Shown here: one piece after another, positions 1 through 64,000 of the stretch | Position numbering within the stretch: the stretch's first letter is position 1 | Layout: each line of letters starts with the position of its first letter | Source: Streptomonospora nanhaiensis | GTDB lineage: Bacteria; Actinomycetota; Actinomycetes; Streptosporangiales; Streptosporangiaceae | Direction of reading: 5' to 3' | DNA length: 64,000 nt | Assembly (NCBI RefSeq): GCF_013410565.1 | Contig: NZ_JACCFO010000001.1 | Coordinates: 5,704,001-5,768,000, forward strand | Program-made: the position numbers and the translations under genes | Notes under the pieces: generated by a model | What the model saw: only the letters and a program-made list of their open reading frames with translations | Database searches by the model: none | What the model was told of the DNA's origin: nothing

Positions 1-1
1 C

Positions 2-508
2 GACATCCACCTGGAGGCGTTCGGGCTGTACTCGGAGTCGCTGGAGGAGGTCGGCGACATCGAGCGGGGCGCCGAGATCGCGGTGCCCAGCGACGCCTCC
101 AACATGGGACGCGCGCTGAACCTGCTCGACGCCGAAGGCGTCATCACCCTGGCCGAGGGCGCGGGGGAGACCGCCGGCGAGGGCGACATCGAGGAGAACC
201 CCAAGGACGTCGAGCTGGTCCCGGTGGACGCCGCCCAGCTGCCGCGCTCGCTGGCCGACGTCGACGCCGCCGTCGTCAACGGCAACTTCGCCCTGGAGGC
301 GGGGCTGGCGGAGTCCGCCAACGCGCTCGCCTGGGAGGAGACCGAGGGCAGCCCCTACGGCAACGGCCTGGTGGTGCCCGCGGGTCAGGAGGATGACGAG
401 AACATTGCCAAGCTCGACGAGCTGCTGCACAGCGAGGACGTCCGCGCCTTCATGGAGGAGGAGTGGAACGGCGTTGTGCTGCCCCTGGAGGGCGGCGGCG
501 AGTCCTGA
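2..508 (+). CDS. metQ: MetQ/NlpA-type ABC transporter substrate-binding protein (5' truncated by window)
   Basis: The reading frame is open from base 2 and ends in TGA at 506-508, so only the C-terminal 168 residues are present. The sequence follows the NlpA/MetQ lipoprotein family: a VPSDASNMGRAL stretch, then ENPKDVEL, AAQLPRSLADVDAAVVNGN and ALEAGL, and the usual GAVxP-like ending (NGVVLPL). Members bind methionine, or a related small amino acid or derivative, outside the membrane and deliver it to a MetN/MetI importer. The lipoprotein signal and the transporter genes must lie upstream of the window. Family assignment is secure; the ligand is inferred from the family. Confidence 0.88.
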   Translation, partial: DIHLEAFGLYSESLEEVGDIERGAEIAVPSDASNMGRALNLLDAEGVITLAEGAGETAGEGDIEENPKDVELVPVDAAQLPRSLADVDAAVVNGNFALEAGLAESANALAWEETEGSPYGNGLVVPAGQEDDENIAKLDELLHSEDVRAFMEEEWNGVVLPLEGGGES

Positions 509-560
509 TGCCGCTTCGCGTTTAGGGGTTACGTCAACGCAGGTCAGGGGCTTACTCTTG

Positions 561-600
561 CGGGGTGCCGGCGCGGTCGCGCCGGCACCCCGCCGTGTTT
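561..600 (+). terminator. Intrinsic terminator after metQ
   Basis: A perfect 15-bp inverted repeat (561-575 with 578-592) is followed by CCGTGTTTT. It ends the metQ transcript and isolates it from the ceb operon promoter. Confidence 0.75.
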
Positions 601-672
601 TGCGCCGGGTCGGCGCCTGCGGCGGGAGGGGCCCTGCGGGTAACGGTTGAATTTCGTCAGTGTGTCCGGGCA

Positions 673-717
673 TTGACTGCGGCGGGTGATGGGGCTTGTC
701 TTGTGGGAGCGCTCCCA
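673..717 (+). promoter_or_regulatory. Promoter region with CelR-type operator upstream of cebE
   Basis: Bases 704-717 read TGGGAGCGCTCCCA, a perfect 14-bp palindrome and the known CelR/CebR operator of Thermobifida and Streptomyces cellulose genes. A TTGACT hexamer at 673-678 could be a -35 element; the matching -10 position (about 696-701) is poor but would lie right beside the operator, so a bound repressor would block initiation. The operator lies 59 bases before the cebE start codon, and the repressor gene is in the same cluster at 5685. The operator is seen directly; the promoter hexamers are tentative. Confidence 0.85.
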
Positions 718-776
718 AGAAGGGGGTACGGGGACGCGGTCAACAGGTATTCCTCGTGACGTAAGGGGTCGCAACC

Positions 777-2066
777 ATGTGGAAGCGTAGGCGCGGTGCC
801 AGAGTGGCCGCCGCGATGCTGGGTGGCGGAGCGGTGCTTCTGGCCACCGCGTGCGGCGGAGGCGGCGGCGAAGAGGACGGCGAGATCACCCTCGTCCTCG
901 ACACGTTCGGCGTGATGGGCTACGACGCTCTCATCGAGCAGTACGAAGAAGAGCACCCCAACATCACGATCGAGGAGCGCAACGTCACCGACCTCGCGAA
1001 CTACACGCCGCAGCTGCAGCAGAACATCGCGGCGGGCAGCGGCGCGGGCGACGTGGTCGCCATCGAAGAGGCCAACATCGCCCAGTTCCTCGCCCAGCCC
1101 GACCAGTTCGTGGACCTCAACGACCACGGGGGCGCCGAGCTGGAGGACAACTTCCTCGGCTGGAAGTGGGAGCAGGGCCACGCGGCCGACGGCCAGCTCA
1201 TCGGCCTGGGCACCGACATCGGCAGTATGGGCATGTGCTACAACGTCCCGCTCTTCGAGGACGCGGGCCTGCCCACCGAGCCCGACGAGGTAAGCGAGCT
1301 GTGGCCGACCTGGGAGGACTTCATCTCCACGGGCGAGGAGTTCACCGAGGCCGACACCGGCGCCTCCTTCGTCTCGACCATCCAGCCCTACTTCCGCTCC
1401 GTGGTCGCCCAGCAGGGCGGTGAGCCCTTCCAGAACCGCGAGGGCGACCTGGTCGTGGAGCAGAGCGACACCACCCGCGAGGCCTTCGACACGGTGACCG
1501 CCATGGCCGACGCCGGCCTGTCGGCCAGCCTGCCGATCTGGTCGGAGGAGTGGAACGCCGGCATCCAGAACAACGCGTTCGCGACCCTGCCCTGCCCCGC
1601 CTGGATGCTCGGCCACATCGAGAGCACCGCCGGCGAGGAGGGCGAGGGCCAGTGGAACGTCGCCGACGTCCCCGGTGAGGGCGGCAACTGGGGCGGCTCC
1701 TTCCTCGCGGTCCCCGCGCAGAGCGAGCACCCCGAGGAGGCCGCCGAGCTGGCCAAGTTCCTGACCAGCCCCGAGGGCCAGCTCAGCGCCTGGGAGGAGG
1801 CCAACGTGCTGCCGTCCTCGCCCGAGGCGCTGGAGAGCGCGGAGGTCACCGGGTTCACCCGCCCCTACTTCAACGACGCCCCGGTCGGCGAGATCTACAG
1901 CGCCACCGCCCTGGAGCTGGAGCCGGTCTACTTCGGACCGGACATGCAGGCCATCGACGACGCGTTCCGCCAGGCGCTCGAATCGGTCGAGCAGGGCCAG
2001 GCCGAGCCCGATGAGGGCTGGGACAACGCGGTCGAGGAGTCCCAGCGCGCCACCGGCGAACGCTAG
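777..2066 (+). CDS. cebE: Cello-oligosaccharide ABC transporter substrate-binding lipoprotein
   Basis: This 429-residue protein has a basic N terminus, a hydrophobic stretch and a lipobox LATAC with the lipidated cysteine at residue 26, followed by a glycine/acidic linker. The body is a family 1 extracellular solute-binding protein (MalE/CebE type). It should capture cellobiose or longer cello-oligosaccharides outside the cell for import through CebF and CebG. ATG 777 is preceded by AAGGGG. Identity is supported by order: operator, binding protein, two permeases, GH1 beta-glucosidase, LacI repressor, as in Thermobifida and Streptomyces. No ATPase gene is present; such systems generally share the distant MsiK ATPase. 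Sugar specificity is inferred from context. Confidence 0.85.
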   Translation: MWKRRRGARVAAAMLGGGAVLLATACGGGGGEEDGEITLVLDTFGVMGYDALIEQYEEEHPNITIEERNVTDLANYTPQLQQNIAAGSGAGDVVAIEEANIAQFLAQPDQFVDLNDHGGAELEDNFLGWKWEQGHAADGQLIGLGTDIGSMGMCYNVPLFEDAGLPTEPDEVSELWPTWEDFISTGEEFTEADTGASFVSTIQPYFRSVVAQQGGEPFQNREGDLVVEQSDTTREAFDTVTAMADAGLSASLPIWSEEWNAGIQNNAFATLPCPAWMLGHIESTAGEEGEGQWNVADVPGEGGNWGGSFLAVPAQSEHPEEAAELAKFLTSPEGQLSAWEEANVLPSSPEALESAEVTGFTRPYFNDAPVGEIYSATALELEPVYFGPDMQAIDDAFRQALESVEQGQAEPDEGWDNAVEESQRATGER

Positions 2067-2079
2067 CCCGTCCCGGCAC

Positions 2080-2140
2080 GGCGGCCCGGCCTCTCCCCTC
2101 CGGTGGTGAGCACGCGTGCTCACCACCAGGCCGGGCCGCC
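2080..2140 (+). promoter_or_regulatory. Large stem-loop between cebE and cebF
   Basis: A perfect 26-nt palindrome (2102-2127) is enclosed by a perfect 13-bp outer stem (2080-2092 with 2128-2140); only bases 2093-2101 bulge out on one side. A short TTTCT follows. Such hairpins after a binding-protein gene usually protect the upstream mRNA or partly terminate, giving more binding protein than permease. That role is inferred. Confidence 0.75.
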
Positions 2141-2191
2141 TTTCTCGCTGACATCGCCCATGCACACCAAGACATCTGAAAGGAGCGCGAC

Positions 2192-3202
2192 GTGACCTCC
2201 CTCCAGCACGGCGCCCCGCCGTCACGCCCCCCAGGGCGTGTTGACGGGGGTGCCCGGACCCGAGACCGCGACCCGCGGCGGCAGGCGCGTGCGCGCCGCC
2301 GACTGATGTGGAGCCGCCTTGACGTCCGCGCCTCCCCCTACGCGTTCATCGCCCCGTTCTTCCTGCTGTTCGGGGTCTTCGGGCTGTTCCCCCTGCTCTA
2401 CACGGTCTGGGTCTCCCTGCACGACTGGAGCCTGATCGGCGGCAACGAGGGCTGGGCGGGCCTGGACAACTACGCCCGCCTGGTGACCGACCCCGTCTTC
2501 TGGAACGCTCTCTACAACACCCTGGGCATCTTCGTCCTGGCGGTCGTACCGCAGCTGCTCCTCGCGCTGCTGCTGGCCGACACGCTCAACCGGCGCATCC
2601 GCTTCGCCAACCTGTTCCGGATGACGCTGATCCTGCCCTACATCACCTCCATCGCCGCGCTGGCCATCGTGTTCAGCACGCTGTTCGGTGGAGAGCAGTT
2701 CGGCCTGATCAACCAGCTGCTGGCCGCAATGGGCCTGGAGCCCATCGCCTGGCACGGCGACCGCTACGCCGCCTGGACCGCGATCGCCGTCATGATCGAC
2801 TGGCGCTGGACCGGCTACAACGCGCTCATCTACCTGGCGGCGATGCAGTCGATCCCCAAGGACGTCTACGAGGCGGCCGACCTCGACGGCGCCTCGCGCA
2901 TGCGCCAGTTCTGGCAGATCACCATCCCGCTGCTGCGGCCCACCATCGTCTTCACGGTGATCATCTCGACCATCGGCCAGATGCAGCTGTTCACCGAGCC
3001 GGCCATCTTCGACAACAGCGCCGGCTACGGAGGCGGCACCCAGGGCCAGTTCCAGACGGTCATGATGCTCGTCTTCGAAGAGGTCTTCACCTACCAGAAC
3101 TACGGCTACGCCGCGGCGGTCTCGTGGGTGCTGTTCCTGCTCGTCGTGCTGCTCGGCCTGCTCAACACGTGGCTCACCAGCCGGATTCGAGGTGCGGAAT
3201 GA
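2192..3202 (+). CDS. cebF: Sugar ABC transporter permease (MalF-like)
   Basis: 336 residues. A basic, arginine-rich cytoplasmic N terminus of about 45 residues is followed by six hydrophobic segments of the MalFG/BPD_transp_1 permease type. The cytoplasmic EAA loop is visible as YEAADLDGASRMRQFWQI followed by TIPLLRP; this loop docks the ATPase. GTG 2192 is chosen because AAGGAG sits six bases upstream. The gene follows the intercistronic hairpin and overlaps cebG by four bases (ATGA), so the two permeases are translationally coupled. Together they form the transmembrane channel of the cello-oligosaccharide importer. Confidence 0.85.
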   Translation: MTSLQHGAPPSRPPGRVDGGARTRDRDPRRQARARRRLMWSRLDVRASPYAFIAPFFLLFGVFGLFPLLYTVWVSLHDWSLIGGNEGWAGLDNYARLVTDPVFWNALYNTLGIFVLAVVPQLLLALLLADTLNRRIRFANLFRMTLILPYITSIAALAIVFSTLFGGEQFGLINQLLAAMGLEPIAWHGDRYAAWTAIAVMIDWRWTGYNALIYLAAMQSIPKDVYEAADLDGASRMRQFWQITIPLLRPTIVFTVIISTIGQMQLFTEPAIFDNSAGYGGGTQGQFQTVMMLVFEEVFTYQNYGYAAAVSWVLFLLVVLLGLLNTWLTSRIRGAE

Positions 3203-4116
3203 CGGCGACCACCCTGCGGCCGGCCTCCACGCAGCGCCCCGCCCAGCACCGCCGCAGGGCCGGCCGGCGGCGATCGGGCTCCCTGCGCCGCATGCGCCAG
3301 GCCACGCCGCTGACCTACTTCGCGCTGCTGCTGACCCTCGTGCTGTCGGTGTTCCCGCTGTGGTGGATGTTCGTCATCGCCACCCGCACCACCACCGCGG
3401 CCAGCCAGTTCCCCCCGGCCCTGCTGCCCGGGCCCAACTTCGGCGCCAACATCGTGCGCCTGTTCGAGAACCCCTCGGCCAACTTCACCACCGGCCTGCT
3501 CAACTCCCTCATCGCCTCGACCACGGTGGCGGTCTCGGTGGTGTTCTTCTGCTCCCTGGCCGGGTTCGCGCTGGCCAAGCTGAACTTCAAGGGCCGCACC
3601 GTGGCCACCGTGGCGGTCGTGGTCACCATGGCCGTGCCCGTGCAGATCGGGCTGGTGCCGCTGCTGATCCTCATGGAGTGGTTCGGCTGGCGCGGCGAGC
3701 TGCAGTCGGTGATCGTGCCGTTCATGGTCAGCGGTTTCGGCGTGTTCATGATGCGCCAGTACGTCACCCAGACCATCCCCGACGAGCTGATCGAGGCGGC
3801 CCGCATCGACGGCTGCTCCACGTTCCGCATCTACTGGAGCATCGTGCTGCCCGCCCTGCGCCCGGCCATGGTGGTGCTGGGCCTGCTGACGTTCATGCAG
3901 ACCTGGAACGAGTTCATCTGGGCCCTCGCCGTGCTCTCGCCGAGCAACCCCACGGTCCAGTTCTCCATCCAGCAGCTCAACGAGTCCGCCTACGCGCGCG
4001 ACTTCGCCCTGATGTTCACCGGCGCGACCTTCGCGACCCTCCCCCTACTCATCATTTTCGTCGTGCTCGGCCGCCAGCTCGTCGGCCGCATCATGGAAGG
4101 TGCGATCAAAGCGTGA
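3199..4116 (+). CDS. cebG: Sugar ABC transporter permease (MalG-like)
   Basis: 305 residues. After an arginine-rich N terminus come six hydrophobic segments and the permease EAA loop (IEAARIDGCSTFRIYWSI then VLPALRP). The motif TWNEFIWAL near the C terminus is typical of MalG-type partners. The start ATG 3199 overlaps the cebF stop codon; an upstream extension to 3124 is open but would overlap cebF without reason. The gene ends in a GTGA overlap with the beta-glucosidase gene, so import and hydrolysis are coupled at translation. Confidence 0.86.
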   Translation: MTATTLRPASTQRPAQHRRRAGRRRSGSLRRMRQATPLTYFALLLTLVLSVFPLWWMFVIATRTTTAASQFPPALLPGPNFGANIVRLFENPSANFTTGLLNSLIASTTVAVSVVFFCSLAGFALAKLNFKGRTVATVAVVVTMAVPVQIGLVPLLILMEWFGWRGELQSVIVPFMVSGFGVFMMRQYVTQTIPDELIEAARIDGCSTFRIYWSIVLPALRPAMVVLGLLTFMQTWNEFIWALAVLSPSNPTVQFSIQQLNESAYARDFALMFTGATFATLPLLIIFVVLGRQLVGRIMEGAIKA

Positions 4117-5579
4117 CCCAGTCCCTTTCCCACGTGCCCACCGCCGCCGAACCGATACCCGGCACCGCCACCGGCGCCGAGGCCGCCGTCCGCTTCCCCG
4201 CGGACTTCGTGTGGGGCGCCTCCACCGCCTCCTTCCAGATCGAGGGCAGCACCACCGCCGACGGCCGCGGCCCCAGCATCTGGGACACCTTCGCCAACAC
4301 CCCGGGCAAGGTCCTCAACGGCGACACCGGCGAACCCGCCGTGGACCACTACCGCCGCTACGCCGAGGACATCGGCATCATGCGCGAACTGGGGATCGGC
4401 GCCTACCGGTTCTCCGTCGCCTGGCCGCGGATCCTGCCCGAGGGCGCGGGGGCGGTCAACCAGGCCGGCCTGGACTTCTACGACCGGCTCCTGGACGGCC
4501 TGCTCGCCGCCGGGATCACCCCCTGGCCCACCCTCTACCACTGGGACCTGCCCCAGGCGCTGGAGGACAAGGGCGGCTGGCCCAACCGCGACACCGCCTA
4601 CCGCTTCGCCGAGTACGCCGAGGTGCTGCGCGACCGCTTCGGCGACCGCGTCAGCGACTGGACCACCCTCAACGAGCCCTGGTGCGCGGCGTTCCTGGGC
4701 TACGCCGACGGCGTGCACGCCCCGGGCCGGCGCGAGCCGGCCGCCGCCCTGGCTGCCGCCCACCACCTGATGCTGGGCCACGGCCTGGCGGCCGCGGTGC
4801 TGCGCGAGGGCGCCGGCGGCGGGCAGCGGCGCGTGGGCCTGACCCTCAACCAGACCACCGTGCGGCCCTACACCACCTCGCCCGCCGACATCGCGGTCGC
4901 CCGCCGCGCCGACGGCGTGCGCAACCGGGTGTTCACCGGTCCGCTGTTCCGCGGCGCCTACCCCGCCGACATGCTGGAGGACCTGGCCGCCGTCAGCGAC
5001 TTCGCGTTCGTCCGCGACGGCGACCTGGCCGTGATCAACGCGCCGCTGGACCACCTGGGCGTCAACTACTACACCCCGCACTGGGTCTCGGCCTCCAGCG
5101 ATGGCATCGACCCCTCCCGCGTGGAGAGCGGCGGCGACAGCGGCGCCTACGTCGGCTGCGACGACGTGGTGTTCGTCAGCCAGGGCCTGCCGCGCACCGG
5201 CATCGGCTGGGAGATCGACGCCACCGGGCTGTACGAGGTGCTGGTGCGCCTGGCCGCCGAGTGCCCCGGCGTGCCCATGTACGTCCACGAGAACGGCGCG
5301 GCCTACGAGGACGAGGTCGGCCCCGACGGCCAGGTGCACGACCCCGAGCGCACCGCCTACATCGACGCCCACCTGCGCACCGTGCACGAGGCGCTGAAGG
5401 CCGGCGTGCCCATGCGCGGCTACTTCGTGTGGTCGCTGCTGGACAACTTCGAGTGGGCCTGGGGCTACTCCCAGCGCTTCGGGCTGGTCCACGTCGACTA
5501 CGAGACCCAGCAGCGCCGCGTCAAGGACAGCGGGCGCTGGTACGCCGACGTCATCCGGCGAGGTGGGCTGGCCGTGTAG
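4113..5579 (+). CDS. bglC: GH1 family beta-glucosidase
   Basis: 488 residues, close to the 484 of Thermobifida fusca BglC. The GH1 acid/base motif TTLNEP places Glu188 as proton donor, and YVHENG places Glu393 as nucleophile. The N-terminal FPADFVWGASTASFQIEG and the C-terminal SLLDNFEWAWGYSQRFGLVHVDY are standard for the family. There is no signal peptide, so it acts in the cytoplasm on imported cellobiose and cello-oligosaccharides, releasing glucose. GTG 4113 overlaps the cebG stop codon by four bases. Substrate preference is inferred from the operon. Confidence 0.93.
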   Translation: MTQSLSHVPTAAEPIPGTATGAEAAVRFPADFVWGASTASFQIEGSTTADGRGPSIWDTFANTPGKVLNGDTGEPAVDHYRRYAEDIGIMRELGIGAYRFSVAWPRILPEGAGAVNQAGLDFYDRLLDGLLAAGITPWPTLYHWDLPQALEDKGGWPNRDTAYRFAEYAEVLRDRFGDRVSDWTTLNEPWCAAFLGYADGVHAPGRREPAAALAAAHHLMLGHGLAAAVLREGAGGGQRRVGLTLNQTTVRPYTTSPADIAVARRADGVRNRVFTGPLFRGAYPADMLEDLAAVSDFAFVRDGDLAVINAPLDHLGVNYYTPHWVSASSDGIDPSRVESGGDSGAYVGCDDVVFVSQGLPRTGIGWEIDATGLYEVLVRLAAECPGVPMYVHENGAAYEDEVGPDGQVHDPERTAYIDAHLRTVHEALKAGVPMRGYFVWSLLDNFEWAWGYSQRFGLVHVDYETQQRRVKDSGRWYADVIRRGGLAV

Positions 5580-5600
5580 CAGGGGATGTAATGCTGGTAG

Positions 5601-5639
5601 GGGCGCCGGGGCGGGCAGGACCGCCCCGCTCGGGCGCCC
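5601..5639 (+). terminator. GC-rich hairpin between bglC and celR
   Basis: An 8-bp stem (5607-5614 with 5621-5628) lies inside a 7-bp outer repeat (5601-5607 with 5633-5639). There is no T-run, so it may only attenuate read-through into celR. Confidence 0.4.
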
Positions 5640-5684
5640 AGGGACACCCGGGGTCGGGTGCGAGGGGATGGGGAAGGTGTTGCG

Positions 5685-6707
5685 ATGAATGGGGGCCGGC
5701 GGCCGACGCTGGAGATGGTGGCGATGCGCGCGGGGGTCGGGCGCGGCACCGTCTCCCGGGTCATCAACGGATCGGACCAGGTGAGTCCGGCCACGCGCGA
5801 GGCGGTGCGCACCGCCATCGCCGAGTTGGGCTACGTCCCCAACCACGCCGCCCGCACCCTGGTCACGCGGCGCACCGACACGGTGGCCTTCGTGATCGCC
5901 GAGTCCGACGACCGCCTGTTCGCCCAGCCGTTCTTCGCGCAGATCGTGCGGGGGGTCAGCACCGCGCTCAACGAACTGGGCCTGCAGATGCTGCTGACCA
6001 CCGTGCGGTCGGCCGACGAGTACGAGCGGCTGGGCGACTACCTCACCGCCCACCACGTCGACGGCGTGCTGCTGGTGTCCCTGCACGCCGACGACCCCCT
6101 GCCCGACCGCCTGGTCGAGGCGGGGGTGCCGTTTGTGATCGGCGGCCGGCCCTCGTGGCAGACCCGCCACCCCGTGCACTCGGTGGACGTCGACAACGTC
6201 GGCGGGGCGCACACCGCCACCCGCAGGCTCGTCGAGACCGGCCGGCGGCGCATCGCCACCGTCGCCGGCCCCCCCGACATGGTGGCCGGCGAGGACCGCC
6301 TGGAGGGCTACCTCACGGCGCTGCGCGAGGCCGGCCTGCCCCCGGCGCCCGAACTCGTGGCCCGCGGCGACTTCAGCTACGAGAGCGGCGAGGCCGCCAT
6401 GCGCCGGATCCTGGAGGCCGCCCCCGACGTCGACGCGGTGTTCGTCGCCTCCGACCCCATGGCGCTGGCGGTCCTCAAGGTGCTGCGCAGCGCCGGCCGG
6501 CGCGTCCCCGACGACGTCGCCGTCATCGGCTACGACAACTCGCCCTTCGCCGCCCACAGCGACCCCCCGCTGACCAGCGTGCACCAGCCCACCGAGCGCA
6601 TGGGCAGCGAGATGGCGCGCATCCTGGCCGACATCGCGATCCCCGGCGCCGCCGACCACACCGAGCGGATGCTCGACACCCACCTGGTCATCCGCGAGTC
6701 CGGCTGA
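5685..6707 (+). CDS. celR: LacI-family repressor of cellulose utilisation
   Basis: 340 residues, the length of T. fusca CelR. Residues about 6-30 form the LacI helix-turn-helix (PTLEMVAMRAGVGRGTVSRV followed by INGS), then a hinge and a periplasmic-binding-protein-like sensor domain. The known family regulators bind TGGGAGCGCTCCCA and are released by cellobiose; that exact site is at 704-717. ATG 5685 is preferred over GTG 5658 because GGAAGG lies seven bases upstream. It is co-directional with bglC, 105 bases downstream, so it may be partly autoregulated through operon read-through. No second operator was seen in the window. Confidence 0.87.
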   Translation: MNGGRRPTLEMVAMRAGVGRGTVSRVINGSDQVSPATREAVRTAIAELGYVPNHAARTLVTRRTDTVAFVIAESDDRLFAQPFFAQIVRGVSTALNELGLQMLLTTVRSADEYERLGDYLTAHHVDGVLLVSLHADDPLPDRLVEAGVPFVIGGRPSWQTRHPVHSVDVDNVGGAHTATRRLVETGRRRIATVAGPPDMVAGEDRLEGYLTALREAGLPPAPELVARGDFSYESGEAAMRRILEAAPDVDAVFVASDPMALAVLKVLRSAGRRVPDDVAVIGYDNSPFAAHSDPPLTSVHQPTERMGSEMARILADIAIPGAADHTERMLDTHLVIRESG

Positions 6708-6785
6708 GCGGGGGCGCGCCGGGCACCGGTGCGGGCGAGATACCGTGAACCAGCGGACATGTCGCCGGTGAGGGGAGCGCGCGCC

Positions 6786-7466
6786 ATGCGGTGGGTCACC
6801 TATCTGTCGCCCAGCGGGGGCCTGGAGCGGCCGGGCGTGGTCGACGACGGCTGCGTCTTCGGCTACCCCGGCGACGAACCCCTGCCCGAGCTGCTGGGGC
6901 GCAGCCCCGACCTGCTCGCCGACGCCTTCCACAAGGCGCTGGCCGCGCCGGTCGAGATCATCGTGGAGTTCGAGACCCGGCTGTGCGCGCCGATCTCCTT
7001 CTCCGCGCCGGTGCCCGCCCGGGTGGCCGACGCCTGGACCGACCTCGACCCCGCCCTGGTGCGCGGCACCGACGACGGCGTCGCCCTGCCGCCGGGCGCC
7101 GAGGCCCTGGTCGCCGACATCGGCGTGCTCGCGCTGTTCGGCGAGCGCGGCCGGCACACCGGCTACGCCCCGGCGTGCCTGTGGAGCACGCCCGAGGGGC
7201 ACCAGGTGGCGCTGACCACCGGACCGGCCGTGGTGACCCCCGAGGAGTTCGACGGCTCCGGGCTGCGGGTGGCGGCCGCCGTCGAGGACACCGAACTGGC
7301 CGCGGCGGCCGTGGACGGCGGCCTGGCCTGGGCCTCGGGCGCGCCCGGGGCGGGCGCGGCGGCCGTGCTGCCCGCGCGCACCCGGCCGCTGGAGGCCGGC
7401 GAGGAGCTGTTCGTCGACGGCGGTCCGCTAGGGGAGTTCGAGATCCGGGTGGGCTCGGGCGCCTGA
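6786..7466 (+). CDS. Degenerate fumarylacetoacetate hydrolase-fold protein
   Basis: 226 residues. The N terminus (MRWVTYLSPSGGLERPGVVD) resembles the leader domain of FAH-family proteins. GPAVVTPEEFDGSGLRV and PLEAGEELFVDGGPLGEFEI match the usual GP..VTPDE and PLKPGD..EVEI..LG segments. The metal-binding E-x-E of the family (YEVELAVVIG) appears here as LVADIGVLALFG, so both glutamates seem lost, and the protein is shorter than active members. It is probably not a metal-dependent hydrolase. The start ATG 6786 follows GTGAGGGGAG. Function unknown. Confidence 0.5.
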   Translation: MRWVTYLSPSGGLERPGVVDDGCVFGYPGDEPLPELLGRSPDLLADAFHKALAAPVEIIVEFETRLCAPISFSAPVPARVADAWTDLDPALVRGTDDGVALPPGAEALVADIGVLALFGERGRHTGYAPACLWSTPEGHQVALTTGPAVVTPEEFDGSGLRVAAAVEDTELAAAAVDGGLAWASGAPGAGAAAVLPARTRPLEAGEELFVDGGPLGEFEIRVGSGA

Positions 7467-7507
7467 GCGCCCGTCAGCGGGCGCCGGCGCCCGCCGACGG
7501 TGCCGGC

Positions 7508-8707
7508 TCAGCCGGTGTACTCCCAGTGCCAGGGCTCGAACCCGCCCCGGGCCCAGTCGGGGTTGTGCCAGCCGTAGTCGGGCGCGGTGCGCAGCATCCA
7601 CGCGTGCTCGGCCGAGCCGTGCTCGTTGACCCCGCCGCACAGGTCCACGGCCGCGCCCTCGCCGTGCGTGCTGGTGCCCGGGCCGGCGGCCATGCCCGCC
7701 TCCTTCTCGCGGAACAGCCGCACCTGCTCGGCGTAGGGCCGGTAGGAGTCGGTGACGCACATCGGCCGGCCGAACCGCTCGCGGAACGCGCCGTCGAGGC
7801 GGATGAACGCGGCGGCGGCGTCGGCCCGCAGCATCTCGCCGGGCTGGGGGAGCGGGCACAGCGCCGACTCCGGGATGCGGCCGTTGGGGTACCCCTCGGC
7901 GCCCGAGGCGGTGCAGGGCTCCCCGGAGGCGGGCTCCGCGCCGGCGGCGGGCCCGGCCCCGCTCCCGGCCGAGGCGGCCGAGGAAGCCCGGTCCAGGGCG
8001 GCCTCGCGCCGGTCCTCCAGTTCCTCTCGCTCCCCGCCGCCGCGGACCCGCGCCAGGCGCAGTTCCAACTCGGTCTGCTCGGCGGTGATGTCGGCGAGGG
8101 CGTCCTCCTGCTCGGCGACCGCCTCCAGGGCGGCGTCCCGGGCGTCGGCGGCCTCCTCGGCCGCGGCGGCCCGCTCCTCCTCGGCGTCCTCGGCCCGCTC
8201 GGCCAGGGTCCGGGCGGCGGTGCTCGCGGCGTCGGCGGTGGCCACGGTGTCGGAGCGGCGCCCGCCGACCAGCGCCAGGTAGGCCGAGCGGTCCAGGGCC
8301 TCCTGGGGGCCCCGGGAGGAGGTCCAGGCCACGGCCGGGCTGAGGTCGGCGCCCTTGTAGGCGGCCGCGGCGTAGCGGGCGGCGTCGCCGCGGGCCTGGG
8401 CGCCGCGCCCGGCGGCGCGGTCGGCGGCGCGGCGGGCGGCGTCGCTCTCGGAGCGGGCCTCGGCCAGCCGGTCGGCGGCGTCGGCGTAGGCGAGGATGGC
8501 GGCGTCGGCGTCGGCCTGCAGGTCGTCGAGCCGGGCGCGGACCGCCGCCAGGTCGCTGGTCAGCTCGGCCGGGGACGCCTCGCCGTCGGCCTCGCGGGGC
8601 GGGTCGGCGTGGGCGGTACCGGACAGGACGGCGGCCAGGCACAGCCCCAGGGCGGCGGCGCGGCGCGCGCGTCCGGGGCGGGGTGCGGCAGGCGGAACCG
8701 GGTTCAC
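7508..8707 (-). CDS. Secreted coiled-coil M15-family D,D-peptidase-like protein
   Basis: 399 residues. An arginine-rich start and hydrophobic segment (AALGLCLAAVLSGTAHAD) form a Sec signal peptide. Residues about 45-230 are alanine/glutamate-rich helical coiled coil, as in PcsB-like wall hydrolase regulators. The C-terminal about 120 residues are an M15 (VanY/DacC-like) domain with STHGEGAAVDLC and EPWHWEY supplying the zinc ligands and catalytic residue. It should act outside the membrane on peptidoglycan stem peptides. GTG 8707 is chosen because GGGGGGAG lies about six bases upstream; the frame stays open to 8818. It is divergent from the conservon. Confidence 0.72.
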   Translation of the reverse strand: MNPVPPAAPRPGRARRAAALGLCLAAVLSGTAHADPPREADGEASPAELTSDLAAVRARLDDLQADADAAILAYADAADRLAEARSESDAARRAADRAAGRGAQARGDAARYAAAAYKGADLSPAVAWTSSRGPQEALDRSAYLALVGGRRSDTVATADAASTAARTLAERAEDAEEERAAAAEEAADARDAALEAVAEQEDALADITAEQTELELRLARVRGGGEREELEDRREAALDRASSAASAGSGAGPAAGAEPASGEPCTASGAEGYPNGRIPESALCPLPQPGEMLRADAAAAFIRLDGAFRERFGRPMCVTDSYRPYAEQVRLFREKEAGMAAGPGTSTHGEGAAVDLCGGVNEHGSAEHAWMLRTAPDYGWHNPDWARGGFEPWHWEYTG

Positions 8708-9189
8708 GGGCGCTCCCCCCAAAACATGCGTCTCACCTGCAACGGTGACACGGTGAACAGGGGTCTTCACCGAAGGCTCCCGGCGTGTTCCAAAAGTTAT
8801 GAATGTGATGCGGTCCACGGGGTAGGCGGCACAGCCGCCGTGGTCGCGGCCTCGCGGAGGGGGTGGGCACCGGGTTCCGGATCTCCGCCGCGCCCGCCGC
8901 GCCGGAATGCGGGGACGATCGCCAGCGGCGAGGCCTCTGCGCGGATTGATACGCTATCCACCTCACGTGCACCATTTTTGGTTTATGGTGCACAACGCCT
9001 CTTCATTCCCCCTGAGGCAGCGTCCGAGCGCGGAACCCCACCTTTTCCGCGCCGGCGGCCGATCACGAGCAGGCCCGCTCTGGCGCCTATCACCAAGGGT
9101 CCCGTACGGTCTCTTTCGGATCCGGTACCACCTCATGGGGACCAACATCCGGTAGTCGAGGCGGTGGACACGAAAGGTTGCGAGGGTCC
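8708..9189. other. Divergent intergenic region between M15 gene and conservon
   Basis: No coding frame with plausible codon use was seen. It holds the M15 and cvnA promoters and, near the middle, a short AT-richer stretch with a paired inverted repeat (8967-8993). I looked for a c-di-AMP (ydaO) riboswitch before the wall hydrolase and found no convincing core. Confidence 0.6.
8967..8993. promoter_or_regulatory. Inverted repeat GTGCACCAT-N9-ATGGTGCAC, probable operator
   Basis: Two perfect 9-base arms (8967-8975 and 8985-8993) are separated by nine bases. Each arm contains the palindrome GTGCAC, and their centres are 21 bp apart, about two helical turns. The spacer and flanks are much less GC-rich than the surroundings. 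The position between divergent genes suggests a regulator site; no regulator can be named. Confidence 0.6.
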
Positions 9190-12100
9190 GTGCCGACACG
9201 AGCGACAGATGACGCAGGCGGCGCCGTCCGGGGCGCGCCTCAGCCCGACAGCGCCGTCACGGCGGCCGAGCCCCGTGCGCGCTGGTGGGCCCCGCGCGAA
9301 TGGCGGGTGCGCCCGCGACTGATCGCTCTGATCGTCATCCCCACCGCGGCGGCGCTCGTCCTGGGCGGCCTGCGGATCTCCGAGAGCATCGTCAACACCG
9401 TCACCCACGACCGCATCGAGCAGATGGCGGCCCTGACGGAGTCGATGGTCCACCTCGGCGACGAACTGGGCCGGGAGCGGGTCTACTCCGCCGCCTACAT
9501 CGCCGACAACGTCGACCCCGACGAGCGGTCCCAGCAGAAGCTCGACGCCCTCCAGGAGCAGATCCAGGAGAGCCGCCAGGCCGAGCAGGAGGTCCGCAAC
9601 CTCATCGATGGCCTGGGCGACCCCGGCACCCAGCTCGCCGCCAACCGGCTGCAGGGCCTCCAGGGCAGCCTGGGCAACCTGGACACCGTCCGCACCGAGG
9701 TGCAGTCCACGCGCACCTCGGTGCTCTCCATGGTGACCAAGTACCGCCAGGTCATCGGCTCCCTCGCCGACTTCACCCAGATCATCGCCGAGGCCACGAG
9801 CGACACCGAGCTGCGCGAGAGCGTCCGCGCGCTCACCGCCCTGGCCAACGCCCGCGAGGAGCTGTCCTACGAGGGCGCCCTCATGCTGCACTCGCTGAGC
9901 ACCGGCACGATGTCCAACGGCATCCGCTCGGAGGTCGAGGACAGCCGCGCCGGGTTCGAGCACGAGCGCGAGAACTTCCGCGACAGCGCCACGACCCAGC
10001 AGGCCCAGCTCTACGAGGAGATGTACGCCGGCCCCGAGGTCAGCCAGGTCGACACCATGCGGCTGCGGGCGGTCATGCGGGCGCGGGACAGCCAGGACAT
10101 CACCAGCGTGATGCAGGACTCCACGCCGCAGGACTACCAGGACGCCCTGGACGGCACGCTGGACCGGATGCACGACCTGGAGAGCACCCTGGCCTCGGGG
10201 GTGCGCACCCAGGCCGACGAGCTGCGCTCGGGCGCGTTCAACCTGGCGCTGCTGGACACCGCTCTGGTGCTGGCCGTCCTCATCGCCGTGTTCGTGCTGA
10301 CCTCCATCGTGGTCCGCTCGCTGGTCCGCCCGCTGCGCGCGCTGCGCGAGGGCGCCCTGCGCATCGCCGAGGAGGACCTGCCCGGCGCCATCGCCCGCAT
10401 GCAGGAGTCCAGCTCTGCCCCCGGCGACGTCGAGGTCAGCCCCATCGAGGTCACCTCCCGCGACGAGATCGGCGAGGTCGCCCGGTCCTTCGACGAGGTC
10501 CACCGCGTGGCGCTGCGCCTGGCCTCCGACGAGGCCGCCCTGCGCAGCAACGTCAACGCGATGTTCGTCAACCTCTCCCGCCGCAGCCAGACCCTGGTGG
10601 AGCGGCAGCTGCGCCTGATCGACGGCCTGGAGCAGGGCGAGCAGGACTCCGACCGGCTGTCGGACCTCTTCCAGCTCGACCACCTCGCCACCCGCATGCG
10701 GCGCAACAACGAGAACCTGCTGGTCCTCTCGGGCCAGGACAACACCCGCAAGTGGGCCCAGCCGGTCCCGCTGGTCGACGTGCTGCGCGGCGCGATCTCC
10801 GAGGTCGACGAGTACGAGCGCGTCAACGTGCGCGCCCCCTCCCACATCTCGGTCCTGGGCCGCCCCGTCAACGACGTCATCCACCTGGTGGCCGAGCTGG
10901 TCGAGAACGCCACGGCGTTCTCCTCCAAGGACACCCAGGTGGCGGTCAACGCCCAGGTCCTGGAGGACGGCGGCGTGCGGGTCGAGGTCACCGACAGCGG
11001 CATCGGCATGCCGCCCGACGAGATCGCCGCCACCAACGCCCGCCTGGCCGAGCCGCCCGTCATCGACGTCGGCGTCTCCCGCCGCATGGGCCTGTTCGTG
11101 GTCAGCCGCCTGGCCGCCCGCCACGGCATCCGGGTGTGGCTGTCGGAGGCCCACAACGGCGGCATCACCGCCACGGCCGTGCTGCCGCCCGACCTGCTGA
11201 TCACCCCGGTGGAGCCGCAGGCCCCCGTCGAGCCGCCCGCGCTGGGCCCCTCGGCGCCCGACACCTACGCCGAGGCCGCCGCGGCCTTCGCCGCCAACCC
11301 CGCGCCGCCCGAGCCCGGGGTGTGGGGCGGCGCCGGGGACTTCGGCCGCTCCTCGGCGGCCTCCGACCTGCCCAAGCGCGAGCCCGGCTACAACCGGCCC
11401 GCCGTCTCGGGCGCCTCCGCCCCCGCCGAGCACCCGCCCAGCGGCGAGGACCTGTGGGCCGCCGGCTCCTCCGGCTGGGCCAACCCGCCCGCCGCGCCGG
11501 GCGCCCGCCCCCTGCCGCCGGCCGAGCCGCGCCGCACCGAGCCCGAGCCCCCGCGTGCCGAGCCGCCCGCCTCCGAGCGGCCGCCGCTTCCCGAGCGCCC
11601 GGCGCCCGAGCCGCCGCGCAGCCCTTCGCCGTGGGACACCCCCGGCTGGAGCGGCGAGCCCCGCCGCGCCGAGCCCGAGGCGCCGCGCTCCTACGAGCGG
11701 CCCGCCCCTCCGCCGGCCCAGCCCTACGCCGAGGAGCGCCGCCCGTGGGAGGCCGACTCCGCGCCGGCCGCGCCGAGCGACAACGTCTGGGCCGCGCCCA
11801 GCCGGCGCACCCCCCAGCCGCCCCGGCCCGAGTGGAGCGGCGACCACGACTCCCGCGAGGGCTACGGCTCCACCGCCTACATCTCGCGCCGCTACGGCGG
11901 CACGGGCGCCGGGCAGAACACCGTGGTGCCGCCCTCGCCGGAGGAGAGCAGCTCCGAGGCGCTGCCGATCTTCGACGCCATCGAGTCCAACTGGTTCCGC
12001 CGCCGCAGCGGGGGACCGGCCTCCGAGCCCGAGACCGGCCCGCTGCCGCGCTTCGCCGACAGCGGCGCGGCCGACGGCGCCCGCCGCGAGCCCCCCGCCG

Positions 12101-12504
12101 CCGACTCCGCCGGACGCTACGGGTCGGCGCCCGCCGCGCCCGCCCCCGCCGCCAACGGGTCCTCCGGCGGTGCCGCGGGGTCCTCCGGCGCCAACGGGCA
12201 CGCCTCGCGCAACGGCGCGGGCGCCCGCCGGCCCGAGGACGAGTGGCGCTCCGACGCCGACCGCGGATGGCAGGCCGCCCGCTCGGCCGCCGAGCCCATC
12301 GCCGGCGGACTCACCTCCTCGGGGTTGCCAAAGCGCGTTCCCAAGGCGAACCTGGTTCCCGGAACCGCTCCGGCGCCCGAGCACGTCAAGCAGGTCCCTA
12401 CGCGCTCGGCCGACCGGGTCCGCAACCGCTTCTCCGGCTTCCAGCGCGGAATCCGCGAGGGCCGCAGCCAGTTGGGCGGCCAGCCGGGCGAGGACGACAA
12501 GTGA
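9190..12504 (+). CDS. cvnA: Conservon sensor histidine kinase-like protein CvnA
   Basis: About 1104 residues. A cytoplasmic N terminus, a membrane segment near residues 44-64, an extracellular helical NIT-like (nitrate/nitrite sensing type) domain to about 350, a second membrane segment near 351-375, a HAMP linker, a helical region with LDHLATRMRRNNENLLVL, and an HATPase_c domain near 560-680 (HLVAELVENATAF, VEVTDSGIGMPPDEI, GLFVVSRLAA). The remaining about 420 residues are proline/alanine-rich and disordered, typical of CvnA. It lacks a classical phosphoacceptor H-box with confidence. GTG 9190 or TTG 9178 may be the start; AAAGG at 9173 fits GTG 9190 better. In conservons this protein assembles with CvnB-D at the membrane. 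Confidence 0.88.
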   Translation: MPTRATDDAGGAVRGAPQPDSAVTAAEPRARWWAPREWRVRPRLIALIVIPTAAALVLGGLRISESIVNTVTHDRIEQMAALTESMVHLGDELGRERVYSAAYIADNVDPDERSQQKLDALQEQIQESRQAEQEVRNLIDGLGDPGTQLAANRLQGLQGSLGNLDTVRTEVQSTRTSVLSMVTKYRQVIGSLADFTQIIAEATSDTELRESVRALTALANAREELSYEGALMLHSLSTGTMSNGIRSEVEDSRAGFEHERENFRDSATTQQAQLYEEMYAGPEVSQVDTMRLRAVMRARDSQDITSVMQDSTPQDYQDALDGTLDRMHDLESTLASGVRTQADELRSGAFNLALLDTALVLAVLIAVFVLTSIVVRSLVRPLRALREGALRIAEEDLPGAIARMQESSSAPGDVEVSPIEVTSRDEIGEVARSFDEVHRVALRLASDEAALRSNVNAMFVNLSRRSQTLVERQLRLIDGLEQGEQDSDRLSDLFQLDHLATRMRRNNENLLVLSGQDNTRKWAQPVPLVDVLRGAISEVDEYERVNVRAPSHISVLGRPVNDVIHLVAELVENATAFSSKDTQVAVNAQVLEDGGVRVEVTDSGIGMPPDEIAATNARLAEPPVIDVGVSRRMGLFVVSRLAARHGIRVWLSEAHNGGITATAVLPPDLLITPVEPQAPVEPPALGPSAPDTYAEAAAAFAANPAPPEPGVWGGAGDFGRSSAASDLPKREPGYNRPAVSGASAPAEHPPSGEDLWAAGSSGWANPPAAPGARPLPPAEPRRTEPEPPRAEPPASERPPLPERPAPEPPRSPSPWDTPGWSGEPRRAEPEAPRSYERPAPPPAQPYAEERRPWEADSAPAAPSDNVWAAPSRRTPQPPRPEWSGDHDSREGYGSTAYISRRYGGTGAGQNTVVPPSPEESSSEALPIFDAIESNWFRRRSGGPASEPETGPLPRFADSGAADGARREPPAADSAGRYGSAPAAPAPAANGSSGGAAGSSGANGHASRNGAGARRPEDEWRSDADRGWQAARSAAEPIAGGLTSSGLPKRVPKANLVPGTAPAPEHVKQVPTRSADRVRNRFSGFQRGIREGRSQLGGQPGEDDK

Positions 12505-12739
12505 ACCGCGCGAGTACGGGCGGACGGCCTCCGACTCGACGCAGCCCGACCCGCGGGCCGTGCCATCCGGGTCCCTGTGGATCACGGAAATGCCACGGAC
12601 TAGGATCTACCGAACCATTTGTGCATACCGTGATGATCGACACCAACCACTCGAATAAGGTCACTACAGGAGCCCACTCGGTCGACGGCCGGCCCGCGGG
12701 CCACGGTCACTCCCCCGGCCGGTATGGACAGGAGAGCAG

Positions 12740-13141
12740 ATGAATCAACCGGTGAATGAGCTGAACTGGCTGATCACTGACTTCGCGAATCGAGTGCCGG
12801 ACGTCGCACACGCGATCGTGGTTTCGTCGGACGGTCTGCCACTCGCCTCCTCTACCGGCTTCCCCGCCGACCGGGCCGACCAGCTCGCGGCCATCGCCTC
12901 GGGCCTCTCCAGCCTCACCCAGGGCGCCGCGCGCGTCTTCGAGGGCGGCGCTGTCGCCCAGACCGTGGTCGAGATGGAGCGCGGACTCCTGCTGATCATG
13001 TCGATCAGCGACGGTTCCTGCCTTGCCGTACTGGCGGCGGCCGAGTGCGACCTCGGCCTTGTCGCATACGAGATGACCCTGCTCGTCGAACGGGCCGGTC
13101 GTGCGCTGACCCCGGCGGCGCGCACCTCGGGAATCCACTGA
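12740..13141 (+). CDS. cvnB: Roadblock/LC7 domain protein CvnB
   Basis: 133 residues, a single roadblock/LC7 domain (LNWLITDFANRVPDVAHAIV; ASGLSSLTQGAARVFEGG). ATG 12740 follows AGGAG. Roadblock proteins of the MglB type modulate the partner GTPase (here CvnD), and in Streptomyces conservons CvnB associates with the kinase-like protein. A 235-base gap from cvnA contains an AT-richer stretch near 12600-12670, so a separate promoter is possible. Confidence 0.92.
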   Translation: MNQPVNELNWLITDFANRVPDVAHAIVVSSDGLPLASSTGFPADRADQLAAIASGLSSLTQGAARVFEGGAVAQTVVEMERGLLLIMSISDGSCLAVLAAAECDLGLVAYEMTLLVERAGRALTPAARTSGIH

Positions 13142-13164
13142 CCCACCACCGACAGGAGGAAGTG

Positions 13165-13641
13165 GTGGCACCTCACAGCCGAGATGCCGGGTCGTGGTTC
13201 GGGCAGCACCCCACCGGCGCCTCCAGACCGCTTGCGGCGGGGCCGGGCGGCGCGGACCTTCCACGATCCCCCCATCAACACGCCGACCAGGCGGCGGCCG
13301 GAGCACCCAGCTCGCTCGTCCGCCCCTACGCTGTCACCAAGGGCCGCACCAAGCCGAAGTCGCAGTTGCCGCTGGAGACCCTGATCTCCTCCACGGCCAC
13401 CGCGCGCGCCGAGTCGGGGACCCTCACCCCCGAGTGCCAGGCCATCAGCGACCTGTGCCGCGAATGGCGCTCCGTCGCCGAGATCTCAGCCCTGCTGCGG
13501 ATCCCGCTGGGAGTCGCCAGGGTGCTGGTCGCGGACATGTCCGAACAGGGACTGCTGCAGATCAGGTCGACGATCAACACCGACAGCCGGCCCAACGCCA
13601 ACCTTCTTGAAAGGGTGCTCAGTGGACTTCGCAAGCTCTAG
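13165..13641 (+). CDS. cvnC: DUF742 protein CvnC
   Basis: 158 residues. The N-terminal 50 residues are low-complexity; the DUF742 core follows (SLVRPYAVTKGRT, LPLETLIS, ISALLRIPLGVARVLVADM, LLERVLSGLRKL), a winged-helix-like fold. Of two adjacent in-frame GTG codons (13162, 13165) the second has the better spacing to AGGAGG at 13154. It overlaps cvnD by 20 bases. Role in the conservon complex is as an adaptor by family knowledge. Confidence 0.88.
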   Translation: MAPHSRDAGSWFGQHPTGASRPLAAGPGGADLPRSPHQHADQAAAGAPSSLVRPYAVTKGRTKPKSQLPLETLISSTATARAESGTLTPECQAISDLCREWRSVAEISALLRIPLGVARVLVADMSEQGLLQIRSTINTDSRPNANLLERVLSGLRKL

Positions 13642-14269
13642 CGCGGCCGACGAGGGCGCTGCTGCGGCGAGTGCGATGACGTCGGTCAAGATCGTCGTCG
13701 CCGGAGGCTTCGGTGTCGGCAAGACGACATTCGTCGGCTCCGTCTCCGAGATCGTGCCGCTGACCACCGAGGCGGTCATGACCAGCGCCAGTGTCGGCGT
13801 CGACGACCTCGCCAAGACGCCGGACAAGCAGACCACCACCGTGGCCATGGACTTCGGCCGCGTCTCGCTGGACTCCGACCTCATCCTCTACCTGTTCGGC
13901 ACCCCGGGCCAGCACCGCTTCTGGTTCATGTGGGACGACCTGGTCAAGGGCGCGATCGGCGCCGTGGTCCTGGTCGACACCCGCCGCCTCGCCGACTGCT
14001 TCCCCGCCATCGACTACTTCGAAGAGGCGCGGCTGCCGTTCATCGTGGCGATCAACGGGTTCGACGGCTACTACCCGCACGCCGCCGAGGAGGTCCGCGA
14101 CGCCCTCACCCTCAGCGCGGACATCCCCATCGTGCAGGTCGACGCCCGCGACCGCACCTCGACCAAGGCCACGCTGATCACCCTGGTCGAGCACGCCATC
14201 AACGTGGGCGACGCCGGCGGCGCCGGCCAGCAGCCCACCTCCACCGGCGGCCAGGGCTCCTGGCGCTGA
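13622..14269 (+). CDS. cvnD: Conservon small GTPase CvnD
   Basis: 215 residues, Ras-like fold. The P-loop is GGFGVGKTT, the G3 motif FGTPGQHRF, and the G4-like motif NGFD. Bacterial relatives (MglA-like) cycle between GTP and GDP under control of roadblock partners. GTG 13622 is chosen because GAAAGGG lies six bases upstream, although it overlaps the end of cvnC. A hairpin terminator follows directly. The cytochrome P450 gene that follows some conservons (cvnE) is absent. Confidence 0.92.
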   Translation: MDFASSSAADEGAAAASAMTSVKIVVAGGFGVGKTTFVGSVSEIVPLTTEAVMTSASVGVDDLAKTPDKQTTTVAMDFGRVSLDSDLILYLFGTPGQHRFWFMWDDLVKGAIGAVVLVDTRRLADCFPAIDYFEEARLPFIVAINGFDGYYPHAAEEVRDALTLSADIPIVQVDARDRTSTKATLITLVEHAINVGDAGGAGQQPTSTGGQGSWR

Positions 14270-14304
14270 TCCGGGACCGGTCCGCACCGGACCGGCCCCG
14301 GATC
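14268..14304. terminator. Hairpin terminator between cvnD and the convergent cyclase gene
   Basis: Arms of 16 bases (14268-14283 and 14289-14304) pair with one G-T wobble; the cvnD stop codon is at the base. It may serve both directions. Confidence 0.55.
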
Positions 14305-14371
14305 CCGGCCCGCACCGCGGCGGCGCGCCGCCGGCGGGCGCTTCGGGCACCTCGCGACGCGCGCCCGGCCC

Positions 14372-15037
14372 TCAGCCGGTGCGCACGGCCACCGCGCGCA
14401 CCGGTGCGCCGTCGCCGCCGGCCAGCCGGATCGGCAGCGCGCAGAACAGCGGGTCGGGGAAGTCCACGTCCTCCAGGCGGCAGAGGTTCTCCACGATCGT
14501 GCCGCCCGCCCCCAGCACCGCCAGGTGCGCCGCCCAGTCCGGTTCGGGGTCGCCCGCGCGCCGGGTGGGGTCGGGGCTGGGCGTGTCCACGCCCACCGTG
14601 CGCACGCCCGCCGCCGTGAGCAGCCGGGCCGCCGAGCCGTCGAGGTAGGGGTGGTCGAAGTACCGGTCGGTGCCGTAGTGGGCCGCCCACCCGGTGCGCA
14701 CCAGCACCGCCGTGCCCGGAGCCAGGCGCGGCACCCACGGCTCCAGGTCGGCGGAGGTGATGGGGGAGCGGTCGGGCCGGCCGGTCGCGTCGACCACCAC
14801 CGCCGGGCAGACGAACAGCTCCAGCGGCAGCTCCTCCAGCCGCGCGCCGTCGGCCAGGAAGTGGAAGGGCGCGTCGGCGTGGGTCCCGCTGTGCGAGCCC
14901 ATGTGCACCCGGGTGGAGGTGTAGCCGTGCTCGGCCAGGGTGGCCGCCTCCTCCAGCACCGGGGGGTCGTCCCCCGGGTAGGGCTGGGTCTCCGGCCCGA
15001 TCGTCCGGCTCAGGTCCACCACACGCACCGCCCGCAC
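14372..15037 (-). CDS. Cyclase-family metal-dependent hydrolase
   Basis: 221 residues. The motif SHSGTHADAPFHF is the HxGTHxDxPxHF metal-binding signature of the cyclase family (kynurenine formamidase and relatives). IVENLCRLEDVDFPDPLFCALPIRL is the usual family C-terminal region. GTG 15037 is preferred over the upstream ATG 15073 because AAGGAGG lies five bases before it. It is a cytoplasmic amidohydrolase; no tryptophan-pathway neighbours are present, so the substrate is unknown. Confidence 0.78.
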   Translation of the reverse strand: MRAVRVVDLSRTIGPETQPYPGDDPPVLEEAATLAEHGYTSTRVHMGSHSGTHADAPFHFLADGARLEELPLELFVCPAVVVDATGRPDRSPITSADLEPWVPRLAPGTAVLVRTGWAAHYGTDRYFDHPYLDGSAARLLTAAGVRTVGVDTPSPDPTRRAGDPEPDWAAHLAVLGAGGTIVENLCRLEDVDFPDPLFCALPIRLAGGDGAPVRAVAVRTG

Positions 15038-15150
15038 GGCAGCCTCCTTCTGGCTCGCGTCACCTGGCGCCATGGATACCACGCGGTCGGTGCGCCCGGC
15101 GGCGCCGTACGGGGTGCACGGGGCACCGCGACGGGGCAAGATGGCAACCG

Positions 15151-16854
15151 ATGACTCCACAGCCTTCCCACGACCAGCCCGACCCCGGCGCCAACGCCAT
15201 GACCGACCGCTTCCACGAGGTCGGCGAGCGCATCCTCGACGCGCTGCTCGCCGAGTCGCCGGAATGGGCCGACGACCTCGGGGACCACCGCTACGCCGAC
15301 CGCCTCAGCGACCACTCCGCCGAGGGCGAGGCCCGCCGCGCCGGCGTGATCACCGACGCGCTGGGCGCGCTGGACCAGATCGACGACCTGCTGCTGCCGG
15401 CCGCCGACCGGGTCGACCTGGAGATGCTGCGCAACCGGCTGTCGGCGGACCTGTGGCAGCTCACCGAGCTGCGGCCGCAGACCTGGGACCCCCTCGACCA
15501 GCTCCCCGGCGACGCCCTTTACAGCCTCGTCGCCGGCGAGGACCTGCCCGCCGAGGAGCGGCTGACCGCGCTGGCCGCCCGGTGCCGCGCCGTGCCCGAC
15601 TTCCTGGCCACCGCCCGCGCCCGCCTGGCCGAGGGCCCCGGCATGCCCAAGGTCCACGTGCAGACCGCCGCCGCCCAGGCACGGGGAATCGTCGGCCTGC
15701 TCGGCGCCCCCGTCGACGCCCTGGTCGAGCAGGCGCCCGCGCTGCGCGGCGACGTCGACGCCGCCCGCGCGGCCGCCGCCGAGGCCCTGGGCGACCACGC
15801 CGCCTGGCTGGCCGCCCGCGCCGACACCGCCTCCGCCGACCCCCGGCTGGGCGCCCGCGACCACGCCGCCCGCCTCTGGTACACCCTCGACTCCGAGCTG
15901 AGCCAGGACGCCCTGCTCACCCGCGCCGAGAGCGACCTGCTGGCCACCGAGGAGGCCATGGCCGAGGCCGCCGCCGCGTTCGCCGGCGCGCCCGCGCGGC
16001 CCGGCCAGGTCCGCGAGGTCCTGGACCGCATCGCGGCCGAGAGCGCCACCGACGAGCACACCATCCGCCCCGGCTGCGAGCGCATCCTGGAGCACCTCTA
16101 CGCCCGCACCCGCGAACTCGACTTCGCCACGGTCCCCGACCACCCGGTCCGGGTGATCCCCATGCCCGAGTCGCGGCGCGGCATGGCCGTGGCCTACTGC
16201 GACCCGCCCGGCCCGCTGTCGCCCACCCCCGAGCGCCCCACCCTCATCGCGGTCGCCCCGCCGCCCGGCGACTGGCCCGCCGAGCGCCGCGCGTCGTTCT
16301 ACCGCGAGTACAACGCCGACATGCTGCGCGAGCTGATGGTGCACGAGGGCGTGCCCGGACACGCGCTCCAGTTGGCGCACGCCGCCGCCTACACCGGGGG
16401 CACCCGGCTGCGCCGCGCGCTGCTCAGCGGCACCTTCGTGGAGGGGTGGGCCGTCTACGCCGAGGAGGCCATGGCCGAACTGGGGTGGTCCGAGGACGAG
16501 GCCGAGAACCGGCGGCTGCGGCTGATGCAGCTCAAGACCCGGCTGCGCATGATCATCAACGCCATCCTCGACGTGCGCGTGCACGCCCACGGCATGACCG
16601 AGGCCGAGGCGATGGCGCTGCTGACCGAGCGCGGCCACCAGGAGGAGGGCGAGGCCGCGGGCAAGTGGCGCCGCGCCCAGCTCACCAGCGCCCAGCTGGC
16701 CACCTACTACGTCGGCTACCAGGAGGTGTCGGCGATCGTGCGCGACCTGCGCGCGGCCCGGCCCCAGGCCTCGCGCCGCGAGATCCACGACACCGTCCTC
16801 GCCCACGGCTCGCCCTCACCGCGCCACCTGCGCACCCTGCTCGGCCTGGGCTGA
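15151..16854 (+). CDS. DUF885 family protein (putative zinc peptidase-like)
   Basis: 567 residues. The motif MVHEGVPGHALQLAHA is the HExxxxH signature of DUF885 proteins, predicted zinc-dependent hydrolases; FVEGWAVYAEE, TRLRMIINAILDVRVH and TYYVGYQEV are further family landmarks. It has no signal peptide. Start may be ATG 15151 or ATG 15199; neither has a strong ribosome site. It stands alone between the divergent cyclase gene and the convergent AhpD-like gene. Substrate unknown. Confidence 0.75.
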   Translation: MTPQPSHDQPDPGANAMTDRFHEVGERILDALLAESPEWADDLGDHRYADRLSDHSAEGEARRAGVITDALGALDQIDDLLLPAADRVDLEMLRNRLSADLWQLTELRPQTWDPLDQLPGDALYSLVAGEDLPAEERLTALAARCRAVPDFLATARARLAEGPGMPKVHVQTAAAQARGIVGLLGAPVDALVEQAPALRGDVDAARAAAAEALGDHAAWLAARADTASADPRLGARDHAARLWYTLDSELSQDALLTRAESDLLATEEAMAEAAAAFAGAPARPGQVREVLDRIAAESATDEHTIRPGCERILEHLYARTRELDFATVPDHPVRVIPMPESRRGMAVAYCDPPGPLSPTPERPTLIAVAPPPGDWPAERRASFYREYNADMLRELMVHEGVPGHALQLAHAAAYTGGTRLRRALLSGTFVEGWAVYAEEAMAELGWSEDEAENRRLRLMQLKTRLRMIINAILDVRVHAHGMTEAEAMALLTERGHQEEGEAAGKWRRAQLTSAQLATYYVGYQEVSAIVRDLRAARPQASRREIHDTVLAHGSPSPRHLRTLLGLG

Positions 16855-16903
16855 GGGGAGCGGGGGCCGCGCCGGCCGCCGGAGTCGGGTCCGCCGCCGA
16901 ACG

Positions 16904-16941
16904 GAAAAAGGGGTGCGCAACGGTCGCCGTTCCGCACCCCT
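16904..16941 (-). terminator. Intrinsic terminator of the minus-strand esterase-MFS-AhpD cassette
   Basis: Read on the minus strand, a 9-bp stem (16941-16933 with 16917-16909), a C-C mismatch and a 5-bp inner stem are followed by TTTTT (16908-16904). This is one of the few U-tailed terminators in the window. Confidence 0.8.
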
Positions 16942-16954
16942 GAGCCCGCCGGTG

Positions 16955-17476
16955 CTAGTCCCGCCACTGCTCCGCGGGCGACACCCCGGGCAGCGGCTTG
17001 CCGATGAGGGCGAGGGGGAGGAAGAAGCACACCTGGCCGATCGCCATGATGAGGGTGGCCAGCGCCGTCTCGTCGTAGTGCGCGGCCGCCCGGGCGTACA
17101 GCTCGTCGGGGACCCGCTCGCCGTGGGGGTTGGGGGTCAGGACGGCCTCCACGAGCTCGAGCGCGACCCGCTCGGCCCCGGTGAAGTGGGGCGCGTCCCG
17201 CCAGGACGCCACGGCGGAGATGCGCTCCTCCGTCTCGCCGGCCGCGCGGAGGTTGCCGGTGTGCAGGACGGTCAGGTAGGTGCTGTCCGCGAGCTGCCCG
17301 GCGCGCAACTGGACCAGGCCGATCGTGGTCTTGGGGATCGAGCCGTTTCCGGTGGCCTGGAACAGGGCCCCGGCGACCTTGCCCAGCTCGGGGACGAGCT
17401 TGGCGGGGTTGCGCAGACGCGACTGGTGGGCGGTGCGCTCGGTCTCCGGGGCGGCGGAGGCGGGGGTGGTGGTCAT
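16955..17476 (-). CDS. Carboxymuconolactone decarboxylase/AhpD-like protein lacking the CxxC
   Basis: 173 residues, all-helical AhpD/CMD family. In active AhpD-like proteins the central helix carries CxxC followed by H (for example GCAYCLDMHT). Here the matching segment is LADSTYLTVLHTGNLRAAGE: Ser65-Thr66-Tyr67-Leu68 replace CxxC and His72 is kept. Thiol peroxidase-linked activity is therefore unlikely. ATG 17476 follows GGAAGGG by eight bases. It is the last gene of a cassette with an MFS exporter and an esterase. Confidence 0.72.
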   Translation of the reverse strand: MTTTPASAAPETERTAHQSRLRNPAKLVPELGKVAGALFQATGNGSIPKTTIGLVQLRAGQLADSTYLTVLHTGNLRAAGETEERISAVASWRDAPHFTGAERVALELVEAVLTPNPHGERVPDELYARAAAHYDETALATLIMAIGQVCFFLPLALIGKPLPGVSPAEQWRD

Positions 17477-17601
17477 GGTGGGTTTTCCCTTCCGGTCTTG
17501 ACTGTCGTCTTCTTGACGGGTCGCGGGCGGGGAATGTGACCGGTGGCCGCGACGAGTTTTCGGCGGGCGCGGCAGCGGCCGGCGCGCCGCCCGCGCCCCG
17601 G

Positions 17602-19065
17602 TCACGCGACGGTGCTGGACGCCCCGCCGCGGGCGGGCGACGGCTCGGCCCCGCCCCGGCCCGCCCGCGGCCGGATGAGGAGCACGGCGGCGCAGACGGC
17701 GGCCAGGTAGAACGCGCCCGCGCCGAGCAGCCCGGTGGTGTAGCCGGCGGTCAGCGCGTCCCGCAGGGGCGCCCCCACCGGCTGGCCGGCGGTGGTGGCG
17801 GCGGCGACACCGGCCAGGACCGCCAGCCCCAGCGCGCCGCCGATCTGCTGGCTGGTGTTGACGAGCCCGGAGGCGATGCCGGAGTCCGCCGCGGCCACGC
17901 CCCGCACGCCGCCGATCGTCGCGGCGACGAAGCCGATCCCCAGGCCGATGCCCCCGACCAGTTGGGCCGGCAGCAAGGCGGTCAGGGCGTTCTGGTCGGG
18001 GGTCAGCACGCCGAACCAGCCCATCGCCGCGGCGGCCACCACCAGGCCGGCCGTCAGCGTGGTCCGGATGGAGGTGCGGGCGAGCAGGCGGGGGCCGACC
18101 ACGCCGGAGCCGATGCCGATGCCGATCGCGAACGGCAGGTAGGCCAGCCCGGTGACCATGGGCGGGTAGTCCTTGACCGCCTGCATGTAGAGGGTGAGGA
18201 AGTAGAACGTCGCCAGTTGGCCCGCGCCCATGAGCAGCATGACCAGGTTGGCGCCGAACCGGGTGCGGTCGGCGAGCACACCGGCCGGGACCAGCGGGGT
18301 GCGGGCGCCGCGCTGGATGACGACGAACACGGCGGCCAGCACGAGGCCGGCCGCGCCGAAGGCGAGGGGGAACCCGTCGCCCAGGCCGTGGGAGCCGGCC
18401 CGGTTGACGGCGTAGACCAGCGAGCCCAGCGCGAGGGTCGCGGTGATCGCGCCGGGCAGGTCGATCCCGCCGCGCCGCCGGGTGCCGGGTACCACGGCGA
18501 GGGTGCCGGCGAGCAGCAGCAGGGCGAAGGGGATGTTGACGAACATGATCCACCGCCAGCCGAGGTACTCGGTGAGCGCGCCGCCGAGCAGCAGCCCGAC
18601 CACGGCGCCGAGCCCGCCCATCGCGCCGTACACCCCGAGCGCCTTGTCGCGCGCCGGCCCGGCGGGGAAGGTGTCGGCGAGCAGGGACAGCGCGGCCGGG
18701 GCGATGATCGCGCCGCCCACGCCCTGCACCACCCGGGCGGCGATGAGCGTGGCCCCGGTCTGCGCCACGCCGCCCAGCAGGGAGGCGAGCAGGAACACCA
18801 CCAGCCCGATCCGGAACAGCCTGCGGCGGCCGAACACGTCACCGGCCCGGCCGCCGGCCAGCAGCAGCCCCCCGAACGCCAGCGCGTAGGAGGTCAGGAC
18901 CCAGTCCAGATCGGACTCTGCCATGCGCAGTCCCGCGCCGATGGCGGGCAGGCCCACGGTCACGATGGTGCCGTCCATCACGATCAGCAGTTGCGCCGCG
19001 GCCATCACCCACAGCGCCAGGCCACCGGACCGGGTGCGGGACGGGGTCTCCAGGTGCGAAGTCAT
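17602..19065 (-). CDS. MFS multidrug exporter, EmrB/QacA (DHA2) type
   Basis: 487 residues with about 14 hydrophobic segments. The beginning (LWVMAAAQLLIVMDGTIVTV followed by GLPAIG) carries the LDxTIVNVALP-like motif of DHA2 exporters, and RAGDVFGRRRLFRIG is motif A between helices 2 and 3. Proton-driven export of drugs or natural products is the usual role. ATG 19065 follows AGGAGG by six bases; the site lies just after the esterase stop codon. It lies 15 bases from the esterase gene and 125 bases from the AhpD-like gene, so the three are probably one transcript. Confidence 0.85.
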   Translation of the reverse strand: MTSHLETPSRTRSGGLALWVMAAAQLLIVMDGTIVTVGLPAIGAGLRMAESDLDWVLTSYALAFGGLLLAGGRAGDVFGRRRLFRIGLVVFLLASLLGGVAQTGATLIAARVVQGVGGAIIAPAALSLLADTFPAGPARDKALGVYGAMGGLGAVVGLLLGGALTEYLGWRWIMFVNIPFALLLLAGTLAVVPGTRRRGGIDLPGAITATLALGSLVYAVNRAGSHGLGDGFPLAFGAAGLVLAAVFVVIQRGARTPLVPAGVLADRTRFGANLVMLLMGAGQLATFYFLTLYMQAVKDYPPMVTGLAYLPFAIGIGIGSGVVGPRLLARTSIRTTLTAGLVVAAAAMGWFGVLTPDQNALTALLPAQLVGGIGLGIGFVAATIGGVRGVAAADSGIASGLVNTSQQIGGALGLAVLAGVAAATTAGQPVGAPLRDALTAGYTTGLLGAGAFYLAAVCAAVLLIRPRAGRGGAEPSPARGGASSTVA

Positions 19066-19079
19066 GTCGAGCCTCCTCA

Positions 19080-20234
19080 TCAGGCACCGGTGGCGGCGCG
19101 GTGGACCGCGGCGGCCAGCCGGTCGTGTTCGGGGTAAGACCAGTCGAAGGAGAAGCGGCGGCGGGTGTAGCCGAAGGCGATGCCGGCGCGCGGGTCGGCG
19201 AACGACTCCGCACCGGCGGACCCGTTGTGGCCGAAGGAGTTCGCGCTCAGGAAGGGGTAGCGCAGCCCCTTGGCCTGGAACCCCAGGGCGTACTGGCCGG
19301 CCTCGCCGGTGACCAGGTCGCCGCCGGTGGAGTGGAGCATGGCGAACTCGCCGAGGGTGTCGGGGGTGAGCAGCGGCGCCGCGCCGTCCACGCCCCAGAC
19401 CGCGGCCGCGTACATCCGGGCCAGCCCGCGGGCGCTTCCGACGCCGCCGGCGGAGGACTGGCCGAGCGCGCGCACCCGCCGGGTGTTGAGGAAGGCCACC
19501 TGGTCCAGCGGCGGGGTGGAGTTGAGGCCGTAGCCGATGCCGGTGATGCTGTGCGGTCCCGGAACGTTCGCCCAGAACGCGGCCAGCTCCTCGGGGGACG
19601 CCAGCCCCGGCAGCACCTCCCGGAACCGGTCCTCCAGCGCCTCCGGCAGCCCCAGGTACAGGTCCAGCCCGTGGGGTGCGCGGACCCGCTCCTCGAAGTG
19701 CTCCCGCAGCGGGCGGCCGGTCGCCCGGCGGACCACCTCGTTGACGACCGCGAACGTCACGAACCCGCCGTAGCCGTAGGCCGAGCCCGGACGCCAGTAC
19801 GGCCGCTGCCCGGCCAGCCGCCGCGCGATCACCCGGTCGTCGGCCAGCTCGTCGGCGGTGAGGCCGCCGTCGACGCCGATCACACCGGACCGGTGGGTGA
19901 GGACGTCCCGCACGGTGATCCGGTCCTTGCCCTTGGCGGCGAACTCCGGCCAGTAGTGCGCGACGGGCCGGTCCAGCTCCAGGGCGCCGTCCTGCACCAG
20001 CAGTGCCACCACCAGGGTCGCGGCGCCCTTGGTCGCCGAGTAGACGCCGGTCAGCGTGCCGCCCGTCACCTCGTCTCCGGCCCACAGGTCGACCACCTGG
20101 CGGCCGTGGACGTAGACGGCCAACTGCGCGCCGGCCCGGCCCGGACCCCTCTCCCCGGCCACCGCGGCGGCGAACTCCTCCCGCACCGCCTCGAAACCGC
20201 CGGTGACCGTCCCGTGGACATCGATGTCGCTCAT
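19080..20234 (-). CDS. Serine beta-lactamase-fold esterase
   Basis: 384 residues. Beta-lactamase class C/EstB fold with the catalytic SxxK as Ser66-Ala-Thr-Lys69 (YSATKGA), a Y-containing second motif around YGYGGF, and a C-terminal FGHNGSAG in the KTG/HNG position. LTHRSGV is typical of the family. No signal peptide is seen, which argues for a cytoplasmic esterase rather than an antibiotic-degrading beta-lactamase. ATG 20234 is preferred to ATG 20255 because GGAGAA lies upstream. It leads the minus-strand cassette. Confidence 0.78.
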   Translation of the reverse strand: MSDIDVHGTVTGGFEAVREEFAAAVAGERGPGRAGAQLAVYVHGRQVVDLWAGDEVTGGTLTGVYSATKGAATLVVALLVQDGALELDRPVAHYWPEFAAKGKDRITVRDVLTHRSGVIGVDGGLTADELADDRVIARRLAGQRPYWRPGSAYGYGGFVTFAVVNEVVRRATGRPLREHFEERVRAPHGLDLYLGLPEALEDRFREVLPGLASPEELAAFWANVPGPHSITGIGYGLNSTPPLDQVAFLNTRRVRALGQSSAGGVGSARGLARMYAAAVWGVDGAAPLLTPDTLGEFAMLHSTGGDLVTGEAGQYALGFQAKGLRYPFLSANSFGHNGSAGAESFADPRAGIAFGYTRRRFSFDWSYPEHDRLAAAVHRAATGA

Positions 20235-20579
20235 CGCCGGTGCTTCTCCGTTCATCGTGTTACCGATTCGACGGAGGCATGACGCACGGGCCGCCGGAAG
20301 TGTGACCGGACCCCGGCGGTCCATCGCCGACGCGGTGTCCGCCACGGACTCGACCGCCGCCCCGAGGACGGCCCGGAACGAACACGACTTCCTCTTCCTC
20401 GCCCGGCGATCATGCGAGGAGCCCCGACGGGGCGGGCCCGGCGGGTGATACCGGGGCGTCCTGATCCGGCCAGGTGGGCGCCGCGCGATGTTACCTAGCC
20501 GCGTATACGGATGATCTAGACTCCCTACGCCAGTGGTAGACCCCCGACCGACACCTGCCCCCGGAGCTGACGCCCCGCC
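20235..20579. other. Divergent intergenic region before terC
   Basis: No gene seen. It must hold the promoters of the esterase cassette (minus) and terC (plus). The stretch 20485-20525 is less GC-rich than its surroundings and is the likeliest terC promoter, but I could not fix the hexamers. Confidence 0.4.
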
Positions 20580-21524
20580 ATGAGCACAGACCTGATCGTC
20601 GGATTCTTCACGCTGACAGCGTTGGAGATCGTCCTCGGAATCGACAACCTCGTCTTCATCTCGATCCTGGCGGGCAAGCTCCCCGAGCACCAGCGCGCCC
20701 GCGCCCGCCAGATCGGCATCGCGCTGGCGCTGGTCGGGCGGCTCGTCCTGCTCGCCTCGATCACCCTGATCATGCGGCTGACCGTGCCGCTGTTCACCGT
20801 CGCCGGGATCGAGTTCACCGGGCAGTCGATCATCCTGCTGGCGGGCGGCCTGTTCCTCATCGGCAAGGCCACCTACGAGATCCACGAGAGCCTTGAGGGC
20901 GAGGAGGACCACAAGGGGTCCAAGGTCCGCGCCGCCTTCGGCGCTGTGCTCCTCCAGATTGTGGCACTGGACCTGGTCTTCTCGCTGGACTCCGTCATCA
21001 CCGCCGTGGGCATGATCGGCGACGAGCCCGGCGGCATCTGGGTCATGGTCGCGGCCGTGGTGATCGCCGTCGTCGTCATGCTGGTGTCGGCCGGCCCGCT
21101 CAGCCGGTTCGTCAACTCCCACCCCACGGTCAAGATGCTGGCGCTGTCGTTCCTGCTGCTCATCGGGTTCACCCTGGTGGCCGAGGGCCTGCACTTCCAC
21201 GTCCCGCGGGGCTACATCTACTTCGCCATGGGCTTCTCGCTGTTCGTGGAGCTGCTCAACATCTTCGCCCGGCGCCGCCGCAAGGCCCAGCCGGTCAAGC
21301 TCAACAGCCGCTACGCCGACACCTCGTCCGACGCCGGCGCCCCGGCCGCGGCCTCCGCCGGCGCCGGGAGCGACACCCCCGCCGACCCCTCCGGCCCGGC
21401 CGCCGGCACCGACCCCAGCCCCGCCGCGGCCGCGACCCCCTCGCCCGCCGGCCCGGGCGGCTCGGGCCACTCCGACGGCGGCAGCGGCGGTTCCGACGGC
21501 GGCGGTGGCGGCGGCGGCGACTAG
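20580..21524 (+). CDS. terC: TerC-family integral membrane protein
   Basis: 314 residues with seven or more hydrophobic segments. The start FFTLTALEIVLGIDNLVFIS and the middle DLVFSLDSVITAVG contain the paired acidic motifs in membrane helices that define TerC (PF03741). Family members are linked to tellurite resistance and to metal loading, notably manganese, of exported proteins. After residue about 245 the tail is alanine/proline/glycine-rich and ends in a glycine run, a low-complexity cytoplasmic extension. ATG 20580 is the first start in frame. Monocistronic, followed by hairpins. Confidence 0.9.
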   Translation: MSTDLIVGFFTLTALEIVLGIDNLVFISILAGKLPEHQRARARQIGIALALVGRLVLLASITLIMRLTVPLFTVAGIEFTGQSIILLAGGLFLIGKATYEIHESLEGEEDHKGSKVRAAFGAVLLQIVALDLVFSLDSVITAVGMIGDEPGGIWVMVAAVVIAVVVMLVSAGPLSRFVNSHPTVKMLALSFLLLIGFTLVAEGLHFHVPRGYIYFAMGFSLFVELLNIFARRRRKAQPVKLNSRYADTSSDAGAPAAASAGAGSDTPADPSGPAAGTDPSPAAAATPSPAGPGGSGHSDGGSGGSDGGGGGGGD

Positions 21525-21531
21525 CCCGGCC

Positions 21532-21555
21532 GTGCGGGTGGCCCGCCGCCCGCAC
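21532..21555 (+). terminator. Hairpin after terC
   Basis: Arms GTGCGGG (21532-21538) and CCCGCAC (21549-21555) flank a 10-base loop that can itself pair. No T-run. Confidence 0.45.
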
Positions 21556-21606
21556 GCCCAGCGGCACCCCCGCGGCCCCAGGACTCCTATGCTGGAGGGA
21601 TGAACG

Positions 21607-21635
21607 GGCGCCGTCCGCCGGCGGCGGACGGCGCC
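21607..21635 (+). promoter_or_regulatory. Perfect 13-bp hairpin ahead of the HIT gene
   Basis: Arms 21607-21619 and 21623-21635 are perfectly complementary with a 3-base loop. It lies 50 bases before the HIT start codon and just after a TATGCT stretch (about 21588-21593) that could be a -10 element, so it may sit in the 5' leader. It may instead be a second terC terminator. Confidence 0.45.
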
Positions 21636-21684
21636 CTCGCCATGACGGGCACGACAACCAGCCGACGCGGTGAGGTGAGCGCGC

Positions 21685-22230
21685 ATGAGTGAGGCCGAGC
21701 GGGAAACGCGCCCCGGCGACCCCGACGGCTTCGACCGCCTGTGGACCCCCCACCGCATGGCCTACATCAAGGGCGAGAACAAGCCGCGCGGCTCCGCGCC
21801 CGAGGACGGCTGCCCCTTCTGCCGCGCACCCGACCTCCCCGACACCGAGAGCCTGGTGGTGGCGCGCGGCAAGACCGCGTTCGCGGTGCTCAACCTCTAC
21901 CCCTACAACAGCGGGCACCTGCTCATCTGCCCCTACCGGCACGTGGGCGACTACACCGGCCTCGATGACTCCGAGGCCGCCGAGTTCGCCGCGCTCACCC
22001 AGGAGGGCGTCACCGCGCTGCGCCGCGCCTACGAGCCCCAGGGGTTCAACATCGGCATGAACCTGGGCTCGGCCGCCGGCGCCGGGATCGCGGCCCACCT
22101 GCACCAGCACATCGTGCCCCGCTGGGGAGGCGACAACAACTTCATGCCCGTCATCGGGCGCACCAAGGTCCTGCCCGAACTGCTGCGGCAGACCCGCGAC
22201 ACGGTCGCCGGAGCCTGGCCCGACCACTGA
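21685..22230 (+). CDS. HIT-family hydrolase/phosphorylase (Rv2613c-like)
   Basis: 181 residues. The histidine triad is HLHQHIVPRW; CPFC with a later HIT core (FAVLNLYPYNSGHLLICPYRH) resembles the mycobacterial diadenosine tetraphosphate phosphorylase Rv2613c. It would cleave Ap4A-type nucleotides using the central histidine. GAGGTGA precedes ATG 21685. Gene order supports orthology: as in Mycobacterium, it heads a run to PI-phosphate synthase, PIM acyltransferase and PimA. Confidence 0.88.
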   Translation: MSEAERETRPGDPDGFDRLWTPHRMAYIKGENKPRGSAPEDGCPFCRAPDLPDTESLVVARGKTAFAVLNLYPYNSGHLLICPYRHVGDYTGLDDSEAAEFAALTQEGVTALRRAYEPQGFNIGMNLGSAAGAGIAAHLHQHIVPRWGGDNNFMPVIGRTKVLPELLRQTRDTVAGAWPDH

Positions 22231-22268
22231 CGCGCCGCCGGCGCCCCGGCGAGGAGATGAGCCGTCCC

Positions 22269-22643
22269 ATGTCCCGACCCGTTCTCGTCTTCGACGGCGA
22301 CTGCGGCTTCTGCACCGACTGCGCCCGGCTCGCCCGGGACCGCGTCGCCCCCGGCGTCGACATCGTGCCCTGGCAGCGCGCGGGGCTGCCGCCCGGCACC
22401 GCCGAACGCGCCCGGCACGAGGTCCTGCTGCGGGACGCGGCCGGGCGGCGCGTGTGGGGCGGTGTGGACGCCGTGGCCGTGCTGCTGCTGGCCAGCCCCC
22501 GGCCCTGGTGGCCCGCCGCCGGGTGGCTGCTGCGCCGCGCTCCGGTGCGCGCGCTGGGCGCCGCCGCCTACCGGTGGGTCGCCCGCAACCGCCACCGCAT
22601 GCCCGGCGGCACCCCCGCCTGTGCGCTCGGCCCCCCGACGTGA
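22269..22643 (+). CDS. DCC-family thiol-disulfide oxidoreductase-like protein (DUF393)
   Basis: 124 residues. The family signature DGDCGFCTDCARL gives the DxDCxxC motif of DUF393, predicted thioredoxin-like redox proteins. The region after residue 65 has two hydrophobic stretches. ATG 22269 is preferred over ATG 22257, which abuts the ribosome site. It is inserted between the HIT and pgsA genes, a position empty in mycobacteria; its link to phosphoinositide synthesis is unknown. Confidence 0.72.
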   Translation: MSRPVLVFDGDCGFCTDCARLARDRVAPGVDIVPWQRAGLPPGTAERARHEVLLRDAAGRRVWGGVDAVAVLLLASPRPWWPAAGWLLRRAPVRALGAAAYRWVARNRHRMPGGTPACALGPPT

Positions 22644-22727
22644 GGACCCTCACGCCGTGCCGCCGCCCGCGCGCCGGAGCGCCGCGTGGCCGCCCCCTCC
22701 GCCTGGCCGTACGATCCTGAAGAGATC

Positions 22728-23360
22728 ATGCTGAGATATCTGCGTCCCCTGCTCGCGCGGCTGCTGCTGCCCGTCGGCCGATTCCTGGCCCGGCTCGGCG
22801 TCACGCCGAGCATGGTCACCCTCCTCGGCGCCCTGGGCACCGTCGCCAGCGCGCTCGTGTTCTACCCCCAGGGCGAGCTGTTCACGGGATCGGCCGTGAT
22901 CACCGCCTTCGTCCTCTTCGACATGCTCGACGGCGCGGTCGCCCGCGCCTCCGACAGCGCCAGCAAGTGGGGCGCGTTCCTGGACTCCACCCTGGACCGG
23001 CTCTCCGACGCCGCGATCCTCAGCGGCCTGGTGGTGTGGTTCCTCGGTGGCGGGCGCGACCCCGTGCTCGGCTACCTCGCGCTGTTCTGCCTGGTCAGCG
23101 GGTTCGGGGTGTCCTACATCAAGGCGCGCGCCGAAGGGCTGGGCGCCAACTGCGACGTCGGGATCGCCGAGCGCTCCGAGCGCCTGGTGATCATCCTGGT
23201 CGCCGTGGGCCTGGGCGGCCTGGGCGTGCCCTACGTGCTGGAGGCGGGCCTGGGCGTGCTGGCCCTGCTCAGCGCGATCACCGTCGTCCAGCGGCTCATC
23301 GAGACCCGCAACCGCCTCACCCGGCCCCGGCGGCCCGCCGGCGACCCCGAAACGGCGTGA
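22728..23360 (+). CDS. pgsA: Phosphatidylinositol phosphate synthase (CDP-alcohol phosphatidyltransferase)
   Basis: 210 residues, about six membrane helices. The CDP-alcohol phosphotransferase signature D-x2-DG-x2-AR-x8-G-x3-D-x3-D is intact (DMLDGAVARASD, then KWGAFLDSTLDRLSD). In actinobacteria at this locus the enzyme joins CDP-diacylglycerol to inositol phosphate, the first step to phosphatidylinositol and PIMs. ATG 22728 is the best start; the frame is open upstream. It overlaps the next gene by one base (TGATG), with PatA and PimA following. Confidence 0.9.
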   Translation: MLRYLRPLLARLLLPVGRFLARLGVTPSMVTLLGALGTVASALVFYPQGELFTGSAVITAFVLFDMLDGAVARASDSASKWGAFLDSTLDRLSDAAILSGLVVWFLGGGRDPVLGYLALFCLVSGFGVSYIKARAEGLGANCDVGIAERSERLVIILVAVGLGGLGVPYVLEAGLGVLALLSAITVVQRLIETRNRLTRPRRPAGDPETA

Positions 23361-24382
23361 TGGGCCTCGCCGAGCGCGCCTCCGCCGCCGTCTACCTGCT
23401 GGGCTGGCGGGTGGTCCGGTACGCGCCCGAGCGCGCCGGGCGGCGCGCGGCCCAGGCCGTCGCCGACCACCTGTGGCGGCGGCGCGGCGCGGGGGTGCGC
23501 CGGCTGGAGGCCAACCTGCGCCGGGTGGCCGGGCCCGGCGCCGCGCCCGAGCACATCCGGGCGCTCTCGCGCGCCGGCATGCGGTCCTACCTGCGCTACT
23601 TCTACGAGGTGTTCCGGCTGCCGGCCCTGCCGCCCGCCGAGATCGCCGCCCGGGTGGAGTGCACCGGCCTGGAGCGGGTCCAGGAGGCCCTGGCCGCCGG
23701 ACGCGGCGTGGTCGCGGCGCTGCCGCACATGGGCAACTGGGACCTGGCCGGGGCGTGGGTCGCCCGGCAGCAGATCCCCCCGACCACCGTCGCCGAGCGG
23801 CTGCGGCCCGAGGCGCTCTTCGCCCGCTTCGTCGCCTTCCGCGAGGGCCTGGGCATGGAGGTGCTGCCGCTGACCGGCGCGGGCAACCACATCGCCGGCG
23901 TGCTGGCGCGGCGCCTGCGCGCCGGCCGCCTGGTGTGCCTGCTGGCCGACCGCGACCTCACGGCCACCGGGCTGGAGGTGGAGTTCTTCGGCGAACCCGC
24001 GCGGCTGCCCGCCGGCCCCGCCGTGCTGGCCGAGCGCACCGGCGCCGCGCTGCTGCCCGTGGCGCCGTGGTACGACGGCGACCTCCTGCGCGTGGAGGTC
24101 CACCCCGAGATCCCGGTGCCCGAGGCGCCCACCCGCGCCGAGCGGGTGCGCCTGATGACCCAGAAACTGGCCCGCGCCTTCGAGGCCGCCATCGCCGCCC
24201 ACCCCGAGGACTGGCACATGCTCCAGCCGGTGTTCAGCGCCGACACCCCGCCGGGGGCCGGTGAGGAGCGCCCCCGCGTGGGTAGCGTTGAGACGTCTGC
24301 CCAGACGTCCACCGAGCCGCCCGCCGCCGCACCGCCGCCGCGCGCGCGGGAGCGCGGCGGCGGCGCGACCCGGAAGTGGTGA
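23360..24382 (+). CDS. patA: Phosphatidylinositol mannoside acyltransferase
   Basis: 340 residues of the LpxL/HtrB-type lysophospholipid acyltransferase family. LPHMGNWDLAG holds the HxxxxD catalytic motif (His-Met-Gly-Asn-Trp-Asp). The C-terminal about 45 residues after FSADTPP are low-complexity and probably dispensable. It should transfer a palmitoyl group to the mannose of PIM on the cytoplasmic membrane face. ATG 23360 overlaps the pgsA stop; order pgsA-patA-pimA matches mycobacteria. Confidence 0.88.
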   Translation: MGLAERASAAVYLLGWRVVRYAPERAGRRAAQAVADHLWRRRGAGVRRLEANLRRVAGPGAAPEHIRALSRAGMRSYLRYFYEVFRLPALPPAEIAARVECTGLERVQEALAAGRGVVAALPHMGNWDLAGAWVARQQIPPTTVAERLRPEALFARFVAFREGLGMEVLPLTGAGNHIAGVLARRLRAGRLVCLLADRDLTATGLEVEFFGEPARLPAGPAVLAERTGAALLPVAPWYDGDLLRVEVHPEIPVPEAPTRAERVRLMTQKLARAFEAAIAAHPEDWHMLQPVFSADTPPGAGEERPRVGSVETSAQTSTEPPAAAPPPRARERGGGATRKW

Positions 24383-24386
24383 GCCC

Positions 24387-25535
24387 ATGAGGGTGGGCCT
24401 GGTCTGCCCCTACACCTGGGAGGTCCCCGGCGGCGTGCAGCAGCACGTCGGCGACCTCGCCGAGGCGCTGCTGGACCTGGGCCACGAGGTGTCGGTCCTG
24501 GCGCCCAGCGACTCCGCCGCCGGCCTGCCCCCCTACGTGGTCTCGGCCGGGGGAGCGGTGCCGGTGCCCTACAACGGGTCGGTGGCGCGGCTGGCGTTCG
24601 GGTTCCGCGCCGCCGGCCGGGTGCGCCGCTGGATCCGCGAGGGCGCCTTCGACCTGCTGCACGTCCACGAGCCCACCGCCCCCAGCCTGTCGCTGCTGGC
24701 GTGCTGGGTGGCCGAGGGGCCCATCGTGGCCACCTTCCACACCTCCAACCCGCGCTCGCGCGCCATGGCGGTCTCGGCCGCCGCGCTGCGCACCGCCCTG
24801 GAGCGCATCAGCGGCCGGATCGCGGTCTCCGAGGCCGCGCGCAAGACCCTGGTGGAGCACCTGGGCGGCGACGCCGTGCTGATCCCCAACGGGGTCGCCG
24901 TTGACCGCTACGCCCGGGCCCGGCCCTTCGACGGCTGGCCCGGCGAGGGCGGCGCCATCGGTTTCCTGGGCCGCCTGGACGAGCCCCGCAAGGGCCTGGC
25001 CGTGCTGCTGGAGGCGTTCGACCTGCTCGGCCGCGAGCGCCCCGGCCTGCGGCTGCTGGTCGCCGGACCCGGCGACACCGACGAGGTGCGCGCCCGCGTG
25101 GCACCCGGCCTGCGCGACCGCGTGGTCACCCTGGGCCGGGTGGACGACACCGACAAGGTGCGCGCCTACCACTCGGTGGACGTGTTCTGCGCGCCCAACA
25201 CCGGCGGCGAGAGCTTCGGGATCGTGCTGACCGAGGCGATGTCGGCGGGCGCCCCCGTGCTGGCCAGCGACCTGCCCGCCTTCCAGCAGGTGCTGCGCGG
25301 CGGCGCGGCCGGCCGGCTGTTCGCCACCGGCGACGCCCGCGACCTGGCGCGCGGCGCCGCCGAACTGCTGGACGACCCCGCCCGCCGCCGCGAGCTGTCC
25401 GCGGCGGCGCGCGCGGCCGTGCGCGCCTACGACTGGCGCACCGTGGCCGCCGACGTGGTGCGGGTCTATGAGACCGTTCTGCTGCCGGCCTCCGCCGCCG
25501 GCCCCGTCACCGCCGGACGCAAGGAGAGCGTGTAA
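24387..25535 (+). CDS. pimA: Phosphatidylinositol alpha-mannosyltransferase PimA (GT4)
   Basis: 382 residues, GT-B fold of family GT4. GGVQQHVGDLAEALLDLGHEV is the N-terminal donor/acceptor loop region; NTGGESFGIVLTEAMSAG contains the E-x7-E signature of retaining GT4 enzymes. It transfers the first mannose from GDP-mannose to phosphatidylinositol at the inner face of the membrane. Lies five bases after patA. Confidence 0.9.
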   Translation: MRVGLVCPYTWEVPGGVQQHVGDLAEALLDLGHEVSVLAPSDSAAGLPPYVVSAGGAVPVPYNGSVARLAFGFRAAGRVRRWIREGAFDLLHVHEPTAPSLSLLACWVAEGPIVATFHTSNPRSRAMAVSAAALRTALERISGRIAVSEAARKTLVEHLGGDAVLIPNGVAVDRYARARPFDGWPGEGGAIGFLGRLDEPRKGLAVLLEAFDLLGRERPGLRLLVAGPGDTDEVRARVAPGLRDRVVTLGRVDDTDKVRAYHSVDVFCAPNTGGESFGIVLTEAMSAGAPVLASDLPAFQQVLRGGAAGRLFATGDARDLARGAAELLDDPARRRELSAAARAAVRAYDWRTVAADVVRVYETVLLPASAAGPVTAGRKESV

Positions 25536-25540
25536 CCCCC

Positions 25541-26125
25541 GTGCCCGCCTGGATGCCCCCCTGGATCACCACCGCCGCCCTCGTCCTGACCGCCGTGGTG
25601 CTGCTGTCGGCCTACGTGTCGTGGCGGGCCGGCCGGCTGGACCGGCTGCACACCCGGGTCGAGACCGCCTACGCCGCCCTGGACGCCGCTCTGGTGCGGC
25701 GCAGCGCGGTGGTGCTGGAGCTCGCCGCCGCGCCCGCGCTGGAACCCGCCTCGGCGGTGCTGCTGGGCGACGCCGCCGCCCGCGCCCGCCGCGCCCACGG
25801 CGCCGAGCGGGCCGAGCGGGAACTGGCCGAGAGCACCCTGTCGCGGGCGCTGCGCGCGGTGATGGCCGAACCCGGCCTCGCCGAGGCCCTGGGCGCGCAT
25901 GAGGCCGCGGAGGCCGCGGAGGCCGGGGGAGACGACCTGGTGGCCGAGGTGGAGTCGGCCGCCAAGCGGGTGATGCTGGCGCGGCGGTTCTACAACGACG
26001 CGGTGGCCGGGATCCGCGAGGCCCGCTCCGGACGCCTGGTGCGGCTGCTGCGGCTGGCCGGACGCGCCCCGATGCCGGAGTTCTTCGAGATGGACGACGA
26101 GCCGCCGGTCACGGCGCCGCCGTGA
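25541..26125 (+). CDS. LemA-like membrane protein
   Basis: 194 residues. One N-terminal membrane helix (residues about 8-28), then a helical bundle. The segment AKRVMLARRFYNDAVAGIREAR followed by a PEFFEMDD ending resembles the C-terminal part of LemA proteins (RRFYNDAVRDYN..FP..), but the rest is divergent, so the call is moderate. The start is taken as GTG 25541; ATG 25553 is possible. It closes the PIM gene run and is followed by a strong terminator. Mycobacteria carry a NUDIX gene in this position. Confidence 0.55.
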   Translation: MPAWMPPWITTAALVLTAVVLLSAYVSWRAGRLDRLHTRVETAYAALDAALVRRSAVVLELAAAPALEPASAVLLGDAAARARRAHGAERAERELAESTLSRALRAVMAEPGLAEALGAHEAAEAAEAGGDDLVAEVESAAKRVMLARRFYNDAVAGIREARSGRLVRLLRLAGRAPMPEFFEMDDEPPVTAPP

Positions 26126-26154
26126 CCCGCGCGGCCCCGACCGGGCCGCCAGGA

Positions 26155-26190
26155 GCGCCGGTCGCGGAACAGCGACCGGCGCCTTGCCGT
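26155..26190 (+). terminator. Terminator of the HIT-pgsA-patA-pimA-lemA run
   Basis: A perfect 11-bp stem (26155-26165 with 26172-26182) with a GGAACA loop precedes CTTGCCGTTAT. It separates the PIM operon from pdxS. Confidence 0.75.
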
Positions 26191-26341
26191 TATGTCCATA
26201 AAGCAGTACGAACGGGTGATCTACCATTGGAGGCGGAGCGCGCCCCCCGCCGCGCGCGGCTGACGTGCCGCGACGATCACCCCGCGCGCCGCAGGGGCCG
26301 CCGCCCCGCGTCGCGCCCCTAACCCTTTGGAGTCCGCCACC

Positions 26342-27256
26342 GTGACCAACACCGTTGACACCTCGGCCACCGGCGCCGCCGTCGGCACCACCCGGGTCAA
26401 GCGAGGCATGGCCGAACAGCTCAAGAACGGCGTCATCATGGACGTCGTCACGCCCGAGCAGGCCAAGATCGCCGAGGACGCCGGTGCTGTCGCGGTCATG
26501 GCCCTGGAGCGCGTGCCCGCCGACATCCGCCGCGACGGCGGCGTGGCGCGCATGTCCGACCCCGACATGATCGACGGCATCATCGACGCCGTCTCGATCC
26601 CGGTCATGGCCAAGGTCCGCATCGGCCACTTCGTCGAGGCCCAGGTCCTGCAGTCCCTCGGCGTCGACTTCATCGACGAGTCCGAGGTCCTCACGCCCGC
26701 CGACGAGGCCCACCACATCGACAAGTGGGCGTTCACCGTGCCGTTCGTCTGCGGCGCCACCAGCATCGGCGAGGCGCTGCGGCGCATCGCCGAGGGCGCC
26801 GCCATGATCCGCTCCAAGGGCGAGGCCGGCACCGGCAACGTCGTCGAGGCCACCCGTCACATGCGGGCCATCCGCCGCGAGATCGCCCGCCTGGGCACCC
26901 TCGACGAGCCCGAGCTCTACGCCGCCGCCAAGGAGTTCCAGGCGCCCTTCGAGATCGTCAAGGAGGTCGCCAAGCTCGGCAAGCTGCCGGTGCCGCTGTT
27001 CTCCGCCGGCGGCGTGGCCACCCCGGCCGACGCCGCGCTGATGCGCCAGCTCGGCGCCGAGAGCGTGTTCGTGGGCTCGGGCATCTTCAAGTCCGGCGAC
27101 CCCGCCAAGCGCGCCGACGCCATCGTGCAGGCCACCCTGCACTACGACGACCCCGAGGTCATCGCCAAGGTCTCCCGCGGCCTGGGCGAGGCCATGGTCG
27201 GCATCAACCTGGACGAGCTGGACGACTCCCAGCGCTACGCCGGGCGCGGCTGGTAG
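26342..27256 (+). CDS. pdxS: Pyridoxal 5'-phosphate synthase subunit PdxS
   Basis: 304 residues, the standard length. [18 protein letters not shown], the active-site [17 protein letters not shown] with its catalytic lysine, [14 protein letters not shown] and [11 protein letters not shown] are diagnostic. It makes PLP from ribose 5-phosphate, glyceraldehyde 3-phosphate and ammonia channelled from PdxT. GTG 26342 follows TTTGGAG. The first about 20 residues are variable. Forms an operon with pdxT and yebC. Confidence 0.97.
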
Positions 27257-27376
27257 CCGCCGCCCGCCCGCCGCGGCAGACCGGGCGCGGGGCCACCCCC
27301 GCGCCCGGCCTGCCGCGCCGCAGGGCCCGCCGTCCCTCCCGCCCTCCCGCCCCCACGCACGCAAGCGAGGTAGCCG

Positions 27377-27985
27377 TTGTCCGCCACACCCACCATCGGC
27401 GTGCTCGCCCTGCAGGGCGACACCGCGGAGCACCTGCGCGTCCTCGGCACCCTGGGCGTCGACGCCGCGCCCGTGCTGCGGCCCGAGGACCTCGACCGGG
27501 TGCACGGCCTCGTCCTGCCCGGCGGGGAGTCCACCACGATGTCCAAGCTGGCCGTGCGCTACGAGCTGATGGAGCCGCTGCGCAAGCACATCGGCGAGGG
27601 CATGCCCGCCTACGGCACCTGCGCCGGCATGATCATGCTGGCCGACCGCATCCTCGACGGCGCCGAGGGCCAGCAGACCGTCGGCGGCCTGGACATCACC
27701 GTGCGGCGCAACGCCTTCGGCCGCCAGACCGAGTCCTTCGAGGGCCCCGTCGACATCGACGGGCTGGAGGGCGGCCCCTTCGACGCCGTCTTCATCCGCG
27801 CCCCCTGGGTCGAGGCCGTGGGCGCCGACGTGCGCGTGCTCGGCCAGGTGGCCTACGGCGGGCGGGCCGGTAGGATCGTCGCGGTACGGCAGGGCGGCCT
27901 GCTGGCAACCTCTTTCCATCCCGAACTCACCGGTGACCCGCGGATCCACCGGCTCTTTGTCGACATGGTGAAAGGACAGGCATGA
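27377..27985 (+). CDS. pdxT: Pyridoxal 5'-phosphate synthase glutaminase subunit PdxT
   Basis: 202 residues, class I glutaminase fold. GVLALQGD at the start, [12 protein letters not shown] as oxyanion-hole region, the nucleophile in YGTCAGM, and FHPEL with the catalytic histidine and glutamate. Supplies ammonia to PdxS. The start is a TTG (27377) preceded by GCGAGG; no ATG or GTG gives the full N terminus. A four-base ATGA overlap couples it to yebC, as in mycobacteria. Confidence 0.95.
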
Positions 27986-28731
27986 GCGGCCACTCCAAGT
28001 GGGCCACCACCAAGCACAAGAAGGCCGTCATCGACGCCAAGCGCGGCAAGCTGTTCGCCAAGCTGATCAAGAACGTCGAGGTGGCCGCGCGTACCGGTGG
28101 CGGTGACCCCGACGGCAACCCCACCCTGTACGACGCCATCCAGAAGGCCCGGAAGAACTCCGTTCCGCTGGACAACATCGAGCGCGCCCGCAAGCGCGGC
28201 TCCGGTGAGGAGGGCGGCGGCGCCGACTGGCAGACCATCATGTACGAGGGCTACGCCCCCGGCGGGGTGGCGCTGCTGGTCGAGTGCCTCACCGACAACC
28301 GCAACCGCGCCGCCTCGGAGGTCCGCGTTGCGGTCACCCGCAACGGCGGCTCCATGGCCGACGCCGGGTCGGTGTCCTACCTGTTCAACCGCAAGGGTGT
28401 CGTGATCGTGCCCAAGGAGGGCACCACCGAGGACGACATCACCCTGGCGGTCCTGGACGCCGGGGCCGAGGACGTCAACGACCTCGGAGAGGCGTTCGAG
28501 GTCGTCTGCGAGGCCGGCGACCTGCTGGCCGTGCGCACCGCGCTGCAGGAGGCCGGCATCGACTACGAGTCGGCCGAGAGTTCGTTCCTGCCCAGCGTCG
28601 AGGTCCCGGTGAGCGAGGAGGACGCCCGGAAGGTCCTGCGGGTGGTCGACGCCCTTGAGGACTCCGACGACGTCCAGAACGTCTTCACCAACGCCGACAT
28701 CCCCGACGACATCATGGAGAAGATCGGCTGA
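27982..28731 (+). CDS. yebC: YebC/PmpR family protein
   Basis: 249 residues. [22 protein letters not shown] is the conserved YebC start; [19 protein letters not shown] and the acidic C terminus are standard. Family members were first seen as DNA-binding regulators and are also implicated in translation of proline-rich stretches. Placement after pdxT and before ruvC is conserved in actinobacteria. Confidence 0.95.
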
Positions 28732-28749
28732 GCCGGCTTCGCCCACCTT

Positions 28750-28792
28750 CGCCGCACGCCTCGCGCACGCAGCAGCGGGGCGTGCGGCGTTT
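28750..28792 (+). terminator. Terminator after pdxS-pdxT-yebC
   Basis: An 11-bp perfect stem (28750-28760 with 28779-28789) and a short TTT tail lie 19 bases after the yebC stop. Confidence 0.7.
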
Positions 28793-28893
28793 CGGGGGGC
28801 GCCCCCGCGGCCGCCCCGTGGGGCCGGCCGCCACCCGGTAGGGTGCCACTCGCCGACGCGCCACACCTTTCGACACCGATCAGGAAGGCCGCC

Positions 28894-29490
28894 ATGAATC
28901 CCCCCGGCGAAAGCCCCTACGAGCCCGGACGCCCGCCGTACGACCCCGGCGCCTCCGACCCCTCCGGTTCCTCCGGCCCCTCCGGCCCCCAGCACGGCTG
29001 GTCCCAGCAGCCCCACCCGCCGCAGCAGGCGCAGCAGGGGCAGCAGGGGCAGCAGCCGCAGCAGTCCTACGCGGGCCCCGCCTACGACCAGGCGCCGCCC
29101 CACCACGCCCACGCCGGCGGCTACGGCCCGCCGCCACCGCCCGGCGGCCCCGCACCCGTCCCGCCGCCCGCCCCCGGCGCGCAGGCGGAGGGCGCCGGCT
29201 TCCTCGGCGGCCTGTTCGACCTCCGGTTCCGCACCCTGGTGGCCACCCAGGTCACCCGCGTGCTGTTCGTCCTGGCGCTGGTGCTCATCGGCATCTCCAC
29301 GCTCAGCGGGGTGGTCGGCTCCTTCGGGCTGATGGCCATGGCGCCCTTCGACGGCCTGCTCACCCTGCTCGGCTCGCTCGTCGGCGGCGCCGTCGCGGTG
29401 CTGGTCACCCGGGTCGTGCTGGAGATGGTCATCGTCGTCTTCCGCATCGGCGAGGACCTGGCGGCCGTCCGCGCCCGCGGGGGCCGCTGA
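28894..29490 (+). CDS. DUF4282 membrane protein with glutamine/proline-rich N terminus
   Basis: 198 residues. The first about 105 are a Pro/Gly/Gln-rich disordered stretch with repeated QQ and GQQ units. The C-terminal about 90 are a DUF4282 domain with two membrane helices (FRTLVATQVTRVLFVLAL; LLGSLVGGAVAVLVTRVV) ending in the family LEMVIVVFRIGEDL. ATG 28894 follows AGGAAGG. A TAGGGT at about 28837-28842 could be its -10 element. Function unknown. Confidence 0.8.
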   Translation: MNPPGESPYEPGRPPYDPGASDPSGSSGPSGPQHGWSQQPHPPQQAQQGQQGQQPQQSYAGPAYDQAPPHHAHAGGYGPPPPPGGPAPVPPPAPGAQAEGAGFLGGLFDLRFRTLVATQVTRVLFVLALVLIGISTLSGVVGSFGLMAMAPFDGLLTLLGSLVGGAVAVLVTRVVLEMVIVVFRIGEDLAAVRARGGR

Positions 29491-29601
29491 GCGCTCGGGC
29501 CGCGTGCGTGCGCCGTGTCCCGCGCACGCGGGGCCGCCGCACGGCGGTAGGCTCTGCGAACGGACGTTCGAGCAGGCAGGTCCACGAGGGGGAGGCGAGC
29601 G

Positions 29602-30168
29602 ATGCGTGTGCTGGGGGTCGACCCCGGCCTGACCCGGTGCGGACTCGGCGTTGTCGAGGGCGCCGTGGGCCGGCCGCTGGAGCTGGTCGAGGCGGGGGTG
29701 GTGCGCACCGACCCCGCCGCCGACCTCGCCGACCGCCTGCTGGGCGTCGAACGCGGCGTCGAGGACTGGCTCGACCGGCACGCCCCCGAGGCCGTCGCCG
29801 TCGAACGGGTCTTCGCCCAGCACAACGTCAGCACCGTCATCGGCACCGCCCAGGCCGGCGCCGTCGCCATCACCTGCGCGGCCCGCCGCGGCCTGCCGGT
29901 GGCGCTGCACACCCCCAGCGAGGCCAAGGCCGCCATCACCGGCAGCGGGCGCGCCGACAAGGCCCAGGTCCAGGCCATGGTGGCCCGGCTGCTGCGCCTG
30001 GCCGAGGCGCCCAAGCCCGCCGACGCCGCCGACGCCGTCGCCCTCGCCATCTGCCACATCTGGCGCGGCGGCGCCCAGGCCCGGGTCGCCCAGGCCCAGC
30101 AGGACTTCGCCCGCAAGGTCGAACTCGCGCGCCGGGCGCGCCCGGCCCCCAACCCCCAGGGAAGGTGA
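29602..30168 (+). CDS. ruvC: Holliday junction resolvase RuvC
   Basis: 188 residues, RNase H-like fold. [17 protein letters not shown] carries the first catalytic aspartate, AVERVF a glutamate, and [14 protein letters not shown] the C-terminal aspartates. It cuts Holliday junctions brought by RuvAB. GAGGCGAG precedes ATG 29602. Three bases before ruvA. Confidence 0.96.
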
Positions 30169-30170
30169 CC

Positions 30171-30782
30171 GTGATCGCGTTCCTCAGCGGGCGCATCGCC
30201 GCCCGCTCCGCCCAGACCGCCGTGATCGAGGTCGGCGGGGTCGGCATGACCGTCCACGCCACGCCCGCCACCCTGGCGCGGCTGCGCGTGGGCGAGACCG
30301 CCACCGTCGCCACCTCGCTGGTCGTGCGCGAGGAGTCGCTGACCCTCTACGGGTTCGCCGACGAGGACGAGCGCGAGGTGTTCGAACGCCTCCAGTCGGC
30401 CAGCGGCGTCGGCCCCCGCCTGGCGCTGGGCATCCTCGCCGTGCACACCCCCGACGCCCTGCGCGCCGCCGTGGCCGCCGAGGACACCGCCGCCCTCACC
30501 CGCGTGCCCGGGATCGGCCCCAAGGGCGCCCAGCGCATCGTGCTGGAGTTGCGCGGCAAGCTGGGCGAACCCGCCGCGGCGGCCGCCTCCGGCGCCGGGG
30601 GCGGCCCCGCCGCCACGGCCGCGTCGCCCTGGCGCCCCCAGGTGGTCTCGGGGCTGGTCAACCTCGGCTGGTCGGCCAAGGACGCCGAGGCCGCCGCCGA
30701 CGCCGTCGCCCCCGAGGCCGAGCACACGCCCGACGTCGCCCTGCTCCTGCGCAGCGCCCTGCGCAGGCTCAGCCGCGTCTAG
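30171..30782 (+). CDS. ruvA: Holliday junction branch migration protein RuvA
   Basis: 203 residues. An OB-fold N domain (IAFLSGRIAARSAQTAVIEV then GGVGM), two helix-hairpin-helix motifs (LQSASGVGPRLALGIL; LTRVPGIGPKGAQRIVLEL), an alanine/glycine linker and domain III that touches RuvB. GTG 30171 is preferred over GTG 30165 because GGGAAGG gives normal spacing. Confidence 0.95.
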   Translation: MIAFLSGRIAARSAQTAVIEVGGVGMTVHATPATLARLRVGETATVATSLVVREESLTLYGFADEDEREVFERLQSASGVGPRLALGILAVHTPDALRAAVAAEDTAALTRVPGIGPKGAQRIVLELRGKLGEPAAAAASGAGGGPAATAASPWRPQVVSGLVNLGWSAKDAEAAADAVAPEAEHTPDVALLLRSALRRLSRV

Positions 30783-30797
30783 CCGAAAGAGGAGACG

Positions 30798-31895
30798 ATG
30801 GCCGACTACGAACGCGACACCGTCTCGCCGGAGGCCGACCTGGACGAGCGCGCCATCGAGGGCGCGCTGCGGCCCAAGCGGCTGGCCGACTTCGTCGGGC
30901 AGGAGCGGGTGCGCGAGCAGCTGTCCCTGATGCTGCGCGGCGCCCAGCGGCGCGGCCGGGCCCCCGACCACGTGCTGATGTCGGGTGGGCCGGGCCTGGG
31001 CAAGACCACCCTGGCCATGATCATCGCGGCCGAGTTGGGCGCGCCGCTGCGCATCACCTCGGGCCCGGCCATCGAGCGCTCCGGCGACCTCGCGGCGGTG
31101 CTGTCCACCCTGCACGAGGGCGAGGTCCTGTTCCTCGACGAGATCCACCGCATGGCCCGTCCCGCCGAGGAGATGCTCTACGTCGCCATGGAGGACTTCC
31201 GGGTGGACGTCATGGTGGGCAAGGGGCCCGGCGCCACCGCGATCCCGCTGGACATCGCGCCGTTCACGCTGGTCGGCGCCACCACCCGGGCCGGGCTGCT
31301 GCCCGCGCCGCTGCGCGACCGCTTCGGGTTCACCGCGCACATGGACTTCTACGACCCCGCCGACCTGGAGCGCATCCTGCACCGCTCGGCCGGGCTGCTC
31401 CAGGTCGACCTCGCCCCCGACGCCGCCGCCGAGATCGCCGGCCGCTCGCGCGGCACGCCCCGCATCGCCAACCGGCTGCTGCGCCGGGTCCGCGACTACG
31501 CCGAGGTGCACGGCGACGGCCGCCTCACCCGCGACACCGCCCGCGCGGCGCTGGCGCTGTACGAGGTCGACGCCCACGGCCTGGACCGGCTGGACCGCGC
31601 CGTGCTGGACGCCCTGCTGACCAAGTTCCGCGGGGGCCCGGTGGGGCTGTCCACGCTGGCGGTGGCCGTGGGGGAGGAGCCCGAGACCGTCGAGGTGGTG
31701 GCCGAGCCCTTCCTGGTGCGCTCGGGGTTCATCGCCCGCACCCCGCGCGGCCGGGTGGCCACGGCCCGCGCCTGGGAGCACATGGGGATCACCCCGCCGC
31801 CCGACGCCGCGTTCGGCGCCGGGGTCCCGGCCGCCGCCGGGGATGCCGGTGGTGCCGCCGCTCCGCCCGGTGGCGCCGGGTCATCTCAGTCCTAG
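30798..31895 (+). CDS. ruvB: Holliday junction branch migration helicase RuvB
   Basis: 365 residues, AAA+ ATPase. Walker [12 protein letters not shown], Walker [10 protein letters not shown], sensor 1 region [20 protein letters not shown] and a C-terminal winged helix ([20 protein letters not shown]). The last about 30 residues are an alanine/glycine/proline tail not seen in compact homologues. GAGGAG precedes ATG 30798. Last gene of ruvCAB; the repeat island follows. Confidence 0.97.
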
Positions 31896-31921
31896 GGGTT
31901 GAGGGGTGCGCGGGGCGGTCG

Positions 31922-32260
31922 TCGGTGCCCGGGGCGGATGGCCGGGGTGGTGACGGGGCGCCGAGGGCGGCGGGTGGCTTGGGCGCCTGACCGTCGGCAC
32001 TCAGAGCGGGTGGCGGAGGTGGTGACGGGGGAGCGAGGAGGGCGGGCCCATGGGTGTGCGGTTATCGGTGCCCGGGGTGGACGGCCGGGGTGGTGACGGG
32101 GGCAGCGACGGTGGCGCGTGGTTCGGGTGCGCGGTCACCGGAGTTCAGGTCGGGTGGCGAATGCCGCGACGAGGGCGCCGAGGGCGGTGGGTGGTTCGGG
32201 CGTGCGGCCACCGGTCAGCGGGCGGACGGCCGAGGCCGGGGGCAGCGGGGGTCCGGCGCA
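31922..32260 (+). repeat. Array of about 4.5 degenerate 72-nt GC-rich repeats (plus orientation)
   Basis: Units begin near 31922, 31994, 32065, 32138 and 32211 (spacing 71-73). The best pair, units 1 and 3, match over 36 bases with two differences (TCGGTGCCCGGGG... to ...GGTGGTGACGGG). A shared core reads roughly GGTGGTGACGGGG, GAGGGCGG, GTGGTTCGGG, TGCGG. Short open frames here are not consistent from unit to unit and lack ribosome sites, so I treat it as non-coding. Related units in the opposite orientation occur at about 32640-32880. Confidence 0.7.
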
Positions 32261-32639
32261 CCGGCAAGGGGCCAAGGAATCGGACACGTGGCGATAACCC
32301 CCCAGTTCGTCTCAACATATGAGACACGGGGGGCCTCTTTCGCGACGATCCAGCATTCCCGGCACCGGTTTCGGCGAAAACCTGCACCTCGTCGCCTTCG
32401 GAAGCTGGATTGTCGCCCTTCAAAACAGACATAAGTACCAAAGTGGGCTGTCTGCTGTAAGGGTCGTCTCACATCCTGGACAATCGACTGTCGTTCTCGC
32501 TCGGAGGGCGACCATTTCTCGCTTTGACCGGGGGGCAATTCGGGCGAATGCCTGCAAAGGTAGTAGTTGAAAGTAGTCCTGTCAGTGCTAGTCGTTTTCA
32601 AGCCCAGCGACAGGCCGATATCGCCCGCCGAGTGCCGCC
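32261..32639. other. Less GC-rich core of the repeat island, no recognised gene
   Basis: Base composition shifts sharply toward A and T compared with the rest of the window. It contains GTCTCA-ACATA-TGAGAC (32309-32325) and a second GTCTCACAT at 32466-32474. A minus-strand frame runs through but is cysteine/arginine-rich with no start signal and unlike codon usage. Could be a decayed mobile element, a small RNA locus or a protein-binding site; none can be shown. Confidence 0.5.
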
Positions 32640-32880
32640 GAACCCGGCGCGCCCCCAAGTAACCGGTCGACAACCACGCGCCCCGGCCACCCGCTGCCGT
32701 CGCCGCCCTCGTCGCCTCCGCCTGCCATCCGCGCCGGGGTCCGGTGATCGCTCGCCCGAGCCACCAGTCGGCCCTCGCCGCCCCGTCGCAACCCCAGTGC
32801 CCGCCCCGCGATCGATGGCCGCCCATCCGCCACCCCACCTCCGCCCACCCCCCGCCAACCGGTCGCGGCCAGTCCCGCAG
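32640..32880 (-). repeat. Inverted copies of the 72-nt repeat family
   Basis: Read on the minus strand, units start near 32816 and 32744, again 72 bases apart, with flanking partial units. The unit from 32744 aligns with the plus-strand unit at 32138 (CCGGA at the start; GCGACGAGGGCG; GGGTGG; GGGCG near the end). The copies therefore form an imperfect long inverted arrangement around the core. Confidence 0.6.
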
Positions 32881-33060
32881 GTGATGGCCTAAGCTGGGGA
32901 GCGGACCTTGCGAAACGGCAACGATGGCCGCGCCGACACCGAGGCGGGGAACACACCCGCCCACCCACTCGTTGACCGGCGGCGGCAAACGCCGTGGTAG
33001 CGGCCCCGTCCCCTGTCGGCGGCGCCGCCAAGGTCGAGACAACCAAGGGAAGGACACCCC

Positions 33061-33444
33061 GTGCTGGCCCAGACGATTTTGGCCAATGGCGGCGCTCCGC
33101 AGGACGGCGGGCTCCTCGGAATGCTCCTGCCGTTCGTGCTCATCGCACTCGTCTTCTGGCTGCTGATCCTGCGCCCGCAGCAGAAGCGCAGGCAGCAGGA
33201 GACCAAGATGCAGAGCGAGCTCCAGCCGGGCGTCGAGGTGCTGACCAAGGCCGGCTTCTTCGCCACCGTGGTCGAGGTGCGCGACAACGAGGTCGAGCTT
33301 GAGGTGTCCCCGGGCACCCGCATCCGCATGCTCAAGGCGGGTGTCGGCGACATCGTGCGCCCCAACGAGACCGCGGCCGACGACACCCCGGTCGAGGACC
33401 GCCCGGACTTCCCGGGCAACGACGACAAGAACGACGGCAAGTAG
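33061..33444 (+). CDS. yajC: Preprotein translocase accessory subunit YajC
   Basis: 127 residues. A short N terminus, one membrane helix (LPFVLIALVFWLLILRPQQK) ending in the family RPQQKRRQQ motif, then the cytoplasmic domain (GVEVLTKAGFFATVVEV). YajC joins SecDF at the translocon. GTG 33061 follows AAGGA. In most actinobacteria secD and secF follow immediately; here a hairpin and then apt follow. Confidence 0.93.
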   Translation: MLAQTILANGGAPQDGGLLGMLLPFVLIALVFWLLILRPQQKRRQQETKMQSELQPGVEVLTKAGFFATVVEVRDNEVELEVSPGTRIRMLKAGVGDIVRPNETAADDTPVEDRPDFPGNDDKNDGK

Positions 33445-33463
33445 CGCCCCACCCGGCGCTGCC

Positions 33464-33507
33464 CGCGCGCCTACCGGCCCCGCCGCCGCGGGGCCGGTAG
33501 GCGCGCG
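33464..33507 (+). terminator. Perfect 19-bp hairpin between yajC and apt
   Basis: Arms 33464-33482 and 33489-33507 are fully complementary around a 6-base loop. There is no T-run, but it is the strongest simple hairpin seen in the window and lies where secD would normally begin. Confidence 0.75.
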
Positions 33508-33581
33508 CGTGCGTCGGCCGCCCTCCCCCTCCCGGCCGCCGCGCGCGGCACCACTGCGACGAAGGCGAGGACCACTCCACC

Positions 33582-34112
33582 ATGTCCGCGGACCTCTCCG
33601 ACCTGATCAAGGCCGGCCTGCGCGACGTCCCCGACTTCCCCCGGCCGGGGGTGGTCTTCAAGGACATCACCGGGCTGCTGGCCGACTCCGCGTCCCTGCG
33701 CGCGGTCGTCGAGGGGATCGCGGGGCACTACGCGCCCGGCGGCGTCGACACCGTGCTCGGACTGGAGGCGCGCGGCTTCATCCTGGGCGCCCCTGTGGCC
33801 CTGGAGCTGGGCGCCGGGTTCGTCCCGGTGCGCAAAGCCGGAAAACTGCCTCGCGAGACCTACCAGGCGACCTATGATCTGGAGTACGGCTCCGCGACGG
33901 TCGAGATCCACACCGACGCCGTCCGGCCCGGCAGCCGCGTGCTCATCGTCGACGACGTCCTCGCCACCGGTGGCACAGGGCAGGCCGCGGTGCGCCTGGT
34001 CCGCCAGGCGGGTGGTACGGTCGTGGGATTCTCGGTCCTCATCGAACTCGGGTTCCTTGAGGGCCGGCGGAGACTGACCGACGTGGAGCTGCACGCGCTC
34101 GCCGTCCTCTAG
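33582..34112 (+). CDS. apt: Adenine phosphoribosyltransferase
   Basis: 176 residues. DVPDFPRPGVVFKDITGLL is the APRT start, LEARGFILGAPVALELGAGF the purine-site region, and VLIVDDVLATGGTGQAAV the PRPP-binding motif. Converts adenine and PRPP to AMP. Location before rel is conserved in actinobacteria. ATG 33582 has GGCGAGG upstream. Confidence 0.96.
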   Translation: MSADLSDLIKAGLRDVPDFPRPGVVFKDITGLLADSASLRAVVEGIAGHYAPGGVDTVLGLEARGFILGAPVALELGAGFVPVRKAGKLPRETYQATYDLEYGSATVEIHTDAVRPGSRVLIVDDVLATGGTGQAAVRLVRQAGGTVVGFSVLIELGFLEGRRRLTDVELHALAVL

Positions 34113-34386
34113 CGGTCGGCGACCGGGAGGCGTCCCCCGCCCCCGGAACCGCCCCCGCCCCCTTGAGCCGGGCCGCCCGACCCCCGGGCAGTAGACTTGC
34201 GGGCATAACGGAGCCGCAGCGGCGCGTTGGTACAGGTGAGCCCTAACGTTCACGACAACGTTCACGACGCTGACGTCGACCCCGGCGGCCGGACCACGGC
34301 GACACCGCCCCCTTTTCGGGCGGTGCCCGACCCGTACGCGGTAGCGGTCTCGGCCCCGGGGACGACTGGCCGCGGGAGGGATGTCC

Positions 34387-36824
<2,438 letters not shown>

Positions 36825-36828
<4 letters not shown>

Positions 36829-37406
36829 CCGCGCCCCCCGCTTCGGGCGGCGCCGGGCAGCAGGCGGCCGCCCTCGGCCAGGGCCTGGCGGACCGCCGCG
36901 ACCACCCAGACCAGGGCGAAGGCGATGACGGTGACGTTCTTGGCGGCGAGCAGCACCGCCCAGTAGAGGTCGTGCGCCGAGGCGGGGATCCACAGCGGCA
37001 CCAGCCACTCGGGGACCACGGTGGACACGGCGGTCAGCGCGAGCAGCAGGCCCGCCTGGAGTACGACGCTGGGCCATCTGCGGTCGAGGAACGCCTGGAT
37101 CCGCGGGCCGAACCCGGCCGCCGCGCCCGCCCGGACCTCGGCGTCGGCCAGGACGAGGACCCGCACCAGGAGTACAACCAGCACCACGCGCGCGCTCTGG
37201 GCGAGCACCTCCAGGGCCGTGTGGGTCGCCGGCGCGAGGGAGTCGCCCCACAGCGCCACGGCGAAGCGCTCGGCCGCGGGCACGAGGGAGACTCCGGCCA
37301 CGAGGGGCAGGTGGCGCAGGTAGGCGCCCCACGCCCACCGGGGGACCTCCAGGGCCAGGCGCAGGTGGGTGGGCTCGGGCGGGGCGGGGGCGGTGTTCTC
37401 CGGCAC
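36825..37406 (-). CDS. Small integral membrane protein of unknown function
   Basis: 193 residues with about four hydrophobic segments ([70 protein letters not shown]). No family recognised. It is divergent from a marR gene 112 bases away, with an AT-rich inverted repeat between them, so it is probably controlled by that regulator. Converges on rel with a four-base overlap of the ends. Confidence 0.7.
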
Positions 37407-37443
37407 GGGTGCTCCCAGGCGTCGGCGGCCGCGCTTCGGCGCG

Positions 37444-37470
37444 ATATTTTATTTCACTAAACTAAAATAT
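37444..37470. promoter_or_regulatory. AT-rich inverted repeat, probable MarR operator
   Basis: ATATTTTA (37444-37451) and TAAAATAT (37463-37470) form a perfect 8-bp inverted repeat with an 11-base spacer, in an otherwise very GC-rich region. The TTTAGTTTAG-like content on the minus strand is typical of MarR-family sites. It lies between the divergent start codons. Confidence 0.7.
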
Positions 37471-37518
37471 TGGGTGCGCTGAAGCAACCGCGTACCGCGA
37501 AGAGGGGACAATCGAGTC

Positions 37519-38001
37519 GTGAGTGACGCAGACACCGCGCCCCAGGAGGCGGGCGCCGCCCTCGGGCAGCGGCTGAGCACCGCTGTCGTGCTCTTCCACG
37601 AGGCGGTCGGGCAGCGCCTGGGCCTGCGCGCGCTCGACCACCGCGCCCTCGGGCTGATCGACCGCGAGGGTCCGCTGACCGCCGGCGCGCTGGCCGAACT
37701 GACGGGGCTCACCCCCGGAGCCGTCACCGGCCTGGTCGACCGGCTGAGCGCCCTGGGCTACGTCACGCGCGTGCCCGACCCCGCCGACCGGCGGCGGGTC
37801 CTCGTCTCGGTCGCCCCCCGGGCGCGGACCGACCTCTCCGACGCCTTCTCGGGGCTCTCCCGGGCGATGGGCGACCTCATGGCCCGCTACGACGCGGCCG
37901 AACTCGCCGCCATCACCGACTACGTCACCAACGCGATCGACATCCTGCACGCGGAGGCCCGCCGCCTCGCCCCGCCCCCCGGCGGCCGCGAGGTGTCCTA
38001 G
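37519..38001 (+). CDS. MarR-family transcriptional regulator
   Basis: 160 residues. Winged helix with LTAGALAELTGLTPGAVTGLVDRL as the recognition region and RVPDPADRRRVLVSVAPRA as the wing, the classic DxRxxxV/L motif of MarR. Dimerising helices at both ends. It likely autoregulates and controls the divergent membrane gene through the repeat at 37444-37470. Ligand unknown. Confidence 0.88.
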   Translation: MSDADTAPQEAGAALGQRLSTAVVLFHEAVGQRLGLRALDHRALGLIDREGPLTAGALAELTGLTPGAVTGLVDRLSALGYVTRVPDPADRRRVLVSVAPRARTDLSDAFSGLSRAMGDLMARYDAAELAAITDYVTNAIDILHAEARRLAPPPGGREVS

Positions 38002-38174
38002 GCGGACCGCCCCGCGAGGCTGGGCACGCGGCCGGGGGCGGTCGCCGCCTGGCCGGCGGCAAGGGCCGGGGCGGCGACGGAGGCGGCGGCTGAAGGCGGC
38101 GCCGGGGGAGCGGGTGCGGGCGCCGGCGGCGCGGCCGCACGTGTGAGGCGGCGCTGAGCGGTCAGAGTGGTGCC

Positions 38175-38507
38175 ATGAAGAAGTTCTCGCTCGACGCACT
38201 GGCACGCAAGCACCTGGAGGAGGCCGCGGCGGGGTCGGCCGGCCGCAGTTCCGAGACGTTCTACGGCGGGCACGAGCAGGCGCTGCGGCACACCGTCATC
38301 GGCCTGCGCCAAGGTGCCACGGTCTCCCCGCACCCCAACCCCGTGGCGTCGACGGTCGTGGTCCTGCGCGGCCGGGTGCGGCTGACCGCGGGCTCCGACG
38401 CGTGGGAGGGGCGCCCGGTCGACCTTTTGGCCGCGCCCGACACCGAGCACACCATCGAGGCGCTGGAGGACTCCGCGCTGCTGCTCACGGTGGTCATGGA
38501 CACCTGA
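38175..38507 (+). CDS. Cupin-domain protein
   Basis: 110 residues, single small beta-barrel cupin (HTVIGLRQGATVSPHPNP, STVVVLRGRVRLTAG, AAPDTEHTIEALEDS). The two metal-ligand motifs are partly kept (H in the first, H-T in the second). Similar to cupins found near MarR-type regulators; function not assignable. ATG 38175. Confidence 0.75.
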   Translation: MKKFSLDALARKHLEEAAAGSAGRSSETFYGGHEQALRHTVIGLRQGATVSPHPNPVASTVVVLRGRVRLTAGSDAWEGRPVDLLAAPDTEHTIEALEDSALLLTVVMDT

Positions 38508-38623
38508 GCTACCCCGCGCGCCCGCGCGCCTGCCCCGGCGGCGGGCGGCCCGGGGCCGGGGCGACCCGATGGCTCGGGCGGCCCGGGGAACGCGCCCGGC
38601 GGCCGCGGCCGCCGGGCCCGCCC

Positions 38624-39856
38624 TCAGCTCATCTCGTTGAGCGCCTTCTCGGCCTCTTCCAGCCAGGAGCGGCGGGCGGCCAGCGCGTCCTCGATCTCGC
38701 GGACCTTGCGCTCGTTGCCCCGCTCGCGGGCGTGCGCCAGGTCGCCCTCCAACTGGGCGATGGAGTCGCGCAGCCGGGCGGCCGTGGCCTCGGCCCGCGC
38801 CCGGGCCTCGGGGTTGGTGCGCTGCCACTCCTGGTCCTCGGCGCGGCGCACGTCCTCCTCGATCCGGCGGAACGCGCTCTCCAGCCGGTCGCGGGAGTCG
38901 CGCGGCGCCGGGCCGGCCTCCTCCCACGCCTCCTGGAAGTCGCGCAGCCGGGCGCGGGCCTCGCGGGGGTCGGAGATCTCGGCGAGCTCGCGCCGGGCGT
39001 CCTCCAGGATCCGCTCCTTGGCCTCGGCGTTGACGCGGAGCTCGGCGTCGCGCTCGGCGAAGACCGCGTTGCGCGCCTGGAAGAAGCGGTCCTGGGCCGC
39101 CTTGAACCGGGTCCACAGCTCGTCCTCGCTGGCCCGGTCGGCCCGGCCGCTGGTCTTCCACTGCTGCATCAGGTCGCGGTAGCGCCCGGCGGTGGGGCCC
39201 CAGTCGGTGGAGTCGGCCAGGGACTCGGCCTCGGCGACGATGCGCTCCTTCTCCTCGCGCACCTGCTCGCGCTGCTGGTCGAGCCCGGCGAAGTAGGCCT
39301 TGCGGCGCTTGGAGAAGGAGTTGCGCGCCGCCGACATGCGCTTCCACAGGGCCTGCTCGGTAGGGCGGTCGGTGCGCGGCGCGGCCTTCCACTCGTCGAT
39401 GAGCTGGCGCATGCGCTCGCCGCCGGACTTCCAGTGCGTGGTCTCGGCGGCCACCCGCTCGGCCTCGGCGACGATGCGCTCCTTGATCTCGCGCGCCTCG
39501 ACACGGGCCTGCTCCTGGGCCTGCTTCTGCTCGGCGCGGCGCTCCTCGGCCTGGCTGGTCAGCGCGTCCAGGCGGCGCTCCAGCGCGTCGAGGTCGCCCA
39601 CGGCGTGGGCCTCGCGCACGGCGGTGCGCAGCTTCTCCACACTGGACATGGCCTGCGCGGCGGACAAGTCGGTGGTGCGCAGCCGCTTCTCCAGCAGCTC
39701 GACCTCGGTGACCAGGGCGTCGTACTTGCGGCGGAAGAACGCGAGGGCTTCCTCGGGCGCGCCGGCCTGCCACGAGCCGACGACGCGCTCGCCCTCACCC
39801 GTGCGCACGTAGACCGTGCCGTCGTCGTCAACGCGGCCCCAGGGGTCCGTGGTCAC
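38624..39856 (-). CDS. DUF349 coiled-coil protein
   Basis: 410 residues, almost entirely charged helices. Repeated DUF349 units are visible, for example LIDEWKAAPRTDRPTEQALWKRM and LMQQWKTSGRADRASEDELWTRF, each with a W-K...R.....LW.RF pattern. Cytoplasmic. GTG 39856 follows GGAGGA. A DUF349 gene near rel is common in actinobacteria; molecular role unknown. Confidence 0.85.
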   Translation of the reverse strand: MTTDPWGRVDDDGTVYVRTGEGERVVGSWQAGAPEEALAFFRRKYDALVTEVELLEKRLRTTDLSAAQAMSSVEKLRTAVREAHAVGDLDALERRLDALTSQAEERRAEQKQAQEQARVEAREIKERIVAEAERVAAETTHWKSGGERMRQLIDEWKAAPRTDRPTEQALWKRMSAARNSFSKRRKAYFAGLDQQREQVREEKERIVAEAESLADSTDWGPTAGRYRDLMQQWKTSGRADRASEDELWTRFKAAQDRFFQARNAVFAERDAELRVNAEAKERILEDARRELAEISDPREARARLRDFQEAWEEAGPAPRDSRDRLESAFRRIEEDVRRAEDQEWQRTNPEARARAEATAARLRDSIAQLEGDLAHARERGNERKVREIEDALAARRSWLEEAEKALNEMS

Positions 39857-40373
39857 CGTGTCCTCCAGCAGTCATGAGCCTGGCTCCTGCGGCCAGGTTC
39901 GGGTGGTCCCGGCGCCGCCCCGCCCGTGGCCGGGAACCGCCGTGACTATGCACGATATCCGCACACCTCACCGGATACCGCCCGCTTCTGGTCAGCGTTG
40001 CCGCATATCAGCGGCTCGACCGGCCGCGTCGAGGGGTGCCGCCCGGGGCGCCGCCGAGCGGGTGCGACGCGACCAATATGACACTGACGCGGCGTTTGGC
40101 AAAGGGCCGTGCCTGGCGCGGTGATCGAATGGTGATGAACCGGAACGACGGGGGCGCGCCGGGCACCGGCAAACCCGGTCGCCCGCCCGCGCGGACCTCG
40201 GTAGGCTCGGCAGGAGCGGCCCGCCGGCTCCGGTCGGCGCGGCCGGGCGGCCGAAGCCGGACCGGCCGCCCGGTGCGGCCCGCCGCGCGGCCCCCGCCGC
40301 ACGCGGCCTCCCGCCCGCTCCCGCCCGTGCTTGCCCGTGCTCGCCAACGAGAAGAAGGAAGGCCGCGCGCACC
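39857..40373. other. Gene-free interval between DUF349 and MBL genes
   Basis: No credible coding frame. In many actinobacteria a peptidyl-prolyl isomerase gene lies here; there is no trace of its motifs. Region 39945-40110 is somewhat less GC-rich and includes CAATATGAC. TAGGCT at 40202-40207 may be the -10 of the downstream MBL gene. Confidence 0.5.
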
Positions 40374-41063
40374 GTGTTCATCACCGCTTTCCCCGCCGGG
40401 CCGCTCGCCGCGAACTGCTACGTGGTCGCCGCGGCCGCGGAGAGCGGTGCGCCGTGCGTCGTCGTCGACCCCGGCCAGGACGCCGCCGAGGGCGTGGCCG
40501 AGGCGGTGGCCCGCCACGGCCTGGCGGTCCAGGCGGTCCTGCTCACCCACGGGCACTTCGACCACGTCTGGTCGGCGGCCTCCGTCGCCGCCGCCCACGG
40601 CTGCGCCACCTATGTCCACGCCGCCGACCGCGTGCTGCTCACCGACCCCGCCAAGGGGCTCGACCCCGTGCTGGGCGGCCAGCTCGCGGCGCTGCTGGGC
40701 GACACCCCGCCCGCCGAGCCCGACCCGCTGGTGGAGCTGGCGGGCGGTGAGCGCCTGGCCCTGGCCGGGCTGGAGTTCTCCGTCGCCCACGTGCCCGGCC
40801 ACACGCCCGGCTCGGTGGCCTTCGGCGTGGCCGAGGCCCACGACGGCGCGGGCGTGCTGTTCACCGGCGACCTCCTGTTCGCCGGGTCCATCGGCCGCAC
40901 CGACCTGCCCGGCGGCGACCACGCCCAGATTTTGGCCAGCCTGGACCGCGTCTGCGCCGCCTGGGGCGAGGACACCCACGTCCTCCCCGGCCACGGCCCC
41001 CGCACCACCCTGGGCCGCGAGCGCGCCACCAACCCGTTCCTGCGCGATATCGCCGGCCGCTGA
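40374..41063 (+). CDS. Glyoxalase II-like metallo-beta-lactamase-fold hydrolase
   Basis: 229 residues. LTHGHFDHV is the HxHxDH zinc motif; VPGHTPGSV, FTGDLLFAGSIGRTDLPGGD and VLPGHGP give the remaining ligands and the family layout of small glyoxalase II-like hydrolases. Probably hydrolyses a thioester in the cytoplasm. GTG 40374 after GAAGGAAGG. In relatives this gene lies between rel and hisS. Confidence 0.87.
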   Translation: MFITAFPAGPLAANCYVVAAAAESGAPCVVVDPGQDAAEGVAEAVARHGLAVQAVLLTHGHFDHVWSAASVAAAHGCATYVHAADRVLLTDPAKGLDPVLGGQLAALLGDTPPAEPDPLVELAGGERLALAGLEFSVAHVPGHTPGSVAFGVAEAHDGAGVLFTGDLLFAGSIGRTDLPGGDHAQILASLDRVCAAWGEDTHVLPGHGPRTTLGRERATNPFLRDIAGR

Positions 41064-41418
41064 CGCCGCCGGCGCGCCGTGGGCGCGCCCGCGTCGGCGG
41101 CCCGCGGCCCGGCCCGCCGGCAGGCGGGGCCGGCCGCGCCCTTCGGCCCCGCACCAGCGCACGAACGGCCCAGCCCACATGACAGAGACGACACCACCGG
41201 GCACACCACGCGGCCGCCCCCGGCACCGGGGGCGCGGCCCGCGCGGCGTCGCCCGCCCGGCACCGCACCTGCTCCGGCCTCCCGCACCGCGCCCGGCTCC
41301 CCCGCGCCCCGGACCGCCCCGCGCCGAGATAGCGGCACCGGCTCCCCCGCGCCGGGAGCCGGACACCGCGCACGTCAGGCAAGATGAGTAGGTACGAAAG
41401 ACCCGAAGGAGAACCCCG
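41064..41418. other. Gene-free interval before aspS
   Basis: No coding frame supported. Two hairpins are visible: 41215-41234 (9-bp arms) and 41339-41361 (8-bp arms CGGCTCCC and GGGAGCCG). The hisS gene often found here is absent. The AT-richer end (41375-41415) should hold the aspS promoter and the AAGGAG site. Confidence 0.55.
41215..41234 (+). terminator. Hairpin after the MBL gene
   Basis: CGCCCCCGG and CCGGGGGCG arms with a CA centre; no T-run. Likely ends the MBL transcript. Confidence 0.4.
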
Positions 41419-43188
<1,770 letters not shown>

Positions 43189-43211
43189 GCGGCCGCGGCC
43201 GGCACGCGAAA

Positions 43212-43245
43212 GGCGGCGGGCGGGGCGGACGCCCCGCCCGCCGCC
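43212..43245 (+). terminator. Perfect 15-bp hairpin after aspS
   Basis: Arms 43212-43226 and 43231-43245 with a GGAC loop, 23 bases after the stop. It separates aspS from the convergent microprotein gene and may serve both directions. Confidence 0.7.
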
Positions 43246-43390
43246 GGGCGGTCGGGCGGTGCGGCGCCGGGCGCGGGACCGGCGCGGTGAGCGGTTCGGC
43301 ACGACCCCGGGGAGCGGGTCGGCGGTGCGGGGCGCGGCGGTCCGTGTCCGGCCGGGTCCCGCGGCAGGGGGCGGGGACGGGCGGGACGGG

Positions 43391-43531
43391 CTACTTCTTG
43401 ACGGCGCCGCAGCGCTGGCAGCAGATGTCCTCGCTGTCGGGGTTGCTGTAGCTGCACAGGCGGCAGGTCCAGTTGCGCAGGATAAGCGCTTCGCGGATGG
43501 CGGTTTCGGCGCTGACCGTTGATTCACGCAT
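43391..43531 (-). CDS. 46-residue RanBP2-type zinc-finger microprotein
   Basis: A short minus-strand frame from ATG 43531 to TAG 43391 with strongly GC-biased third positions. Residues 21-41 read W-T-C-R-L-C-S-Y-S-N, then a C-C-Q-R-C: Trp21, Cys23, Cys26, Asn30, Cys38 and Cys41 give W-x-C-x2-C-x3-N-x7-C-x2-C, nearly the RanBP2 zinc-finger pattern. The first 20 residues form a short helix. It ends AVKK. The ribosome site is weak, but codon use and the ordered metal ligands argue strongly for a real gene. Such fingers bind RNA or ubiquitin in eukaryotes; the bacterial role is unknown. Confidence 0.78.
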   Translation of the reverse strand: MRESTVSAETAIREALILRNWTCRLCSYSNPDSEDICCQRCGAVKK

Positions 43532-43923
43532 GACTGAATTTTAATCCGGACTTTTCGCCCGGGCCATGGCCGGATCAGGCAGCCGCCTCTGAAAACGGGA
43601 TTTTTCAGGGCTTTTCGCCGCGCTGTCCGGAGGTGGTCATCGGGGGTCACGCCACCGTAACGATTTCCCGGAAAAGGCGGCGCGACATGTCCGCGATTCG
43701 GTTGTATTTCCGGCACCCGTGTTGACTATTGGTTTCCTGTGCCGCAATTGGCGCACGGGGGCGGAGGGGGTAAAGGGGCGGTGGCGGTGGCCGCGCACGA
43801 GGAGCGCTTCACCTGCGCGGACTGGGGGACCGGTCGCTAGACTGAGCCGAATCGGATGTCCGAGGGAGGAGCGCGCGGCCCGCGTGAATAGGACATTCGT
43901 AAAGATACAGGGATGATCGACTT
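43532..43923. other. Divergent intergenic region, AT-richer than the window
   Basis: Lies between the microprotein and the phosphatase gene. It contains CTGAAAA (43589-43595) with TTTTCAG (43602-43608), a small hairpin, and TTGACT at about 43722 which may be a -35 element for the plus-strand gene. No coding frame seen. Confidence 0.5.
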
Positions 43924-45918
43924 GTGAACGGTGCAACCGGCTCTACCGACGGCTTCGCGGAGCGGCCCGACATCGCGTTCGCCTCGGCTCCCGCCGCCAT
44001 GGTCGTCGCCGATCGCGCGGGCGGCGTCACGCTCACCAACCGCGCCTTCGCCGATTTCACCGGGCAGGACCCCGGCGGCGTCCTCGGACGCCCCTGGCCC
44101 GAGGTCGTCGCGGGCGGCGACCCCGACGCCGCGTGGGCCCTGCACCGGGCGGCCCTCGGCGACACCCTCGCGCAGCATCGCAGCCTCGTGGTGACCTCCT
44201 ACGGCGGAATCCCGCACCGCGTGGTCGCCGAGGCCCGCGCCCTGCCCGCCGGCGGCCCCGAGGGCACGCCCTCCGGGGTCGTCATCGTGTTCCGCGAACC
44301 CCTGCGCGAGGAGGAGACCCTCCGCGTCATCAGCGAGCTGCGCACTGAGAACGCCGACACCGCCCTGTGGACCCTGGACCTGCGCACCGGCCGCCTGCAG
44401 GAGCTGTTCGGCCCCTCGCCGCTGGGCCGGCTGCTCGTCGGCAAGGCGCGCGGCCTCGAAGAGGTCCTCGCCCGGGTGCACCGCGACGACATCGCCCGCG
44501 TCCGCGACGCCATGGAGGCCAGCCAGCAGGGCCGCGACTACGAGCAGCGGTTCCGCATGTTCGACGAGGTCGGCGACGAGCGCTCCCTGCACGCCCGCGC
44601 CCGCTACGTCGGCGGCGAGCGGCCCCGCCTCATCGGCATCATCGACGACGTCACCGAGCACGTCCAGCTCATCCGCCGCCTGGCCGACCGCCGCCGCATC
44701 GAGGCCGCGCAGGGCCGGCAGGTCACCGACCTCGCCGCCAAGCTCGTCTCGGCCACCACCGTCGACGAGGTCACCGGCCTGCTCACCGACGAGTTCGCGC
44801 CCATCTTCGGCGGCGCCGGCGCCAGCGTCATGCTGGTCGAGGACGGCCGCCTGCGCGCCTCGCCCCCGGCCACCGCCGACCCCGTCGAGCCCATGGGCAT
44901 GGCCGACGGCTACGACGCCGCCGACATCTCCCACCCCATGGGCGCCGTGGTCCAGGACCGCCAGCCCCGGTTCTTCGAGAGCCGCGCCGAGATCCTGGAG
45001 CGGTTCCCCGCCGTGGCCGAGGTCCTGCACCGCACCAGCGCGCAGTCCTGGGCCACCATCCCCATCTTCGGCGACCGCCGCGTGGCGCTGGGCGTGTGGC
45101 AGGTCGCCTGGGGCGAGCCGCACCACGCCACCCCCGACGAGCGCGCCCTCATGCTCACCCTCGCCGGGCTGGCCGGCCAGGCCCTCCAGCGGGTCCGCCG
45201 CCAGCAGGAGGAGCAGCAGCTCGCCGACGCCATCCAGCAGCGCATGCTGCCGCCGCAGATCGAGGAGTTCCCCGACCTGCGCATCGCCGTGCGCTACCTG
45301 CCCTCCCGCGCCGGGTGGCGGGTCTGCGGCGACTTCTACGACGTCATCCGGCTGCCCGGCCGCCGCGTCGGCCTCGTCGTCGGCGACGTCCAGGGCCACG
45401 GCGTCGAGGCCGCGGCCGCCATGGGCCAGATCCGGGTGGCCTTCCGCGCCTACGCCACCAACCAGGTCGACCCCGGCGTGGTGCTGGCCGAGACCAACCG
45501 GCTGCTCACCGAGACCGGCGAGATCGTCTTCGCCACCTGCGGCTACCTCGTGCTCGACCTCGACACCGGCGAGATGCAGGCGGCCTGGGCCGGGCAGCCG
45601 CCCGCCGTCATCGCCACGCCCTCCGGCTACGACCTCTGGGAGCCCGAGACCGGCCCGCCCGTGGGCGTGGACGCCGACAGCAAGTACCCCGTCACCACCC
45701 GCTGGCTGCGCGCCGGCGACACCCTGCTCATGTGCTCCGACGGCCTCGTGGAGAACTCCGAGGTCGCCATGGAGGAGGGCCTGCGCATGGTCGCCGAGGA
45801 CCTGTGCGCCAAGTCCGGCGACGTCGAGGCCGCGGCCACCTCGCTCATCGAGCTGGCGCCGGCCGGCCGCAACGACGACATCGCCCTGCTCATCGCGCGG
45901 ATGGCCGACCGCGGCTAG
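43924..45918 (+). CDS. PAS-PAS-GAF-PP2C (SpoIIE/RsbU-like) serine phosphatase
   Basis: 664 residues. Residues about 15-125 and 135-245 are PAS domains (PAAMVVADRAGGVTLTNRAF; the second followed by DDVTEHVQLIRRL), 270-420 a GAF domain, and 430-664 the PPM/SpoIIE phosphatase with LPSRAGWRVCGDFYDV, VGDVQGHGVEAA, LLMCSDGLVEN and RNDDIALL as metal-binding motifs. It is cytoplasmic and should dephosphorylate an anti-anti-sigma factor in response to a sensed signal. GTG 43924. No anti-sigma partner gene is adjacent. Confidence 0.88.
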   Translation: MNGATGSTDGFAERPDIAFASAPAAMVVADRAGGVTLTNRAFADFTGQDPGGVLGRPWPEVVAGGDPDAAWALHRAALGDTLAQHRSLVVTSYGGIPHRVVAEARALPAGGPEGTPSGVVIVFREPLREEETLRVISELRTENADTALWTLDLRTGRLQELFGPSPLGRLLVGKARGLEEVLARVHRDDIARVRDAMEASQQGRDYEQRFRMFDEVGDERSLHARARYVGGERPRLIGIIDDVTEHVQLIRRLADRRRIEAAQGRQVTDLAAKLVSATTVDEVTGLLTDEFAPIFGGAGASVMLVEDGRLRASPPATADPVEPMGMADGYDAADISHPMGAVVQDRQPRFFESRAEILERFPAVAEVLHRTSAQSWATIPIFGDRRVALGVWQVAWGEPHHATPDERALMLTLAGLAGQALQRVRRQQEEQQLADAIQQRMLPPQIEEFPDLRIAVRYLPSRAGWRVCGDFYDVIRLPGRRVGLVVGDVQGHGVEAAAAMGQIRVAFRAYATNQVDPGVVLAETNRLLTETGEIVFATCGYLVLDLDTGEMQAAWAGQPPAVIATPSGYDLWEPETGPPVGVDADSKYPVTTRWLRAGDTLLMCSDGLVENSEVAMEEGLRMVAEDLCAKSGDVEAAATSLIELAPAGRNDDIALLIARMADRG

Positions 45919-45967
45919 AGCCGCCCGGCGTGCCCGTGCCCCCGGCGCGCTCGCTTAGGCTGGTCGC

Positions 45968-47311
45968 GTGTCCGAAACACTGTTCGACGACGCCGGAGCC
46001 GAGGCCCAGCGCGCGCAGGAGCCGCTGGCCGTGCGGATGCGCCCGCGCACCCTGGACGAGGTCGTCGGGCAGGCCCACCTCCTGGGCGAGGGCAGCCCGC
46101 TGCGCCGCCTGGTCGAGGACGACGCGCCCATGTCGCTGTTCCTGTGGGGCCCGCCCGGCACCGGCAAGACCACCCTGGCCACCGTCGTCAGCCGCGCCAC
46201 GCGGCGCCGCTTCGTGGAGCTGTCGGCCGTCAGCGCCGGGGTCAAGGACGTCCGCGCCGTCATCGACGACGCCCGCCGCCAGATGGGCATGCGCGGCACC
46301 CGCACCCTGCTGTTCGTGGACGAGGTCCACCGCTTCAGCAAGACCCAGCAGGACGCCCTGCTGCCGGCCGTGGAGAACCGCTGGGTCAGCTTCATCGGCG
46401 CCACCACCGAGAACCCGTTCTTCTCCGTGGTCAGTCCGCTGCTGTCCCGCTCGCTGCTGCTCACCCTGGAGTCCCTGGGCGACGACGATGTCCGCGGCGT
46501 CCTTGACCGCGCCCTCACCGACGAGCGCGGACTCCAGGGCCGCTACACCCTCGCCGAGGACGCCGCCGACCAGCTCGTGCGGCTCGCCGGGGGCGACGCC
46601 CGCCGCTCGCTGACCTACCTGGAGGCCGCCGCCCTCGTGGCCGGCGGGCGCACCGAGATCACCGTCGCCGACGTCGAGCGCGCCGTGGACCGCCACGCCG
46701 TCCGCTACGACCGCACCGGCGACCAGCACTACGACGTCATCAGCGCCTTCATCAAGAGCATGCGCGGCAGCGACCCCGACGCCGCACTGCACTACCTGGC
46801 GCGCATGATCGAGGCCGGCGAGGACCCCCGGTTCATCGCCCGCCGCATCGTCGTGCACGCCAGCGAGGACGTCGGCATGGCCGACCCCACCGCCCTGCAG
46901 ACCGCCGTCGCCGCCGCCCAGGCCGTGGAGCTGATCGGGCTGCCCGAGGCGCGCATCAACCTCGCCCAGGCGGTCATCCACATCGCGCTGGCGCCCAAGT
47001 CCAACGCCGTGGTGAGCGCCATCGACGCCGCCATGGCCGACGTCCGCAAGGGCCTGGCCGGGCCGGTGCCCGCGCACCTGCGCGACGCCCACTACAAGGG
47101 CGCCCGCGAACTCGGCCACGGCGCCGGCTACAAGTACGCCCACGACCACCCCGGCGGGGTGGCCGCCCAGCGCTACGCGCCCGACCCCGTGGCCGGCCGC
47201 GAGTACTACACCCCCACCACCCACGGCGCCGAGCGGCGCTACGGCGAGGTGCTCCAGCGCATCAAGGAGGTCCTGCGCTCCGCCGACGACGGCGGCGGGC
47301 CCCGCCGCTGA
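45968..47311 (+). CDS. rarA: Replication-associated recombination protein A (RarA/MgsA)
   Basis: 447 residues, AAA+ clamp-loader-like ATPase. [21 protein letters not shown] near the start, Walker [12 protein letters not shown], Walker [20 protein letters not shown], sensor [13 protein letters not shown], and the C-terminal tetramerisation domain ([30 protein letters not shown]-like [12 protein letters not shown]). Acts at stalled forks. GTG 45968. Its usual neighbour is alaS, found 2.6 kb downstream here. Confidence 0.95.
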
Positions 47312-47326
47312 GCGCGGCCCGGCCGG

Positions 47327-48889
47327 CTAGTCCGGCGGCGTGGGGTAGACCTCGGTGATCCGCACCGCCTCGGGCGGGCCGTCGCCCTCGGGCTCGGCCA
47401 GCTCCAGCTCGGCGATCACCGGCCGGCCCCACTGCAGGTAGGAGACGAAGTCCGGCCCGGTCACCGGGTAGGTGCCCCGGTCGTCCTCGATGTGGCCGGG
47501 CCCCGGCACGCAGAACTGCGCGCACAGCACCTCGGTCTCGGCCGTGATCACCGTCTCGCCGACCGCGTCCTCGCTCACCGGGACCCACTGCGCGCTCCAG
47601 TCCTCGGGCGCGATGGTGGCCGCCGGGGTCGCCGGCGCGTCGGGCGCGGGCTCCACCCGCGTGTAGACCCACGGCCCCTCGGCGCCGCCGGTCTGTTCGG
47701 CGGGGTCGAACCGCACGATCAGCTCGCCCGGTTCGGCCGGGGCGTCGGCGGAGGGCGACGCCGTGGGCCCGGGCTCGGGCGCCGGGGCGGCCGGCCCGCC
47801 CAGCGCCGCGTAGGCGGCGTAGGCGCCGCCCGCGATCAGCGCCAGCCCCACGGCCGCACCGCCCGCCACCAGGCCCGTGCGCCCCCGTCTGCGGCGCCGG
47901 CCGTCGTCGAGGTGGATCACCCGCGGCAGCAGCCCGGGGTCGGGGATGCCCCGCCACTCCCGCGACAGCACCTGCGTGACGGCCGTCCCCTGCACCGGCG
48001 GCGCGCCCGCCCCGCTGATGGCCTCCCACGCCGCGATGGCCGACCCCAGCAGCTCGCGCACCGAGGGCCGCGCGGCGGGGTCGGCGGCCAGCGCCCGCCG
48101 CACGATCGGCCGCAGCTCCTCGGGCACCTCCGCCAGCCGCGGGGAGTCCGCGGCGGGCGTCCCGGTCTCCGCGCCGCCGGTACCGCCGGCGCCCCCGTCC
48201 CCGGCGCCTCCGCCGTCCACCGGGGGATGTCCCGTGGCGGCGAACACCACCAGCGCGCCCCAGGAGTAGACGTCGGCGGCCGTGCTCGGCGGCCCGCCCG
48301 CCAGCCGCTCGGGGGCCGTCCACGGGCCCGCCGTGCGCCGCAGCAGCTCGCCGTGGCCCGGCAGCGCGCAGTCCAGCACCCGCGGGCCGGTGGCGCACAG
48401 CACCACGTTGGCCGGCTTGAGGTCGCCGTAGGCGAGGTCGCGGCGGTGCAGCGCCGACAGGCCCTCGGCCAGGGTCGCCGCCAGCGCGATGAGCCGGCCC
48501 TGCCCCAGCGGCCCGTGCTCGGCGATGAACGTGTCCAGCCGCACACCCGAGACGTAGGCCATGGCCAGCCACGGCTGCGCGGCCTCGGCGTCGAAGACGG
48601 CCGGCGGCACGTAGCAGCGGCCGTCCGCGCCCGCCAGCGCCGCCAGGCGCTCCCGCAGGCGGGCCCGCGTGGGCTCGTCCTCCACCGCCCAGGGGTGCAG
48701 CACCTTCACCGCCGTCAGCGGCTCCCCGGTGGTGCGGGGGTCGACCGCCGCGAACACGGTGCCCGTGGCCCCCGCGCCGATCCGCCCGATCACCAGGTAG
48801 GGACCCACGGAGGAGGGGTCGCCCGGTGCCAGGGGGGCGAGGTCGGGGGGGACCAGGACGGAGATCTCGCGCTCGGCGGAGGGACTCAT
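47327..48889 (-). CDS. Membrane Ser/Thr kinase-like protein with altered HRD and DFG motifs
   Basis: 520 residues. The N-terminal kinase domain has a glycine loop IGRIGAGATGTVF, the ATP lysine in LTAVKVL, a catalytic loop AYGDLKPANVVL (HRD changed to YGD), and VLDCALPG where DFG would be (now DCA). The aspartates are kept but the flexible glycine is lost, and the activation loop runs straight to WTAPE. One membrane helix lies near residues 340-366; the outer about 150 residues are unrelated to PASTA repeats. It may be weakly active or a pseudokinase. ATG 48889 follows AGGAA. Confidence 0.82.
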   Translation of the reverse strand: MSPSAEREISVLVPPDLAPLAPGDPSSVGPYLVIGRIGAGATGTVFAAVDPRTTGEPLTAVKVLHPWAVEDEPTRARLRERLAALAGADGRCYVPPAVFDAEAAQPWLAMAYVSGVRLDTFIAEHGPLGQGRLIALAATLAEGLSALHRRDLAYGDLKPANVVLCATGPRVLDCALPGHGELLRRTAGPWTAPERLAGGPPSTAADVYSWGALVVFAATGHPPVDGGGAGDGGAGGTGGAETGTPAADSPRLAEVPEELRPIVRRALAADPAARPSVRELLGSAIAAWEAISGAGAPPVQGTAVTQVLSREWRGIPDPGLLPRVIHLDDGRRRRRGRTGLVAGGAAVGLALIAGGAYAAYAALGGPAAPAPEPGPTASPSADAPAEPGELIVRFDPAEQTGGAEGPWVYTRVEPAPDAPATPAATIAPEDWSAQWVPVSEDAVGETVITAETEVLCAQFCVPGPGHIEDDRGTYPVTGPDFVSYLQWGRPVIAELELAEPEGDGPPEAVRITEVYPTPPD

Positions 48890-49215
48890 GGAATTCCTGT
48901 CTGCACGGGAAGGGGGGCGCCAACAAGGACCGCTGAGGACCGTGGCGAAACGCTCGCCCCCTGATTCTGCGGCATCGGCGGGGCCGCGTCGATGCGTCCC
49001 CGCGCGGCGTCGCGCCCGGTGCCCGCACGGCCACGCAACGCGCGGGGCGCCGCGCGGGCGGCGCCTTGCCCGGACACGGTAGGGTCGGCGTATTCGGATC
49101 TCCGCACTCCGACGGATCGGCCGAAACGAGCGGGCCGCCGCCGGACACCCGAGGCGGACTCCCCCCGGCACCGCCGCTGGAGATCGCACCACCCCGATTC
49201 GCCTACGGAGCCCGC
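48890..49215. other. Divergent intergenic region, kinase-like gene and DUF948 gene
   Basis: No coding frame supported. TAGGGT at 49080-49085 followed by CGGCGTATTCGG is a plausible -10 for the plus-strand DUF948-alaS operon. Confidence 0.4.
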
Positions 49216-49611
49216 ATGCTGACCGCAGGAGAGGTTGCCGCGCTCATCGCGGCGGTGGTCTGGACAGTACTGGTCGCGTTCATGTGCGTGGCCCTGGTGA
49301 AGCTCACCCGGCTGCTGTCCGAGACCACGAAGGTCGTCGCGGAGTTCGGCGAGCGCGCCCGGCCCATGCTCGACGACCTCGCCGGCACCGTCGAGCGCAC
49401 CGGCGCGTCGCTGGACCGGGTCGAGGAGATCACCGCCAACCTCGCCACCACGACCGAGGACGTGTCGACCGTGACCGCGCTGACCCGCTCGGTCGTGACC
49501 GGCCCGCTGGTCAAGGTGGCGTCGTTCTCCTACGGCGTGCGCCGCGTCCTGGGCCAGCGCCGCGCCCTGGCGCTGGTGCGCGGGCGCCGCCGCAGAAGGG
49601 AGCGCCGGTGA
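49216..49611 (+). CDS. DUF948 membrane-anchored protein
   Basis: 131 residues. An N-terminal membrane helix ([20 protein letters not shown]) followed by an amphipathic helix with heptad spacing and a basic tail ([10 protein letters not shown]), the DUF948 layout. Common directly upstream of alaS in actinobacteria. Four-base overlap with the next gene. Function unknown. Confidence 0.8.
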
Positions 49612-49903
49612 TCCCCCGCCTGTTCTACCTAGTCGCAGGTGCCGCCCTCGGCGGGTATGTTGTGCACAAGCTCAACCGCACCGCTCAAGCCTGGAGCCCG
49701 GCGGGAATCGCCGACCGCGTCGAGGACCACGTCGCCGACTACCGCGCCGCCCTCCGCGAGTTCAACGAAGACGTCCAGGCCGCCATGGAGCGGCGCGAGG
49801 CCGAGCTGCGACGCCAGTACGGCGCGGGCCCCACCACACCTGCGGGCCGAGCCAGCCAACCCCGTGGCGCGATCGGCGCCCCCGACCAGAAGGACGGCCG
49901 CTG

Positions 49904-49904
<1 letters not shown>
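49608..49904 (+). CDS. Small membrane-associated protein (DUF6167-like)
   Basis: 98 residues. A hydrophobic start ([20 protein letters not shown]) then [17 protein letters not shown] and a helical charged region, ending in a disordered tail. GTG 49608 follows AAGGGAG and overlaps the DUF948 gene; its stop overlaps the alaS start (TGATG). Conserved partner of the DUF948 gene; the family name is from memory and moderately sure. Confidence 0.7.
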
Positions 49905-52576
<2,672 letters not shown>

Positions 52577-52602
52577 CCGCGCGCGGCGAGAAAGGACACC
52601 CC

Positions 52603-52665
52603 ATGATCCGGCTCCTTCTCCGAACCGCCGCTCCCCGCCGCCTCGTGGGGGAGCCCGTTTCTTGA
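52603..52665 (+). CDS. 20-codon upstream ORF overlapping the ruvX start
   Basis: ATG 52603 has a good ribosome site (AAAGGA six bases before). The frame gives MIRLLLRTAAPRRLVGEPVS and stops at TGA 52663-52665, which overlaps the ruvX TTG start (TTGA). This arrangement would deliver ribosomes to a weak start by coupling. It could be a leader peptide rather than a functional protein. Confidence 0.4.
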   Translation: MIRLLLRTAAPRRLVGEPVS

Positions 52666-53141
52666 GGCACGGAGTACGCATCGCGGTCGATCCCGGCGGC
52701 ACCCGGATCGGGATCGCCCGCAGCGATCCCAGCGGCCTGCTGGCGACCCCCGTGGAGACCGTGCGCCGCGGCGCCGGCGACCTCGACCGCATCGCCCACC
52801 TGGTGGCCGAGCACGAGGCGTGCGAGGTCGTCGTCGGCTACCCCGCCTCCCTCTCCGGGGAGGCGGGGCCCGCCGCCCGCAGGTCCCGCTCCTTCGCCGC
52901 GGCCCTGGCGCGCAGGATCGCGCCGGTGCCGGTGCGGCTCGTCGACGAGCGGCTGACCACGGTCACCGCCGCCGACCAGCTCCGCCAGGGCGCCTCGATG
53001 GGCGCCCGCGGCGCGCGCGGCGGCCGGGCCCGCCGCGCCGTCATCGACCAGGCCGCCGCCACGGTACTGCTGCAGAGCGCCCTCGACACCGAGCGGCACA
53101 CCGGCCGCCCACCCGGTGAGACCATCGGGGAGACCGCATGA
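52662..53141 (+). CDS. ruvX: Putative pre-16S rRNA nuclease YqgF/RuvX
   Basis: 159 residues, RNase H-like fold. GVRIAVDPGGTRIGIARSD with the first aspartate, VVVGYPASLSGEAGPAA, RLVDERLTT and the C-terminal IDQAAATVLLQ are family markers. Processes the 5' end of 16S rRNA in other bacteria. The start is TTG 52662, the only codon that restores the usual N terminus; it overlaps a short upstream frame. Four-base overlap with mltG. Confidence 0.9.
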   Translation: MRHGVRIAVDPGGTRIGIARSDPSGLLATPVETVRRGAGDLDRIAHLVAEHEACEVVVGYPASLSGEAGPAARRSRSFAAALARRIAPVPVRLVDERLTTVTAADQLRQGASMGARGARGGRARRAVIDQAAATVLLQSALDTERHTGRPPGETIGETA

Positions 53142-55549
53142 GCGACCGCACCCCCTACGACGACTCCGAGACCGGCCACGGCCGGCGGGGCCGCCGGCGC
53201 CGCCCGCCCGAAGGCGGCTCCGACCCGCTGACCGACCCCTGGCCGCGGACCGGCCCGCCCGCTGCGGGCGGGCGCCAGGTCGCCGATCCGCTCACCGACC
53301 CCTGGCCGGCGCGCGCCTCCGCGCACTCCCGCCCGGTGGTCGACCCGCTGACCGACCCCTGGCCCGGCCGCGCCGAACCCGGCCGCCCCGGCCCGGGCAC
53401 CGACCTGCCCACGCGGCCCAGCGCCTTCGACAGCGAGGCCGAGCTGCCGACCCGGCCGCGCCGCTGGAGCCCTGACGCCGGTGCCCCGGCGGCACCGGCC
53501 GACACCGACCCCGCCGCGCGCCCGCGCGGCCGCCGCCACCGCGCGCCCGAGGCGCCCGACGACGCCGGCACCGGCCCGCACACCGCGCCCTCCGCCGCCG
53601 TCGAGGACACCGCCGCGCCGCGCGGCCGCCGCCGGCGGGGGCGCGTGGACGAGGCCGAGGAGCACCTGGCCTGGACCCGGCCCGCGCCCGGCGAGGACGA
53701 GGAGTTCCACCCCGTGCCGCCGCGCACGCTGGACTTCGACTCCGTGCCGGTGCGCCGCAAGCGGCCCCGCGACACCGACGACGACGCCCGCTCCGGGCGG
53801 CGGCGCCGCCGGGCCGAGACCAACCCGTTCCCGGCGGCCGACCCCGAGCCCGACGACGGGCGGGGGCGCCGGCGCCGCCGCGCCGAGACCGACCCCTTCC
53901 CGGCCGAGGCCGCGCCGGAGGACGACCAGCCCGCGGGCCGCCGGCGCCGCCGCGGCGACACCGGCCCGCTGCCCGCCGCCGACGACCCCGCCCCGCGCGG
54001 CGGCCGCCGCCGGCGCGGGGCCGACACCGACCCCTTCGGGGCCGACGCCGACCCCGCCGCGCCCCGCCGCGCCGAGGGCGCGGCGGGCGGTGGCCACCGC
54101 CGCGACCGCCACGACACCGGCGCCCTGGAGCGCTACCCCGACTTCGTCGCCCAGGCCGGGTTCGCCTCGGCCGCGGCACCGGCCGAGGCCGCCCCGGGTG
54201 AGGCCGGGACCGACCTCGCCGACGAGCCCGCGCCCCGGGGCCGCCGCGCCCGCGGCGGCGATCCGGACGGCCGCGCCGCCGCGCCGGCGCGCCGCAGGCG
54301 GGCCCGCGGCGCCGATCCCGGGCCCGACGACACCGACACCGCCGAGGAGCACGGCGCGGCCCCCGCCGACGACGAGGACGACGACCGCCCCCGCCGGTCC
54401 CGGCGCGGCGGCCGCCGCGCCGCGCGCGCCGGGAGCGCTCCAGACCCCGACGGCGAGACCCCCGCCCCGGGCGGCCGCCGCGCCGCGCGCCGGGCCCGGA
54501 CCGCCCGCTCCCGGCCCCGCAAGGGCGTGACCGTGGTGGTGGCCCTGGCCCTGGTCACCGGGGTGGGCGCCGGCGGGTTCGCGCTCGGCCGCACCTACCT
54601 GTTCCCGCCCGACTACGAGGGTGAGGGCAGCGGCTCGGTCGAGATCGTGGTCGAGGAGGGCGCCACCGGGCAGGCCATCGCCGACGAACTGGTCGCCCAG
54701 GGGGTCGTCGCCAGCCCGGGCGCGTTCCTCAACGCGCTGGGCTCCCACGGCGGCAACGTCGCGCCCGGCACCTACCGGCTGCACGAGCAGATGAGCGGCG
54801 ACGCCGCCGTGGAGCTGCTGATGGACCCCTCCGCGCGGCTCCAGGCCCACATCACCTTCAAGGAGGGCCTGCGCGCCGACGAGGTGCTGCGGCTGCTCCA
54901 CGAGAACACCGGCATCCCCATGGAGGAGTTGCGCGCCGCCCTGGAGGACACCGAGGCGCTGGGCCTGCCCGACTACGCCGAGCAGGGCGCCGAGGGCTAC
55001 CTGTTCCCCGACACCTACGACATGCCCGCCGACGCCGACGCCTCGGCGCTGCTGCGGCGCATGGTCGACCGGTTCCACGAGGTCGCCGAGGACGTCGACC
55101 TGGAGGACGCCGCCGCCGAGCGCAACCTCACGCCCAACGAGGCCATGGCGGTCGCCGCGATCGTCCAGGCGGAGTCGGGCTCGGCCGAGGACATGCCCAA
55201 GGTCGCCCGCGTGGTCTACAACCGGCTCGAAGCCGTCATGGAGCTGGGCATGGACAGCACCTGCTTCTACGTCATCGGCGAGTACGGCATCGCACTGACC
55301 AACGACCAGCTCGCCGAGTGCAAGGCCGCTGACAGCGAGTACGCCACCTACGGCCGCACCGGCCTGCCGGCCGGGCCCATCGTCAGCCCCGGCCGGCAGG
55401 CCATCGAGGCGGCGCTGAACCCCGCCGAGGGGGAGTGGCTGTACTTCGTGGCCACCGACCCCGAGAACGGCGTCACCGAGTTCGCCGAGACCTACGAGGA
55501 ATTCGAGCAGCTCAAGCTGGAGTTCGAGCAGAATCGAGGAGACCTGTGA
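53138..55549 (+). CDS. mltG: Endolytic murein transglycosylase MltG with long disordered N terminus
   Basis: 803 residues, much longer than the about 340 of E. coli MltG. Residues 1-460 are cytoplasmic and disordered: three DPLTDPWP units near 28-72, then repeated RRRR-AETDPF, GDTGPLP and ADTDPF cassettes. A membrane helix lies near 461-485; the outer LysM-like and YceG catalytic domains follow, with Glu679 in IVQAESGSAEDM as the catalytic acid and VVYNRL after it. It cuts nascent glycan strands and sets their length. Coupled to ruvX before and aroE after (GTGA). Confidence 0.93.
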   Translation: MSDRTPYDDSETGHGRRGRRRRPPEGGSDPLTDPWPRTGPPAAGGRQVADPLTDPWPARASAHSRPVVDPLTDPWPGRAEPGRPGPGTDLPTRPSAFDSEAELPTRPRRWSPDAGAPAAPADTDPAARPRGRRHRAPEAPDDAGTGPHTAPSAAVEDTAAPRGRRRRGRVDEAEEHLAWTRPAPGEDEEFHPVPPRTLDFDSVPVRRKRPRDTDDDARSGRRRRRAETNPFPAADPEPDDGRGRRRRRAETDPFPAEAAPEDDQPAGRRRRRGDTGPLPAADDPAPRGGRRRRGADTDPFGADADPAAPRRAEGAAGGGHRRDRHDTGALERYPDFVAQAGFASAAAPAEAAPGEAGTDLADEPAPRGRRARGGDPDGRAAAPARRRRARGADPGPDDTDTAEEHGAAPADDEDDDRPRRSRRGGRRAARAGSAPDPDGETPAPGGRRAARRARTARSRPRKGVTVVVALALVTGVGAGGFALGRTYLFPPDYEGEGSGSVEIVVEEGATGQAIADELVAQGVVASPGAFLNALGSHGGNVAPGTYRLHEQMSGDAAVELLMDPSARLQAHITFKEGLRADEVLRLLHENTGIPMEELRAALEDTEALGLPDYAEQGAEGYLFPDTYDMPADADASALLRRMVDRFHEVAEDVDLEDAAAERNLTPNEAMAVAAIVQAESGSAEDMPKVARVVYNRLEAVMELGMDSTCFYVIGEYGIALTNDQLAECKAADSEYATYGRTGLPAGPIVSPGRQAIEAALNPAEGEWLYFVATDPENGVTEFAETYEEFEQLKLEFEQNRGDL

Positions 55550-56391
55550 GACGCGCGGCGGTCCTGGGCTCGCCGATCGCCCACTCCCTGTCGCCGGTGC
55601 TGCACACGGCGGCCTACACCGCGCTGGGCCTGGACGGGGAGTGGACCTACTCCCGCCACGAGTGCGCCGAGCCCGGCCTGGCCGCCTTCCTGGCCGAGTG
55701 CGACGCCTCCTGGGCCGGCCTGTCGCTGACCATGCCGCTCAAGCGCGCCGCGCTGGAGCTGGCCGACGAGGCCGACGCCGCCGCCCAGGAGGTCGGCGGC
55801 GCCAACACGCTGGTGTTCGCCGGCGGCCGGCGCCGTGCCTACAACACCGACGTCCACGGGATCACCGCCGCGCTGGCCGAGCGGGGCGTGCACCGGGTCG
55901 CCTCGGCGGCGGTGCTGGGCGGCGGCGCCACCGCCGCCTCGGCCGTCGCCGCGCTGCGCGACCTGGGCGCCACCGCTGAGGGCGCCGTGACCGTGCTGGC
56001 CCGCGACCCCGCGCGCGCCGGGGGCGTGGTGGCCGCCGCCGAACGCCTGAAGACGCGCGTGTCCGTGGCGCCGCTCGCCGACATCGGCCGGCACCTGGGG
56101 GTGGACCTGGTGGTCTCCACCCTGCCCTCGGGTGCGGCCGACCCCTACGCCGCCGAGCTGGCCGGCAGCGGCGCGGCGCTGTTCGACGTGGTCTACGCCC
56201 CCTGGCCCACGGCGGCGGCCGCCGCCGTCGAGGCCGCCGGGGGCACCGTGGTCGGCGGGTTCGCGATGCTGCTGCACCAGGCCGCCCGGCAGGTGGAGCT
56301 GATGACCGGTGCCGAGCGCGCGCCGGTGGCGGCCATGCGCGAGGCCGGGCTGGCCGAGTTGGCGCGGCGCGCCGCGTCCGGCGGCGCCTAG
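55546..56391 (+). CDS. aroE: Shikimate dehydrogenase
   Basis: 281 residues. GSPIAHSLSPVLH binds shikimate, SLTMPLKR holds the catalytic lysine, RAYNTDVHG the paired aspartate, VLGGGATAASAV the NADP site, and LLHQAARQVEL the C-terminal motif. GTG 55546 overlaps the mltG stop. The TAG stop (56389-56391) lies inside the CTAG target duplication of the following insertion sequence, so the protein ends as it did before insertion. Confidence 0.95.
   Translation: MRRAAVLGSPIAHSLSPVLHTAAYTALGLDGEWTYSRHECAEPGLAAFLAECDASWAGLSLTMPLKRAALELADEADAAAQEVGGANTLVFAGGRRRAYNTDVHGITAALAERGVHRVASAAVLGGGATAASAVAALRDLGATAEGAVTVLARDPARAGGVVAAAERLKTRVSVAPLADIGRHLGVDLVVSTLPSGAADPYAAELAGSGAALFDVVYAPWPTAAAAAVEAAGGTVVGGFAMLLHQAARQVELMTGAERAPVAAMREAGLAELARRAASGGA
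56388..56391. repeat. Left CTAG target-site duplication of the IS
   Basis: CTAG here and at 57323-57326 directly flank the element. The palindrome gives TAG to aroE (plus) and TAG to the transposase (minus). Confidence 0.85.
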
Positions 56392-56932
56392 GCAGTGTTT
56401 GTTGAACGGGTAAGGTCGCGCAGCCAGATTCTGATCGAGGCCACCTGGACGGTGCCCTCGAAGATCACGGCCCGCTTGTCATAGCGGGTGGCCACCGCGC
56501 GGTTCTGCTTGAGCAGGTTGATCGCGCGCTCGACGGTGTTGCGCAAGCGGTAGGCCTCCCGGTCGAAGGACGGGGGCCTGCCGCCCGCCGAACCGCGCCG
56601 CAGCCGGTTGGCCCGCTGGTCGGCGGGCTCGGCGATGGTCGCCTTGGTCTTGCGCCGGCGCAGGTAGGACCGGTTGGCGCGGCTGGAGTAGGCCTTATCG
56701 CCCAGCAACCGGTCCAGGCGGGTGCGCGCCCGCCCCCCGGAGCGCGCCAGGCGCAGCCGCTCCAGCAGAGGCCGCAGCATCACCGTGTCGGCGTGCTGGC
56801 CGGGGGTGAGGGCCAGGACCAGCGGCCGCCGGCGGGTGTCGGCGATCAGGTGGATCTTGGTGGACCAGCCGCCCCGCGAGCGCCCGAGTGCTTGGGCCCT
56901 GTCCCCTTCGTCCCGGGCCGCCTCCCCTTTTT
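56388..56932 (-). CDS. IS5-family transposase, frame B (C-terminal part, by -1 frameshift)
   Basis: Continues from the slippery site: SRGGWSTKIHLIAD, LLGDKAYSSRANR with the second aspartate, and YRLRNTVERAINLLKQNRAV with the glutamate of DDE_Tnp_1. It has no start of its own with a ribosome site. The stop codon TAG (56390-56388) is not in the element but in the CTAG target duplication. Confidence 0.85.
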
Positions 56933-57322
56933 TGGGGCTCCGGCGGCGTGGTGGTGGGCGCGGATCACGGTGGAGTCGATACCGGCGGTGAGTTCGGCGC
57001 CGGTGAGGGCGTCGATGCGCAGCCGGTCGGCGATGCGCTGCCAGGTGCCGTCCAGGCACCAGCGGCGGTGGCGTCCGGCGGCGGTTTCCCAGGGGCCGTA
57101 GCGTTCGGGCAGGTCGCGCCAGGGGATGCCTGTCCTGGTGCGGTAGAGGATGGCGTTGATGACGCGGCGGTGGTCGGCCCACCGCTTGCCTTTGCGGGGG
57201 TGGGCGGGCATGAGCGGGGCGAGCAGGTCCCACTCGGCGTCGGTGAGTTCATGGCGTCGGACCATGAATCCCAAGGATTACCGAAGACCAGCCCGCCCCG
57301 CAGACCTTTCAAAAAACAGGAC
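56392..57322 (-). mobile_element. IS5-family insertion sequence, 931 bp, complete
   Basis: Ends carry imperfect inverted repeats: left GCAGTGTTTGTTGAACGG, right (reverse) GTCCTGTTTTTTGAAAGG, matching at 13 of 18 positions with the shared core TGTTT-TTGAA-GG. A 4-bp CTAG duplication flanks it. It encodes a two-frame IS5/IS427-type transposase on the minus strand. All three DDE residues are present, so it may be active. Inserted at the aroE stop codon. Confidence 0.9.
56846..57265 (-). CDS. IS5-family transposase, frame A (N-terminal part)
   Basis: Starts at ATG 57265 (MVRRHELTDAEWDLLAPLMP; DUF4096 domain) and contains PWRDLPERYGPW and AGIDSTVIRAHHH, where the aspartate is the first catalytic D. 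At 56933-56927 the minus strand reads A-AAA-AAG, the classic -1 slippery heptamer, after which frame B carries the rest. Without slippage the product ends at 56846, about 139 residues, lacking two catalytic residues. Confidence 0.85.
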   Translation of the reverse strand: MVRRHELTDAEWDLLAPLMPAHPRKGKRWADHRRVINAILYRTRTGIPWRDLPERYGPWETAAGRHRRWCLDGTWQRIADRLRIDALTGAELTAGIDSTVIRAHHHAAGAPKKGRRPGTKGTGPKHSGARGAAGPPRST

Positions 57323-57326
57323 CTAG
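57323..57326. repeat. Right CTAG target-site duplication of the IS
   Basis: Matches the left copy at 56388-56391. Joining the copies restores the original aroE 3' end followed by CCCCCATGCC. Confidence 0.85.
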
Positions 57327-57768
57327 CCCCCATGCCTTCCGACAACGCGCGGCAGGCCCCATGGCGCGGGCGGTTCGGGGAATAGCGCCCCGGCCGGCGG
57401 CGTTGGCAGGGGTGGTTGCCACCCGGCCGCCCGGTGCGGTACTGGGTAGGGCGGATTTCCTGATAGAGTGGTGTTCTGACTTGATCCGGCGCGCCAAGCG
57501 CCGGACACGCGTAAGCGGAGGCGGATCCTCCCACCTGCCGGGGCGCAGCTCCGGGCGGGTTCCGGTCGGCGGCGCACCAGTGGGTGTGCCGTAGTCGTCG
57601 GCAACGGCGGCTCACGCGTCGCGGCGGTGGCGGTTCGCCCCGCCGGTCCCGACGCGTACCGGTGGATCACCCCGCTTGCACACCGCTGGCGGGGTTTTCG
57701 CTTTCAGGGTCCGCGTACGGACCGGGTGGCCCCCCATAGGAATTACGACAAAGCTAGGGAGGGGTCCC
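57327..57768 (+). promoter_or_regulatory. infC promoter and long structured leader
   Basis: A TAGAGT at 57464-57469 fits the actinobacterial -10 consensus TAGRRT. Downstream lie a 7-bp hairpin (57486-57492 with 57498-57504), a larger one closed by ACGCGTCG and CGACGCGT (57614-57621 with 57650-57657) and then a terminator-like hairpin. No coding frame is supported. The leader of about 290 bases suggests control of infC-rpmI-rplT by attenuation or ribosomal protein binding. Confidence 0.6.
57670..57703 (+). terminator. Attenuator-like hairpin in the infC leader
   Basis: CCCCGC (57670-57675) pairs with GCGGGG (57689-57694) and is followed by TTTTCGCTTT. It lies inside the leader, 66 bases before the infC start, so it would terminate prematurely unless relieved. 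Confidence 0.65.
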
Positions 57769-58368
57769 ATCAGCGCCGAGCCCCGCATCAATGACCGAAT
57801 CCGGGTGGCCGAGGTCCGACTCGTCGGACCCAACGGAGAGCAGGTCGGCATCGTCCCGGTGCAGGACGCCCTGCGCCTGGCCGAGGAGGCCCAGCTCGAC
57901 CTCGTCGAGGTCGCGCCCACGGCCCGCCCGCCGGTCGCCAAGCTGATGGACTACGGCAAGTACAAGTACGAGTCCGCGGTCAAGGCGCGCGAGTCGCGCC
58001 GGAACCAGTCGAACACGATCATCAAGGAGATCAAGCTCCGCCCCAAGATCGACCCGCACGACTACGAGACCAAGAAGGGTCACGTCGTCCGGTTCCTCAA
58101 GGGCGGGGACAAGGTCAAGGTGACGATCATGTTCCGCGGTCGCGAGCAGTCCCGTCCCGAACTGGGGCGCCGCCTGCTGGCCCGCCTGGCGGAGGACGTC
58201 CAGGACCTGGGCGCGGTGGAGTCCCAGCCCAAGCAGGACGGCCGCAACATGGTCATGGTGATCGGCCCCCACAAGCGGCGGTCCGAGCACAAGGCCGAGG
58301 CCCGCGCGGCCGGCCCCCGACCCCGGCGCGAGCAGCGCCAGGAGGAGCAGGCCGGGCAGGGCAGCTGA
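57769..58368 (+). CDS. infC: Translation initiation factor IF-3
   Basis: 199 residues. [20 protein letters not shown] is the actinobacterial IF-3 start; [31 protein letters not shown], and the C-terminal domain ([35 protein letters not shown]) are diagnostic. The codon at the conserved start is ATC (57769), preceded by GGGAGGGG; no ATG, GTG or TTG fits. A rare start is the known device by which IF-3 limits its own synthesis. The C-terminal tail is charged and variable. Confidence 0.93.
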
Positions 58369-58417
58369 CTCGCGGCCGACGCCGGCCGTAGGCGTCAGCC
58401 CGGAGTACGTTGATGCA

Positions 58418-58462
58418 CCGCGGTGTACCACCGTCGCCATCGGCGGCGGCGGTACACCGCGG
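58418..58462 (+). promoter_or_regulatory. Long hairpin between infC and rpmI
   Basis: A perfect 12-bp stem (58418-58429 with 58451-58462) encloses a loop that also pairs (CCGTCGCC with GGCGGCGG). It could be a processing site, a partial terminator or an L20-binding mimic; the position before rpmI-rplT suggests ribosomal protein control. Confidence 0.55.
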
Positions 58463-58548
58463 CGTGCCGATGTGCTGTGCCCACAGTAGCCGCGCCACCA
58501 CAAACCCGGTGGCGCCGATCGATGAGCAGGTAGGAGACGACGGCGATC

Positions 58549-58755
58549 ATGTCGAAGAGTAAGAACAAGACGCACAGCGGCGCCAGCAGGCGCTTCCGCG
58601 TGACCGGCTCGGGCAAGATCATGCGCCTCCGCGCCAACAAGAACCACTTGCTGGAGCACAAGCCGAGCAAGCGCACCCGACGCATCTCCGGCCAGGTCGA
58701 GCTGGCCCAGAACGACGTCAAGAAGATCAAGAAGCTTCTCGGCAACCGCGCCTAG
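58549..58755 (+). CDS. rpmI: 50S ribosomal protein L35
   Basis: 68 residues. [20 protein letters not shown] and KHLLEHK-like [14 protein letters not shown] are the L35 hallmarks. Basic rRNA-binding protein. GGAG precedes ATG 58549. Part of the infC-rpmI-rplT cluster. Confidence 0.97.
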
Positions 58756-58859
58756 AGCCGGACCGTTCCTTCCACACCCTTCGACAGCGCCGGGAACCGG
58801 CGGGCGACCCCTGCCCCCTCCGCGGACGCGTCGGATGTCCAACCACTAAGGGAGTCACA

Positions 58860-59240
58860 GTGGCACGCGTGAAGCGGGCTCTCAACGCCAAGAAGAAGCG
58901 CCGGGTCGTCCTCGAGCGGGCCAGCGGCTACCGCGGCCAGCGTTCGCGGCTGTACCGCAAGGCCAAGGAGCAGATGCTCCACTCGATGACCTACTCCTAC
59001 CGGGACCGCAAGGACCGCAAGGGGCAGTTCCGCCGGCTGTGGATCCAGCGCATCAACGCCGGTGCGCGCGCCCACGGCCTGACCTACAACCGCTTCATGC
59101 AGGGCCTCAAGGCCGCCGGCATCGAGGTCGACCGCCGCATGCTCGCCGAACTGGCCGTCAACGACGAGGCCGCCTTCGCCGCCCTCGTCACGACCGCCAA
59201 GGACGCCCTGCCCGGCGACATCAAGCAGACCGCGGCCTGA
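58860..59240 (+). CDS. rplT: 50S ribosomal protein L20
   Basis: 126 residues. [36 protein letters not shown] and [20 protein letters not shown] are typical of L20, an early-assembly 23S binder and, in other phyla, the repressor of its own operon. GTG 58860 follows GGGAG. Confidence 0.98.
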
Positions 59241-59271
59241 GCCCGGTCGCAGCACAGGGACGTCGCAAGCC

Positions 59272-60111
59272 ATGGCGGGCCACGAGTTCACCAGCGCCAG
59301 GTCACCCCGGATCAAGGGGGCTCGTCGGCTCGCCAAGCGCGCGTTCCGCCAGCGTGAGCGGCGCTTCCTCGCCGAGGGCCCGCAGGCCGTACGCGAGGCG
59401 CTGGCGGCGCCCGGCGGGGTGCACGAGCTGTTCACCACCGCCGAGGCCGCCCAGCGCCACGCGGACCTGGCCGACGCCGCGCACGCGCGCGGGATCCCCG
59501 TCCACCGGGTGAGCCTGGAGGTCATGGCCGAACTGGCCCAGACCGTCACCCCCCAGGGCCTGCTCGCGGTGTGCGACTTCGTCGACGTGGGCCTGGCCGA
59601 CGTCGGCGAGATCCGCCTGGCCGCGGTGCTCTCGCACGTGCGCGACCCCGGCAACGCCGGGACCGTCGTGCGCACCGCCGACGCGGCCGGCGCCGACGTC
59701 GTCGTCTTCACCGACGCCTCGGTCGATCCCTACAACGGCAAGTGCGTGCGCGCCTCGGCCGGGAGCCTGTTCCACCTGCCCATCGTGGTGGGCGTGCCCG
59801 TCGCCGAGGCGGTGGCGCACCTGCGGGCCGCCGGCGCCCGCGTCTTCGCCGCCGACGGCGGCGGCGAGCGCGACCTGCACGCCGTGGCCGACTCCGGGGG
59901 CCTCGACGGCCCCGTGGGCTGGGTGTTCGGCAACGAGGCGTGGGGCCTGCCCGAGGAGACCGTGGCGCTGACCGACGGCGCCGTCAGCGTCCCCATTTAC
60001 GGCTCGGCGGAAAGCCTGAATCTGGCCACGGCCGCCGCCGTGTGCCTGTACACCACCGCGCGCCAGCAGCGCGCGGGCGCGCCCGCCGCGGGCCACGCGG
60101 GCGGGGCCTAG
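59272..60111 (+). CDS. TrmH/SpoU-family RNA 2'-O-methyltransferase
   Basis: 279 residues. An N-terminal substrate-binding domain (RRLAKRAFRQRERRFLAEGPQ) and a SPOUT domain with LSHVRDPGNAGTVVRTADAA (motif 1), FGNEAWGLPEE (motif 2) and VSVPIYGSAESLNLATAAAV (motif 3), forming the knotted SAM site. Methylates rRNA or tRNA ribose. Its place between rplT and pheS is conserved in actinobacteria; the target base is unknown. Confidence 0.9.
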   Translation: MAGHEFTSARSPRIKGARRLAKRAFRQRERRFLAEGPQAVREALAAPGGVHELFTTAEAAQRHADLADAAHARGIPVHRVSLEVMAELAQTVTPQGLLAVCDFVDVGLADVGEIRLAAVLSHVRDPGNAGTVVRTADAAGADVVVFTDASVDPYNGKCVRASAGSLFHLPIVVGVPVAEAVAHLRAAGARVFAADGGGERDLHAVADSGGLDGPVGWVFGNEAWGLPEETVALTDGAVSVPIYGSAESLNLATAAAVCLYTTARQQRAGAPAAGHAGGA

Positions 60112-60405
60112 CCCGCTGCGGTCCGCCCGCCGCCCGGGGCGCTCGGACCGGCCCGCCGGGACCCGCCCGCCCCGGAGCCGCCGCCGTTTCCGCGCCATCC
60201 CGCGTATGCCCAGCTTTTCCCGCGTTCGGCGGGTTGCCCGCCTCCCCCGTATTGCCGATACGCTCAAGCTCTCATCCACGAGCCGCCGGTGAGGGGCGCG
60301 CACGGCGCCTCACAGCCACAGCGGCGGGCACTGCCGAGCGTAGCGGGCGGTGTCCGCGGGTAATGATCTCCGGCGGGCGGTCACATGAGGCATGGGGAGG
60401 CGGTC

Positions 60406-61491
60406 GTGGGCGGCGACCAACCAGGGGAGCGATCCGGCGCGGACCCGCAGGGCGCGGCTCCCGTGCTCACGGCCGAGGACCTGCCCGACGGCCTGGTCGT
60501 GGCCGACCGCGCCGGCCGCGTCGTCACCTTCAACCGCATGGCCGCCCGGCTGGCGCGGGTGCCCGCCGAGTCCGCGCTGGGCCGCGACTTCCGCGACGTG
60601 CTCGCCCTGCACGACTCCGACGGCCGCGACTGGTGGAAGTGCAGCGACCCCTACGGCGGGCTGCGCACCCGCACCCGCCAGCCCGAGCGGCCGCTGTTCC
60701 TGGTCGACGGCCGCGAGATCCTGGTGGCCGCGCGCTACGTCCGCGACACCCCCGGCGGCGAGCTGTCGCGGCTGGTGATCACCCTGCGCGACGCCTCCCA
60801 CCGCGCGCGCGGCGAACGCGGCCGCGCCGACCTGGTCTCCACCGTCGCCCACGAGCTGCGCTCGCCGCTGACCAGCGTCAAGGGGTTCACCGCCACCCTG
60901 CTGGGCAAGTGGGACCGCCTCACCGACAAGCAGAAGATCTTCATGCTGGAGACCGTCAACGCCGACGCCGACCGCGTCACCCGGCTCATCACCGAGCTGC
61001 TGAGCGTGTCGCGCATCGAGGCGGGCCGGCTGGAGATCCGCAAGCAGGTGGTCGACCTGCCCGACCTCGCCCGCAAACTCGTGGCCGGGCGGGTGGCGGC
61101 GGGGGAGCCCGCCGAACGCTACCGGCTCGACGTCCGCGGCCCGCTGCCCGAGCTGTGGCTGGACGCCGACAAGATCGAGCAGATCCTCGCCAACCTGGTG
61201 GAAAACGCGGTGCGCCACGGCGCTGGTACTGTCACCATTGTGATCGAGCCCTACGAGGACGGAGCCGTGGTGCTGGTACGCGACGAAGGCAAGGGCATCG
61301 CGCCCGAGGCCGTTCCGCGTGTCTTCCGCCGGTTCTGGCGCACCCGGCGCCGCGGCGGCACCGGCCTGGGGCTGTTCATCGTCAAGGGCCTGATCGAGGC
61401 CCACGGCGGCGCGATCACGGTCGGCCGCGCGCCCAGCGGCGGTGCCGAGTTCCGATTTACCGTGCCCGCCGGCACCCCCGAGTTCGCCTGA
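60406..61491 (+). CDS. Soluble PAS-domain sensor histidine kinase
   Basis: 361 residues, no membrane helix. PAS domain near residues 25-130 (LPDGLVVADRAGRVVTFNRM), HisKA with VSTVAHELRSPLTSVKGF where the histidine is the phosphosite, then HATPase_c (ILANLVENAVRHG, VRDEGKGI, GGTGLGLFIVKGL). GTG 60406 with GGGGAGG at good spacing is preferred to ATG 60385. No response regulator is adjacent, so it is an orphan. Its place upstream of pheS is seen in other actinobacteria. Confidence 0.85.
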   Translation: MGGDQPGERSGADPQGAAPVLTAEDLPDGLVVADRAGRVVTFNRMAARLARVPAESALGRDFRDVLALHDSDGRDWWKCSDPYGGLRTRTRQPERPLFLVDGREILVAARYVRDTPGGELSRLVITLRDASHRARGERGRADLVSTVAHELRSPLTSVKGFTATLLGKWDRLTDKQKIFMLETVNADADRVTRLITELLSVSRIEAGRLEIRKQVVDLPDLARKLVAGRVAAGEPAERYRLDVRGPLPELWLDADKIEQILANLVENAVRHGAGTVTIVIEPYEDGAVVLVRDEGKGIAPEAVPRVFRRFWRTRRRGGTGLGLFIVKGLIEAHGGAITVGRAPSGGAEFRFTVPAGTPEFA

Positions 61492-61617
61492 GAGGGCGCG
61501 TTAGGGCGGCACCGCGGCGGGCGGTCTCCACCAGGTTCCTGTCGGCTTGAGCCCCCGCGTGTGCGGTGGGCCGTAACGGCCGCCCGCGTCCCGCGCGCGG
61601 CGGCGAGGCGATCAATC

Positions 61618-62736
61618 ATGTCAGCACCCAACAACTCATACGATCCGGTCGAGGTGACCCCGCTCAGCCCCGACGAGGTCGCCCGCATGCGCGACGAGGC
61701 CCTGGCCGCCGTCGCCGCCGCGGCCGACCTCGACCAGCTCAAGGCCGCGCGGCTGGCCCACGCCGGCGACCGCTCCCCGCTGGCCCTGGCCAACCGCGAG
61801 ATCGGCGCGCTGCCGCCGGCGGCCCGCGCCGAGGCGGGCAAGCGCGTCGGCGGCGCCCGCCGCGACATCGGCGAGGCGCTCAAGCGCCGCCAGGCCGAGC
61901 TGGAGGAGGAGCGCGACGCCCGCGTCCTGGTCGAGGAGGCGGTCGACGTCACCCTGCCCACCCGCCGCTCCACCCCCGGCGGGCGCCACCCGGTGACCAC
62001 GGTGGCCGAGCGCATGGCCGACATCTTTGTGGCCATGGGCTTCGACGTCGCCGAGGGCCCCGAGGTCGAGGCCGAGTGGTTCAACTTCGACGCGCTCAAC
62101 TTCCTGCCCGACCACCCCGCGCGCACCATGCAGGACACCTTCTTCGTGGAGTCGCCCTCCGGGGGCGACTCCCGGACGGTCCTGCGCACCCACACCTCCC
62201 CGGTGCAGGTGCGCGCCCTGGTCGAGCGCGAGCTGCCCGTCTACGTCGTGGCGCCGGGCACCACCTACCGCACCGACGAGCTGGACGCCACCCACACCCC
62301 CGTCTTCCACCAGCTCGAAGGGCTGGTCGTGGACGAGGGCATCACCATGGGCCACCTGCGCGGCGCCATCGACGCCTTCGTCGACGGCATGTTCGGCAGC
62401 GGGCTGCGCACGCGGTTCCGGCCCTCCTACTTCCCCTTCACCGAGCCCTCCGCCGAGGTCGACATGGAGTGCTTCGTGTGCCGCGGCGCCTCGGTCGGCG
62501 ACCCCGCCAACCCCTGCCGCACCTGCTCCTCGGAGGGCTGGATCGAGCTGGGCGGCTGCGGGATCGTCAACCCGCGCGTGCTCACCGCCGCCGGGGTGGA
62601 CACCGACCGCTACAGCGGCTGGGCCTTCGGCCTGGGCGTGGAGCGCTCGCTGATGTTCGCCCACGGCGTGGCCGACATGCACGACATGGTCGAGGGTGAC
62701 GTCCGCTTCACCGCGGCGTTCGGGATGGAGATCTGA
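61618..62736 (+). CDS. pheS: Phenylalanyl-tRNA synthetase alpha subunit
   Basis: 372 residues. N-terminal coiled coil that binds tRNA, then the class II catalytic core: [62 protein letters not shown] (motif 2) and [14 protein letters not shown] (motif 3). ATG 61618 follows GGCGAGG. Its stop overlaps the pheT start (TGATG). The leader (61492-61617) shows no Phe-rich peptide or T-box. Confidence 0.97.
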
Positions 62737-64000
62737 TGCGCGTCCCCGTTTCCTGGCTCAGGGAGTACACCGACCTGCCCGAGGGCACCACCGCCCGCGA
62801 GCTGGCGGCCCGGCTGATCGCGCTCGGGCTGGAGGTCGAGACCGTCGACGCGGTCGGCGCCGACATCACCGGGCCGATCCACGTCGGCCGGGTGCTGGAG
62901 ATTGAGGAGCTGACCGGCTTCAAGAAGCCGATCCGCTACTGCCGGGTGGACGTCGGCGCGGCCAACGGCACCGGCGAGCCGCAGAACATCATCTGCGGCG
63001 CGCGCAACTTCGCCGAAGGCGACCTGGTGGTGGTGGCGCTGCCCGGCAGCGAGCTGCCGGGCGGGTTCGCCATCGGGGCCCGCAAGACCTACGGCCGCGT
63101 CTCCGAGGGCATGATCTGCTCGGCCTCGGAGCTGGCCCTGTGGGAGGACCACGCGGGCATCATCGTGCTGCCCGAGGGCGCCGCCGCGCCCGGCGACGAC
63201 GCCTACGCGCTGCTGGGGCTGCGCGAGGACGTCCTCGACATCGCCGTCACCCCCGACCGCGGCTACGCGCTGTCGGTGCGGGGCGTGGCGCGCGAGGCCG
63301 CCGCGGCCTACGGCACCGCCTTCCGCGACCCCGCCGACGTCGAGGCCGACGGCGCGCCCGGCGGCGGGCACCCGGCGTCGGTGGCCGACCCGGCGGTGTG
63401 CGACCGCTACGTGCTGCGCGGGGTCACCGGGTTCGACCCCGAGGCGCCCACGCCGCTGTGGATGAAGCGCCGCCTGGCCCTGACCGGGGTGCGGTCGGTC
63501 TCGCTGGCCGTGGACATCACCAACTACGTGATGATGGAGCTGGGCCAGCCGCTGCACGCCTGGGACCGCGACGCGGTGCGCGGGCCCATCGAGGTCCGCC
63601 TGGCCCGGCCGGGCGAGCGGCTGGAGACCCTCGACCACGTCAAGCGGACACTGGACCCCGACGACATCGTCATCGCCGACGAGTCCGGGCCGATCAACAT
63701 CGCCGGCGTCATGGGCGGGCTGACCACCGAGATCGGGCTCAACTCCACCAACGTGCTCATCGAGGCGGCCCACTTCGCCGAGACCCACATCGCCCGCGCG
63801 TCGCGCCGCCACCAGCTCTCCTCGGAGTCCTCGCGCCGCTTCGAGCGGGGGGTGGACTCCGCGCTCCAGCTCGCGGCGGCCACCCGCGCGGTGCGGCTGC
63901 TGGCCGAGCTGGGCGGGGGAGCGGTCGAGCCCGGCTACACCCACATCGACACCACCGCGCCGCGCGCGCCCATCGCCGTCGCGGCCGACCACCCCTCCCG
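62736..64000 (+). CDS. pheT: Phenylalanyl-tRNA synthetase beta subunit (3' end beyond window)
   Basis: 421 codons are present of about 820-840. [20 protein letters not shown] is the standard start; residues about 40-150 form the tRNA-binding (EMAP-like) domain ([22 protein letters not shown]-type sequence); then the B3/4 editing domain ([51 protein letters not shown]). No disruption is seen before the window edge. Confidence 0.97.

Follow-up and report, generated by a model that had tools for sequence, protein, structure and literature searches.

The 64,000-nucleotide stretch of DNA analysed here (the window), from Streptomonospora nanhaiensis, carries between ruvB and yajC one copy of a previously undescribed family of dispersed, non-coding elements. 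Our preferred reading, to which we give a probability of about 0.55, is that this is a lineage-specific intergenic element with two palindromes of the kind found at branched-chain amino acid (BCAA) operators, likely bound by an NdgR/LtbR-type regulator and likely spreading in the manner of a MITE or REP sequence. Among the titles and abstracts listed for Streptomonospora repeats, nothing was relevant to it.

Anatomy of the element

The element has a fixed order: an array of n units of about 72 bp on the plus strand, a core, and an array of n of the same units on the minus strand, with both arrays pointing inward. The parts of the copy in the window are as follows.

30798-31895, plus strand: ruvB, upstream neighbour, outside the element
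31920-32252, plus strand: left arm of degenerate, G-rich units of about 72 bp, all in the plus orientation; profile matches at 31932-31978, 32076-32121 and 32147-32194
31992-32046, plus strand: further left-arm unit
32261-32640, plus strand: AT-richer core of the dispersed family; the closest copy is 78% identical
32309-32325: operator-like palindrome 1, GTCTCAACATATGAGAC; family form RTCTCACATNGTGAGAC
32342-32354, plus strand: left arm of inverted pair B, GCGACGATCCAGC
32389-32416, minus strand: right side of inverted pair B, with the family-type TCGTCGCC at 32389-32396
32404-32416, minus strand: added full partner of pair B, from a 21-nt insertion, GCTGGATTGTCGC
32428-32433, plus strand: conserved GACATA; family GGGCATA..GGCAAA
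32466-32482: operator-like palindrome 2, asymmetric, GTCTCACATCCTGGACA; family form GTCTCACNATGTGGACA
32673-32870, minus strand: right arm, units of about 72 bp as in the left arm; profile matches at 32686-32733 and 32771-32797
33061-33444, plus strand: yajC, downstream neighbour, outside the element

A first-pass annotation of the window had described direct repeats on the plus strand with inverted counterparts further right, and both were found, at 31920-32250 (spacing 71-73) and 32673-32870. Its count of about 4.5 plus-strand units comes down to about four; its count of at least two minus-strand units agrees with the two that we detect confidently. To avoid circularity, a repeat profile was built from the copies of S. 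mangrovi alone. This profile scored 92 bits in the left arm, on the plus strand only, and 39.3 bits in the right arm, on the minus strand only, compared with 7.3 and 14.8 bits for the best of 200 dinucleotide shuffles. The layout described in the annotation is confirmed. A core profile built from S. mangrovi alone also matched the window, at 32277-32493. The units are contiguous and about 69-76% alike, and Tandem Repeats Finder did not detect the array in the window because they are too divergent. The core had been described as clearly different in base composition, which is borne out by a GC content of 51-63% compared with 75-81% in the arms. GC skew changes from about +0.4 in the left arm to -0.4 in the right arm.

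The orientation of the units is invariant across the family. In 37 elements of this genome, 54 left units are on the plus strand and 53 right units on the minus strand (107/107), and 27 elements of S. mangrovi gave 65 and 66 (131/131). Unit spacing peaks at 71-73 bp and each arm has between 0 and 7 detectable units, with elements of about 0.7-1.5 kb overall and cores of about 250-400 bp. The unit is G-rich and non-palindromic; palindromes are confined to the core. The core consensus consists of RTCTCACATNGTGAGAC, then CGACGATCT followed after about 40 positions by TCGTCGC, then AAACGGGCATA..GGCAAA, and finally GTCTCACNATGTGGACA. It thus contains a palindrome GTCTCAC-N3-GTGAGAC, a second one, GTCTCAC-N3-GTGGAC, and an inverted CGACGAT pair. 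The inverted repeat GTCTCA-N5-TGAGAC of the first-pass annotation is palindrome 1. The distance between the palindromes is 136 bp in the family and 157 in the window copy because of the 21-nt insertion, which is common only to the copy at C1:5774327. In many copies a GACATA-type motif is also found ahead of palindrome 1 and again about 65 bp past palindrome 2. A coding gene in the core, which would have told against the annotated layout, was rejected: no common frame is open throughout the family, and in many copies every frame is interrupted by stops.

Copies and distribution

A whole-genome search with the core turned up a copy of 78% identity at a distance of 38 kb, together with several weaker ones; the arm had 49 matches. 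An iterated profile, followed by R1, a covariance model derived from 24 cores, identified 38 full-length cores in this 6.3-Mb genome, that of the window included, and 27 in S. mangrovi S1-112 (G003), with E values down to 1e-50. The window copy is therefore not a single-copy scar. Searches with the covariance model found no credible copy in four other Streptomonospora congeners or in 35 more distant genomes. Across all 41 genomes, out to class level, only marginal scores were obtained outside the two carriers, and the weak matches in G040, G004 and G001 had no paired palindromes on inspection. A pattern scan of 84,980 genomes gave, beyond S. mangrovi, no more than isolated matches in unrelated actinobacteria, one to a genome, which is what chance would produce. 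The plasmid and phage collections contained no match to the core. By yajC, S. mangrovi is the sister of the window species (96% identity compared with 86-87% for the other congeners). Judged from these searches, the family is lineage-specific and so far known in two sister species of Streptomonospora only.

Copies share on average 49% identity in this genome and 61% in S. mangrovi; between the two genomes the mean is 50%. On these identities the family is old and diverged, with the exception of two inverted pairs, L041/L045 and L036/L051. Their members lie 23 and 30 kb apart and have near-identical cores (100%; 93% over 768 bp), with arms that differ more, suggesting that gene conversion may have occurred between neighbouring inverted copies.

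Genomic context and history

All 37 cores examined are intergenic by approximate gene calls, in gaps with a median length of 1169 bp. Their flanking genes are tandem in 23 cases, convergent in 8 and divergent in 6, close to the random ratio. A terminator- or promoter-specific element was rejected because gene orientation shows no bias. The positions of the copies in this genome show no obvious strand bias relative to replication and no significant clustering in pairs (P=0.38).

In the four other congeners, ruvB and yajC are separated by a short gap without the element. S. mangrovi keeps the inverted arms at this site and has no core. The window copy had been proposed to be the scar of a lost element; this is not supported, since it retains both arms and a full core, and the scar-like remnant is the one in S. 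mangrovi. The malQ-pepN gap likewise is short and without the element in the four congeners. In S. mangrovi this gap (L168) contains long runs of G and C where the window's genome has the element; these are probably an assembly artefact. About nine S. mangrovi copies occupy the same gene site as a copy or remnant in this genome. Some members of the set are thus older than the divergence of the two species, and others were acquired or lost after it. The element probably originated or multiplied in the common lineage of these two species. That some sites have been lost or have decayed in one of them argues against each copy being essential.

Comparison of the flanks placed the right edge of the element near 32882, just upstream of the -10-like TAAGCT of yajC, which is conserved together with the leader (from about 32889) up to this edge. 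The ruvB-yajC site is strongly diverged between relatives, limiting the view of a target duplication, and we identified no target duplication, discrete terminus, terminal inverted repeat, transposase partner or recombinase for the element. The first-pass suggestion of a mobile repeat family agrees with the dispersal and with the presence or absence of copies between relatives; transposition itself would be one way to account for these. Active mobility is unproven because the copies are old and diverged.

Two further observations were made in these regions. The yajC leader at window positions 32889-32925, GGACCTTGCGAAACGGCAACGATG, is a conserved untranslated segment: it is near-identical across the six congeners, unlike the gap around it. 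Upstream of argC in an element-free congener (L163, G004) there is a different tandem repeat of three units of about 56 nt containing GGGGCGGTGGCGGGTGACGGGC.

The core palindromes resemble a BCAA operator

Allowing at most one mismatch, GTCTCA-N5-TGAGAC occurs at 33 sites in the genome, compared with one for a reversed-pattern control. Twenty-four of the 33 are inside full elements. Three of the nine others stand alone upstream of ilvB, leuB and cimA (genes named by NCBIfam). An aminotransferase-like gene and an MFS symporter each have one site upstream, and a site at 476406 resembles a truncated element. Element-free congeners carry the motif too. In G001 it occurs at ilvB and again 6.3 and 9.0 kb beyond, distances in keeping with the spacing of leuB and cimA; G002 has two sites separated by 6.2 kb, and G005 has it at cimA. 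The motif therefore looks like the operator of a BCAA regulator. Most simply, it would be a native operator of the BCAA regulon that is older than the element. The proposal that the repeats form a DNA-binding array fits in part, in that the core palindromes match the operator before ilvB, leuB and cimA; binding would follow from this likeness. We do not claim that the core derives from the ilvB promoter, to which the profile match is weak (13.4 bits) and limited to the surroundings of the palindrome.

The IclR regulator NdgR of S. coelicolor binds ilvB, leuB and the ndgR-leuC region at GTCCAC-N3-GYGGAC (PMC4340878). The motif described here resembles NdgR/LtbR operators in its CAC-N3-GTG centre, its outer GTC triplets and its location at the ilvB and leuB promoters, and the GTGGAC half-site of NdgR is the right half kept in the family consensus of palindrome 2. 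It differs in length, with 17 bp and one extra base per half compared with 15 bp in S. coelicolor; palindrome 1 is thus outside the published consensus and palindrome 2 fits its right half only. A gene of the IclR family (L143:3045-3782) is divergently oriented next to leuC, and the ndgR-leuC gap has a weak site only, GTCTCGCTATTTGGAA, which the motif search missed. From its target genes and the partial likeness of the motifs, an IclR-type NdgR/LtbR regulator is the best candidate for the protein that would bind the element.

Two other features of these loci were observed. Upstream of ilvB, the operator is followed by a short frame, GTGCAGAGCAACTTCCTCATTCTCGTACTTGGTCGGCGCGCAGCCAGCTGA (MQSNFLILVLGRRAAS), and then by a terminator-like hairpin (L136, about 4330-4450, minus strand; L153; L160). 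By its layout this is a typical BCAA attenuator leader, and it is conserved in three species. At about position 2857 of L137, a lone GTCTCATACCTTGAGAC adjoins a gene like those for bifunctional primase/polymerase-domain proteins, near a hemB-like gene, and is a possible extra member of the regulon.

Proposed mechanism and alternatives

In the mechanism that we favour, the element would spread as a non-autonomous, MITE- or REP-like repeat, probably mobilised in trans, that spread or captured the operator of an amino acid regulator. Its core would recruit the host BCAA regulator through the two palindromes about 136 bp apart, and each copy would add regulator-binding sites to intergenic DNA. Most occurrences of the motif in this genome are in the family, which could therefore titrate the regulator or bridge its sites. 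A further reading, which we offer tentatively, is that a selfish or domesticated element spread dozens of paired operators through two sister genomes, placing most binding capacity in elements and coupling element number to BCAA control through titration or a looping network. If so, the binding capacity of the regulator would lie mostly away from its target genes. The two carrier species and the four congeners that lack the element lend themselves to a natural comparison of whether about 70 added operators change the control of ilvB and leuB. It has been proposed that bacterial networks can be rewired by dispersed repeats that bear sites for host regulators. To our knowledge, clear cases with dozens of operator copies per genome, element-free near relatives and a nameable candidate regulator are uncommon.

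Among the alternatives, a resident regulatory or architectural element survives best, though we consider it improbable. Here each copy would be retained because a host protein, the BCAA regulator or a nucleoid protein, binds the paired sites and organises the chromosome or buffers the regulator, with mobility incidental. The lack of significant clustering would suit such a role, and motif columns are conserved where spacers diverge, both among copies and in five of six same-site species pairs (for example, 0.88 compared with 0.61). However, all family members share the motifs, so the same-site pattern is expected in any case and is no proof of selection at each site. The core-less or empty sites in the sister species and the absence of strand or gene-context bias also speak against this role.

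It is less likely still that the element is the relic of a transposon end pair, the arrays being multiple transposase-binding sites, as in Tn7-like ends, and the core a remnant interior or promoter region. Inward-pointing inverted arrays of repeated sites, multiple copies and presence or absence in intergenic regions are what such a relic would leave. However, conservation extends to the core rather than to the ends alone, the arms vary in unit number down to none, no cargo, transposase or target duplication was seen, and the palindromes match host operators.

The last alternative views the core as a small transcription unit or a structured RNA, flanked on both sides by Rho-type termination regions in C-rich outgoing arms. 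The skew would indeed make outgoing transcripts C-rich and G-poor on either side, and the window core folds better than shuffles. This signal is equal on both strands (z = -4.2 on plus and -4.3 on minus), however, and averages only -1.5 on either strand over 57 copies with mononucleotide shuffles. A helix formed in RNA from one strand should be enriched in G-U pairs. In pair B, the non-Watson-Crick cells comprise 57 G-T and 65 A-C with no strand preference, and RNAalifold found almost no covariation in the core family, so the compensatory, strand-specific pairing of a structured RNA is not seen. An outer stem around palindrome 1, striking in the window copy, recurs in about eight other copies and is missing from most. 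Rfam returned no family at gathering score, its sole match being far below, and consensus scans found no sigma-70 promoter or intrinsic terminator. Since G-T and A-C are equal, the palindromes look like sites in DNA rather than RNA helices, and they fit dimeric protein sites. The covariation and mispair results led us to reject an RNA element as the main reading, and we regard it as the least probable of the three.

Comparison with known systems

The anatomy of an arm, a core and an arm with inward arrays fits no repeat class that we considered. The first-pass annotation was right that it is neither a CRISPR nor a standard IS: CRISPRs have near-identical short repeats and unique spacers, whereas the units here are diverged and contiguous and form inverted arrays. 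Tn7-like ends resemble the element in that repeated sites on either side form arrays facing inward, but the element has no transposase, cargo or defined terminus and its 72-bp unit is far longer.

MITEs such as the Correia elements and those of Coxiella (PMC5896051) are likewise short, non-coding, multicopy, intergenic and lineage-restricted, with inverted symmetry. The copy numbers, the empty sites in congeners and the lack of a common frame agree with this class. In MITEs, however, the symmetry comes from single terminal inverted repeats and not from variable arrays of units of about 72 bp without a discrete terminus. No parent IS came to light, and at the diverged ruvB-yajC site a target duplication may be hidden. 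The core of this element also contains apparent host operators.

REP and BIME sequences are dispersed intergenic palindromic DNA with tens of copies, conserved motifs and divergent spacers. Our element resembles those of enterobacteria in these respects. It is much larger than they are, has a fixed arm-core-arm order and, instead of palindromic units of 20-40 bp with the REP consensus, has long non-palindromic units and a core motif common to a metabolic regulon. As expected of NdgR/LtbR operators, the motif precedes ilvB, leuB and cimA in this genome and occurs at the same loci in congeners; the difference is that most of its copies are inside dispersed elements and not upstream of BCAA genes.
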